A program made the translations under genes and the position numbers. Below the pieces are notes generated by a model. That model did no database searches. It had not been told where the DNA came from and saw only the letters and a program-made list of their open reading frames with translations. Below are positions 1 through 64,000 of a stretch of DNA of 64,000 bases, piece after piece. The DNA lies in contig CP136064.1 in the NCBI GenBank assembly GCA_032622095.1, positions 261,991,863-262,055,862 of the forward strand. Direction: 5' to 3'. The stretch is from Siphonodentalium dalli. Lineage: Eukaryota; Mollusca; Scaphopoda; Gadilida; Siphonodentaliidae. Positions within the stretch are counted from its first letter, which is position 1, and each line of letters starts with the position of its first letter.

Positions 1-532
1 ATTAAATATACATGTATCAACACGTGATGGTTCTATTAAATATACATGCAGGAACACTTGATTGTCCTATTAAATATACAGGTAGGAACATTGGTGGTCC
101 TATTAAATCTACATGTACGAACACTTGATGGTCCTATTAAATTTACATGCACGAACACTTGGTGGTCCTATTAAATATACATGTATGACCATTTGATGGT
201 CCTATTACATATGCATATATGAGCGCTTGATGGTCCTATTAAATATACATGTAGGAAGACTTGATTGTCCTCATAAATATACATGTAACAACACTTTGTG
301 GTTCTATTAAATATACATATATGAATACTTGATGGTCCTATTACATATATATGTATGGACACTTGGTGGTCCTATTAAATATACATGTACGAATACTTGA
401 CGGTCCTATTATATACGTATGAATACTTGATGGTCCTATTATATATACATTTATGGACACTTGGTGGTCTTATTAAATATACATATACGAACACTTGATG
501 GTCCTATTAAATATACACATATGAAAACTTGT
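1..532. repeat. Minisatellite, about 35-bp unit, about 15 copies
   Basis: The stretch is a head-to-tail array whose unit contains CTATTAAATATACATGTA followed by GAACACTTGATGGTC, with scattered substitutions and small indels. It runs off the left edge of the window, so its full size is unknown. Small open frames here are translations of the repeat and are not genes. Confidence 0.9.
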
Positions 533-559
533 TGTTGGGGTTTAATTGTTATTTCATCA

Positions 560-1149
560 GCTGGACTTCGTCAAGTAGAGATGAAATTTTTTGAAGCTCT
601 GCACTTTATTAGCCTATCATAGTGGCCATTATATCACGCTTTCGCCCGTAGAGATAATAATCTACCAATCTGCGAACTTGTGTCATGCTGTGACAGTGCA
701 AGTAATAAGCTTCTAGCATTGTAATATCGAATCATGTTCAAAATTATTTTGCTTGTATTCAAATCTCGTAATAACATGTCACCATTGTATATACAGGATA
801 TGATCAAAGACAGAAATGTGTGTACATATGGATTACGATCTGATAGCAGTATGCTTTTGTACACTCCTTTCAACAAACAGAAAACGTTTGGCGATAGGGC
901 ATTTTCATTTGCAGGTCCACATCTATGGAATAGCATTCCACCTCACTTGAAAATATTTACTGATTTAAATATGTTTAAGACCGGCCTCAAAACATATCTC
1001 TTTGATGTAGCATTTAATTCCTAGATATATGTGCATGTACATGTATTATGCTGATTAGGCAATGAGCTCGATGTAATGTAAAGCGCCGTTGAATATGTAC
1101 TCATAATATTGAGCGCTATACAAATTAATTATTGTATTGTATTGTATTG
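560..1149 (+). mobile_element. 5'-truncated CR1/L2-type non-LTR retrotransposon 3' end
   Basis: The segment holds the C-terminal end of a reverse-transcriptase ORF, then a short 3' UTR with the GCGCTATACAAATTAATT motif and a terminal (ATTGT)n tail. That arrangement is typical of CR1/L2-group LINEs. The 5' part is missing, as expected for an incomplete reverse-transcription product. The upstream boundary is approximate. A TIR transposon begins 2 bp after the tail. Confidence 0.8.
684..1024 (+). pseudogene. Reverse transcriptase C-terminal fragment (LINE ORF2)
   Basis: The last approximately 110 codons resemble the C-terminal extension of LINE reverse transcriptases. Visible motifs are YRIMFKI, KTFGDRAFSFAGPHLWNSIP and FKTGLKTYLFD. 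An in-frame TAA interrupts the motif upstream of YRIMFKI, and the polymerase catalytic motifs are absent, so no functional enzyme is encoded. The downstream stop sits just before the LINE 3' UTR. This is transposon-derived sequence, not a host gene. Confidence 0.8.
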
Positions 1150-1714
1150 TAATGGCGCGTCCACATGACGGGCAAGATAATATCAGGTATGCCCCATGTG
1201 ACTTACTTGACCAATGAAACAAATAATACAGGAAATATCCGATGGAGGCAGCCGATGGAGGCAGTGCACTGGTATGTTGGCGTCGGTGGACGGTATGTGT
1301 TCACCATGATTGGTGGTTATCGGTATCCGTTAAATAATCTCAAAAGGATTCGATGGTAACCGTTCACGCACTCGAGTTATGATCAATCACATATTATCGT
1401 CTGTTTCAACAACTGACTTCGTAATTCCATTTTAGATGAGTTGACAAAATCGCTGAAGTATTATATGGATATGTGTGTCGGGATGTATATCTATGGAGAA
1501 TGTTCATGTTGGATGTTCAACTGCAATCCCCCCTTGAACCAGGCCCAACTACTAAGATCACATAATTAAATTTGCACCCCTCCCCTCGGCTTTGAATAGC
1601 CCATCTGGTACCTTACATGCCTTGTTTTTTAACGTGAATTTTTACTGAACACCGGGGAGGGAGGGAACTGCAGGATACTTCAAACAACTATTTTGACTAA
1701 AAGTATTAGAAACG

Positions 1715-1990
1715 TAAATGTTGGTCTAAAACAACAAATTCCACATCCATTACTGGTTGGAAAATCAGACTACCAGAACAATCTCAACTCATTGTTGGTG
1801 TGAAATTTCCAACTAACATTTTGTCAGGTTTGAAATTTCCAACTAGTGAAAACTTTGACCATAGTTGGGAGGGGTCCCATGTCCACACATGTATATTTGG
1901 TAATGTACTATACACCACAACCCCACAAATCTACAACTCTAGAAAACTTCATATGGGGTCTCAGTGGGGATGGGGTAATCCGATTGCCAC
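1715..1990 (+). repeat. Dispersed repeat family R1, copy 1
   Basis: This segment shares ordered blocks, including ACTGGTTGGAAAATCA, GAAATTTCCAACTA and AACCCCACAA-like sequence, with copies at 25340-25560 (same strand) and 27720-27970 (opposite strand). The copies are diverged. No coding capacity is seen. Confidence 0.6.
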
Positions 1991-2312
1991 AAAATCATAA
2001 TAATTTTTGTCATCCCACATAAGCATGTACTATGAAATTATAACAGGCGTGAACCTATATTTCCAAATAACGCGACCACTTTATCATATATAGAAGGTTT
2101 TTATGCATGAGAGCAGCAACGTGGCTTCAGGTCGGTGGGTGCCTTATCCCACCCGACTACGGTAATATATGTTGAGTTATGTTATGAATTGCCAATATCG
2201 ACTATAGGTTGTTTACCGAACGCAATTCACTTGAATCACCACGACTAATAATGTTGTAATTGAGATCAATCAACGCTATCTAAACCGCCGAGTTTTCACG
2301 AGCGTAATCTTT

Positions 2313-2375
2313 GCAGCAAGAAAATATCAGGGTACAATTGTACCTGATATTTTCTTGCAGATATTTTCTTGCAGC
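2313..2375. repeat. Hairpin near right end of the TIR element
   Basis: An almost perfect inverted repeat, GCAAGAAAATATCAGG paired with CCTGATATTTTCTTGC around a GTACAATTGTAC centre, is followed by a partial direct copy (AGATATTTTCTTGCAG). It belongs to the subterminal structure of the 1152-2393 element. Confidence 0.75.
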
Positions 2376-2439
2376 TTCATGTGGACGCGCCATTACTAAC
2401 TCTTCATTAATGATGTGTTTTACTGAAAGTGAATTTCCC

Positions 2440-2640
2440 AAACTCGAAATTGCACGATTTAAGGTACTGTGCTGTACTGAATTTCTCTCGGTTAATTAAT
2501 TCAATGTTTATTGCGATATTGGCTCACTGAAGTCACAGATACGCATGCAGTCTCGAGCTGGGACCACCTCCTACTGTTAAGTAGATTATTGGTGAACGAG
2601 TATTAACAAAGAAATATATTGCCATCCTTGTCAGTTCAAT
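2440..2640 (+). repeat. Dispersed repeat family R2, copy 1
   Basis: It shares GGTTAATTAATTCA, TGTTTATTGC, CGAG-TGGGAC and AAAGAAATATAT blocks in the same order with 33590-33735. Function and class are unknown. Confidence 0.55.
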
Positions 2641-4484
2641 GGTATACAGTTCTCTGTCAGAAGGGGTCAGAACATAAACAAGTTCCCAGGTTTTGTACTG
2701 GTGGAATTTGATCACAGCGGGCATAACTGTAGCATAGACGTTCATGGCATGGTCTGCGTGGGCATTTACCTCGCTCTGTGTTGCACTTGTTGTTGGAATA
2801 ATGTCACTGACTAATTATCTAAACTATTGACATGGCTAACCTCAAGCAATTGAGCTGATACCTGTTGATTGACCCCAGTATGTATTAACCACATGCACTT
2901 AGTTCCCCATGAATGGTTTGTAATTGTCCACGTAAGGGTCGAGTTGATTGTCCTAATTTCGTCGATGTTATGATTTGATCTTCGCGAACTGACTGTCGTT
3001 GTTTGTCTGACACCGGCAATTATGCAGGAATTCTGCCAATTTTGTCTTCTTGATAGTATACTAATGTTAGAATTTTATCAATTTCATTTATAATGCGTAA
3101 TAATTTTTGACAAAGTCTCTCGCTGAATACGTTCGCTATACAATGGCCTTGGTAGATTATCATCGATGAGTTGCACGATTCAACGCACTCGGAGTACTGT
3201 TCAATGATAGCGCAATTTTCTTGAGTCATAAATGTGTTCCTGAAGATATTGTACCAACGAAGAAAGGGTGATAATTTCTGTGGCAATTGTCAGCGCATCC
3301 GCACACAATCATACTTAAACGTTGGGTGCTAGTGTACGGCAAATTACAAATCACAATATATTTACTGTCGTGCGAATTGGCGCTGTCGCCTTCAAGAAAG
3401 AAACAACTTTGTAGCCCAAAAATCGGCACATACTGTGGGTTTTTTTCGATAAATGTCAACAAACGAGATAAATACGATCGACTGACTACATTTAAGATGA
3501 ACTAACTTGTAATCCGCGACCCCCTGGTAGTTATTCGCTACAATGGAATGTGCTGAAATGAAGTCAGGCCAGTGTTTTTAAGGAGATCAATTGCTGCAGC
3601 TTGACTTGAAATTTATTTGATATCTATAATATACAAAAGGGGTTAGGGCTATTTTTTTTGCAACTTATTAAGCCCTTCCTTGATGCTCCCGGAACTCCTA
3701 TATAATTCAAATAAGGAGGGTGGTAATTGCTCCACTGCACGGGTTACATATTTGGCTCCTCTCTATTTACATTTCAATGTTACCTTCATATTATAGATGT
3801 TGGTCAACGAATATAAGCATCAATACAATATCTTTGTTCATATTTTTTTCTTTATTAATGAAAAATATTGTTGTTTTCCTTTTCCAATAAATTTAGTTAT
3901 GATCATAAACTTGTGAGCATGAAATATATTCATCTATAAATAAATACTCATCTATATAAATATTTGATTCCCTAAATTGTTCTTATCATTTCTGCAGATA
4001 TGGGATCATGGATCCCATTTGTTGATTCAAGGGGGTGGGTTTCAGCAATGCAACTCTTTTGCAGTTATCAAACGGCCAGGTCCGCTGCATCCTGAACAAA
4101 CGTCAGTTGTTTAAATTGGACATACATTTAGATTAATGGGTTGGTTCTTGAATTTGCATGGAGTTACCCTACAAAAACAAGTGACATACTTTTGCGTATG
4201 GATGGCAGCGACCATAAACGTTACTAGAATAGTCCAACATGCTCTCGATATGGAGCGCTGTGGTGTTGTGAGGGGTGGGTCGTCAACATGTTTGTTAAAT
4301 ATTCGCCGAAACAAACGTGCGTAGCTGCCAATAATTTCACCAGCAATGGCCTTACCACATCATTCATGCACTGGGGTTATAATGGCCTTCCTATTTTCAA
4401 TTCAGGCCTGTAATCAGATAACACCATGTCCACATCGTGATGTCCGTTCAACGCGCCGTTTGAATGTACTGTGTGCATGCATAA
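2640..4484. other. Intergenic or upstream intronic DNA, no gene seen
   Basis: AT-rich sequence with only short, mutually overlapping open frames on both strands and no recognisable protein motif or RNA gene. The missing N-terminal SLC5 exons were looked for here and not recognised. Confidence 0.5.
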
Positions 4485-4688
4485 ATGGCACAAATTGCGA
4501 ACGAGGCATTCATTCTGTCCAAAATGTCATCATTTGAGATCGCACCCGTAGTAGAGTCTGTTAATGTGGACAACGAAACAACATGTGAGATATGCGGATT
4601 TAAAACTAAATACAAGTATAACCGGAAGATACATAAATCAAGACGTCATGGAACCATGTCGCCAAGTGTGCTACAGCAACCACACTAG
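4485..4688 (+). CDS. Hypothetical 67-residue ORF with one C2H2 zinc finger
   Basis: An ATG-initiated frame of 67 codons contains a well-formed finger, CEICGFKTKYKY followed by NRKIHKSRRH, which fits C-x2-C-x12-H-x4-H. The finger occupies about residues 35-56, with a serine-rich tail after it. A single finger with no introns or neighbouring exons is short for a transcription factor. It may be an exon fragment, a retrocopy remnant or a piece of a transposon-encoded protein. No promoter or splice sites were recognised, and expression is unknown. Confidence 0.3.
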   Translation: MAQIANEAFILSKMSSFEIAPVVESVNVDNETTCEICGFKTKYKYNRKIHKSRRHGTMSPSVLQQPH

Positions 4689-4759
4689 ACACAAGGTCAG
4701 AAAAACACAATGTGTGTACATGATGGAATAATAATCGGAAGATTATAAGTGGAATCAGT

Positions 4760-5318
4760 TTATATTTTTATAGTCGAAAAAGGGAGATAGCTCCGTCAAA
4801 AATCACCAGATCTGAACCACATTCAAAGTTGACTTGAACAATGTGATGGATATTCCTGATGCCAAGTTTAGTTGGGATTAGTTGATATTAACTGGAATTA
4901 TCCGGACAACACCAAACTGGCAATGTATTGGTCTGAAAAGGACTATAGCTCTAATACAAATCATCTACCCGGAACGATATTGGAACTCGACCTCAATAAT
5001 ATAATGTTTATCACTCATGCCTAGTTTCGTTCCGATCGGATATTATTCACCGGAGTTATTATCCGGACAACAAGAACATAGCAATTTCTAAGTGAAAAAA
5101 GAGTCACAAATCAGAGAAAAAGATCATCGGAGTAGAAACATAATTGAAATTAACATCAATAATGTATTTGTCATTCCTCATGCGAAGTGTCGTTTCGATC
5201 GCATAATTTGAACTGGAGTTAACAGCCTGGGAAGAAATCGGACTGACACACTAACGGACGCGTGAACGAACTGACGCCGCTGATTACAATAGTTCTCCGA
5301 AATTATTGTGGGGGGGGG
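4760..5318. repeat. Three diverged about 165-bp repeat units, interspersed element
   Basis: Three successive segments begin with an AAAAAGGGAGATAGCTC-like or GGACTATAGCTC-like box and carry internal ATTCCTGATGCCAAGT/CACTCATGCCTAGT/CATTCCTCATGCGAAGT boxes. The first two end with TTATCCGGACAAC. The block closes with an ACGGACGCG-like motif and a run of 11 G. Repeats of this general style are abundant in marine invertebrate genomes. No ORF. Confidence 0.6.
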
Positions 5319-7260
5319 GGTAAATAATAATAAATATATAAGTGAGGTTTTATCACAAAGAAATATGCTTTGCATTTTCACTTTCTCTCCTTATGCAGCC
5401 AACTTATAGTTTTAAATTGAACATCTGCTTGCTCCTTGTATCGAACTACATGCATAATGCAGATGTTACAATGATGACATTTATAATGACACCAAGACAT
5501 AATTCACATAGTTTGCAGCACATTTTATTTTATATTTATTATAAAACCATTGTTGACGTGCAGTTACGAACCAGTGCTGGTGTGTGAAGTCAGACTTGGT
5601 GTACACTAAGATTGACTTCGAGCATTAGTAAATGGGAGGTATATAATCGTTAATGCTCATTTCAATGTTTGGAGTATCGGGCAAATATGTATCATAACCA
5701 TCGCCAAATATGATAGTTTGTGTTAAATTGCATAGAGGACATTCATATGTATCATGCGAACTAGAGTTATGATAGATAGCCCCATCTGGTGTGATTTTAA
5801 AGCTAAAAAACAAGTCACCATTGAATTGGCATACACGTGGTGTTCCAATGAGCTGGAAAGCAACAAAATGACGCAATCGTATCTATAATGATGTCTAATG
5901 ATACGACTCCCATTTTGACCCAATTATTTGCCTACAATTGGCAGATATTGTGTTGGGCTTGCAATATGCCGTACAGTAACAAAACATGCGAAGTGCAATT
6001 TGCACGACTGTGCTCCTGCAATTCGCCGTACACCAAATACTTATGTCTATCGCCAATAATTTTAACAAACAACCGAAAAACTCATGTTTGGTGCTATATA
6101 AGTCATTGTGGACCTTTATTACGTCATGTGCATATCAATATGTAAACACACAGACGTTTTAGATATAAGGAAAGCGGTGTTTATCAGACCAAGTTGCAGA
6201 CGATCCGTATAATTTAACCTAATAATCGTGATTTCTGAGGACGTAATTTATATCCAGAATGTATAGATAGTATATCTTAGAAGTATATTGTACTCTACTA
6301 TTATTCAGAGGGATTTTATCTTGTTGTTGTGTCATAGTTTTTAACAATCACGAATATTCGGTAAAAATATCGGCATATTGTGTCAACAAATGAAATTTTC
6401 CTGCATAATTTCCGGTGTCGGATATACACAGTGGTTATGATAGAGCAATTTTTGTCGAACCGAAATTCTGCGGTGAGATGTACGAATCTTGTGTGTTATA
6501 CCCATGTGTATCCAGTTGATATGGACACGGCGAGATGTAGGAATCTTGTTTTTTTATATACTAGTATACAAATGGGTATCCAGGCAATATGCATGCACTA
6601 AGATCGTCGGAGCTTGGGTATTATAGGTCAGCACGACGTGGATGCATGTGTTATTAGAATAAAGGTGCGTTTTCATTCACTGTCTATGTAACTACACCAG
6701 AAATCGAAATGCCGAAAGCGAAAACAAATCCAAAATGAAAAGAGCGTATATATAGTGCCACCGTTGACAAGTGGCCCAACAGCAACAATGGCAATATATA
6801 ATTCGTTAATCTTTATGTCAATCTAACTCCCGTGGTTAGCAAATGCTGATCCTATCAAACAATCATGTCATCGTGAACAATGGGAGGCATTGGAAACATG
6901 CACAATGGCAAAATACACAGACAATAGTTCGCGTGTGTATTGCTGATGTATATGGCGTAGATACACGCGTGGGTATAACACACAAGCTTCGCTCTTCGCC
7001 GCTGGTTTAATGTCACACATATAATGGTGTTTCCTTTATTCACATGAGACCCTTAAAGATACGGATGGCCCGGCTCGCACAAGTGTGTATTGTGGATAAT
7101 ATCGTATTAATACTATCGTACTATACTGTTAGTATATTCTTGAGGAAAGTTTCGTAATTTGGTAAATTTTATTTCTAAATTATAACCTATAAAGAAGGCC
7201 ATGGATCCGCGCTTTAACGATATAACGGGGACATTTAGAGTAATATTATTTGAGAAACTC
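5319..7260. other. Non-coding DNA, no supported gene
   Basis: Nothing convincing was found. The minus strand at 5625-5876 has an 83-codon frame with a CPLC motif and an acceptor-like CTTTCCAG in its 5' part. It lacks recognisable family features and is left uncalled. Copies of a TGTGTGTTATACCCA motif lie inverted at 6487 and about 6980. Confidence 0.5.
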
Positions 7261-7279
7261 CAGACGGTGTGACTAATTA

Positions 7280-9045
7280 CCGACCGGGACCGCCCGGGAC
7301 CACCCGAGACGCACGGGGTTACCCGGGCGCCCCCACGGAACCGTGGACGCTATATCTAAATGTTATAAGGTAGCTGCACACCACCTGAGGACAACCTAGC
7401 AAATTATACTCGCTCGCTCGTCTCCGGTCGGTGTTATTAACCGCTCAAATGCCGATATTGGCAAAGAGATCCCGGGGGTGCCAGGGTGTCTTAGTGTGGT
7501 TTTGATGATCCTCGGTAGTGCAATACCACCTGAGTGTGATTTCCAAATATTGACTCGTTGACGCGCCCACGGCCGATGTTATTAACCCCTCAAAATCCGG
7601 TAAAATATCACAAACAAAAAGAGCCCGGGAGAGGTCGGGACCGCCCGGGAGAGCGCCCCCATGGGCACATGGAGACTATATATCGGCGTTCTAAGGTAGT
7701 GAAAAAAACTACCTGAGGGCAACCTAGAAAATTGTACTCGCTCGCTCGTCTCCGGCCGGTGTTATTAACCCCGAAATGCCAATATTTGTTAAGAGAGCCA
7801 GGGTGTCTTCGTGTGTTTTCGGACAGTGTATTTTGATGATGCGCGGTAGTGCAATAACACCTGAGTGTGACATACAGATATTGACTTGCTGACGCAAACT
7901 ATCTAAACCACTAACAAAAATGGAAACTCCGAAATATCGACCGAACAACGCGAATGGAAAATTTGCCTAACATGAAAACATTCCTTTATAGAAACAAGCG
8001 CTCGTGTTTAACACATTCCACTCACCGACAACACCCACCAAGCGGGACCCAGCGTAAAAACCGACCCATCACTGGCTTAATAGGGTGGGATGCAAGGAAC
8101 TTTAGCCCCACAAGTGGTCAAATTAGCTCTCATCGAGTTGGGACGGGCATATACCCACATATGTTCGGCCCGCTTGCCGCTCTGGGATCTCCCGGCTGGT
8201 TCCAGCCCCCGGGCTCTTTTTGCTATGCGGTATTTTATCGGATTTTGAGCGGTTAATAACATCGGTCGTGGATACGTCAGTCAATATTTGGAAGTGACAC
8301 TAAGGTAGTATTGCACTTCTGCGCATCACCAAATGATATTGTCCGAAAACACACGAAGACACACGGGCTTCCCTATGCTCTCTTAGCCAATATCAGCATT
8401 TGTGGGGTTAGTAACACCGACCGGAGACAGCGAGCGAGTAAAATTTTCTAGGTTGCCCCCAGGTGGTATGTCGTTACCTAATAACGTCGAGATATAGTGT
8501 CCACGGGCCCATGGGGGCTCCCGGGCTTCCCCGGGCGGTCCCGGTCTCTCCCTGGCTCTTTTTGTTTACACGGTATGTTACCGGACTTTGATGGGGCAAT
8601 AACATCGTCCGTGGACGCGTCAGTATTTGAATATCAGACTCAGGTGGTATTGCACTATCGAGCATCATCAAAATATACTGTCTGAAACCACACGAAGACA
8701 TCCGGCCTCTCCCGGGCTTTCTTAGCCAATATCGGCATTTGCGGGGTTAATAACACCGGCCTTGGACGCATCAGCGAGTCAATATTTGGATGTCACAACT
8801 AAGGTGGTATTGCGCCACTGGGCATCGTCAAAATATACTGTCCGAAACCACACGAAGACACCCGGGCTAACCGGGATCTCTTAACCAATATTGGCATTTG
8901 CGGGGTTAATAACACCGGCCGAAGATGAGCAATCCAGTAAAATTTTCTAGGTTGCCCTCAGGTAGTATGCTGCTACCTTATAACGTCGAAATATAGCGTC
9001 CACGGGTCCATGGGGGCGGTCCCGGGTGGTCTCGGTGGTTACAAT
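7280..9045. mobile_element. Composite foldback (inverted-repeat) cluster, about 1.8 kb
   Basis: The left half contains two direct units of about 350 bp with GC-rich CCCGGGA boxes, a CTCGCTCGCTCGTCTCCGG box and GGTGTTATTAAC boxes. The right half (from about 8180) contains the same boxes in reverse complement in three partial units. The outer ends also match as inverted copies (GGGACCGCCCGGGACCACCC at left against GGGCGGTCCCGGGTGGTC at right). An unrelated spacer occupies about 7930-8180. No transposase is visible, so it is best described as a foldback element or a nest of related inverted units. Confidence 0.7.
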
Positions 9046-9437
9046 TGTAATTCGTACGATATACATTTATTGCAATGTTTCGAGATTGACATGCGGCTTC
9101 GGTGAATATTAACTTCCTCGAAACAATGCAAGTGTTTCATTATATGATCTACCAATGTTATCAAGCCCATTAGGCCTGAAATATCTTACTGACCCGTGTA
9201 TATATGTACATGGATCCATCGAATGCCAAACAATGCGATTCAACCGGGCAAAATTTAACACAGGGGTTTATATCAACCAACAATTCCTATTAATAAATCA
9301 TGACGTGACATGAGCTTGTGATTAACCCATCATCGCTTAATTATTTTACTGCACTCGTTAAATTTACATTAAATAACCCGGTGCTACTCAAACATATTAA
9401 CACAAGATGTGTGAGAGTAATTTATATTATATTTCAG

Positions 9438-9489
9438 ATGTCATATACGGGAATTGTTATATTTGGCACAGCCACAGCCATGAAAACAG
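9438..9489 (+). CDS. SLC5-like symporter, exon 1 of those visible
   Basis: The exon encodes MSYTGIVIFGTATAMKT plus 1 nt, matching the SLC5A8 helix LYTGIVIYAPALALN at about residue 141. It is preceded by TATATTTCAG and followed by a GTCGGT donor. The frame continues without a break into the next exon (phase 1 joins two bases). The apparent Met at the start is internal to the protein and is not a translation start. The family consensus APALALN is altered to GTATAMK, which is unusual but keeps the small-residue character. Confidence 0.8.
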
Positions 9490-9534
9490 GTCGGTGTGTT
9501 TTATATATTTAAACATATTTCATTTTTAATTTCA

Positions 9535-9860
9535 TTAATACACTCTTAGAACATACTGTCGGTTTGACGGTGTCTGACCGCCTTAATCCGACGGTCCCGT
9601 ACTGTTTCATCAGTTGTATGATGAATTACACTGTTAGAAAAAAATACCGTCGTTTCAACGGTCTGACAGCGCGCAACATCGCTGCCAACATTTGTCCGTT
9701 AAACATACGGTCAGAGTGTAGCATGTTCCACGGTATAAAACCGTTTAAGTAACGGGCAGACCGTAACCAATAACTGTCATACCGTTGTATTTTTTACGGT
9801 TCAGCACCTTTTAATTAATATCAAGACCGTAACTAATAAATGTCAGACCAATGGTATTTT
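9535..9860. repeat. ACGGTC-rich TIR-like repeat
   Basis: Sequence rich in GACGGT/ACCGTC boxes, with two copies of the terminal-looking motif ACACT(G/C)TTAGAA (9540 and about 9628). An inverted version, TTCTAACAGTGT, lies at about 12268-12280 beside matching ACGGTC blocks. These could be the two ends of a 2.6-2.7 kb element, or separate copies of a small MITE family. Confidence 0.5.
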
Positions 9861-10456
9861 TAATGGGTCAACACCAATTTTTTGCTCTTAATTTGCTAAT
9901 TTACCATAGAATTAGCCAGGTTCCCATGGTGACAATATGATTTACCGGTAGGCATTACGATTCATATGTTTTTGAATGGTCGAAACTATTATTATTCGTA
10001 ACTGAAAAATACATCTTAGTTCTAATGTTATGATCATAACTTTGATGAAATGTAAATCATCAATGCAGTTTGCAGAGGATCAAGCTTGTTATCTGCCTCG
10101 TAGAATTTAATCCGGAAAAGGCTGCACACGCGTAATGTGTTCGCCTTTCACTAACTACTGTATAAACATGGCTGTAAATAACAAACGATACTAGTAATAG
10201 CTGATAAGCCAACCCATCACTATTCAGTTATGAGTATTACTAATTTCGACCATTCTAAAATATGAATCGGCATGCCCTTTTAAGCCATAAAAAGAACAAA
10301 GCTACATGTTTCACAGTTAAAACTCAAATTTGTGTATATGTAAAATTAAAATATCTTAATGGCATACTTTTTGGTAACATGTAGGGCGTGAAATTGTCCA
10401 GTCACTTGTAAACACAGTTTTTGTTTTAACAGGTGAATCCGTACATCATGACAATA

Positions 10457-10921
10457 CAGTACCAGTCAAAGGAAGTGGTATTTTTAGGCGCACCTTTATT
10501 GCGATATTGAGCGTGCTTAATTTAGAAAAATGCGTGATTATAGCACACTACCAAAAATCTGTCGCGCTTATTATTGCAATATTGAACGCAAAATATTGCG
10601 ATACTAAGCGCATATAATACTGTGCATATAGTGTACATATAGTGTACATATATCATTTACAACTATAATTATATACATATCTAAAATATTGTCTCTATTT
10701 ATACAATAAACAATATAGAGGAATCAATAATTTGAATTAAACGTCACAATTTTGAGCGCAAGATGTCGCAATATTAAGCGCAAAATATTGAGATATTAAG
10801 CGCAAAATATTACAATAATATCACAAGCGACATGCTTATACGCGTTTCCACTTTCAATATTATTGCGATATTGGGCGCGAAAATAGCGTGCTTAATATAC
10901 CACTTCTTTTGACTGGTACTG
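10457..10921. mobile_element. Tc1/mariner-like MITE in the left palindrome arm
   Basis: The terminal inverted repeats are CAGTACCAGTCAAAGGAAGT at the left and ACTTCTTTTGACTGGTACTG at the right, flanked by TA on both sides (10455-10456 and 10922-10923). CAGT-starting ends with TA duplication are characteristic of Tc1-type elements. The interior is built from repeated GCGATATTGAGCGC-like motifs and has no transposase frame. The right arm of the palindrome carries the equivalent empty site as TATA. Confidence 0.85.
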
Positions 10922-12153
10922 TATATCAATAACAGCTAGTTGGGATTGGAACCTTCCAGACAACAGCAGATCCCATAATAACTGTTCCCGATGACTTGGC
11001 GACAATGTTCTCCTGTAGTCGCACATTTTCCATGAAATTTTAAAGCATGATGCATCAAACTTGCGATAATGTCCCAACAGAAATACACCTCTGCCAGGAC
11101 TTGCACTGTAACACGAAGAAGAACTGTATACTGGTATCACGACACTGACTTAGTGTCAATATCAGTGCGTCAGCCAAAGATAGTTTGATAAGAACATCCA
11201 ACCAATAGTGTACTCCCGGTAAATTGTCGTTATAACTTGACGATAACATGGCGAATGATGACATTGTCTCATATCCACACGTTTCATTGAAAATTTATGA
11301 ACACGGGATGAATTTGTCCGTGTAATTGTAAAGTTGGAATTGTTGATATGTGATCATCCATCACTGCGCGGCGTCAGTTCATTGCTTACGGTGTTGTTGT
11401 TGACACTGAAGCTCTTGTAAATTACACTGGTGCATACAGTGCACGTATATCCTCTTTTGTAAATGTACATGCATGTGCGTTGAAACAATCAGATTCAGAA
11501 AACTGTCAACTGGATTGTCAACATTATAATAGTAATAGCTGCTCGTTGAGTTGTTGTTATTAGTGTCACTATTGGTTGACATCGAAGCTTGTGTTAATTG
11601 TACCTGTATCCTCCTGTGCTAGTAAATGTGCCAGTGTTTTGATACTAAGTCACAACACTGCAATTTCAACATCAACAGTGCGTCGAATGAAGTCAGACCC
11701 CGGGCGGCGGATCACGCCATGATTGACATGAATCTCTATTCTCGAATTTAGTGGAAATTGCCAATGATTAAGCCGCTATTCGCTGAATTGCAACTTGTCC
11801 GGTTATCAAAGGAACCGAAATCAGACCGTCTTAACAACTGTCCACAACCGAAAAGGTAACAGTTTCCCAAAAAACAACAGTTTGCTATCAACGATAAATC
11901 ATAAAATGGCGAAGAAATGAGGTGATTGCTAAAGCGGGAACTTAACCCCGGAATGAGAATTACGTACCATACTCATGATAATTCGTACGTCCCGCATAAC
12001 ACAGAATGAATGCCGCATTAATTATACATATTAAATATCATCAGAGTAAGATTCAGTCATACTGTATGGAGTCATTGCCGTATATAATATGGTCGCCGAT
12101 AAATATATTATTGAATTTTGACGGCATGACTTTGAATCATGAAAATATTTAAT

Positions 12154-12287
12154 TTAGACAGTTTTCATGGGCACACAAAATAACGGTATGGGACCGTCAG
12201 ACTGATGAAACGGTATGGGACCGTCGATTATGACGGCCCGAAACCGTCGAACCGACAGTAATTTCTAACAGTGTACCGTGATGTTCG
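12154..12287. repeat. Asymmetric centre of the large palindrome
   Basis: About 130 bp of unpaired spacer holds two direct ACGGTATGGGACCGTC boxes, then CCGTCGAACCGACAG and TTCTAACAGTGT. These last motifs are the inverted partner of the repeat at 9535-9860. Confidence 0.55.
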
Positions 12288-12885
12288 TGTTTTCAAGTTC
12301 ATGCCATCAAAATTCAACAATATATTTATCGGCGACAAAATTATATACATCTACGGCAGTGACTCATACAGTATGACTGAACCTGACTCTGCTGATATTT
12401 AATATTTATTATTAATTGTTTGTATTCAGTGCAATTTTATTCATTCTGTGCAATGCACAGATCCTGTCTTGTCTTGCGTCCGTAATTAAATTACGTTATT
12501 TTCTTGAGCCAACTTTATCACTCACGAATTTCTTTTGTCGTTGCTGCGCTGAAAACCCAATTATTTTTTTGGGGGAAAATGTAAACTGTACAGTTGTGGA
12601 CTAATCTTAAAACTGTCTGACTTCGGTTCCTATGTGAACGGACAAGCTCTAATTCTGCTCAAACCGGCTTAATCATTGATATTTTCCACTCAATTGTGAC
12701 AACTGGGTTGTCTTCGAGCTGCCACTTCGAGCTGTCGGCTATGACTTGTCTTCATTCGTCTCAGTGTTCATGTTGAAATTGACAGTGCTGTGACTATCAA
12801 AACACAGATACATTGACTGACACAACAGGATACAGATACACGTGATAGAGTAATGCACAGGAACTCCGATGTCAACCACAAGTGA

Positions 12886-12917
12886 TAATAATAATAACAA
12901 CAACAACAACAACAATG
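12886..12917. repeat. AAT/AAC trinucleotide microsatellite
   Basis: A GATAATAATAATAAC run followed by about six AAC units. It lies in the right palindrome arm and is much shorter in the corresponding part of the left arm. Confidence 0.85.
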
Positions 12918-13649
12918 TACTGTAGCAGCTATTAATACTATTAGAATGTTGACAGTGTTGCCAGTTTTTATAACTTGACCATTCAATCTAGTTGACAGTG
13001 TTCTGATAGTTGTGAAGCACATACATGTATATCTATATACACGAGGGGATATACTGTACGCGCCAGAGTAATTCACAAGAGCTTAGATGTCAACAACAAA
13101 AACACGGTAAACAATGAACTGATGCCGCGCAGTGACGGATGATCACATATCTATACAATTCCAACTTACGAGTACAACTATTACAATTACACGGACCGAT
13201 TCATCCCATGTTCGTCAATTTTCATTGCAACGTGTGGGTATGAGACATTGTCGCCATTCGCCATGTTATCGCCCAGTTATTACCACAATTTACGGACCGG
13301 GAGTCCACTATTGGTTGGATGTTCTTATCAAACTATCTTTGGCTGATTCACTGAGATGGATACTAAGTGTTTTGATATTATTATACATAGTTTGATGTAA
13401 CACGCTATAAAATTTCATAAAAAATGTGGGACTATAGATGAAAGTTGTCGCCAAGTAATCAGGCATAGTAATTACAGACATTGCTGTTGTCTTGAAGGTT
13501 TCAATCCCAACAAGCTGTTACTGATATATTATCGTGATGTACGCATTCACCTGTTAAAACAAAAACTGTGTTTCAAGTGACTGGACAATTTCACGCCTTA
13601 AATATTACCAAAAAAGTATGCAGTTAAGATGTTTTACGTTTACATATGC

Positions 13650-14165
13650 AATCAACGTCGTTTTCGATGCATCTGTCCCCGTATAGAAGTGTCGGATGCC
13701 GAATTACATACTGTATAATTTCGCACGTTCTTTTCAGATGTACCGCACTAATTTACGAAGAAACCCAGGGCCATATCTAAATTTAGCCCTGATGTTTGAT
13801 GATAATAGAAAATGTTTTTCTTTATCAGAAAGTGGGGTTTTATTCTCTATTTTAATTTGTTTTTGTTTAATTAATGTACTATTTTGCTGTTTAATCGGCG
13901 ATAATTTTTCGCTGAGATTTGGCGTCTTGCGTTACCACTAGAAACGGAAGTGATTTCTTGCGATTTGATTGGTGGACAAAATAAAATTCCGGGTAAATTC
14001 GCCCCATGGATATTCGACTTGGTTTGCGAACTTTTTAAGGTATCACTACACCCAGTGATGCGGGAACGACACTTCCCTCCACTGATAGATATTGTCGCTA
14101 CCAAGTGTATCTAAGGGCCTTGACCAATCAGATGCACGCATTTTAGTCAAAGCGAAAGTAGTTGT
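13650..14165. repeat. About 520-bp insertion unique to the right palindrome arm
   Basis: Left and right arms align on both sides of this block, but the left arm has no counterpart. It contains a 77-codon minus-strand frame and an 81-codon plus-strand frame, neither with recognisable motifs. No clear terminal repeats were seen, so its origin is open. Confidence 0.4.
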
Positions 14166-14309
14166 AATTATATGTACATACATTTGAGTTTTAACTGTGA
14201 TATATGTAGCCTTCTTCCTTTATGTCTTAAAAGGGCATGCCCGATTCATATGTTAGAATGGTTGCAATTAGTATTACTCGTAACTGAAGGAAGGGCTATT
14301 CAGTATTAT

Positions 14310-15110
14310 CGTTTTTGAGTCCAGCCTATTCTTTTAAAAATAAGTTCATATTGGACTTATTTCAAAAACACAAATAAACCCATATCGGCATTATTTGAAT
14401 CTGAGTTACACTCTATATAGATGTGAACCTAACTCGACTTATCAGACGTACGCTCTTTATAATGTGTTTTCATTGTGGCCCGCGCCATAAAACGGAATAA
14501 TGGAGAAAATTCACCATTGCTTATTGCATCCAGAATCAAAGAAGTGCATCTATGTTAATATATAGGTCCAACATTAACCATTTTGCACGAGGATATGTTG
14601 GAGGGTCACAATAGATATATTTAAACTAAACTCATGCGAACATGTGTATGAGTCTAGTGGTAAGCATGTGTGACTTGTATTAGCTGTCTAACATAGAGAT
14701 GAGTTCGCAGCCAGCCGGTGGATATGTTTGCTGTTAAACATCGAGGTGATTTCATAGCCCGCCAGTTGATTGTTCTCATAACAGTGGCATAACACTCTCT
14801 CAATCTTTATCAAAAAGGTCTTCGATATAATCCACCGCTCTTGGGGCTACATTTTTAGACAAACAAGTAAACCCCATCCTTATAAAGAATGACCCCAACA
14901 CCAATATAATTTATGACAGTTTATTCCCATAGCTGCCTTTCTAAGGTAGCACCAGACGAGAGACGAGACATAGAAACCTGGTTTGTTGCGTAACCGTAAG
15001 CCACTCTTGTGAAGCGCCTGTAAAATGGCAACAGGTATAATACTCAGCATTACTCGACAGTAGGGGCAATACTGTTAAGCGCTTATGGTCCCTTATATTA
15101 GAAAGATCAG
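14310..15110. other. Intronic DNA, no feature seen
   Basis: Part of the intron between exons 1 and 2. No ORF, RNA gene or strong repeat was recognised. Confidence 0.5.
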
Positions 15111-15119
15111 CGCCATACA

Positions 15120-15625
15120 AGCACCAGTATTATTATATCTCCGATTAGGGGGTATATAGTGGCGACCTCTCCGACCATCCATCCTTCCGTCCGTCCGTAA
15201 CAAACATTTCACAACACAGCTCAAGTATCGATAGTCCAATTTTGATGTCCTTTGGTATGCCGGTAGACCAGCATTGTCCGCATTTTTTTTCAAGAGTTAT
15301 GGCCCTTTGTTGGACTAGTGTAAAAGGCGTCAACGCGACCATAAACAAATTATTCTGAGGATATCTTTATTATTTGACTTATTTGTTCTTTGGCATGGTG
15401 ATAGCTCATTTTTGGGGAAAGGATATCCACATACGCGGGTGTCGTCCATTGATTTTTACCACTGTGACGGCACCGGTTTGACTTCGAAAGTTATTATTTG
15501 AAGATCCGGGAGGCTGATATATAGTGGAAACCTTCGTCCGTCCGTCCTAGTGGAGGTTTTGTTCGCGCATTTCTTTCCAGAGTTTTGGTCGTTTGCCAGA
15601 GTTATGACCTTTGGTTAAACTGAGA
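15120..15625. repeat. Dispersed repeat with TCCG runs, two diverged units
   Basis: Two segments (about 15130-15320 and 15500-15620) each contain ATATAGTGG, a CCGTCCGTCC run, a GTCCGCATTT/TTCGCGCATTT box and AGAGTTATGGCCCTTTG or AGAGTTATGACCTTTGG. This is a common style of anonymous interspersed repeat in marine invertebrates. Non-coding. Confidence 0.55.
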
Positions 15626-15724
15626 GAAATGCCCAACTATTACTTCATTTTCTCTTTAAATATAGCCAACATTGAGCGTACAGTCGGGGGCATTGGCTCA
15701 CGCTTGGCATTGCCCTTGTTATAT

Positions 15725-16200
15725 TATTACGCGCGCCGCGTGTATACTAATGTAGAGATTATTGTTTCGCATGGGCCCATGGGTGTTTTATTCATAGAAT
15801 GGGAACTTTTGGGAGGATTAAAAGTCGAACTGCGAACCGGAGGCCGAGTCAGGTAAAAGGTGTAGTTGGGAATTTCAATTTCGTTTATTGTCCTTTACAT
15901 TATTGTGTCAATAATGTTGATTTTTGGTTTGTGACAAGCTATGTCAATTACAAATAAAAGAAATGAAAAAGATAATTTGTAAGATTTATATTTCAAATTT
16001 TATAGACATTTTTCGTTATGCGGCCCACTGGGGGTTGTGGTCGGAGACGGCCGAGTCGGCCGCCGGTTCGTTAATTAGGTGCTGATTGTTTTTTTAAAGG
16101 AATTCTGAGTTGGTCATTCGCGAAACCAATATATTTTATATTCTATAATTACAATCATGGGTATATAATATATGATCATGAGCGCGTTAACATTTCTGAC
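15725..16200 (+). repeat. Dispersed repeat family R3, copy 1 (inverted partner at 61.9 kb)
   Basis: It shares long blocks such as AAAAGTCGAACTGCGA, GGTGTAGTTGGGAATTTC and ATTACAATCATGGGTATATA with 61885-62190, in reverse complement. About 190 bp at 15890-16085 is replaced in the partner by a short unrelated sequence. Only 208 bp separate this copy from exon 2. Confidence 0.85.
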
Positions 16201-16407
16201 ATTGGTTTTCTTGTGTAATCCTGCTAGTTTTTTTGTTTAAACATATTTTATTTGTTAATAAATTAAATTAGTTTATGACAAAATGGATTGGAGGACAAGT
16301 GCTAAATCACTTAGAATACCCTCCTCTCCCTAGTATGATACACTGACAAATTTTATGACACTAAAGACGAAGTTATAATAACCACCGATCTCTCTCTTTG
16401 TTTGCAG

Positions 16408-16475
16408 CTACAGGGTTTAGCGAATTTTTTCTCATGATCATCATAACAGCCTGTGCACTAGTCTACACATCGATT
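16408..16475 (+). CDS. SLC5-like symporter, exon 2
   Basis: The exon starts with two bases that complete a codon from exon 1, then encodes TGFSEFFLMIIITACALVYT and SI. This equals SLC5A8 TGF followed by a helix of the same length (22 residues) ending just before GGLKA. The acceptor is TTTGTTTGCAG and the donor GTGAGT. It ends in phase 0. The segment is a strongly hydrophobic transmembrane helix. Confidence 0.88.
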
Positions 16476-17926
16476 GTGAGTATATGCTGTTCTTTAAACA
16501 AGTATTTTCAAAATAATTTAAATACGAGTGAATTGCAATAGACAATAAATAAATACTTGAATTTGTTGTCGTGTGTCAAATATCAGAATTACATGTACAA
16601 GTATTACCACCTAATATGCACCAATAGCGAAAGTTACTTAAAGTGATGTGAAACAGGGTGATCAAATACAAATGGAGAATTATTTATCTTGCTCACAGTA
16701 GTTTTTTTCAAATATTATATCTAAATTGACAGCACACACAGTCATTATTATATATTAATTAAATTCAGTGACTGTCGATAGCGAAATTGTTTTTGTATGT
16801 TTATCTTAGATAGTTGCGTCCTGATTCAAGAAGTAAATATTTACAATTGCGCGCAGTTTAGACGATGTTTTCATTGGAGTGGTATGGTCGATTTGTTAGT
16901 ATAATGCTACATTGCTCCAATCAACATAGCGCCTGAATACGAACAGTTTCACACACCTGAATAAGTCCTTAATATGTCTTTAACCGGGGTTCAAGATTAG
17001 ATAGCGATTGGTATACGATCGGAATCAAATGTGCCACGTGACGTTAGCATTATATTTCAATGAGTATCCTGGTTTAATCGAAGGGGGGATAACCAATTAT
17101 AGAACGTACTTTTGACTAAATGCACACCTACCATTCGATCACTGCATCTCAGGCCGACAAGGCTGCTCTATGGCATTCAAGACCACAAATCGGACTCTTG
17201 AAAGCGTTATTTTGTTTTGCGGGTGTTTCATAAAATAGAAGAGAATTGACAGATATGAATACTTGTTAACGCTTTCATCGTATGCATAGTGCGATTATTG
17301 CCGGACCGAAGATACATGTATGCAACCGAGAAAAGAAATATTGTCCAAGTTAAATTAAAAATAGGTTTTGTAAGACGAGTGCTTATGTCCTTTTCGCGTT
17401 CATTGCCAGTTTGAAAGCCATGTTTATCTAATTCAACAGATATTTGTCAGCACTGACGATCATCGTTGGAGATAAATGCCTCAAAACACAATTTCATTCT
17501 CAACAAACCCAACCACAAACCTCGTTTTCATTAATGAAAACAATCCGATTTATGACGACTCTGTGTTGCAAATGTTGCAAATATGTAGGCGGCATTGACA
17601 TTTTTGCTGCAGTCATAAATCTACCGGTTTTTGTTTTTTATTTGTATATATATAATGGTTGTTTTTAAGGGCATGTGAGTGGCATTGTGTTTTTGCGGCA
17701 TCCAGCTTCAATGATTATCATCATATGTGAGTGGCATAAATGGGGCTTACAAGTGCGCAGTGGACGTCAAAAACTCACACAGACTTGTGATTCCTATTTG
17801 TCTATCTCCAATGATATTTCTTTTTTTGGGGATCATATGTGGGTTCAGGCCATAGCCACAGTACACGGTAAATGCATTATTTGGCATGCATCCCTGTTTA
17901 TATTCGCTGTATCCTTCATAAACACA
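16476..17926. other. Intron 2, first part; nothing identified
   Basis: AT-rich intronic sequence. Short open frames have no recognisable motif. Confidence 0.5.
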
Positions 17927-17928
17927 TA

Positions 17929-18199
17929 GTAAAGGCTCTTATGTCCATTTTTTTGGCTCACAACTATAGAGATATTCAATTTTCTATCAGAAATTTACTG
18001 CTATCTATTAATCAAAGTGACTCATGCCTACTCTGACATTTTGAATGGTGGCCATCTTGATGACGTTATAAAATCTCCCAGTCACGACAACCAGGTGTCC
18101 AACAATTACTTTCTGTTGCTGGAGATATCATACAATATTAGCAGCATAGTCGTTATATTTCTTCACAAAATGCACCTGGGAGAACATAAGAGCCTCTAC
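17929..18199. mobile_element. 271-bp MITE with short TIRs
   Basis: The ends read GTAAAGGCTCTTATGT and ACATAAGAGCCTCTAC, which are inverted copies with one mismatch. They are flanked by TA (17927-17928 and 18200-18201). The interior has no ORF consistent with a transposase. The element lies in intron 2. Confidence 0.7.
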
Positions 18200-18899
18200 T
18201 AATAGGGCATTTTAGCCATATATGCGATATTGCTTGCCTGAGAGCGACCTAGTCCACATTAAAGGGGGCCTATCGAATGGTAGGCATTTCCTTGAGGCAG
18301 GATACAACACCACGAGTTAGTAAAATTCACATATTGTGTATTTGGGCTTGGTTTTTACTACATGTTTTTTATATTTAAAAAAGGATGAATATTTCCGTTA
18401 TTTAGTCAATTTAATCATTCGAAAAGGAAGGAATATTTCTGAAATAAAAGTATTATTAGTGTCTAGTTGGCTACGGTTACCCCCTTCAGATTGTATTATA
18501 TTGATAAGTTATATTCTGGTATATAATCAACATCACGTGGCACGTGTTACTCAGATTGATAACCATTATTTACCTCAACCCCGATTATATATTGTTTGAT
18601 ATATAATCCTTGGCTTATTGGCTTGTATTACATACATTGGTGATACGTACTGGTAGCACTAGCAGTGGTGACATTGATCAGTGTCACACGTATCACAGTT
18701 ACAATATCAGCAGGTGTGGCGTCGTTCTGCAATTCAGTGTGGTGGCAATCGGTCATAGTTGACATGGTAGCTAGGTATGTCGCTCGCCGCTTTACTCGCC
18801 CAAATGACTACATGGAGACAACAATCTACTGCACTGCATATCACAGCCAAGTATACCATCTACCCATGGTGCCAGAACTGTATGAGCCCTTTGTTTCAG

Positions 18900-18980
18900 G
18901 GTGGCTACAAAGCAGTGATATGGACTGATGTACTGCAGACTGTGATCGTCTTCGGTGGTATATTCGCCATACTCATTAAG
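18900..18980 (+). CDS. SLC5-like symporter, exon 3
   Basis: Twenty-seven codons in phase 0-0 encode GGYKAVIWTDVLQTVIVFGG followed by IFAILIK. The GG-KAVIWTDV-Q block is one of the most conserved signatures of the SLC5 monocarboxylate/vitamin branch, and the following residues form the next membrane helix. The acceptor is TTTGTTTCAG and the donor GTTTGT. An 87-codon frame at 18665-18928 overlaps this exon in another frame and is a shadow. Confidence 0.95.
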
Positions 18981-19082
18981 GTTTGTTAGATGATAGTGCC
19001 ACGTGGTCATGATTTTACTCTGTTGTTTCTTTCATCTGAATGTTCTTTATTTGCCTCATACAGAGAGGACAAGAGCGCCGGG

Positions 19083-19483
19083 TTAACCCTTTACCCAACA
19101 GAACGGCCCTGTGCCAAAGCATTCTCTTATATATGCGAGTCGACCATAGGTCGCCTCGCATATATAAGAGAATGCATTGGCTTAACACATTAAAAATTAT
19201 AAAATTGTTAAAGAATGTAAGAAAAAATTGGTAAAAAGTGTTAAAAACAGATTTTTTTTAGGTCAATGCATTCTCTTATATATGCGAGGCGACCTATGGT
19301 CGACTCGCATATATAAGAGAATGCATTGGCACAGGGCATAACTGTAACCATCACAATGTGGTCAATGAGCCGGTTCCAATGATATCCATATTTATATGGT
19401 TTTATTGAGACAGACCCAAGATAATTTAGGCTGTTGCAGCTTTATTTGGCCGTTTTTGGCCGGTTTGTGGGGTAAAGGGTTAA
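19083..19483. mobile_element. piggyBac-like MITE with two inverted hairpins, copy A
   Basis: The element is bounded by TTAA on both sides, with terminal repeats CCCTTTACCC and GGGTAAAGGG. TTAA duplication with CCC-starting ends is the hallmark of piggyBac transposons. It contains two palindromes of about 66 bp (19111-19181 and 19262-19335) in opposite orientation, each pairing CATTCTCTTATATATGCGAG with its complement. No transposase. It lies in intron 3. Confidence 0.85.
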
Positions 19484-19669
19484 GGCACATACATATATCT
19501 TGTATCGTGTGTGGTCATTGTCAACGACAGTCACCTGACTTGCGTGACTATTCCGCCCACACGTACACGATCAAACCTGTTTTGTGTCAAACATGTAGTA
19601 TTACAAAACATGTAGCTGCTTAAGATTACCAAAATGAGCAATAAACTCTATGCAGGCAATGTTTTCCAA

Positions 19670-19970
19670 CATTCTATAATAATATTTATAATTTTTTTTA
19701 TAATTTTTTCTCACATTCTTCAACATTTTTAGATCATTTTTGATAATTTTTCCTAACATTCGTTATCAATTTTTATCATTTTGTCTTATATTCTTTAACA
19801 ATTATTATCATTTTTTTTATCATTATTTCTTACATTCTTTAACAATTTTTATCATTTTTTCTTACTTTTTTTAACAATTATAAAAAATAGTATAAAATAT
19901 GTTAGGCCAATGCATTCCCCTATATATGCGAGGCGACCTATGGTCAACTTGCATATATAAGAAAATGCAA
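19670..19970. repeat. T-rich degenerate tandem repeat plus a partial hairpin
   Basis: Irregular repeats of TTTTTCTTACATTCTTTAAC and ATTTTTATCATT run to about 19890. A diverged copy of the MITE hairpin (GCATTCCCCTATATATGCGA) follows at 19907-19968. The same combination occurs at 29770-30020, so the T-rich tract belongs to the MITE family. Confidence 0.65.
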
Positions 19971-20029
19971 ATATGTCGTTATGTTATGTTATATGTATTC
20001 CTGTGCATGTTTTAGATAAATAGATATGT

Positions 20030-20290
20030 TTACAGCAAGGGTTCCTTATTCTGAGAGTATCAATATTTTGTATTGTCTTTATTCCATTGGTTATTTATTC
20101 CGAAAGTATCAATATGGTCTTTATTCAGACGGGGTCTTGATTCCGAAAGTATCTTTATTCCCGAGGGTACTTTATTCAGAAAGTTTCAATATGGGTCTTT
20201 ATTTAGATGGTTCTCTTTATTCCAAAATATAAACAGTGGTCTTTATTTCGATGGGTCCTTTATTCCAAACATGCAAGTAGGGTTCTTTAT
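20030..20290. repeat. Degenerate minisatellite, about 40-bp unit
   Basis: Repeated TTTATTC(C/A)GAAAGTATCAATATGG-type and GTCTTTATT(C/T)-GA-GGG-type boxes occur about six times with heavy divergence. Open frames in this tract simply translate the repeat. Confidence 0.6.
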
Positions 20291-21052
20291 TTCTCACACT
20301 GACACACCCAATAAGGGTACAAAAATATGTAAAATAAACTTCGATATTTTGACATTTTGAAATATTTCTTTCTTCGACTGTGTAACTTTGATATGTCCAT
20401 AGTTTAGAAATTAATTTTGGGATAGTATCAAAATACACATTCAATATTATGTTATTAGTTATTCCAACAGGATCTGAGGCATTAACCATTTCTTTACTAC
20501 ACAGATTATCCCATAATGTATAAATAAATATTCATTGGAACGGTCCATTATTCATTCAGACAAATTCATATGGAAATATAAGCAGACGATATGTATGACC
20601 ATTTTGGCCGTATTTCTATTAATTGGTTGGTAATGTTCAGAAAATAAGTACAACAAATGGCTGTATGTTTATCTCATCGCTGAAACATTTTAAAAGGGAT
20701 ATACTCATCAATGCATATTTAGTAAAGGCGACTTAGTGTGAGATAGCATGTGTGAACTACATGTGGCCATTACTTTCGGGCAGTGTGCACCATCATTGAA
20801 AAAAAAATGACATAATGAACACTGTATTTACTCGGGGAGAGCTTCCCGATGAATGGCAACAAGCCATATTTCCGACTAAATCCTGAAAAGTTACCCATAA
20901 TTCTGCTGTGGTTAAGGGAGTCGATTAATTAGGGCATTACTGTACAAGCATTTCCATTATGAAATATTCAGATAAATTCAATAAACGACCATCATGACAT
21001 GTTCAGATAATTTAGTAAATAAAGGGTTAAATGATCTATATGTTTTGTGCAG

Positions 21053-21126
21053 GGGACAATTGATAGTGGCGGATTCAGTGAAATGATATACATGGCTAAT
21101 GAAGGAGGAAGACTAAAACTGTTTGA
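21053..21126 (+). CDS. SLC5-like symporter, exon 4
   Basis: The exon encodes GTIDSGGFSEMIYMANEGGR plus LKLF and two bases of the next codon (Asp once joined). It matches the family loop QGGISTIL-DAYDGGRL-F. The GGR motif before the following proline-containing segment is conserved. The acceptor is TTTTGTGCAG and the donor GTGAGT. Starts in phase 0 and ends in phase 2. Confidence 0.92.
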
Positions 21127-21261
21127 GTGAGTCTACATTACGCCGTTATTCTCTCGAATCATGGTAGTCGATTTATACGTAGATGGCCGTCGAAAACACT
21201 TTTCAGGTACAACAGTAATGTCTTACCATGTGTCTTTCGTTTGTGGTCCGGATGACAATTA

Positions 21262-21651
21262 TTAACCCTTTACCCAACAGAAGGGCCCTGTGCCAATGCA
21301 TTCTCTTATATATGCGAGTCGACCATAGGTCGCCTCGCATATATAAGAGAATGCATTGGCTTAACACATTAAAAATTATAAAATTGTTAAAGAATGTAAG
21401 AAAAAATGGTAAAAAAAGATTTTTTTTAGGCCAATGCATTCTCTTATATATGCGAGGCGACCTATGGTCGACTCGCATATATAAGAGAATGCATTGGCAC
21501 AGGGCATAACTGTAACTATCACAATGTGGTCAAGGAGCCGGTTCCAATGATATCCATATTTGTATGGTTCTATTGAGACAGACCGAAGATATTTTAGGCT
21601 GTTGAAGCTTTATTTGGCGGGTTTTGGCCGGTTTGTTGGGTAAAGGGTTAA
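21262..21651. mobile_element. piggyBac-like MITE with two inverted hairpins, copy B
   Basis: TTAA-bounded, with the same ends (CCCTTTACCCAACA and the inverse TTGGGTAAAGGG) and the same two internal palindromes as the copy at 19083-19483. It lacks a short AAAAGTG-type segment between the hairpins. The two copies are nearly identical, which implies recent mobility. It lies in intron 4, 135 bp downstream of exon 4. Confidence 0.88.
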
Positions 21652-21654
21652 TAT

Positions 21655-22320
21655 TTGATAGAAGTTTTATGAAATTTGTTACATGGTCAACATATGGAAA
21701 AACTCTGCCAAAGTTCGAATTTGGGTCCGGTTCATTTCTAACAGATATATGCCGCTTTTATTCTTAAAATTTGCTGATTGTTTTGGCTGATAAAATACTG
21801 TAGTGGCAGTTATCCAATTGTTTCAAATTTAATATGAGACTTCGAATTTGGATCCGATGCTATCTGACTGAGTTTTGCACCTTTAGATTTTGTTGATGTT
21901 GATTAACCACACAGTGCTTGTATCATTTTGGTAAAAGAAGTATGACTGTATCTTTGAGTTAATGGATAGATCGTTATCTCAATAATGTTCTCGCAGTCAT
22001 GATAGCCCATTTTACTAAAAGGTGTTTGTCCCTCAAAAACAATGTTAGGAACTCTAAACTGTCAAACCACGCATCTTCCATTTGTTGTCTGGATGAGGAA
22101 TTTAAACATTTGACAGAAACTATGATTCGGTATATGGTCAACATTTGGAAAAAATTGGCCCAAGTTCAAATTTGGGTCTGATTAATTTCTAATGGATATA
22201 TGCCCTTAATTCTTAGGATTTGGTGATTGTTTTGGATGATAAATGTAGTTACAGTCATCCAGTCGCTTCATATCTAACTGAAACACATTTAAGTATGAGT
22301 GTAGTATTAGCTAATGTGTA
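21655..22320. repeat. Diverged direct duplication of about 150 bp in intron 4
   Basis: ATGGTCAACATATGGAAAAA...ATTTGGGTCCGG...GATTGTTTTGGCTGATAAA at 21685-21795 recurs with substitutions at 22134-22245. The intervening sequence carries a third partial piece (TTCGAATTTGGATCCG). No coding content. Confidence 0.6.
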
Positions 22321-22888
22321 GATTAGTATATAAGATAAATCCAAAACACTTTAATTAGCTTTTCAACATTCTCAAATAAGTTATAATTACATTATTGCCT
22401 TCATTAGAATACAACTAGGTCTATTGATATATACATTTCCACTAGAAATAGAAGTTTTGTGCACTTATTTTTACTGGCGTTTACTTGCTTGACTTTAACA
22501 AAGCCAACAACAAAATGGCCATCTTTTCGGGAGGCGTGTGACCCATTATTGGTTAATCAGTATAATAATGCATTACAATCAATCCACGAGCTCATATGAT
22601 TGAAGATGTTTTTAACAACGATAGTGATAAAATAGTCGAATGCAGGTTGTACATCATGTTAAAACCAGAAGATATGCCATATAATGAAACAACACAACAA
22701 AAAAGCTTTATGATATAATAATTTGGCCATGCACGGTCGCAACAAAGCAATGAATGTCTTGGTGTATTTCATAGGATATGTCAATCATACATTATAATGT
22801 GACACTAACGTGGTTATAGAATGTAATAGGCTATACTATTTTAAATCATGGTCGACAAATCTGTGTACTGATTTATTCTGTTTTGTAG

Positions 22889-23020
22889 TTTCCGTACAAG
22901 TCCATACCAACGACAAACATTTTGGTCTCTTATAATTGGGACAACGCTCAGGTATCTCGGTTTCAGCCAAACAACCGTACAGAGAATCAATTCAACACCC
23001 ACTGTTACGGATGCAAAAAG
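22889..23020 (+). CDS. SLC5-like symporter, exon 5
   Basis: The exon begins by completing the Asp codon from exon 4, then encodes FRTSPYQRQTFWSLIIGTTL, RYLGFSQTTVQRINSTPTVT and DAKR. It corresponds to the SLC5A8 stretch PNPLQRHTFW...QVQRY. The QR-TFW motif, the following helix and the VQR motif that opens the cytosolic loop are all present. The acceptor is TTCTGTTTTGTAG and the donor GTGATT. It enters and leaves in phase 2. Confidence 0.95.
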
Positions 23021-23689
23021 GTGATTTGAAAACAGGCATGTATGCTTATGGGTATGACAACTGTCTGCTTACACTTTTGAATGAGTAGTTGGGTGATGTT
23101 TCGCTTGAAAATAATTATCTGAACATCTGCGGGAACTACTCATTTATGAGTATTTTGTTAAGGAGGTTAATATCAATCAGGGATATAATAAAATGCGGGC
23201 TGGTGCCAGGTTATTTCCATTATGATCGCGGGTGCCATACAGTCACAAGAAAGTACACACAGCACATTCTGAAATTACACTACTCTACCGAGTACATCAA
23301 TATGTACAAACATACTTGTTCACATGCAGTTTGTTAATAGTGTGCAATGAGGAAAACGCGCAACACCGTTGCGATTTGTCCAGGAGGGTGATTCACCGTG
23401 ACCCACTCAACCGAAAGGTCGAGTGGCGAGGATTAGTGAGCGCTTTTGTGTAATCATGGTGGTAGCAGTTTTATCAAAACCTTACAAAATACGACAATGA
23501 ATCACCATGACACAACATGGATAACCGACATTCACTGCGAACCTTCTACATGTATATATCCAACGGGAATTGCATTGCATAGATCCACGATTACCACAAA
23601 ATTGTAATAAAAGTTTGAAGAAGTCAGGACAAGACATTTATCAATATTAAGTTCTTTATGCTATTAACTAAATCATGTTTTGTAACGAT
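23021..23689. other. Start of intron 5; nothing identified
   Basis: No motif-bearing frame. The two overlapping open frames at 23089-23453 have no family resemblance. Confidence 0.5.
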
Positions 23690-24062
23690 TCTCGGTGGCT
23701 CGCGGAGATTCTCTGTGGTTCACGGTGATTCTCGGTGGTTCGCGGTTATTCTCGGTGGTTCGTGATGATTCTCGGTGGCTCGCGGAGATTCTCTGTGGTT
23801 CACGGTGATTCTCTGTGGTTCACGGTTATACTCGGTGGTTCGTGATGATTCTCGGTGGTTCGCGGTGATTCTCGGTGGTTCGCGGTGATTCTCGGTGGTT
23901 CGCGGTGATTCTCGATGGTTCGCGGTGATTTTCGATGGTTCGCGGTGATTCTCGATGGTTCGCGGTGATTTTCGATGGTTCGCGGTGATTCTCGGTGGTT
24001 CGCGGTTATTCTCGGTGGTTCTTGGTGATTCTTGGTGGTTCGCGGTGATTCTTGGTGAGCAC
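23690..24062. repeat. Minisatellite, 20-bp unit, about 18 copies
   Basis: The unit is approximately TTCTCGGTGGTTCGCGGTGA, with transitions such as CGGT to CGAT or CTGT. The 105-codon minus-strand frame crossing it (REPPRITANH-like repeats) exists because 20 is not a multiple of 3 and the repeat lacks stops. It is not taken as a gene. The array lies in intron 5. Confidence 0.92.
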
Positions 24063-24239
24063 TGATAATTCTCCAGAATTTCTGTTGATTCATATTAATC
24101 CGCTGAGGAGGAATCACCTAGTTTGTGTCGTGTTTATGAAGCTAGAAACACTTCATAATCTACATAACACGCTAAATCACAATTAGAACTAAATGTTACG
24201 ACCATGCTCCGACCGTGTTCGTCATACATGTACCAACAC

Positions 24240-24725
24240 GGACAAAGCACTGACGGAAAGATCCTGAAATTATTCATGTTTTATAACGAAACTCGACGAA
24301 TGTAGTGTACCATGGTTATCACTGATGGAAATAACCTGAAATTTTGCGTGTTTTATAACGAAACTCGATGAATGTAGCGTTTGATGAATTTAGTGTATGA
24401 TGGTTATCACTGATGGAAATAACCTCAAATTATGCGTGTTTTATAATGAATCTCGATGAATTTAGTGTATGATGAATGTAGTGTATGAGGAATGTAGTCT
24501 ATGATGAACGTAGTGTATGATGAATGTAATGTATGATGTTTTAAGGTTTTATAACGAGACTCGATGAATGTAGTGTATGATGAACGTAGTGTATGATGAA
24601 TGTAGTGTATGATGGTTTAAGATTTTATAACGAGACTCGATGAATGTAGTGTATGATGAATGTAGTGTACGATGAATGTAGTGTATGATGAATGTAGTGT
24701 ATGATGAATGTAGTATATGATGGTT
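24240..24725. repeat. Nested minisatellite, 16-bp unit with longer periods
   Basis: A GATGAATGTAGTGTAT unit is repeated many times. It is embedded in longer periods that include TTTTATAACGA-ACTCGATGAA and GATGGTTATCACTGATGGAA. It ends 130 bp upstream of exon 6. Confidence 0.88.
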
Positions 24726-24855
24726 TATGGAACTTTTATATGATTTTTGACATTTACCTCACTGCGAAACCCATGTAAATTTATTGCGATCTGATTGCTA
24801 TTTGTTAATTTCTAAATTGAAACTCTGCTTATCTGTAATTACTAACATATTTCAG

Positions 24856-24991
24856 AGTCGTTTTGTTGATGATTCCGATGTATGTAGCAGTGACTAGTTT
24901 GTCTATTTTCCAAGGAGTGGTAGCATATAGTTACTACCACAAAAAGGGCTGTGATCCAATAGAGTCAGGTGAACTCGACAATCCAAACCAG
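24856..24991 (+). CDS. SLC5-like symporter, exon 6
   Basis: The first base completes an Arg codon. Then come VVLLMIPMYVAVTSLSIFQG, VVAYSYYHKKGCDPIESGEL and DNPNQ. This matches the family helix followed by the extracellular GL-LYSRYHDCDP loop, including the conserved Tyr-Tyr and Cys-Asp-Pro. The acceptor is ACATATTTCAG and the donor GTCAGT. It ends in phase 0, immediately before the MPY helix of exon 7. Confidence 0.95.
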
Positions 24992-25339
24992 GTCAGTAGT
25001 TAGTCTCTGATTGTTAAATATGGGTTGTGATAATATGGAACACACAACCAGCCACCCATCAATAATCCGATTCAACATATCGGATGATTCGACGCGACCC
25101 ACCAATGAAACAATAAACATTATGTGCGTTTTTCTGAAATGACAAATTTTGTTCGCTGCACTGTACGTAGTGAATTGATGAGGTTAGAGGGAGGTTCTCC
25201 ATTGGGCTGTCTGCCTTGAAATTTCGAACTCCCCCCATGTTGCGAAATAAGCAATTATCCAACTGGTACCTCAAATGTTGAACATTTCCAACCTGACAAC
25301 TCCCTAATGTTGGAGAATTTTAAACGTTTAGCAGTTTTA

Positions 25340-25560
25340 TACCGAAATGGAAGAACATGTTACTATTGGTCTGAAAACCACAAATTCCCCACTAATTGTT
25401 GGTCGGAAAATCAAACAATGACAACAACTACAACCTATATGTGGTAAAACATTTCCATCAAATATTGTATGTGACATGCAACTTCCAACGGTTGAAAATG
25501 TGCAACCAACACCCCAACACCCCCTATCGCCACATCCCTGAGGTGGTGACACTTAATACT
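25340..25560 (+). repeat. Dispersed repeat family R1, copy 2
   Basis: It shares ACTAATTGTTGGTCGGAAAA, the TTCCAAC-GTTGAAAA box and a CAACACCCC-rich end with the copies at 1715-1990 and (inverted) 27720-27970. It lies in intron 6. Confidence 0.6.
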
Positions 25561-25660
25561 TGCACACTTTTCATTACTTGGTTAAGGACATGCTCAGTAA
25601 GTACCTCAGCTAACCAAATTTAGGTCAATATAGAACCGAGACCCTATTAATAATGTTCGG

Positions 25661-25750
25661 TTGATATAATTGTGAAATATGCTTACAGATTATGCCTTAC
25701 ATGGTATTGGACATGTTCAGCAGGTACCCGGGGGTAGCCGGACTCTACTC
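25661..25750 (+). pseudogene. Partial tandem copy of exon 7 with its acceptor
   Basis: This 91-bp block repeats the end of intron 6 (TTGATATAATTGTGAAATAT, GCTTACAG) and the first 62 nt of exon 7. It differs at the MFSR/IFRQ codons and stops at GGACTCTACTC, where the genuine copy starts again. It has no donor of its own. Splicing to its acceptor would read LYSLI and then TAA, so any transcript using it would end prematurely. Confidence 0.9.
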
Positions 25751-25779
25751 GTTGATATAATTGTAAAACATACTTACAG

Positions 25780-25868
25780 ATTATGCCTTACATGGTATTG
25801 GACATATTCCGCCAGTACCCGGGGGTAGCCGGACTCTACTTATCATCTATACTCAGCGCATCTCTAAG
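25780..25868 (+). CDS. SLC5-like symporter, exon 7
   Basis: The exon encodes IMPYMVLDIFRQYPGVAGLY followed by LSSILSASL and two bases. It matches the family stretch [26 protein letters not shown]. The membrane helix carries the small residues that precede the serine-rich Na+ site region. The acceptor is ATACTTACAG and the donor GTATGA. A truncated duplicate of this exon lies immediately upstream, and only this copy has a donor in the right frame. Confidence 0.95.
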
Positions 25869-25893
25869 GTATGACATATTGGTTACACACTCG

Positions 25894-26032
25894 TTAACCC
25901 TTTCATGACGGCAGCTGCGCTGGTGTATCATTAATTATCCTGTGCACTCTCTTATATAAGCTAGCCTACCCAATGGAATTTGGCACGGGATTTTCGCAAA
26001 CTTTTAGGAAGCTCCAGTCATGAAAGGGTTAA
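25894..26032. mobile_element. Short piggyBac-like MITE
   Basis: TTAA on both sides, with ends CCCTTTCATGAC and GTCATGAAAGGG. The 139-bp body includes CTGTGCACTCTCTTATATAAG, a decayed relative of the hairpin arm in the larger family members. It lies in intron 7, 25 bp after the exon 7 donor. Confidence 0.85.
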
Positions 26033-26205
26033 GTGATCATGCTAATTTACTATACTGCCGGGGTCCTGTTGAATTGTTATGATGTTGGTGGGTCATGCTA
26101 ATTTACTATACTGCCGGGGTCCTGTTGAATTGCTATGATGTTGGTGGGTCATGCTAATTTACTATAATTCCGGGGTCCTGTTGAATTGCTATGATGTTGG
26201 TGGGC
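26033..26205. repeat. Three tandem copies of a 57-bp unit
   Basis: The unit contains CATGCTAATTTACTATA, CCGGGGTCCTGTTGAATTG and CTATGATGTTGGTGG. A single inverted relative lies at about 26985-27030. Intron 7. Confidence 0.9.
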
Positions 26206-26374
26206 CAATGAATGTAGATAAAGGCACGGGCGGCGTTCGTTACAGAAATATTAATATTTGTTCAAATCGCCATCAACAGAAGGAATATTAAAATATATAT
26301 AGTTTTGTTCATATGCCAAACAATCAGCGCGTAAATAGTATATTGTCGTCAAGACGTACGATGGTGTAAGTAAA

Positions 26375-26600
26375 CAAGAGCCTGCTCGTGTTACAGCAAT
26401 TTTGCTTCTGTTTACATAACACAGCGAAATTCTATTGCTTAATCACAGACAAATGATATAAACGCTCTTTATTATTTCCATATCAGGAAAACAGTAACAA
26501 ATAACGCTCTTTATGTTTACCATATCCGGATCTAAACAAAAGTCAGGTTCTGTTAACGTTTTTTGCTTTTGTTTACATAACATAGGAAAAACATTTGATG
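26375..26600. repeat. Direct duplication in intron 7
   Basis: GTTACAGCAATTTTGCTTCTGTTTACATAACA at the left is matched by GTTAACG-TTTTTGCTTTTGTTTACATAACA at the right. Two AACGCTCTTTAT boxes lie between them. Diverged, non-coding. Confidence 0.55.
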
Positions 26601-27034
26601 ATAACATACTGTTTATGCCATATTTCTGATTGGTATAAGAACCAAGTCTGTCTATGATTTACTATTCTTTCTGTTTATGGCCCGTTTCTTTAAGAAGTGC
26701 CGTTATTTTTCACAAGTTGTCATGTTCATGTCCATCGTGTAATCTGATTGATTTGAGAAATTTGTATGAAATATTCAAAAGCATATACACTTTAAAATAT
26801 GTGAATACGGGCTGTGTTCGTAATAAAAATTCCAAATATTTATTACAGTCGCTATTATTAAAATATTGATACATGTATGTGCTCGTGTGTTTCTTACAGA
26901 TACTGGCTCTTTCTCAAACCGCTCTGATTAGTCACCTCGAAAATGACAACGGTATATTTAAAAAAAAAAATATTTGGCCATGCCAGCATCATATCAATTC
27001 AGCAGGACCCACCAACATCATAGTAAATTAGCAA

Positions 27035-27715
27035 GACCACTTTACCAAGGTTGAAGGGCAATGTTCTCTGAAAGACTTACTTAGCTTTACAGAACTTTAT
27101 TAGATGTCTTCAATTTATCGCACAAACGTTCTTTGTGGTGCAATGGCATGGAAAAACTAACAGCGGACGTATTTTAGAACAAAATGAAACTTTTTCGATA
27201 TAAATTCCCGTTACCTCCAGATAATATCTCGACAAAACTAGTTTTATAATGAGCATCTAGCAAGAGTTGAAATGCGAACTGAGTTTCTCCCCTCACTCGT
27301 CTGTGAAGTATTTATCTCCCCATAGTTTGTATCCATTTTACAAAATATGGGCTGTTGCCCGGTGCATATCACATGCGGTATACCTAAATGGAAGTTACAG
27401 GAACGTAACCATTTTCGATAACATCAACGGATCCACTTTTTAAAAAGATGTCCCTGTATTGAATATATCCAGCCAATTCCATTGAGATGCGATGTTCATT
27501 GTTGAGACGTTCATGCGGACAAAGAAATATGGAAACAAAGGGAATAACACCAGAATGAAAAATGCAAACAATACCGGTAAAACCGTTGGCACCGAAAGCC
27601 GTGATAATGAACATACAGGCCAGATTGTATTTAAATACGAAGACCCATGGTTGAGATGTCTGCTAGGAGGGAGGACCGACTGTATATAATCCAGCATACC
27701 CACCCTTTTATTCTG
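27035..27715. other. Intron 7, middle; nothing identified
   Basis: Overlapping open frames on both strands at 27384-27742 show no recognisable domain. No RNA gene was seen. Confidence 0.45.
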
Positions 27716-27719
27716 CCAT

Positions 27720-27970
27720 GGGTGTATATTTACCGTACACATTAAGCCCTAACATTCGGCACATTGAACTGAAAGCCTCCACTGAGTGATATTTATAATC
27801 AGAGATGTGCGACAGGGCGTGGGGGTTTGTTGGGTGTCTAACCCCACAACTTGGGTAAAAATTTTCAACAATTGTAAACTTCATGCCTGACACAACACTG
27901 TTTGGAAATTGTACACCACCGTAGGTTGGCATTGTTCTCATTATTTGGTATTCGAACCAGCGATTAGTTG
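27720..27970 (-). repeat. Dispersed repeat family R1, copy 3 (inverted)
   Basis: On the minus strand it reads ACAATTTCCAAACAGTG...GTGTCAGGCATGAAGTTTAC...CCCAACAAACCCCCAC, the same order of blocks as 1715-1990. Confidence 0.6.
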
Positions 27971-28280
27971 GGACATCTACTATACTCAACAGAAAATATC
28001 CAATTAAAGAATTAATATGAGTCAAGAATGAGAGTTAAATACACCCACGTAAACAAAGTGCCACGTATAACAACCTACTAATTATAACGAAAATGAGTAA
28101 AATGCTTAATCCATTTACTCATTTTCATTATAATTACCATGTTGTTTTACATGGTTCATAGAGTACATAAGTGTAATTTTCACTCATCCCTGACTCAAAT
28201 TTATTTATTTGTTGCATATTTTCTGTTGAGTATTGTAGGAGATGGCCCCATAAATTACTGGATTTAGGTACAGTCTCCCT

Positions 28281-28358
28281 TTAACTCTTCCATGACTTGA
28301 GCTTTTTGAAATATTTGCGAAAACCCTGTGCCAAAGCATTCTCTTATATATGCGAGTC
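28281..28358. mobile_element. Left-end fragment of the piggyBac-like MITE
   Basis: It begins TTAACTCTTCCATGAC and ends within GCATTCTCTTATATATGCGA. The rest of the element is missing. Confidence 0.6.
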
Positions 28359-28964
28359 TCCCACAGAACAAGTAGCTTATTGTTCTACGTTTGGTACCCA
28401 CCAGCCACATCCATGTTTATAATACTTCATGCACTTTATAATCGTTACTTTTACTAACTTATGTTGATCATTGAAAACGAATACGGGATACTTGACTGCC
28501 ATTATCCTTGGCATATGCCCCATGATATATAATCACCGTATAAACGTTTTTACATGGGGGTTTTGTTGTTCTTCAGTGAATTATGTCCCTTGGTTTGCAC
28601 ACACAAAACGCAAAATGTTAACCAATGTTCGACTTTTTTCAAACCAAGGAGACCACGACAGATCAAACTTAATGTCATATTTGAAACATATTTGAAGACA
28701 TATTTGAAATAGAAACCTAATCGATAACAATTTACATATATTGTCTCAAGCGCAGATGATAAAAACAAATCAATACGTGACAGGCTGACACACAGCTAAC
28801 GCCAAATGTAGAGAGCTGGATAGCCCGCACTCCTCGCGCGGTCCGGTAGCTAACTTGACCTAACACAAAATACAGTGCCGCGTGAATGCCGTCTGGTGAT
28901 TGATACGAATTATTGGTCGAACTTGCAAAACAATATTTTACAGTATGTTTCAAGTAAGAATATC

Positions 28965-29024
28965 CCAACCCTAACCCTAGCCATAACCATAGCCCTAACC
29001 CTGACACTAACCCTACCCCTAGTA
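28965..29024 (-). repeat. Degenerate interstitial telomere-like tract
   Basis: About ten imperfect units of CCCTAA (with variants CCATAA, CCCTGA and CACTAA) lie on the + strand, so the TTAGGG sense is on the minus strand. The degeneration and internal position indicate an old insertion or break-repair scar, or simple expansion, and not a chromosome end. Confidence 0.85.
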
Positions 29025-29527
29025 CATATGGAGAAATGAGGGGGTGTGCTTTCGAGTATTCTTACATGAAGTATATATCTATTTTACTCCGTAAAATTTA
29101 TTTTACCAAAGCTAACGATATGAAGTAACACTTCTATAGTTCCGCATGTGAAGGGGCTACTAACACATTGCCCTAAAATACCTGTTCATAAGCATAATTT
29201 TCGGTCTGTAAAATTGGTCCTAAAAAAAAGATATATTACTAATTGTTTTTATTTTTTTTTTAGATTTTCCTTTTTTTTGGGGTGAATGTTTTTGGGTATG
29301 CTTAAGCATGCTATAGCAAATTTAAAAACAAACTGGGTAATTCCTTAGGGGCATGTTATAACTCAAAACTATCACCAAGTATTAATAGTAATAATTTTGA
29401 TGCCCATGAAAAAACGTAAGATTCCCTGGCAATAAACCTACAAAATAAGTCTGTTAAAGAATATAAGAAAAAAATATTAAACTTGTAAATAATTGTAAAA
29501 AATAATAACAAATAATGAAAAATTGTT

Positions 29528-29648
29528 AGGCCAATGCATTCTCTTATATATGCGAGGCGACCTATGGTCGACTCGCATATATAAGAGAATGCATTGGCAC
29601 AGGGTATATGGGTTGATACAAAAATCGGACCTGGCACTGAAAGGGTTA
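29528..29648. mobile_element. Right half of a piggyBac-like MITE
   Basis: A complete hairpin (GCATTCTCTTATATATGCGA with its complement) is followed by CACTGAAAGGG and TTAA at 29645-29648. The left end is not recognisable. Confidence 0.7.
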
Positions 29649-29734
29649 AGCATTCTGTTTATGGCACATAGTAGCTTTCTATACAGATATGCCCGCACAG
29701 GAATGTGTAAACGGAAGCTACAATGTCAGCTATG

Positions 29735-30030
29735 ACGGTAGCTGCGCTGGCGCAACATTAAATATCCTGTGCCAATGCATTCTCTTATATACGCGAGTCG
29801 ACTATTGGTCGCCTTGCATAAATAAGAATATGCATTGGCCTAACAATTTTATAAATGTTTCTTACGTTCTTTAACAATTAAAAAAACAAATTCGTATATT
29901 CTTTATTAGTTTTTTTTTATCATATTTTTCTTACATTCTTTAACAATTTTTGTCATTTGTTCTTATATTCTTTAAAATGTTTTTTTTGCATTTTTTCATT
30001 TTTTCTTACATTTTTTAACAATTATAACAT
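29735..30030. mobile_element. Left half of a piggyBac-like MITE with T-rich tail
   Basis: ATGACGGTAGCTGCGCTGG and ATATCCTGTGCCAATGCATT match the left end of the 25894 element. A hairpin with several substitutions follows, then repeated TTTTTCTTACATTCTTTAAC as at 19670-19890. Confidence 0.65.
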
Positions 30031-30084
30031 ATACTATAAAATTAGTTTTCAGTCCTCATACAACCCGAGAAATCGTGTACAGCT

Positions 30085-30168
30085 TTCTCAGCTAAATCAG
30101 ATTGATACACCCTAAATTAAAACCTTCCTCAGATAAATCAGTTTGCTGCACCCTAAATTAAAACCTGG
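30085..30168. repeat. Two tandem copies of a 45-bp unit
   Basis: Both copies carry TCAG-TAAATCAG and CACCCTAAATTAAAACC. Intron 7. Confidence 0.8.
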
Positions 30169-30441
30169 TCCTTCAAAAACTGCTGTGGAGCCTCAATATT
30201 TCAAATAATGATAACAGGTTATAGTTATAGTTTGAGCACATAATAACCAAGCTATACGGTACATATATATATACAATGAGGCCGAAAGTCTACCTATCTT
30301 GCTGAAATGTTAATGGAGGGTAGCCACCATAGAAAACTCAGGAAAACAATTACAGGGCTCTTAATTTCTATGTTTGGAGGGGAGATGGAACAGTTGCCTC
30401 CTTAAAGGGACAGGCATGACTTTTTCGTCGTTCGCGTGTGC

Positions 30442-30804
30442 ATTATATATATTTTCAGCACCGTTTCCTCAACTCTATTCATTATATATCTGTTCAGCAC
30501 AATTTCGTCGACTCTATCCAGTGTGTTTTCATTATATATCTGTTCAGCACTATTGCGTCGACTGTATCCAGTATGTATTCATTATATATAATTTCAGCAC
30601 TATTTCGTAGACTCTTTCCAGTGTGTATTCATTATATATATATTAAAATTTCAGCACTATTTCGTCGACTCTATTCAGTATGTATTCATTATATATAATT
30701 TCAGCACTATTTCGTCGACTCTATTCAGTGTGTATTCATTATATATCTTTCTAGCACAATTTTGTCGACTCTATCCAGTGTGTATTCATTATATATCTTT
30801 TCAG
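30442..30804 (+). repeat. Tandem array of exon 8 acceptor and exon start (seven decoys)
   Basis: Units start at 30442, 30481, 30531, 30581, 30631, 30688 and 30738 (50 bp typical, 39 and 57 bp variants). The eighth, at 30788, is the genuine junction. Each has a pyrimidine-poor ATTATATAT tract, a T-rich stretch, CAG or TAG, then the exon start CACAATTTCGTCGACTCTAT or a variant. The decoy exon starts are 30459, 30498, 30548, 30598, 30655, 30705 and 30755. By frame, every decoy leads to a frameshift or an early stop; the in-frame ones at 30598 and 30655 hit TAG. The array therefore arose by tandem copying of a splice junction. Confidence 0.93.
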
Positions 30805-30917
30805 CACAATTTCGTCGACTCTATCCAGTATGTCCGCCATCATTTGTGAAGATATCACCAGACCATTAGCTGGGCGTATCACTGATTACAAAGCGAGACT
30901 GATTGCACAACTATCTG
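30805..30917 (+). CDS. SLC5-like symporter, exon 8
   Basis: The first base completes the Ser begun in exon 7. The exon then encodes TISSTLSSMSAIICEDITRP, LAGRITDYKARLIAQLS and one base. With exon 7 this gives LSTISS, equivalent to the LSTVSSSINA segment of SLC5A8. In solved relatives such as vSGLT, serines in this helix help hold Na+ (family knowledge applied by position). The ED(I/L) pair that ends the helix is conserved. Donor GTACGT. The correct acceptor is the last of eight tandem copies, chosen because only it keeps the frame and gives the conserved MSA...ED sequence. Confidence 0.95.
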
Positions 30918-31399
30918 GTACGTCCAATCAGATGTACCTGCATATATAAAAAACTGCCGCCTATGTTTCCATAGTGTTACGATGGCCACGCCCACTCAAT
31001 CAATGTGTTCATAAAATAGTATAACGACCTTGCGGTAATTTTCCAATAACCGCATTCTTTGGCTATAATAAGAAATATAATAATGTTTTGGCTATAATAA
31101 GCATTACAAATTTTGTATAGACTTTTCCAGACACAACTGAATAAATGATATCTTGATAGACAGCGGTGATTGTTGACACAATTTGATGTTCTGTTATTAG
31201 TGTTTAAAAACAAGAATTCCAACACGCTGTATCTCGTCACTGGGCGATTAGTGATAATGGACATAAGAACAAAGTCCATTTATTTTTTCATGTTCTTTCT
31301 GGTGATAATGTAACACCCGACAACTTTGTCGCCGAGCGTTTTGGTGGTTCGGTTGCGCCGCTACTTCATCGGCAAGCCACGTGGGTGGTCATCTGATAT

Positions 31400-33060
31400 T
31401 ACTTGCCACAGGACCTACACGGATAAGTGTTACTTTTGACTCCTCGTCTCTCGCTCAACTGTTTCGCTGTCACCACATTCGTTTTGTAGTGATGAAGGAA
31501 ACATTATTCCTGCCACTCTTGCTACTCTCGTCGCTAACTTATACAAGCATATTATGGTGTCTCTCTGAGACTAGTTATCTTGCTTCAGGGTACATGCAAA
31601 GAAATGATCGGGTGACTAAGGCAAGACTACTCCTTGGTGGCTCGTCAGTCAGACCTTCTCTCGTTGTGGGTCGCTGAACGAGTCAGTTCCTCAGTTTTTG
31701 TTTCACAACAAAATTGCTCATTGCCAACATTTCCCGTTCGATGTCTTCAACCTCTTGGTTGATACCTGACCATTCTTCCAAATGAGTACTGATTTTCTGT
31801 CACATGCCGGGGTCGTTTGCGATGGCACTTATGACGCTCATGGCTGGTCCACCGACCCAGCCGTACACAGTGGTCTGACTTCCTGCCTTTTTATATGAGA
31901 AATTTCACTACATTGTGCGATGGAATACGGTTCACTTGTTGAATGGCTATTGTCCGGTCTTGGGTAAACCACTCTGTTATCTCCAGATTGTATTATGTCT
32001 AGAGGAGAAGGAGCTGACTGTCGGGTGGAGTTTTGAAGTCGGTACAGTCTTGTTGGAGATAACATTTAATTGTCATATCAAATGAAGAGATGTGCCGTTG
32101 GTGACCGGAAATATTGAGATATGTCCACGGTTGATAAATCACAACCCGTCTAACGACGCCTCTGGGATGGACTCTCCGCAGCTAACTCGAATCGGAATCG
32201 GGAAGGGAATTAGAATGATAAATGAATCTAGAATGGTGATATATTCGTATTTATATCACAGGAAGATTGTATTACTGCTAAAGATAGCTTGGTGCTATGG
32301 CTCAGATAATTGATTTAACATGTGGTGAACACATGTTCCGCATATTTTATGTTAATTAGTTCTGGTCATCATTTGACCGTTGTGCTCGATGCAGCAAGGT
32401 TGGATTAATAGTTTGCTTTTATGCGCTCATATTTTCCTTGTAGTCCGATCTAAGACGTAAATCTGTATAGATAATGCTGAATTGGATATATATAATAGAG
32501 CGGTAAAGAATATGTGGGGTAATAATGGATTATCCCAGTCGCAGCTCCTGTTTTCACCTCCTTAGCTTTATTTGCTTCCTTTGAATCTTTATATTTCACT
32601 GCTTTTTTCCTGTCCTTGATAGCGTCAGCCTTTGTGTCCTTTTGTGCGTCCAACTTCTATATCTGTGTCGGAAGAAATTGGACTAATCACTTCACCTGGA
32701 TCCCGTTCGTTCCACGTGCTGTCGGAGTCCTTTCATTTAGGATTTATGTCTGTTCCATATTTCTGGCGGAACTGATACTTATGCAGAAGGCTTGTAAAAT
32801 CATGTGCCACGACACCGACGGACTCGTATAGCGATTCAGATAAATCTGGCGATGCGTTCAAAATGCACACAGGTTTGCACTTGATACCACTCATGCTACT
32901 GGACCAATATGGGCATCGATTGTCTCTTCCGTGGTGAGGTATTCACCACAAAGAGGGCAATTCCGAGGTTCGAACGATTCCTTGCTCTAGTTGCACTTGG
33001 TTTCTGTGTATCGAGGCCATGGTTAATGTTCCTTCTCACTTCTTCCAAATATTCCTTCCA
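31400..33060 (-). pseudogene. Decayed minus-strand coding sequence with zinc-finger-like piece
   Basis: On the minus strand short coding-like stretches occur in changing frames. Near 32960 a frame reads EPRNCPLCGEYLTTEETIDA followed by H, a C-x2-C...H pattern. Near 32840 one reads SESLYESVGVVAHDFTSLLH. Near 31750 one reads EEWSGINQEVEDIEREMLAM, heptad-like. Stops and frameshifts separate them. The plus-strand 98-codon frame at 31381 is probably a shadow. This looks like a dead gene or transposon protein inside intron 8 of the symporter gene. The family was not identified. Confidence 0.3.
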
Positions 33061-33559
33061 TTAACATTTAAAATTGTCTAGAATCGCAATTTACATTACA
33101 ATTTCATATCAAATAGTCTTGGTACACATTTTTGAACTGCGTTAATAAATACAATCTATATTAGCCCAATGTATTGAGTAACATGATTGATAACAAAACA
33201 TTGGGGAATACAGTAATGAATGTTTGAAAGTTCTACATTCTTTTCTAATTCTGGCTGTAATTCTGCAGGCCATCTTGTGTGATGTGTACACAGCACAATT
33301 AGCACACCCCGTTCATCAATTGCAACATGTATGCCATTGCATCGCAAACATATATCATGCCATGGATCTCTACTCTAGCTAACGCCCGTAGATATAATAT
33401 TCCACCTGTACAAAACCTTGGAACTTTTTTGAAAGTTTTGACAGGGAAAAAAAATAACGCGGGGAATATGTTTTTTATACATATTATCTTCCTTAATAAT
33501 GTACTTCAATGTAGATGAAGGTCCCAAATAGAAATTTCACGATTTTAGTGACCGTGTGC

Positions 33560-33740
33560 GATTTTGCTCTGCGTCCCTTACAATTATGAAATTACTCCTG
33601 GGTAATTAATTCATTGTTTATTGCCACATCGGCTCAAAACAATTCACAGAAAATCATGCCATTTCGAGTTGGGACATTCACCTACATTGAAGTACATTAC
33701 TAAGAACAGATACTAACTAAGAAATATATGGGTGGGGGCG
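33560..33740 (+). repeat. Dispersed repeat family R2, copy 2
   Basis: GGGTAATTAATTCATTGTTTATTGC, a CGAGTTGGGAC box and TAAGAAATATATGG match 2480-2640 in order and orientation. Confidence 0.55.
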
Positions 33741-33837
33741 ATACTCTGGCTCTTATCTTTCACGGCGAAAGGATATCGGACTACAATGTTTGAACATATA
33801 TATATTAAACTATTATCCCCTCGGTTATCATTAATTA

Positions 33838-33967
33838 AGAAATGAATGTAGTGGGTGTGTAATATTGGAGGTTACGGCGCTGTGGTCGTTGGGGTACATT
33901 GTGGGTACTAAATGTGGCCCTACCGACCACACCGCCTTAACACACACACCCACTACATTCATTTCTA
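33838..33967. mobile_element. 130-bp palindromic MITE-like element
   Basis: The ends are GAAATGAATGTAGTGGGTGT and its exact complement, with weaker pairing inwards. It is short, carries no ORF and lies in intron 8. Class unknown. Confidence 0.65.
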
Positions 33968-34283
33968 ATATTTATATAGCTTTTTGATGATTTATTCCCG
34001 CAAAAAAGCTGAATGTATTCTTATATATTTTCACAAAATGGCCGATAATTTGAGACTAGCCCACGCAACACATTAAGTCAGCCCGATACAGGATTTCCAA
34101 ACTCTTAGCTACGATAACGTGATTGATATAAATAACTTGCCTCAGATGGAATTCGGCTGAACTTTGAAAAGCACGCCCAATTATTATGCTTTATTAATGT
34201 TAAGGCCAGATTATGTAACTATTTGTTCTTCCTGCTCGTGTTACACTCTATGTAAATATTCACATCTTATACATGTATTGCAG

Positions 34284-34354
34284 TCGTTGTTACTGGCGCG
34301 ATGTGTACTGGGATGGCGGTAATATTCTCACAAGTCGGCGGTACTCTTATTCAG
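34284..34354 (+). CDS. SLC5-like symporter, exon 9
   Basis: Two bases complete a Val codon. The exon then encodes VVTGAMCTGMAVIFSQVGGT and LIQ, matching family SVVYGALCIGMAALASLMGALLQ. The glycine-rich hydrophobic sequence is a transmembrane helix. The acceptor is CATGTATTGCAG and the donor GTAAGT. It ends in phase 0. The exon end and donor are partly duplicated just downstream. Confidence 0.94.
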
Positions 34355-34458
34355 GTAAGTATATATGCTAGTTAACCAAATCCGTCAGGCAAGTATGCTA
34401 GTTAACCAAATCCGTGGTACTCTTATTGAGGCAAGTATGCTAGTTACCCAAATCCGTC
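34340..34458 (+). repeat. Tandem copies of the exon 9 end and donor region
   Basis: The genuine GGTACTCTTATTCAG with GTAAGT is followed by ATGCTAGTTAACCAAATCCGT. A second block then repeats AGGCAAGTATGCTAGTTAACC. A third repeats GGTACTCTTATTGAG with GCAAGT and the same downstream sequence. The extra copies have GC where the real donor has GT. Reading through the true donor hits TAA within seven codons. Confidence 0.9.
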
Positions 34459-34459
34459 A

Positions 34460-35270
34460 ACTGTTCCATCAGTCACAGTACTTCAAACCCAAACTGCAAG
34501 ACGACACAGTTCAGCCCCTCGATACGCTCTCTAACCACTGCCTCCACGTACATATATGTTCATTTTCTATTGTTGAATACTCATTTGCTATAACAAGCCC
34601 AAACTACATATATTACATCGAAAAATTACAATATATTGTTAATAGAAGTCGAAAATGTCCGATATTTGTCGGCAAATTAGTGCGACGGAATAATTTCATA
34701 CGCTCTGTTTATCGTTTATTGATTCCCATGCATTTGCAAGCCGATGCATGATTTAAAACTTATTATGTTCAAAGGGACATTCTCTGTTTTGCATATGTGA
34801 TAACTCGGCTTCGGTAAAATATATCCATGCGATATAAATCGCAAAAAGCCGGACTATGCTTCCGATTCTGTTGACGTGTTGCCGTCTACATTAGGCGGTA
34901 CCGATGAAAATTGCCATTTTTTATGGGATTTCCAAAATCCAATATCTTAATATTGAACGACCTTTAAATATTTCTGGCGTGGTGGCAGTGGTCAGACAGC
35001 GTAGCGAGGGGAATGGACTCTGCCTTGCAGTTTATTTTAAACCACATAATGCCCAAATGTGGCTCTTCAATGGCACATAATATGCAATACAATATTGAAA
35101 TGTCGTGCGGAATATAAATGTCAGGACATGGAAAGTATTACCAATGCCCTGTTTTGTCGAGCAGTAGAAAGACGGTCCCAAATTTCTTTAGCTTCACCTC
35201 CACCCTGTTTAAATTGTTAGCTATTACAATCCAACTAACGTTTTTAAGCCCTGATATAAAGCTAGTGAGT
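34460..35270. other. Intron 9, first part; nothing identified
   Basis: The 128-codon open frame at 34365-34751 begins inside the duplicated donor repeats and has no recognised motif. It is treated as chance. Confidence 0.45.
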
Positions 35271-35274
35271 TCAG

Positions 35275-35432
35275 AGCAACCACCAAGGGTGCTTATACCT
35301 CAGGCAGGTGAAGGACATCATATAATAGTAACCAACAAGGGTGCTTATACCTCAGGCAGGTGAAGGACGTCATATAATAGTAACCACCAAGGGTGCTTAT
35401 ACCTCAGGCAGGTGAAGGACGTCATATAATGT
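35275..35432. repeat. Three tandem copies of a 57-bp unit
   Basis: The unit contains ACCAAGGGTGCTTATACCTC and AGGCAGGTGAAGGACGTCAT, then ATAATAGTAACC. The copies are almost identical. Intron 9. Confidence 0.92.
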
Positions 35433-35789
35433 TTTCTATATCCATCAGTGATTTTTCAAGATCGCGGGTATAGATTTTGGAGAAATTGACACGTGACTTA
35501 CGGTTAGCAACCGTGTGGAGATTGCAAAAAACGCGGAATTGGAAATGAAGCTTCACGATAAAAATGAAAGTAACTACTTCACAACTTACGAAGAATTCAC
35601 ATGTTATTTAAGTCTATTACATTCATTTAGATCAATTTTGTTGGTCAGTTTAATGAAAATTAAAAATGAAGAAGTCATGACGATAATCCACGACACGTCT
35701 TGTCAATTTGGCTTGTCGTCTCCGTCGTGAACACTGCATGATGTTACATAAACTATTCTTAGCGTGGTGGAATTGTTCATCTACTCAAG

Positions 35790-36443
35790 CATTACAGATA
35801 ACAGTGGTTTTACTAAGTGGAATAATCTAATCAAACATTACATATAGCAGTAGTTTTAAATAAAACATTATTACAGATAACAGTGGTTTTACTAAGTGGA
35901 ATTGTACATCTACTCAAGCATTAGAGATAACAGTGGTTTTCTGAGTGGTATCAGCTAATCAAACATTACATATCACAGTGGTTTTAAATAAAACATTATT
36001 ACAGATAACAATGGTTTTAAACAAAACATTATTACAGATAACAATGGTTTTACATCAAGCATTATTACAGATAACAGTGGTTTTACTAAGTGGAATTGTT
36101 CAGCTAATCAAACATCATTACAGATAACAGTGGTTTTAAATAAAACAATATTACAGATAACAGTGGTTTTACATTATTACAGATAACAGTGGTTTTATTA
36201 CAGATAACAATGGTTTTAAACAAAACATTATTACAGATAACAATGGTTTTACATCAAGCATTATTACAGATGACAGTGGTTTTACTAAGTGGAACTGTTC
36301 AGCTAATCAAACATTATTACAGATAACAGTGGTTTTACTAAGTGGAATTGTTCAGCTAATCAAACATTATTACAGATAACAGTGGTTTTACATTTGTACA
36401 GATAACAGTGGTTTTATTACATATAACAGTGGTTGTATTACAG
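35790..36443 (+). repeat. Tandem array of exon 10 acceptor and exon start (close to 20 copies)
   Basis: The core ATTACAGATAACAGTGGTTT is the end of intron 9 plus the first bases of exon 10 (ITVV). It recurs from about 35794 to the genuine junction at 36443. Longer units also carry ACTAAGTGGAATT, the next part of exon 10, followed by GTTCAGCTAATCAAACATT. Spacing varies between about 20 and 55 bp. The decoy whose exon would start at 36402 adds 42 nt in frame with no stop (ITVVLLHITVVVLQ before the normal start). Others, such as those starting at 36376 and 36323, are out of frame. Confidence 0.93.
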
Positions 36444-36530
36444 ATAACAGTGGTTTTACTAAGTGGAATTGGCGCTCCAATGATTGGTGTTTTCGTCGTC
36501 GGCATCCTCTGTCCATGGATCCACGGAAAG
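36444..36530 (+). CDS. SLC5-like symporter, exon 10
   Basis: Twenty-nine codons in phase 0-0 encode ITVVLLSGIGAPMIGVFVVG followed by ILCPWIHGK. They match family [30 protein letters not shown]. The G-PM-G core and the ILCPW end of the helix are conserved. The acceptor is GTATTACAG and the donor GTAAGG. The start is the last of the tandem acceptor copies. An alternative in-frame start at 36402 would lengthen the preceding helix by 14 hydrophobic residues. Confidence 0.94.
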
Positions 36531-36665
36531 GTAAGGATTTGCCACGGTCATGGGCGAAATAAACACCACCAAAACAAAAAAGAAGCCACACCTCAAATTT
36601 CGTTTTTTGTGGGATTTGCCCGGGTCATGGCTGAATAAACACCACCAAAAAAAAGAATCCATCCC
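36531..36665. repeat. Two tandem copies of a roughly 75-bp unit after the exon 10 donor
   Basis: GGATTTGCCACGGTCATGGG with AATAAACACCACCAAAA is followed by GGGATTTGCCCGGGTCATGG with AATAAACACCACCAAAA. The unit starts 3 bases inside the intron (at AAGGATTTGCC). Confidence 0.8.
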
Positions 36666-36799
36666 TCACATTTCGAGCATTGTGTACACATATAGTGGGT
36701 TAGTTGTTATGAAATTTGCACGTGTATGGTGACATATATGGCAGATATTTGGCAAAGCTGCATGCTGTATGTACTTTTCTCTGAGACACGCCGCGGGTT

Positions 36800-36908
36800 G
36801 CGCTTTGTACGTGTCTGGGACTATATAACACACAAGGCGCGTACGTGTCTGGGACTATATAACACACAAGGCGCGTACGTGTCTGGGACTATATAACACA
36901 CAAGGCGC
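36800..36908. repeat. Three tandem copies of a roughly 40-bp unit
   Basis: The unit is GTACGTGTCTGGGACTATAT followed by AACACACAAGGCGC. The copies are essentially identical. Start of intron 10. Confidence 0.92.
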
Positions 36909-36909
36909 C

Positions 36910-37240
36910 CATTTTAGAAGCTGCATGGATTTCGAGACTTGCAATTTTTTGGGGGATATATGGATTGGGTCAAATGTTACCATTGAAGTGTAAAATTCCA
37001 GCACTATCTTTTTTCAGTGTAATCTATACCCCAGTCTCTTTGAAAAGCCGACGAAAATACTATATCGGATGTACGTCTCTAGAAATATCCATAATATTTC
37101 ATTTCTACGACGACGCGGCATTCCCAACTTGATGTAATAAACCGCTTCCAAATATGGAGTGCATTCCTGGCATAGTAAATGTTTGAGAATCGTACTATTT
37201 AGAAATAGTTATAAATACAACTAGATGCGAAAAGATAATC
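36910..37240. other. Intron 10 sequence; nothing identified
   Basis: No ORF or repeat recognised. Confidence 0.5.
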
Positions 37241-37244
37241 AGTC

Positions 37245-37505
37245 ATATACAGTTGTCGGCCGCGATTGTGTAAGACACGGGGATTTGTCGCCCGATCGAG
37301 ACCTGCAATGTCACCCAAGGGCCACGAGGCCCGAGGGTGACATTCCAGGTCGAGAGAGGCGACAAATCCCCGTGTCTCACGAAAACAGGGGTGACGACTG
37401 TTTTGTTATCTGACAAATGGGTACACACGAACCTTCTTAACCTAAGTACGCGCGTATATTCATTAATCCAGCTCGAAGAGTTAATTTTATGTTGGAATCC
37501 TCGCT
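37245..37505. repeat. Hairpin repeat R4, single copy
   Basis: It contains an internal palindrome (CACGGGGATTTGTCGCCCGA on one side, GGCGACAAATCCCCGTGTC on the other, around a CCGAGGGTGACATT centre). It continues with CAGATAACAAAACAG-type and ATTCATTAATCCAGCTCGAA sequence. The same unit occurs twice more, head to head, at 38210-38865. Confidence 0.88.
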
Positions 37506-37509
37506 TTTT

Positions 37510-38205
37510 ATAAAATAAGACGTTCACAATTTGGATCACTTGCGGAGCTATTGTCTGATTAGTTTGATGGACGCATGGTGAGAATCGGTTCACGGAAGGA
37601 GGAGTAAAGCAAATTCGAAGTATAGTAGCGATGCTGCGAAATGTTCGGTGTCGTTTTAAATGAGCGTAAAAACGCAGGTGGACGTGTTTATTTCGAGAAC
37701 GCTAAAATGTGAAACTTACACGTTGTAGTGGTGCCAAACCGAAGAAAATTGTCGATTGATAAATAGTAAAGAGTGGCTATTTGATCTTTAGAGCTTAGTA
37801 CGTATTTGTAACGTATGTACGTCGTATGTGCAATTGTCTGCAGCACATACCAATTGCATAATATGGTTTATCTATTTGTTCCACGGTATTTATTATTGAT
37901 ATAAAAAGGTCCAATATGAACATTACACCTTATAACGGATTTGTGTCCGTGATAACACCATTTATTCATAGCGTGCTTTAATTGCAAATTAAAGACAACA
38001 ATTATGCAAATTAGCAAACACCACAGTTCGCGGTAGTTACGAAACAGTGGGGTTTATAAAATGCGTGTTTTCTGAAATTATTAGAGAGGTGTGAGAGAAT
38101 CTCTGCAAGTTGAGTTCTTCGTAGTTCTATGTTTACTGGTAACAGCTGAGCGGTAAATATCTACCGAAATGTTACCCTCGAGGGTAACAAGTGATTAGCG
38201 GCCCA
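37510..38205. other. Intron 10 sequence between R4 copies; nothing identified
   Basis: No ORF longer than chance expectation and no repeat recognised. Confidence 0.5.
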
Positions 38206-38209
38206 CCAT

Positions 38210-38868
38210 GTGACGCAACCTCAGCCAATCAGAAAAGAGGAAAATGGGATGAAGATAACAATAGACAGTTGTCGCCCGCGATTGAGTGAGTCACGGGGAT
38301 TTGTCGCCCGCTCGAGACCTGCAATGTCACCGAGGGCCGCCAGGTCCGAGGGTGACATTCCAGGTCGAGAGCGGCGACAAATCCCCGTGTCTCACGAAAA
38401 CAAGGGTGACGACTGTTTTGTTATCTGACAAATGAGTACACACGAACCTTCTTAATGGCATGCCTAAGTACTCGCGTATATTCATTAATCCAGCTCGAAG
38501 AGTAAATTTTATGATGGAATCCTTTCAGCTTTCCTCTCTTCTGATTGGCTGAGAGGATTCCAACATAAAATTAACTCTTCGAGCTGGATTAATGAATATA
38601 CGCGAGTACGTAGGCATGCCATTAAGAAGGTTCGTGTGTACTCATTTGTCAGATAACAAAACAGTCGTCACCCTTGTTTTCGTGAGACACGGGGATTTGT
38701 CGCCGCTCTCGACCTGGAATGTCACCCTCGGACCTGGCGGCCCTCGGTGATATTGCAGGTCTCGAGCGGGCGACAAATCCCCGTGTCTCACTCAATCGCG
38801 GGCGACAACTGTATATTGTTACCCTTCTCCCTATTTTCCACCCTTCAGATTGGCCCATTTCCTGTCAC
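38210..38868. repeat. Near-perfect head-to-head R4 palindrome with nested hairpins
   Basis: Two R4 units of about 320 bp meet near 38530. The right unit is the reverse complement of the left over CACACGAACCTTCTTAATGG, ATTCATTAATCCAGCTCGAA and GACACGGGGATTTGTCGCC-type blocks, with very few mismatches. Each arm carries its own hairpin, so the whole can fold at two scales. The outer ends (CAGCCAATCAGA and TCAGATTGGCC) are also inverted, and the same CTGATTGGCTGAGAGG sits at the centre. Confidence 0.9.
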
Positions 38869-39178
38869 GTGCCGGGCGACAAATCACACTGTCGCCCGCT
38901 GAGCCGGGAGACATTGCTTTTGTCGCCCTCCTGATGTTAAAATGCAAGAATATCTCCAAACACACACTGCAGTAATTCATCTATTTCACATCACTATAAT
39001 ATACTAAAAATCATAGATCTTATATACCCCACGGATTCGCAAAACACACCAGTTGTGGTGTTTGCTAATTTGCATATATTTAGTGAACACTAATATTCGA
39101 ACTTTCAAGTTGATACTTATATCGGACAAGCGTTATTATGTACTTTTCACATCGAAACATCTCGGTGATTCAATATGT

Positions 39179-39640
39179 TCATGGTGCAAGATTGAAAGAA
39201 TGGATCCCTTCAGGTTGGTTGGTTATAAATGTTTGCTGGTAGACAACGTAATGCATACGTTTGTCGCGAATGAATGGTACTGTACGTTTATCCATGATAT
39301 CAGACCTCTCCGCGATGTCTGCAATGTGATCATAGAAGTATTTTGTGTGAGGATCGCCATGTACTTGGGAGCACTGACACATATGAATGTACATTAATGA
39401 AATCGACAACTTCCCAATAGCTTTCGGGGAAGACCGTTATGAAATGAACATCGCGAGTAAATTCCGCGCGCAAGGCGACATTGATATTCCACATTGCAGA
39501 AGGCGATAACATACCTATATGGCTTATTGGTTTACATTGCATGGACCGATATTGACGATTTAACCACCAAAATGATCGTAAATAGAGAGTTCTATAGACG
39601 TACATCCGATATAGGATTTCCGTCTGCTTTTTTCTAACAG
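39179..39640 (-). pseudogene. Possible decayed minus-strand coding stretch, unknown
   Basis: Two long minus-strand frames overlap just before the giant array. One reads through ISHIGMLSPSAMWNINVALR and VFPESYWEVVDFIN. The other reads HGDPHTKYFYDHIADIAERS and VPFIRDKRMHYVVYQQTFIT. One frameshift would join them. The plus strand is also open for 114 codons at 39053-39397, so chance is a real alternative. No family was recognised. Confidence 0.2.
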
Positions 39641-42600
39641 ACTGTCTATACCCCCGATAATAATGAACATGACTGTCTATACCCCCGATAATAATGAACA
39701 TGACTGTATATACCCCCGATAATAATGAACATGACTGTCAATTCCCCCGATATTAATGAACATGACTGTCTATACCCCCTATAATAATGAGCATGGCTGT
39801 CAATACCCTCGATAATAATGAACATGACTGTCTATACCCCCGATATTAATGAACATGACTGTCTATACCCTCGATAATAGTGAACATGACTGGCTATACC
39901 CCCGATAATAATGAACATGACTGTCTATACCACCTATAATAATGAACATTACTGTCTATACCCCCGATAATAATGAACATGACAGTCTATACCCCGATAT
40001 TAACGAACATGACTGTCTATACCCCTATAATAATGAGCATGACTGTCTATACCCTCGATAATAATGAACATGACTGTCTATACCCCCGATATTAATGAAC
40101 ATGACTGTATATACCCCCGATATTAATGAACATGACCCTATACCCCCGATACTAATGAACATGACTGTCTACACCCCGATATTAATGAACATGAATGTCT
40201 ATACCCCCGATAATAATGAACATGACTGTCTATACCCCCGATATTAATGAACATGACTGTCTATTCCCTCGATATTAATGAACATGACTGTATATACCCC
40301 CCGGTAATAATGAACATGACTGTCTATACCCCGATAATAATGAACATGAATGTCTATACCCCCGATATTAATGAACATGACTGTCTATTCCCTCGATATT
40401 AATGAACATGACTGTATATACCCCCGGTAATAATGGACATGGCTGTCTATACCCTCGATAATAATGAACATGACTGTCTATACCCCCGATAATAATGAAC
40501 ATGACTGTCAATTCCCCCGATATTAATGAACATGACTGTCTATAACCCCTATAATAATGAGCATGGCTGTCAATACCCTCGATAATAATGAACATGACTG
40601 GCTATACCCCCGATAATAATGAACATGACTGTCTATACCCCCAATATTAATGAACATGACTGTCAATACCCCCGATGTTAATGAACATGACTGTCTATAG
40701 CCTCTATATTAATGAACACGACTGTATATACCCCCGATAATAATGAACATGACTATCTATACCCCGATAATAATGAACATGACTGTATATACCCCCGGTA
40801 ATAATGAACATGACTGTCTATACCCCGATAATAATGAACATGACTGTCTTTACCCCCGATATTAATGAACATGACTGTCTATACCCTCGATATTAATGAA
40901 CATGACTGTATATACCCCCGACAATAATGAACATGACTACCTATACCCCGATAATAATTAACATGACTGTCTATACCCCCCGATAATAATGAACATGACT
41001 GTCTAAACCCCCGATATTAATTAACATGACTGTCTATACCCCGAATAATAATGAACATGACTGTATATACCCCCGGTAATAATGAACATGACTGTCTATA
41101 CCCTCGATATTAATGAACATGTCTATATACCCCGGTAATAATGAACATGACTGTCTATACCCCGATAATAATGAACATGACTGTCTATACCCCGATAATA
41201 ATGAACATGACTGTCTATACCCCGGATAATAATGAACATGACTGGCTATACCCCCGATAATAATGAACATGACTGTCTATACCCCCGATATTAATGAACA
41301 TGTCTGTCTATACCCTCGATATTAATGAACATGTCTATATACCCCCGGTAATAATGAACATGACAGTCTATACCCCGATAATAATGAACATGACTGTCTA
41401 TACCCCCGATAATAATGAACATGACTGTCTATACGCCGGATAATAATGAACATGACAGTCTATACCCCCGATAATAATGAACATGACTGTCTATACCCCC
41501 GATAATAATGAACATGACTGTCTATACCCCCGGTAATAATGAACATATCTGGCTATACCCCCGATAATAATGAACATGACTGGCTATACCCCCGATAATA
41601 GTGAACATGACTGTCTATACCCCCAATAATAATGAACATGATTGTCTATACCCCCGATAATAATGAACATGACGGTATATACCCTCGATAATAATGAACA
41701 TGACTATCTATACCCCCCGATAATAATGAACATGACAGTCTATACCACCGATAATAATGAACATGACTGTCTATACCCTCGATAATAATGAACATGACTG
41801 TCTATACCTCCTATACTAATGAACATGACTGTCTATACCCCGATAATAATGTTCATGACAGTCTATACCCCCGATAATAATGAACATGACTGTCTATACC
41901 CCCGATAATAATGAACATGACTGTCTATACCATCGATAATAATGAACATGACTGTCTATACGCCCGATATTAATTAACATGACTGTCTATACCCTCGATA
42001 ATAATGAACATGCCTGTCTATACCCCCGATAATAATGAACATGACTGTCTATATCCATATATTAGTGAACATGACTGCCTATACCCCCGATAATAATGAA
42101 CATGACTGTCTATACCATCGATAATAATGAACATGACTGTCTATAGGCCCGATATTAATTAACATGACTGTCTATTCCATCGATAATATTGAACATGACT
42201 GTCTATACGCCCGATATTAATTAACATGACTGTATATACCCTCGATAATAATGAACATGACTGTCTATACCCCGATAATAATGAACATGAATATCTATAC
42301 GCCCGATAATAATGAACATGACTCTCTATACCCCAGATAAAAATGAACATGACAGTCTATACCCTCGATAATAATGAACATGACTGTATATACCCCCGAT
42401 AATAATGAACATGACTGTCTATACCCCAGATAAAAATGAACATGACAGTCTATACCCTCGATAATAATGAACATTACTGTCTATACCCCAGATAAAAAGG
42501 AACATGACAGTCTATACCCTCGATAATAATGAACATGACTGTCTTTACCCTCGATATTAATGAACATGACTCTCTATACCCTCGATATTAATGAAGATGA

Positions 42601-45600
42601 CTCTCTATACCCTCGATATTAATGAACATGACTGTCTATACCCCCTATAATAATGAACATGACTGTCTATTACCCCCATAATAATGAACATGACTGTCTA
42701 TACCCTCGATAATAATGAACATGACTGTCTATACCCCCGATATTAATGATCATGACTGTCCATACCCTCGATATTAATGAACATGACTGTCTATACCCTC
42801 GATATTAATGAACATGAATGTCTATACCCCCTATAATAATGAACATGACTGTCTGTACCCTCGATAATAATGAACATGACTGTCTATACCCCCGATATTA
42901 ATGAACATGACTGTCTATACCCTCGATAATAATGACCATGACTGTCTATAACCCCTATAATAATGAACATGACTGTCTATACCCCCGATATTAATGAACA
43001 GGACTGTCTATAACCTCGACAATAATGAACATGACTGTCTATACCCCCTATAATAATGAAAACGACTGTCAATACCCCCGATATTAATAAACATGACTGT
43101 ATATACCCTCGATATTAATGAACATGACTGTATATACCCCCGATAATAATGAACATGATTATCTATACCCCGATAATATTGAACATGACTGTCTATACCC
43201 CCGATAATAATGAACATGACTGTAAATACCCCCGATATTAATGAACATGACTGGCTATACCCAGATAATAATGAACATGACTGTCTATACCCCGATAATA
43301 ATGGACATGACTGTCTATACCCCCGATATTAATGAACATGACTGGCTATACCCAGATAATAATGAACATGACTGGCTATACCCCGATATTAATGAACATG
43401 AATGTCTATACACAGATAATAATGAACATGACTGTCTATACCCCGACGATAATGAGCATGACTGTCTACACCCCCGATAATAATGAACATGACTGTCTAT
43501 ACCCCGATAATAATGAACATGACTGTCTATACCCCCGATAATAATGAACATGACTGTATATACTCCCGATAATAATGAACATGACTGTCTATACCCCGGA
43601 TAATAATGAACATGACTGTCTATACCCCCGATAATAATGAACATGACTACCTATACCCCGATAATAATGAACATGACTGTCTATACCCCGATAATAATGA
43701 ACATGACAGTATATACCTCCCGGTAATAATGAACATGACTGTCTATACCCCCGATAATAATGAACATGACTGTCTTTACCCCCGATAATAATGAACATGA
43801 CTGTCTATACCCCCTATAATAATGAACATGACTGTATATACCCCGATAATAATGAACATGACTGTCTATACCCCCGATAATAATGAACATGACTATCTAT
43901 ACCCCGATAATAATGAACATGACTGTCTATACCCCGATAATAATGAACATGACTGTCTATACCCCCGATAATAATAAATATGACGGTATATACCCTCGAT
44001 AATAATGAACATGACTGTCTATACCCCGATAATAATGAACATGTCTATATACCCCCAGTAATAATGAACATGACTGTCTATACCCCGATAATAATGAACA
44101 TGACTGTCTATACCCCCTATAATAATGAACATGACTGTCTATACCCCCGATAATAATGAACATGACTGTCTATACCCCGGATAATAATGAACATGACTAT
44201 CTATACCCCGATAATAATTAACATTACTGGCTATAACCCCTATAATAATGAACATGACTGTCTATACCCCGATAATAATGAACATGACTGTCTATACCCC
44301 GGATAATAATGAACATGACTGTCTATGCCCCGATAATAATGAACATGGCTGGCTATACCCCCGATAATAATGAACATGACTGTCTATACCCCCTATAATA
44401 ATGAACATGACTGTCAATACCCCGATATTAATGAACATGACTGTCTATACCCTCTATATTAATGAACATGACTGTATATACCCCCGATAATAATGAACAT
44501 GACTATCTATACCCCGATAATAATGAACATGACTGTATATACACCCGGTAATAATGAACATGACTGTCTATACCCCGATAATAATGTACATGACTGTCTT
44601 TACCCCCGATATTAATGAACATGACTGTCTATTCCCTCGATATTAATGAACATGACTGTATATACCCCCGACAATAATGAACATGACTATCTATACCCCG
44701 ATAATAATGAACATGACTGTCTATACCCCCCAATAATAATGAACATGACTGTCTATACCCTCGATATTAATGAACATGACTGTATATACCCACGACAATA
44801 ATGAACATGACTATCTATACCCCGATAATAATGAACATGACTGTCTATACCCCGATAATAATGAACATGACTGTCTATACCCCGATAATAATGAACATGA
44901 CTGTCTAACCCCCCGATAATAATGAACATGACTGTCTATACCCCCGATAATAATGAACATGACTGTCTATACCCAGATAATAGTGAACATGAATGTCTAT
45001 ACCCCGATAATAATGAGCATGACTGTCTATACCCCCGATCATAATGAACACGACTGTCTATACCCCGGATAATAATGAACATGACTGTCTATACCCCCGA
45101 TAATAATGAACATGACTGTCTATACCCTCGATTATATTGAACACGACAGTCTATACCCCCGATATTAATGAACATGACTGTCTATACCCTCGATATTAAT
45201 GAACATGTCTCTAAATACCCCCGGTAATAATGAACATGACAGTCTATACCCCGATAATAATGAACATGACTGTCTATACCCTCGATTATAATGAACATGA
45301 CTGTCTATACCCCGGATAATAATGAACATGACTGTCTATACCCCCGATAATAATGAACATGACTGTCTATACCCTCGATTATATTGAACACGACTGTCTA
45401 TACCCCCGATATTAATGAACATGACTTTCTCTACCCCCGATAATAATGAACATGACTGTCTATACCCCCGATAATAATGAACATGACTGTCTATACCCCC
45501 GATATTAATGAACATGACTGTCTATACCCTCGATATTAATGAACATGTCTGTATATACCCCCGGTAATAATGAACATGACTGTATATACCCCCGATAATA

Positions 45601-45601
45601 A

Positions 45602-48600
45602 TGAACATGAATGTCTATACCCCCGATAATAATGAACATGACTGTCTATATTTTCGATATTAATGAACATGACTGTCTTTACCCTCGATATTAATGAACA
45701 TGACTGTCTATACCCCCGATAATAATGAACATGACTGTCTATACCCCCTATAATAATGAACATGACTGTCTATACCTTCGATATTAATGAACATGACTGT
45801 CTTTACCCTCGATATTAATGAACATGACTGTCTATACCCCGATAATAATGAACATGACTGTCTATACCCCCGATAATAATGAACATGACTGTCTATACCC
45901 CGATAATAATGAACATGACTGTCTTTACCCTCGATATTAATGATCATGACTGTCTATACCCCCGGTAATAATGAGCATGACTGTCTATACCTTCGACATT
46001 AATGAACATGACTGTCTATACCCCGATAATAATGAACATGACTGTCTATACCCCCGATAATAATGAACATGACTGTCTATACCCCGATAATAATGAACAT
46101 GACTGTCTATACCTCCGATAATAATGAACATGACTGTCTATACCCCCGATAATAATGAACATGACTGTCTATACCCTCGATAGTAATGAACATGACTGTC
46201 TATACCCCCGATATAAATGAACATGACTGTCTATACCCCCGATAATAATGAACATGACTGTCTATAACTCCGATAATAATGAACATGACTGTCTACACCC
46301 CCGGTAATAATGAACATGACTGTATATACCCCCGATAATAATGAACATGACTGTCTATACCCCCGATAATAATGAACATGACTGTCTATACCCCGATAAT
46401 AATGAACATGACTGTCTTTACCCTCGATATTAATGAACATGACTGTCTATACCCCCGATAATAATGAACATGACTGTCTATACCTTCGATATTAATGAAC
46501 ATGACTGTCTTTACCCTCGATATTAATGAACATGACTGTCTATAACCCCGATAATAATGAGCATGACTGTCTATACCTTCGATATTAATGAACATGACTG
46601 TCTATACCCCCGGTAATAATGAACATGACTGTATATACCCCCGATAATAATGAACATGACTGTCTATACCCCGATAATAATGAACATGACTGTCTATACC
46701 ACTGATAATAATGAACATGACTGTCTATACCCCGATAATAATGAACATGACTGTCTATACCTCCGATAATAATGAACATGACTGTCTATACCCCCGGTAA
46801 TAATGAACATGACTGTATATACCCCCGATAATAATGAACATGACTCTCTATACCCCGATAATAATGAACATGACTGTCTATACCTCCGATAATAATGAAC
46901 ATTACTGTCTATACCTCCTATAATAATGAACATGACTGTCTATACCCTCGATTATAATGAACATGACTGTCTATACCTCCGATAATAATGAACATGACTG
47001 TCTATACCCCCGATAATAATGAACATGACTATCTATACCCCGATAATAATGAACATGACTGTATATACCCCCGGTAATAATGAACATGACTGTCTATACC
47101 CCGATAATAATGTACATGACTGTCTTTACCCCCGATATTAATGAACATGACTTTATATACCCCCGACAATAATGAACATGACTATCTATACCCCGATAAT
47201 AATGAACATGACTGTCTATACCCCCGATAATAATGAACATGACTGTCTATACCCTCGATATTAATGAACATGACTGTATATACCCACGACAATAATGAAC
47301 ATGACTATCTATACCCCGATAATAATGAACATGACTGTCTATACCCCGATAATAATGAACATGACTGTCTATACCCCGATAATAATGAACATGACTGTCT
47401 AACCCCCCGATAATAATGAACATGACTGTCTATTCCCCCGATAATAATGAACATGACTGTCTATACCCAGATAATAGTGAACATGAATGTCTATACCCCG
47501 ATAATAATGAGCATGACTGTCTATACCCCCGATCATAATGAACACGACTGTCTATACCCCGGATAATAATGAACATGACTGTCTATACCCCCGATAATAA
47601 TGAACATGACTGTCTATACCCTCGATTATATTGAACACGAGAGTCTATACCCCCGATATTAATGAACATGACTGTCTATACCCTCGATATTAATGAACAT
47701 GTCTCTAAATACCCCCGGTAATAATGAACATGACAGTCTATACCCCGATAATAATGAACATGACTGTCTATACCCTCGATTATAATGAACATGACTGTCT
47801 ATACCCCGGATAATAATGAACATGACTGTCTATACCCCCGATAATAATGAACATGACTGTCTATACCCTCGATTATATTGAACACTACTGTCTATACCCC
47901 CGATATTAATGAACATGACTTTCTCTACCCCCGATAATAATGAACATGACTGTCTATACCCCCGATAATAATGAACATGACTGTCTATACCCCGATAATA
48001 ATGAACATGACTGTCTATACCCCCGATATTAATGAACATGACTGTCTATACCCTCGATATTAATGAACATGTCTGTATATACCCCCGGTAATATGAACAT
48101 GACAGTCTATACCCCGATAATAATGAACATGACTGTCTATACCCCCGATATTAATGAACATGACTGTCTATACCCCCGATAATAATGAACATGACTGTCT
48201 ATACCCCCGATAATAATGAACATGACTGTCTATACCCAGATAATAATGAACATGACTGTCTTTACCCCCGATAATAATGAACATGACTGTCTATACCCCC
48301 GATATTAATGAACATGTCTGTCCATACCCTCGATATTAATGAACATGTCTATATACCCCCGGTAATAATGAACATGACAGTCTATACCCCGATAATAATG
48401 AACATGACTGTCTATACCCCCGATAATAATGAACTTGACTGTCTATACGCCGGATAATAATGAACATGACTGGCTATACCCCCGATAATAGTGAACATGA
48501 CTGTCTATACCCCCGATAATAATGAACATGATTGTCTATACCCCCGATAATAATGAACATGACTGTCTATACCCCCGATAATAATGAATATGACTGTCTA

Positions 48601-51600
48601 TACCCTCGAGAATAATGAACATGACTGTCTATACCACCGATGATAATGAAAATGACTGTCTATACCCCCATATAATAATGCACATGACTGTCTATACCCC
48701 CCTATAATAATGAACATGACTGTCTATACCCCCGATAATAATGCACATGACTGTCTATACCCCTATAATAATGAACATGACTGTTTATACCCAGATACTA
48801 ATGAACATGACTATCTATACCACCGATAATAATGAACATGACTGTCTATACCCCCGATAATAATGAACATGACTGTCTATACCCCCGATAATAATGAACA
48901 TGACTGGCTATACCCCCGATAATAATGAACATGACTGTCTATACCACCGATAATAATGATAATAATGAACATGACTATCTATGCCCCCGATAATAATGAA
49001 CATGACTATATATTCCCCCGATAATAATGCACATGACTGAATATATCCCCGATAATAATGAACATGACTGGCTATACCCCCGATAATAATGAACATGACT
49101 GTATATACCCCCGATAATAATGAACATGACTGTCTATACCCCGATAATAATTAACATGACTGTCTATACCCCAGATAATAATGAACATGAATGTCTATAC
49201 CCCCGATAATAATGAACATGACTGTCTTTACCCTCGATATTAATGAACATGACTGTCTATACCCCGATAATAATTAACATGACTGTCTATACCCCAGATA
49301 ATAATGAACATGAATGTCTATACCCCCGATAATAATGAACATGACTGTCTATACCTTCGATATTAATGAACATGACTGTCTTTACCCTCGATATTAATGA
49401 ACATGACTGTCTATACCCCCGATAATAATGAACATGACTGTCTATACCCCCTATAATAATGAACATGACTGTCTATACCTTCGATATTAATGAACATGAC
49501 TGTCTTTACCCTCGATATTAATGAACATGACTGTCTATACCCCGATAATAATGAACATGACTGTCTATACCCCCGATAATAATGAACATGACTGTCTATA
49601 CCCCGATAATAATGAACATGACTGTCTTTACCCTCGATATTAATGATCATGACTGTCTATACCCCCGGTAATAATGAGCATGACTGTCTATACCTTCGAC
49701 ATTAATGAACATGACTGTCTATACCCCGATAATAATGAACATGACTGTCTATACCCCCGATAATAATGAACATGACTGTCTATACCCCGATAATAATGAA
49801 CATGACTGTCTATACCTCCGATAATAATGAACATGACTGTCTATACCCCCGATAATAATGAACATGACTGTCTATACCCTCGATAATAATGAACATGACT
49901 GTCTATACCCCCGATATAAATGAACATGACTGTCTATACCCCCGATAATAATGAACATGACTGTCTATAACTCCGATAATAATGAACATGACTGTCTACA
50001 CCCCCGGTAATAATGAACATGACTGTATATACCCCCGATAATAATGAACATGACTGTCTATACCCCCGATAATAATGAACATGACTGTCTATACCCCGAT
50101 AATAATGAACATGACTGTCTTTACCCTCGATATTAATGAACATGACTGTCTATACCCCCGATAATAATGAACATGACTGTCTATACCTTCGATATTAATG
50201 AACATGACTGTCTTTACCCTCGATATTAATGAACATGACTGTCTATAACCCCGATAATAATGAGCATGACTGTCTATACCTTCGATATTAATGAACATGA
50301 CTGTCTATACCCCCGGTAATAATGAACATGACTGTATATACCCCCGATAATAATGAACATGACTGTCTATACCCCGATAATAATGAACATGACTGTCTAT
50401 ACCACTGATAATAATGAACATGACTGTCTATACCCCGATAATAATGAACATGACTGTCTATACCTCCGATAATAATGAACATGACTGTCTATACCCCCGG
50501 TAATAATGAACATGACTGTATATACCCCCGATAATAATGAACATGACTATCTATACCCCGATAATAATGAACATGACTGTCTATACCTCCGATAATAATG
50601 AACATTACTGTCTATACCTCCTATAATAATGAACATGACTGTCTATACCCTCGATTATAATGAACATGACTGTCTATACCTCCGATAATAATGAACATGA
50701 CTGTCTATACCCCCGATAATAATGAACATGACTATCTATACCCCGATAATAATGAACATGACTGTATATACCCCCGGTAATAATGAACATGACTGTCTAT
50801 ACCCCGATAATAATGTACATGACTGTCTTTACCCCCGATATTAATGAACATGACTTTATATACCCCCGACAATAATGAACATGACTATCTATACCCCGAT
50901 AATAATGAACATGACTGTCTATACCCCCGATAATAATGAACATGACTGTCTATACCCTCGATATTAATGAACATGACTGTATATACCCACGACAATAATG
51001 AACATGACTATCTATACCCCGATAATAATGAACATGACTGTCTATACCCCGATAATAATGAACATGACTGTCTATACCCCGATAATAATGAACATGACTG
51101 TCTAACCCCCCGATAATAATGAACATGACTGTCTATTCCCCCGATAATAATGAACATGACTGTCTATACCCATATAATAGTGAACATGAATGTCTATACC
51201 CCGATAATAATGAGCATGACTGTCTATACCCCCGATCATAATGAACACGACTGTCTATACCCCGGATAATAATGAACATGACTGTCTATACCCCCGATAA
51301 TAATGAACATGACTGTCTATACCCTCGATTATATTGAACACGACAGTCTATACCCCCGATATTAATGAACATGACTGTCTATACCCTCGATATTAATGAA
51401 CATGTCTCTAAATACCCCCGGTAATAATGAACATGACAGTCTATACCCCGATAATAATGAACATGACTGTCTATACCCTCGATTATAATGAACATGACTG
51501 TCTATACCCCGGATAATAATGAACATGACTGTCTATACCCCCGATAATAATGAACATGACTGTCTATACCCTCGATTATATTGAACACTACTGTCTATAC

Positions 51601-53010
51601 CCCCGATATTAATGAACATGACTTTCTCTACCCCCGATAATAATGAACATGACTGTCTATACCCCCGATAATAATGAACATGACTGTCTATACCCCGATA
51701 ATAATGAACATGACTGTCTATACCCCCGATATTAATGAACATGACTGTCTATACCCTCGATATTAATGAACATGTCTGTATATACCCCCGGTAATATGAA
51801 CATGACAGTCTATACCCCGATAATAATGAACATGACTGTCTATACCCCCGATATTAATGAACATGACTGTCTATACCCCCGATAATAATGAACATGACTG
51901 TCTATACCCCCGATAATAATGAACATGACTGTCTATACCCAGATAATAATGAACATGACTGTCTTTACCCCCGATAATAATGAACATGACTGTCTATACC
52001 CCCGATATTAATGAACATGTCTGTCTATACCCTCGATATTAATGAACATGTCTATATACCCCCGGTAATAATGAACATGACAGTCTATACCCCGATAATA
52101 ATGAACATGACTGTCTATACCCCCGATAATAATGAACTTGACTGTCTATACGCCGGATAATAATGAACATGACTGGCTATACCCCCGATAATAGTGAACA
52201 TGACTGTCTATACCCCCGATAATAATGAACATGATTGTCTATACCCCCGATAATAATGAACATGACTGTCTATACCCCCGATAATAATGAATATGACTGT
52301 CTATACCCTCGAGAATAATGAACATGACTGTCTATACCACCGATGATAATGAAAATGACTGTCTATACCCCCATATAATAATGCACATGACTGTCTATAC
52401 CCCCCTATAATAATGAACATGACTGTCTATACCCCCGATAATAATGCACATGACTGTCTATACCCCTATAATAATGAACATGACTGTTTATACCCAGATA
52501 CTAATGAACATGACTATCTATACCACCGATAATAATGAACATGACTGTCTATACCCCCGATAATAATGAACATGACTGTCTATACCCCCGATAATAATGA
52601 ACATGACTGGCTATACCCCCGATAATAATGAACATGACTGTCTATACCACCGATAATAATGATAATAATGAACATGACTATCTATGCCCCCGATAATAAT
52701 GAACATGACTATATATTCCCCCGATAATAATGCACATGACTGAATATATCCCCGATAATAATGAACATGACTGGCTATACCCCCGATAATAATGAACATG
52801 ACTGTATATACCCCCGATAATAATGAACATGACTGTATATACCCCCGATAATAATGAACATGACTGTATATATCCCCGATAATAATGAACATGACTGTCT
52901 ATACCCCCGATAATAATGAACATGACTGTCTATACCCCCTATAATAATGAACATGACTGTCTATACCCCCGATAATAATGAACATGACTCAATATATACC
53001 GACAATATTG
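45602..53010. repeat. Higher-order tandem duplication, 3703-bp period
   Basis: Sequence from about 45.60 to 49.30 kb recurs almost unchanged 3703 bp downstream. Rare variant units recur at the same spacing. AATGTACATG is at about 47.11 and 50.81 kb, CCGGTAATATGAAC at 48.09 and 51.79 kb, and ATAATGATAATAATG at 48.95 and 52.65 kb. This shows large-block duplication inside the array. Confidence 0.9.
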
Positions 53011-53539
53011 AACATGACTGTCTATACCCCCAATAATAATGAACATGACTGTCCATACCCCCGATAATAATGAACATTACTGTCTATATCACCGATAATA
53101 ATGAACATGACTGTCTATACCCCCGATAATAATGAACATGACTGTCTATACCCCGATAATAATGAACATGACTGTTTGTACCCCGATAATGAACATGACT
53201 GTCTATACCCCCGATAATAATGAACATGACTGTTTATACCCCCGATAATAATGAACATGACTGTCTATACCCCCGATAATAATGAGCATGACTGTTTATA
53301 CCCTCGATAATAATGAACGTGACTGTCTATACCCCCGATAATAATGAACATGACTGGCTATACCCCCGATAATAATGAACATGACTGTCTATACCCCGAT
53401 AATAATGAACATGACTGTCTATACCCCCGATAATAATGAACATGACTCTCTATACCCCCTATAATAATGGACATGACTGTCTATACCCTCGATAATAATG
53501 AACATGACTGTCTATACCCCCAATAATAATGAACATGAC

Positions 53540-56300
53540 TGTCTATACCCCGATAATAATGAACATGACTGTATATACCCCCGGTAATAATGAACATGAC
53601 TGTCTATACCCCGATAATAATGTACATGACTGTCTTTACCCCCTATATTAATGAACATGACTGTCTATTCCCTCCATATTAATGAACATGACTGTATATA
53701 CCCCCGACAATAATGAACATGACTATCTATACCCCGATAATAATGAACATGACTGTCTATACCCCCGATAATAATGAACATGACGGTCTATACCCTCGAT
53801 ATTAATGAACATGACTGTATATACCCACGACAATAATGAACATGACTATCTATACCCCGATAATAATGAACATGACTGTCTATACCCCGATAATAATGAA
53901 CATGACTGTCTATACCCCGATAATAATGAACATAACTGTCTAACCCCCCGATAATAATGAACATGACTGTCTATTCCCCCGATAATAATGAACATGACTG
54001 TCTATACCCAGATAATAGTGAACATGAATGTCTATACCCCGATAATAATGAGCATGACTGTCTATACCCCCGATCATAATGAACACGACTGTCTATACCC
54101 CGGATAATAATGAACATGACTGTCTATACCCCCGATAATAATGAACATGACTGTCTATACCCTCGATTATATTGAACACGACAGTCTATACCCCCGATAT
54201 TAATGAACATGACTGTCTATACCCTCGATATTAATGAACATGTCTCTAAATACCCCCGGTAATAATGAACATGACAGTCTATACCCCGATAATAATGAAC
54301 ATGACTGTCTATACCCTCGATTATAATGAACATGACTGTCTATACCCCGGATAATAATGAACATGACTGTCTATACCCCCGATAATAATGAACATGACTG
54401 TCTATACCCTCGATTATATTGAACACGACTGTCTATACCCCCGATATTAATGAACATGACTTTCTCTACCCCCGATAATAATGAACATGACTGTCTATAC
54501 CCCCGATAATAATGAACATGACTGTCTATACCCCGATAATAATGAACATGACTGTCTATACCCCCGATATTAATGAACATGACTGTCTATACCCTCGATA
54601 TTAATGAACATGTCTGTATATACCCCCGGTAATATGAACATGACAGTCTATACCCCGATAATAATGAACATGACTGTCTATACCCCCGATATTAATGAAC
54701 ATGACTGTCTATACCCCCGATAATAATGAACATGACTGTCTATACCCCCGATAATAATGAACATGACTGTCTATACCCAGATAATAATGAACATGACTGT
54801 CTTTACCCCCGATAATAATGAACATGACTGTCTATACCCCCGATATTAATGAACATGTCTGTCTATACCCTCGATATTAATGAACATGTCTATATACCCC
54901 CGGTAATAATGAACATGACAGTCTATACCCCGATAATAATGAACATGACTGTCTATACCCCCGATAATAATGAACTTGACTGTCTATACGCCGGATAATA
55001 ATGAACATGACTGGCTATACCCCGATAATAGTGAACATGACTGTCTATACCCCCGATAATAATGAACATGATTGTCTATACCCCCGATAATAATGAACAT
55101 GACTGTCTATACCCCCGATAATAATGAATATGACTGTCTATACCCTCGAGAATAATGAACATGACTGTCTATACCACCGATGATAATGAAAATGACTGTC
55201 TATACCACAATATAATAATGCACATGACTGTCTATACCCCCCTATAATAATGAACATGACTGTCTATACCCCCGATAATAATGCACATGACTGTCTATAC
55301 CCCTATAATAATGAACATGACTGTTTATACCCAGATACTAATGAACATGACTATCTATACCACCGATAATAATGAACATGACTGTCTATACCCCCGATAA
55401 TAATGAACATGACTGTCTATACCCCCGATAATAATGAACATGACTGGCTATACCCCCGATAATAATGAACATGACTGTCTATACCACCGATAATAATGAT
55501 AATAATGAACATGACTATCTATGCCCCCGATAATAATGAACATGACTATATATTCCCCCGATAATGATGCACATGACTGAATATATCCCCGATAATAATG
55601 AACATGACTGGCTATACCCCCGATAATAATGAACATGACTGTATATACCCCCGATAATAATGAACATGACTGTATATACCCCCGATAATAATGAACATGA
55701 CTGTATATATCCCCGATAATAATGAACATGACTGTCTATACCCCCGATAATAATGAACATGACTGTCTAAACCCCCTATAATAATGAACATGACTGTCTA
55801 TACCCCCGATAATAATGAACATGACTCAATATATACCGACAATATTGAACATGACTGTCTATACCCCCGATAATAATGAACATGACTGTCCATACCCCCG
55901 ATAATAATGAACATTACTGTCTATATCACCGATAATAATGAACATGACTGTCTATACCCCCGATAATAATGAACATTACTGTCTATACCCCGATAATAAT
56001 GAACATGACTGTCTGTACCCCGATAATGAACATGACTGTCTATACCCCCGATAATAATGAACATGACTGTTTATACCCCCGATAATAATGAACATGACTG
56101 TCTATATCCCCGATAATAATGAGCATGACTGTTTATACCCTCGATAATAATGAACGTGACTGTCTATACCCCCGATAATAATGAACATGACTGGCTATAC
56201 CCCCGATAATAATGAACATGACTGTCTATACCCCGATAATAATGAACATGACTGTCTATACCCCCGATAATAATGAACATGACTCTCTATACCCCCAATA
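53540..56300. repeat. Third higher-order copy, 2.81-2.84 kb offset
   Basis: The second half of the 3703-bp block is copied again. AATGTACATG is at 53.62 kb, CCGGTAATATGAAC at about 54.63 kb and ATAATGATAATAATG at 55.49 kb, offset by 2807-2838 bp from the previous copies. The offset changes because one extra 31-bp unit is present here at about 53.66 kb. An older related block begins near 44.5 kb. Confidence 0.88.
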
Positions 56301-56467
56301 ATAATGAACATGACTGTCTATACCCCCGATAATAATGAACATGGCTGTCTATACCACCGATATTAATGGACATGACTGTATATACCCCCGATAATAATTA
56401 ACATGACTGTCTATACCCCCGATAATAATGAACATTACTGTCTATACCCCGATAATAATGAACATGA

Positions 56468-57628
56468 TTTTATGGTGCCCATATTCAGAATGAGCAATGG
56501 ATGATGCCACAGTGTCCTGGGCCCACAAACAAGGTACCCTGCCTTGCTCACCGGAAGCTTACATTCCGCTAATGATGAACAGACAGTCTGCCGTCAGAGC
56601 AGTTTTAGCCAGTAAAAAATATAAATAGTATAAATAAAATTGTAGAGAACCCTGAATCTCATGAATTGCTTACAAAGCACAACATGTGCAACTTTTAATC
56701 CCACTCGCAGTCGTGGCCAGGTTATTTTGTTTATATAATCTTCGGAGGTGCCGTTGTTGTCAGCGAGAGGTATCGGAATCCACCGAGATCGCAGCAGCCG
56801 CACGAATTACTATATTTTACAGATTCCCGCGTTATCATAACAGCCACGTTTATATCTCCGTGGCTGATATTTTAGTATTATATGCATATCACAAAATTCC
56901 CCGGACTATGTATAGGTTATATCAATCAATAATGATCTCTTGGACCGAAGAATCATAGTTGTGGTATGTCCGTCAAAATTGGGAGGTATAGAACCTGTCC
57001 GAAAATTCAAATTGGCCGCGTTCACGTTGTATAATTGTAGCATGTCCGTCATCAATGGGAAGTAACGAACTTTTCCGAAAATACTATTTTTATTTTTTAC
57101 TGGCTAAAACTGCTCTGACGGCAGACTGTCTGTTCATCATTAGCGGAATGTAAGCTTCCGGTGAGCAAGGCAGGGTACCTTGTTTGTGGGCCCAGGACAC
57201 TGTGGCATCACCCATTGCTCATTCTGAATATGGGCACCATAAAACCAACTTTGGTTATAATTTAAAGGTATGCATACTAACAATTTTTTATAATTACCTA
57301 CGACAATTTTAAGTTAACTTTTTATAAATGCATTCAATTATAACCATAGTGAATACTATGATTGTTACATAACAATAGTAACAAATAATTCAACCTAAAT
57401 ACAACATTGATAATTAAAAGATATTTGACTAACTTCCAGGGTGCTCTATAATTTTATCTTTTACTTCTGCCTTTTTACTTTTGACTGGCTAAACCTGCTC
57501 CTACGGCAGACTATCTGTTCATCATTAGCATAATACAGCTTCCGGTGAGCAAGGCATGGTACCTTTTTTGTGGGCCCAGGACACTGCGGCATCCCCCATT
57601 GCTCACTATGAATGTGGGCACCATAAAA
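56468..57628. mobile_element. Foldback element with three copies of a 153-bp arm, inside the array
   Basis: The left arm 56468-56620 starts TTTTATGGTGCCCATATTCA. Its reverse complement is at 57092-57244, ending ATATGGGCACCATAAAA. A second reverse-complement copy is at 57475-57628, more diverged, ending TGTGGGCACCATAAAA. The body between the first two arms holds two direct copies of an ATGTCCGTCA...GAACTTTTCCGAAAAT-like segment and a 90-codon frame without known motif. Array units resume directly on either side. No transposase and no clear target duplication. Confidence 0.85.
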
Positions 57629-60600
57629 CAATTAACATGACTGTCTATACCCCGATAATAATGAACATGACTGTCTATACCCCCGATAATAATGAACATG
57701 ACTGTCTTTACCTTCGATATTAATGAACATGACTATCTATAACCCCGATAATAATGAACATGACTGTCTTTACCCTCGATATTAATGAACATGACTGTCT
57801 ATACCCCGATAATAATGAACATGACTGTCTTTACCCCCGATAACAATGAACATGACTGTCTTTACCCTCGATATTAATGAACATGACTATCTATACCCCC
57901 GATAATAATGAACATGGCTGTCTTTACCCTCGATATTAATGAACATGACTGTCTATACCCCGATAATAATGAACATGACTGTCTATACCCCCGATATTAA
58001 TGAACATGACTGTCTATACCCCAGATAATAATGAACATGACTGTCTCTACCCCGATAATAATGAACATGACTGTCTTTACCCTCGATATTAATGAACATG
58101 ACTGTCTATACCCCGATAATAATTAACATGACTGTCTATACCCCAGATAATAATGAACATGAATGTCTATACCCCCGATAATAATGAACATGACTGTCTA
58201 TACCTTCGATATTAATGAACATGACTGTCTTTACCCTCGATATTAATGAACATGACTGTCTATACCCCCGATAATAATGAACATGACTGTCTATACCCCC
58301 TATAATAATGAACATGACTGTCTATACCTTCGATATTAATGAACATGACTGTCTTTACCCTCGATATTAATGAACATGACTGTCTATACCCCGATAATAA
58401 TGAACATGACTGTCTATACCCCCGATAATAATGAACATGACTGTCTATACCCCGATAATAATGAACATGACTGTCTTTACCCTCGATATTAATGAACATG
58501 ACTGTCTATACCCCCGATAATAATGAACATGACTGTCTATACCTTCGATATTAATGAACATGACTGTCTTTACCCTCGATATTAATGAACATGACTGTCT
58601 ATAACCCCGATAATAATGAGCATGACTGTCTATACCTTCGACATTAATGAACATGACTGTCTATACCCCGATAATAATGAACATGACTGTCTATACCCCC
58701 GATAATAATGAACATGACTGTCTATACCTCCGATAATAATGATCATGACTGTCTAACCCCCCCGGTAATAATGAACATGACTGTATATACCCCCGATAAT
58801 AATGAACATGACTGTCTATACCCCGATAATAATGAACATGACTGTCTATACCCCTGATAATAATGAACATGACTGTCTATACCCCCGATAATAATGAACA
58901 TGACTGTCTATAACTCCGATAATAATGAACATGACTGTCTATACCCCCGGTAATAATGAACATGACTGTATATACCCCCGATAATAATGAACATGACTGT
59001 CTATACCCCCGATAATAATGAACATGACTGTCTATACCCCGATAATAATGAACATGACTGTCTTTACCCTCGATATTAATGAACATGACTGTCTATACCC
59101 CCGATTATAATGAACATGACTGTCTATACCTTCGATATTAATGAACATGACTGTCTTTACCCTCGATATTAATGAACATGACTGTCTATAACCCCGATAA
59201 TAATGAGCATGACTGTCTATACCTTCGATATTAATGAACATGACTGTCTATACCCCCGGTAATAATGAACATGACTGTATATACCCCCGATAATAATGAA
59301 CATGACTGTCTATACCCCGATAATAATGAACATGACTGTCTATACCACTGATAGTAATGAACATGACTGTCTATACCCCGATAATAATGAACATGACTGT
59401 CTATACCTCCGATAATAATGAACATGACTGACTATACCCCCGGTAATAATGAACATGACTGTATATACCCCCGATAATAATGAACATGACTCTCTATACC
59501 CCGATAATAATGAACATGACTGTCTATACCTCCGATAATAATGAACATTACTGTCTATACCTCCTATAATAATGAACATGACTGTCTATACCCTCGATTA
59601 TAATGAACATGACTGTCTATACCTCCGATAATAATGAACATGACTGTCTATACCCCCGATAATAATGAACATGACTGTCTATACCCCCTATAATAATGAA
59701 CATGACTGTCTATACCCTCGATAATAATGAACATGACTGGCTGTACCCCCGATAATAATGAACATGACTGTATATACCCCGATAATAATGAACATGACTG
59801 TCTATACACCCTATAATAATGAACATGACTGTCTGTACCCTCGATAATAATGAACATGACTGTCTATACCGTCGATTATAATGAACATGACTGTCTATAC
59901 CTCCGATAATAATGAACATGACTGTCTATACCCCCGATAATAATGAACATGACTGTCTATACCCCTATAATAATGAACATTACTGTCTATACCCCCGATA
60001 ATAATGAACATGACTGTCTATACCCCCGATATTAATGAATATGACTGTCTATACCCCTATAATAATGAGCATGACTGTCTATACCCTCGATAATAATGAA
60101 CATGACTGTCTATACCCCCGATATAAATGAACATGACTGTCTATACCCTCGATAATAATGAACATAACTGGCTATACCCCCGATAATAATACACATGACT
60201 GCCTATACCCCAGATAATAATGAACATGACTGGTTATACCCCCGATAATAATAAACATGACTGTCTATACCCCCTATAATAATGAACATTACTGTCTATA
60301 CCCCTATAATAATGAACCTGACTGTCTATACCCCCGATATTAATGAACATGACTGTCTATACCCTCGATAATAATGAACATGACTGTCTATACCCCATAT
60401 AATAATGAACATGACTGTCTATACCCCCGATATTAATGAACATGACTGTCTATACCCTCGATATTAATGAACATGACTGTATATACCCCCGGTGATAATG
60501 AACATGGCTGTCTATACCCCGACAATAATGAACATGACTGTCTATACCCCCGATAATAATGCACATGACTGTCTATACCCCCGACAATAATGAACATGAC

Positions 60601-61063
60601 TGTCTATACCCCTTATAATAATGAACATGACTGTCTATACCCCCGATAATAATGAACATGACTGTCTATACCCCGATAATAATGATCATGACTGTCTATA
60701 CCCCCTATAATAATGAACATGACTGTCTATACCCCCGATAGTAATGAACATGACTGTCTATACCCCCGATAATAATGAACATGGCTGTCTATACTGGCGA
60801 TAATAATGAACATGACTGTCTATACCCCCGATAATAATGAACATGGCTGTCTATACCCCCGATAATAATGAACATGACTGTCTATACCCCCGATAATAAT
60901 GAACATGACTGTCTATACCCCCGATAATAATGAACATAACTGTCTATACCCCCGATAATAATGAGCATAACTGTCTATACCCCCGATAATAATGAGCATG
61001 ACTGTCTATACCCCCGATAATAATGAACATGACTGTCTATACCCCCCGATAATAATGAACATG
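57629..61063. repeat. Giant 31-bp minisatellite, right block (about 3.4 kb)
   Basis: Same unit and orientation as the left block. Much of 58.15-59.6 kb repeats the variant order of 49.3-50.8 kb (offset 8849 bp, then 8943 bp after a three-unit indel) and 45.6-47.0 kb. The foldback element therefore lies within a formerly continuous array. The last unit ends in AACATG before unique sequence. Confidence 0.96.
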
Positions 61064-61884
61064 CGGGCAGTGTTGCACTTGAATGAGTACCAATTAAAGG
61101 AACACATGGCCTACTTTTAAACACTCTAGTATGAGCTTTAGACCACAATATTACAAACCGTATACGTGGGTTAACCACATACCAACAACTCAGTGTTAAG
61201 TCTATGTGAATCATACCAAATTTGTTAAGAGCCTCGCTCACTTGATCAATCGAGCTATACAATCGGGCTTTAGTTTGCAATCGAGCTATAGCGAGTCCGC
61301 TTTCTGAAGTATGTGGGGTGATTTTGCTGAGTAGAGCAGTCGGACACGCGAGCAATCGGACTCGCATATCAAACATATTTGATATTTTGCAGACTCACAA
61401 GGCCGATTGCTCAAGTGTGTGGGGTACGCGGGCCAGATTGCTCAGCAAAACACGATGGAAATGTGTGTCTCTATACAATCAGTGTGTGTGAACAAAAAAA
61501 ATCTCGTTCAAATGGTGATGTCTGTTCAACTCAATCTGGAATAAACCAAGATTATATCATTCGGTTCGGAATGTGACTGATATTTAGGCCACTATTTTGG
61601 ATATCTGTATTTTTATTGAAAATAAACCTGGCACTGTGGGTGGGTACGGGGGAGGTAACTTTCTAAGTTTCTGGTGATAATAAGTCTGGAATCAATTAAA
61701 GTAGTAGAGTGCTGAGCCGAATTACCCACGTATACGGGGGCCTTTACGCAAGGGACAGTGACCAATTGTTGTATAGTAACCAATAAGTGGTAACGGGATA
61801 TCTGACCAGGTAAAACATCATGTAGGGTTAGCGAAAATTACACCCAGCATCCCGGGATGACAGTAAACATTCATAACAAGAACA
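61064..61884. other. Intron 10, right flank of the array; no supported gene
   Basis: The minus strand is open for about 104 codons before entering the array (61070-61376). GCTATACAATCGGGC and CAATCGAGCTATA repeats within it suggest low-complexity sequence. No domain recognised. Confidence 0.45.
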
Positions 61885-62190
61885 CCATAGTCAGAAATGG
61901 TTACGCGCTCAATATCATATATTATATACCCATGATTGTAATTATAGAATATAAAATATATTGGTTTCACGAATGACCAACTCATAGAATTAATCGCCTT
62001 GCGCTTCTTGGCATCCGATTAACAATTGAAATTAAAATTGAAATTCCCAACTACACCTTTTACCGGACTCGGCCTCCGGATCGCAGTTCGACTTTTAATC
62101 CGTCAAAAAATTCATATTCTATAAATAAAACGCCCATGCGCCCACTGCAATTAAGAAACAACGAAACATTATACACGCGGAGCGCGGAAT
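61885..62190 (-). repeat. Dispersed repeat family R3, copy 2 (inverted)
   Basis: Reverse complement of the 15725-16200 repeat, with near-identical blocks TATATACCCATGATTGTAAT, GAAATTCCCAACTACACC and TCGCAGTTCGACTTTTAAT. It lacks the 190-bp segment present in copy 1. Confidence 0.85.
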
Positions 62191-62343
62191 GAAATTCTCG
62201 CTGACGGCTCGAATGCTTTTTGATATGTAAAATTAGGATAAGCTGAAAGAAAAATGGCCTGAAACCAATTAGTCATATAACATTTTGTCACAAAGTGAAG
62301 TTGGCACCAAATGTATGATTGACAAGAGAAATAAGAAATAGAT

Positions 62344-62356
62344 GGGGGGGGGGGGG
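62344..62356. repeat. Homopolymer run of 13 G
   Basis: A G13 run follows AAATAGAT. The exact length may be unreliable in an assembly. Confidence 0.8.
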
Positions 62357-62359
62357 TAA

Positions 62360-63229
62360 TGGAACAGTGACCCAATTGTGTGCACGTACCAGATTCCTCG
62401 TTCATTTGTCATAAATTTAGGGTGGAGAGCAGTGGCCCGGAGCGGTTTTACAAAATTTGGAAAATAATTTCGGACGTACACACCAAAATTTCACAATTAA
62501 TAAAACCCAAAAGTTAAAATTTAATTTATAAATGATATCACCAGAGAAGGAAAAGAGATAAAGCCTATACAATCATCAGTTGCAAGTTGGTAACCCGTGC
62601 CATACTAAACGCATGAACACCAACATATCGACGTTTACTTGCAAGTTTTAGTGACAAATTGTTGATATATTGTTTAGTCCTACTGAGCGCGATACTCACG
62701 CGATTCAATTCATTGACCCCCATTCATTTTGTAATGTGTTTTCTAATTAAGACAAAATAATGTTATCAAAGTTTAGAGCCTACTCACATGTGACTTAGCA
62801 GAAATCCCCGTTGCTTGGTATTCTATATCTAGTTGCTCAGTGTCAAAACACGCAGGGATATATACGAGCATGCTGTATGGTATTCTCACATGACGCAAAC
62901 TGTTGTATGCGGATTTAAATACTAAGATGTAAATACTATAACATTTCGCTCGCATACATACGGACATTCGTTAACCGACCTTATGTAAATGAAATTGATA
63001 TAAATTGAATGCCACTATTGTATTTATAAACATGTATATACTTGTACACATATCTCTCCTTCAAGGAGGCAATAAACATCTCTATCCAGTTCTGTGTTAT
63101 ATGTATAATAATGTGTGTCTTATCACCGATATATATTTATGTTGGAATAATAAAATAATTACAGCCTCTTAGAGTAAAATGTTCACCAAATTTTCAAGCA
63201 TGGTACCCTAAATGTTTATATAATTGTAG
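62360..63229. other. End of intron 10; nothing identified
   Basis: No ORF with motifs, RNA gene or repeat seen before the exon 11 acceptor. Confidence 0.5.
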
Positions 63230-63462
63230 AGTGCCGTATTTGCAGCAATATGCGCGGCAGCACTTTGTTACTTTTATTCGATTGGGAGAATCACTGTTGA
63301 GCGAACCAGTAACCCCGGCGACATGCCGCTCCCACCGGCGCCGATGAATATGTGTCCTGGAAGGGTTGATGTCGTGGTCAGTAATATGACAACTTCGGCG
63401 TTCACGACGATGGAAAACACATTATATAACCTTACGACAGAATCGACGATCGTCGTCGCACG
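63230..63462 (+). CDS. SLC5-like symporter, exon 11
   Basis: Starting in phase 0, the exon encodes SAVFAAICAAALCYFYSIGR (a helix matching GALVGLMAGFAISLWVGIGA), then a 57-residue hydrophilic stretch containing MPLPPAPMNMCPGRV and SNMTTS, ENTLYNLTTEST and IVVAR. The LP-rich segment, a cysteine and Asn-X-Thr sites (NMT, NLT) match the extracellular loop of SLC5A8/A12, which carries N-glycosylation sites. The acceptor is ATATAATTGTAG and the donor GTAAGT, leaving phase 2. The remaining C-terminal helix or helices are not in the window. Confidence 0.9.
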
Positions 63463-63477
63463 GTAAGTATACTATTG

Positions 63478-63715
63478 GGATGATGATCTTGATGATCATG
63501 ATGATGTTGATGATGAACATCATGCTAATGATGATATTGATGCTGATGTTGATGGAAGTGGTGAGACGATGATGATGATGATGATGATGATGATGGACGA
63601 TGATGACGATGAGGATGACCATGCTGATGATGATTATTATGATGGTGATGTTGGCGATGGTGATGATGATGATAATGATGACGAAATCGATGATGATAAC
63701 GTCGATGATGATATA
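63478..63715. repeat. GAT/ATG trinucleotide microsatellite
   Basis: Imperfect GATGATGATG repeats, purest at 63568-63596, start 15 bp after the exon 11 donor. Runs of Met/Asp or His/Ser codons in the overlapping frames are products of the repeat. Confidence 0.95.
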
Positions 63716-64000
63716 TATACGCCGGTGACCTTACATCATTATTATATGCAAATAGTGTAAACATGTATTTGAACTCTAACACGTGTTAACTCACGATTGA
63801 GTTCATTAAAACATAACATCTATGATGTGCTTATTTGGGACAGCATGTTTATTTAAACATTTGAATCACCAGGCTAGCTATACTACCGTGTGTCCATCTG
63901 CATATGGGCAGCTCTCTATCTCAGTCATCATAAGTCGTATAAGAAGCCTGCAAATAGTGGGTCTGTCATTTGCAGAATGAGGTCCACAGAGGGTGAATTT
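63716..64000. other. Intron 11 start; nothing identified
   Basis: No further SLC5-like exon was found before the window ends. Confidence 0.55.

Follow-up and report, generated by a model that had tools for sequence, protein, structure and literature searches.

Tandem arrays across exon-intron boundaries at four consecutive exons of a predicted SLC5 transporter gene in Siphonodentalium dalli

Gene structure and repeated splice junctions

The window, by which we mean the whole stretch of 64,000 nucleotides of Siphonodentalium dalli DNA analysed here, encodes on its plus strand a gene for which we located exons 2 to 10 (Table 1). Exons were searched for by tblastn with an SLC5A8 sequence as query. 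The true junctions of exons 7-10 join in an intact frame, and the spliced exons comprise 360 bp of open frame encoding a 120-aa protein. This protein matched SMCT1 (7sl9_A) with an E-value of 6.5e-21 and a single 1-residue gap, and further matches were found to SMVT (2e-16), NIS (3.1e-15) and PF00474 (E 9.7e-7, 28.4 bits at a cut-off of 22.8). Based on these homologies the gene is predicted to encode an SLC5 sodium-coupled transporter of the SMCT/SMVT/NIS group.

Table 1. Exons and copied splice junctions in window coordinates.
Feature	Position	Strand	Remarks
Exon 2 core	9408..9482	+	approximate edges; tblastn E 0.14; edge test negative
Exon 3 (GGYKAVIWTDVLQ...)	18876..18980	+	ends hand-set; E 6e-4; edge test negative
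Exon 4 core	21047..21124	+	weak, E 2.1, placed by order; edge test negative
Exon 5	22881..23012	+	end hand-set; E 7e-5; edge test negative
Exon 6 core	24887..24994	+	approximate edges; E 0.027; edge test negative
Extra exon 7 acceptor copy	25661..25751	+	1 copy, 91 bp: 28 bp intron and ~61 bp exon
Exon 7	25780..25868	+	89 bp; acceptor cttacag/ATTATG, donor CTCTAAG/gtatga; protein match
Exon 8 acceptor copies	30441..30786	+	7 upstream copies, units 39-57 bp, mostly 50; AG in 7/7
Exon 8	30805..30917	+	113 bp; acceptor cttttcag/CACAATT, donor CTATCTG/gtacgt; alone E 0.14
Exon 9	34284..34354	+	71 bp; acceptor tattgcag/TCGTTG, donor TTATTCAG/gtaagt; alone E 0.41
Exon 9 donor-side copies	34386..34459	+	2 intronic copies, GC donors at 34389 and 34431
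Exon 10 acceptor copies	35780..36443	+	18 upstream copies, units 21-53 bp; AG in 15/18
Exon 10	36444..36530	+	87 bp; acceptor tattacag/ATAACAG, donor GGAAAG/gtaagg; alone E 0.062

Tandemly copied splice junctions were present at the four consecutive exons 7, 8, 9 and 10, and all four arrays of the first-pass annotation were recovered. TRF reported the exon 7 repeat at 25660-25840 (period 91, 92%, score 313), the exon 8 array with scores of 492-511 and the exon 10 array in rows spanning 35767-36458 with scores up to 444; the exon 9 donor copies were absent from its output of 57 rows. Both exon 9 copies carry GC in place of GT, the second including 15 bp of exon end (34416-34430) and the other about 3 bp. 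Judged by eye, the four repeats seemed to have no sequence likeness to each other. The annotation had also implied that the repeats start exactly at splice sites; instead the junction sits inside each unit, which holds about 61 exon bases at exon 7, 29 at exon 8, 15 at exon 9 and 15-28 at exon 10. Its proposal that each array originated from its own junction was supported, with a local origin shown for exons 8 and 10, whose units in a search of the whole genome matched only at three neighbouring gene copies.

Comparison with neighbouring gene copies

Besides the window gene, two further copies (A and C) lie on the same contig, both with the repeats of exons 8-10 and one also with the exon 7 repeat. 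The arrays of the three gene copies are alike unit by unit, yet their copy number differs and their units have diverged. In the order window, A and C, there are 2, 1 and 4 exon 7 units and 2, 4 and 2 intronic exon 9 donor copies; at exon 8 the count is 8 units in each gene copy, and the exon 10 array measures about 0.66 kb in the window vs about 3.4 kb in copy A. When spliced, exons 7-10 hardly differ among the three copies, with 0 silent and 2 replacement differences between the window and A, and 1 silent and 3 replacement differences between the window and C. The differences are few and mostly amino-acid changes, and selection on exons 7-10 receives no support from the gene copies.

In gene copy C, intronic copy 2 shares two linked variants with the true exon 7 of the window: on the intron side an A in gtAaaacatac, and on the exon side an isoleucine codon (ATA) in place of methionine (ATG). 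Among the seven units compared no other unit held both variants together, and the true exons 7 of A and C held neither. This might indicate that one coding change in exon 7 was derived from an intronic unit. We tentatively suggest, while considering it somewhat less probable than the contrary, that the arrays act as a two-way reservoir from which unequal exchange carries units and their variants from intron into exon, so that exon ends would evolve in concert with the decoys.

Frequency of junction arrays at exon edges and in the background

Exon edges were tested in the window gene and in eleven SGLT-like loci of the same genome, several of them partial and all from one superfamily, SLC5. Each exon type was represented in a locus by its best match (E < 1e-5); extra partial exon copies and the second e10 in C9d were left out of the count. 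For the SGLT-like exons and for window exons 1-6 the splice sites are approximate, being either the nearest AG/GT outward from the tblastn core or hand-set. With this procedure, 18 of 180 edges were positive (9 acceptors and 9 donors), and outside the window gene junction-type arrays occurred at 14/160 edges, or about 9%. Six of the SGLT-like positives were inspected as sequence; at the C9a exon 8 donor, for example, eight perfect copies lie in the intron. Some edge positives were weak or oddly placed (C3 e2, C9e e10, C9c e3). Arrays at the exon 8 donor were seen in three SGLT-like genes, C9a, C9c and C9d; this donor is possibly a hot spot, the sample being too small for a test.

The first-pass annotation had invoked a mechanism favouring duplication at exon edges, and the frequencies speak against it. 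Outside the window gene, 14/160 edges were positive vs 289/1089 evenly spaced positions at the same loci, and in 10 of the 11 SGLT-like loci edges were hit less often than the local background (Wilcoxon p 0.007). The distance profile of the SGLT-like loci, window gene excluded, climbed from exon centres (5/86) and edges (14/160) to intron positions at 60 bp (15/160), 150 bp (22/160), 300 bp (23/160) and 600 bp (30/158), without peaking at the edge. Within the window gene itself 4/20 edges were positive vs 43/289 evenly spaced positions, a count with a p of about 0.09 at the edge rate of the other genes and of 0.34 at the background rate of the window. Six 4-kb comparison stretches, hand-picked at round coordinates and not random, gave 103/582 positive positions on an even grid, ranging from 6 to 37% between stretches.

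Two other versions of the count were made. A first, looser edge rule gave 17/148 edges vs 95/320 random positions. With randomly drawn positions, the 14/160 edges of the other genes and the 4/20 window edges stood against 112/440 positions in the SGLT loci, 22/150 in the window plus 10 kb upstream and 43/240 in the six stretches. Fisher p-values were 4e-6, 0.013, 0.11 against window positions (not significant) and 0.51 for the window edges, and these are too sharp because positions sharing a locus are interdependent and the draw in each 4-kb stretch used its middle 1 kb only. Since the edge rate outside the window gene lies below the local background, a special exon-edge mechanism seems unnecessary.

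Relation to known repeat systems

The annotation knew of no named system of this kind, but tandem repeats spanning exon-intron boundaries have been termed mirages in amphioxus, where such minisatellites are described for Adh3, the globins BflGb6 and BflGb9, TnC and PGBD5 (PMC3087553, PMC3902484). Reported units are 10-72 bp in Adh3 and 150-160 bp in globins, and normal splicing was undisturbed in lancelet as judged by RT-PCR (PMC3087553). The window arrays resemble mirages in that units at all four exons contain the boundary, that acceptors (exons 7, 8, 10) as well as a donor (exon 9) are duplicated, that units of 21-91 bp fall within the reported lengths, and that many units, not all, keep AG/GT (15/18 of the exon 10 decoys). 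Mirages are characterised by length instability between alleles or in the soma; what is observed here is a copy number that differs between neighbouring gene copies. Unlike the amphioxus cases, the window gene has four consecutive exons affected and allows a comparison across its three copies. The genome is also different: 2.23 Gb in 9 contigs here, and approximately 0.5 Gb in 19-20 chromosomes in Branchiostoma. The marker families PF14830, PF16915 and PF00372, sought with regard to a cephalochordate host, gave no hits, which carries no weight either way. Mirage repeats, known to us in print for lancelets only, can now be placed in a large genome unlike that of Branchiostoma, and their frequency is quantified at about 9% of tested edges outside the window gene, below the local background.

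Tandem genomic duplication is also the basis of the Rogers model of intron gain (PMC4974935, PMC3443670; also cited in PMC3087553), which as outlined there likewise puts duplicated splice sites side by side; unlike in that model, the arrays here come without a demonstrated new intron. In human segmental duplications, internal minisatellites with a mean unit of 30 bp reshape the exons as well as the introns of duplicated genes, sometimes switching on cryptic splice sites (PMC2812944). In that account expressed exons and introns are altered, whereas the predicted spliced exons 7-10 of the window gene are near-identical in three copies. The human DDX3Y minisatellite near a splice acceptor was rejected as a parallel because its description in PMC3039753 is of an upstream promoter repeat with no duplicated junction. 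Junction arrays remain of interest as a substrate from which cryptic splice sites can form and, should the exon 7 case be true, as a source of coding change as well.

Origin and maintenance of the arrays

We interpret the arrays as mirage-type minisatellites that arose by ordinary tandem duplication of local DNA and are tolerated wherever the true junction is preserved (probability about 0.86). Short stretches of DNA, in the window and in the rest of the genome, would undergo local duplication through slippage or unequal exchange and would then expand, shrink and homogenise. Duplications straddling an edge would persist if the unit adjoining the exon keeps a working junction and the frame, and those breaking the exon would be purged by selection, as the lower rate in and near exons suggests. 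The spliceosome would normally take the true junction, which is consistent with the RT-PCR results on lancelet mirages (PMC3087553). Four consecutive affected exons in one gene are a visible cluster, though with p-values of about 0.09 and 0.34 (see above), and count against plain duplication, as do the possible hot spot at exon 8 donors, the mostly amino-acid-changing differences between gene copies and the origin of all tested edges from SLC5 alone.

A duplication process directed at exon edges, for instance one tied to splicing or co-transcriptional structures, would account for the four consecutive exons and for the exon 8 donor arrays of three SGLT-like genes; we regard it as highly unlikely, given that positives are rarer at edges than at evenly spaced positions in 10/11 loci, that the profile has no edge peak and that the junction offset differs from unit to unit. 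The rates alone would be compatible with such a process masked by strong selection against its products. Decoys might also be maintained by selection as splicing regulators, e.g. by routing some transcripts to nonsense-mediated decay. In the window, AG is retained by each of the 7 decoys at exon 8 and by 15 of the 18 at exon 10, the exon 8 array is constant in unit number across the three gene copies, and 22/23 AG decoys introduce an in-frame stop, as decay-inducing splicing requires; taken alone, these stops would fit decoys lowering expression too. Selection for decoy sites, suggested in the annotation, is nevertheless not supported by the exon 10 unit, in which the AG columns, mismatched in 11/68 and 7/68 cases, belong to the four that vary most out of 21. 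Across the three gene copies (copy A in part) 50/68 exon 10 decoys have AG and 18/68 have lost it. Exon 9 decoy donors are moreover GC in all three gene copies, and copy A with its one exon 7 unit has no decoy there, so that we give maintenance by selection little credence.

Still less probable than these readings is the insertion of minisatellite-bearing mobile elements beside exons: dispersed repeats abound in this genome, but the units hold coding sequence of their own exon, and for exons 8 and 10 this origin was rejected since unit matches were confined to the three gene copies. Tandem arrays are error-prone in assembly and the lancelet draft contained a mis-assembled mirage (PMC3087553). 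Assembly error is nonetheless just as improbable here because the arrays recur, with diverged units and other copy numbers, in two neighbouring gene copies on the same contig.

The e8/e9 intron of SGLT-like genes

Of ten SGLT-like genes with both exons, seven have the e8/e9 intron, which bears arrays in three genes, and C3, C4 and C6 lack it. In the SGLT-like tree, in which two of seven inner branches are starred and two open, C3 grouped with C3b (90/90) and C4+C6 with C9a+C9d (83/86). Intron gain via mirages was considered for this intron and rejected, at least two losses being simpler on the tree. With moderate support, the intron seems to be ancestral and to have been lost at least twice.

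The window gene and its arrays

The assembled genome comprises 2.23 Gb in nine contigs, and the window lies on contig C4. Judging from its predicted protein, the window gene is a transporter of the SLC5 family. Exons 7 to 10 splice into 360 bp without stop codons, the product of which matched sodium-coupled monocarboxylate transporter 1 (E 6.5e-21), the multivitamin transporter (2e-16) and the iodide transporter (3.1e-15) and exceeded the cut-off for Pfam SSF. Exons 1-6 were found as colinear pieces matched by an SLC5A8 probe, with exon 1 located before the start of the window; exons 2, 4 and 6 were weak alone (E 0.14, 2.1 and 0.027) and were placed by order. Exons after exon 10 were looked for and none were found.

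Positions of arrays, gene copies and other repeats (window coordinates unless stated otherwise)
Feature	Position	Strand	Copies	Exon bases in unit
Exon 7 array	exon 25780-25868	+	one upstream, 91 bp	~61
Exon 8 array	exon 30805-30917	+	seven upstream, mostly 50 bp	~29
Exon 9 array	exon 34284-34354	+	two intronic, donor side	~15
Exon 10 array	exon 36444-36530	+	eighteen upstream, 21-53 bp	15-28
Gene copy A	~104 kb before window exon 7, same contig	-
Gene copy C	~170 kb after window exon 10, same contig	+
Minisatellite, 34-bp unit	1-531, no window-gene exon placed there		15.8
Minisatellite, 20-bp unit	23687-24057, no window-gene exon placed there		18.5
Array of 21.4 kb, 31-bp unit	39636-61063, downstream of exon 10		~695
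Dispersed repeat	around 19070-19490, 21260-21670, 29500-29610; also several SGLT-like loci

At all four exons the splice junction lies within the repeat unit. The first-pass annotation had described a partial copy at exon 7, seven decoy acceptors (extra acceptors in intronic copies) at exon 8, a donor side copied twice at exon 9 and close to twenty acceptor copies at exon 10, and all four arrays were recovered. Its view that the repeats start exactly at splice sites did not hold, as the units contain exon bases at every exon; with the junction internal to the unit, the array limits are therefore not set at the splice site. Nor is a named system of this kind lacking: tandem repeats across exon-intron boundaries are named mirages in lancelets (PMC3087553, PMC3902484), with PGBD5 and TnC as further cases in PMC3902484. 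The name was found in these two papers only, in a theme literature search in which most subscription papers were beyond reach. The four junction-spanning arrays are a further case of mirages.

Neighbouring gene copies

When the protein of exons 7-10 served as query, two neighbouring copies of the window gene emerged, A and C, whose arrays independently support those of the window. Counting the true (spliced) exon, exon 7 has one unit in A, two in the window and four in C, and exon 8 has eight in each, with unit-by-unit correspondence; exon 9 has four, two and two intronic copies, and the exon 10 array spans ~3.4 kb in A versus ~0.66 kb in the window. True exon 8 of the window is identical to that of A and of C (113/113 each), and the 120 residues of exons 7-10 differ at two sites from A and at three from C. 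Most changes among the true exons of the three copies are replacements, in a number too small for measuring selection. Two-unit probes of exons 8 and 10 matched at these three gene copies only, a uniqueness within the genome that is strong and not absolute because the search tool leaves out very common words as well as simple repeats.

Two linked variants, the A in gtAaaacatac and an ATA codon, are common to the window's true exon 7 and intronic copy 2 of gene C; at both sites the true exons 7 of A and C have G. In a simple account, unequal exchange or deletion would have turned an intronic unit into the coding end and thereby methionine into isoleucine; alternatively, the shared variants may reflect two chance transitions.

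Exon edges and decoy sites

A position was scored positive if a local direct copy, at most 1.5 kb away and at E 1e-4, overlapped it by 8 bp on each side. Edges in eleven SGLT-like loci (comparison genes of the same genome), which also have arrays like those of the window gene (six were printed and read), were compared with an even grid of positions within these loci, all over 250 bp away from any edge. Outside the window gene 14/160 edges were positive versus 289/1089 positions, and ten of the 11 loci had an edge rate below the local rate (Wilcoxon p 0.007), contrary to the proposed mechanism favouring exon edges; junction-spanning arrays show no exon-edge specificity. In the window gene 4/20 edges were positive versus 43/289 positions (taken from the window's first 39.6 kb and the 10 kb before it); in six stretches of 4 kb elsewhere, 103/582 positions were positive. 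Exon centres were positive in 5/86 cases (window gene included), and intron positions outside the window gene in 15/160, 22/160, 23/160 and 30/158 at 60, 150, 300 and 600 bp, a trend that persisted at stricter overlaps of 15 and 25 bp; the window gene profile was flat (4, 4, 4, 6 and 4 of 20 from the edge inward). Uniform duplication together with selection against broken exons would be expected to yield the observed distance profile. TRF arrays of period ≥7 covered 11% of the window's first 39.6 kb; their coverage ranged from 6 to 37% among the SGLT-like loci and from 1 to 38% among the six stretches elsewhere.

The decoy sites may regulate splicing, although the probability is low; in favour of decoys being kept, all seven window exon 8 decoys retain their AG. 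At exon 10, however, selection for keeping decoys is not visible: AG is lost in 18 of 68 decoys of the three gene copies (the array of A read in part), these losses being non-independent because units homogenise, and the two AG positions fall within the four most variable of the unit's 21 columns. The decoy donors of exon 9 are GC in all copies of A, the window and C. Among the 23 window decoys with AG (15 at exon 10, seven at exon 8, one at exon 7), 22 introduce an in-frame stop; the exception lies 42 bp before exon 10, and its use would keep the frame open and add 14 residues.

Other repeats and SGLT-like genes

Copies of the dispersed repeat are near-identical between loci, and CTCTTATATATGCGAG together with its reverse complement forms fold-back-like arms. 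The e8/e9 intron is missing from the SGLT-like genes C3, C4 and C6 (L007-L014) and present in the seven others with both exons, which suggests at least two losses. At the exon 8 donor of gene C9a (L015), a 58-bp unit that includes the donor and the final 46 bp of the exon is repeated perfectly in eight intronic copies, consistent with recent expansion or strong homogenisation. C9d (L025) is paired with C9a in the tree, and their exon 8 donor arrays differ in the intron part (61 versus 58 bp), which suggests separate origins.
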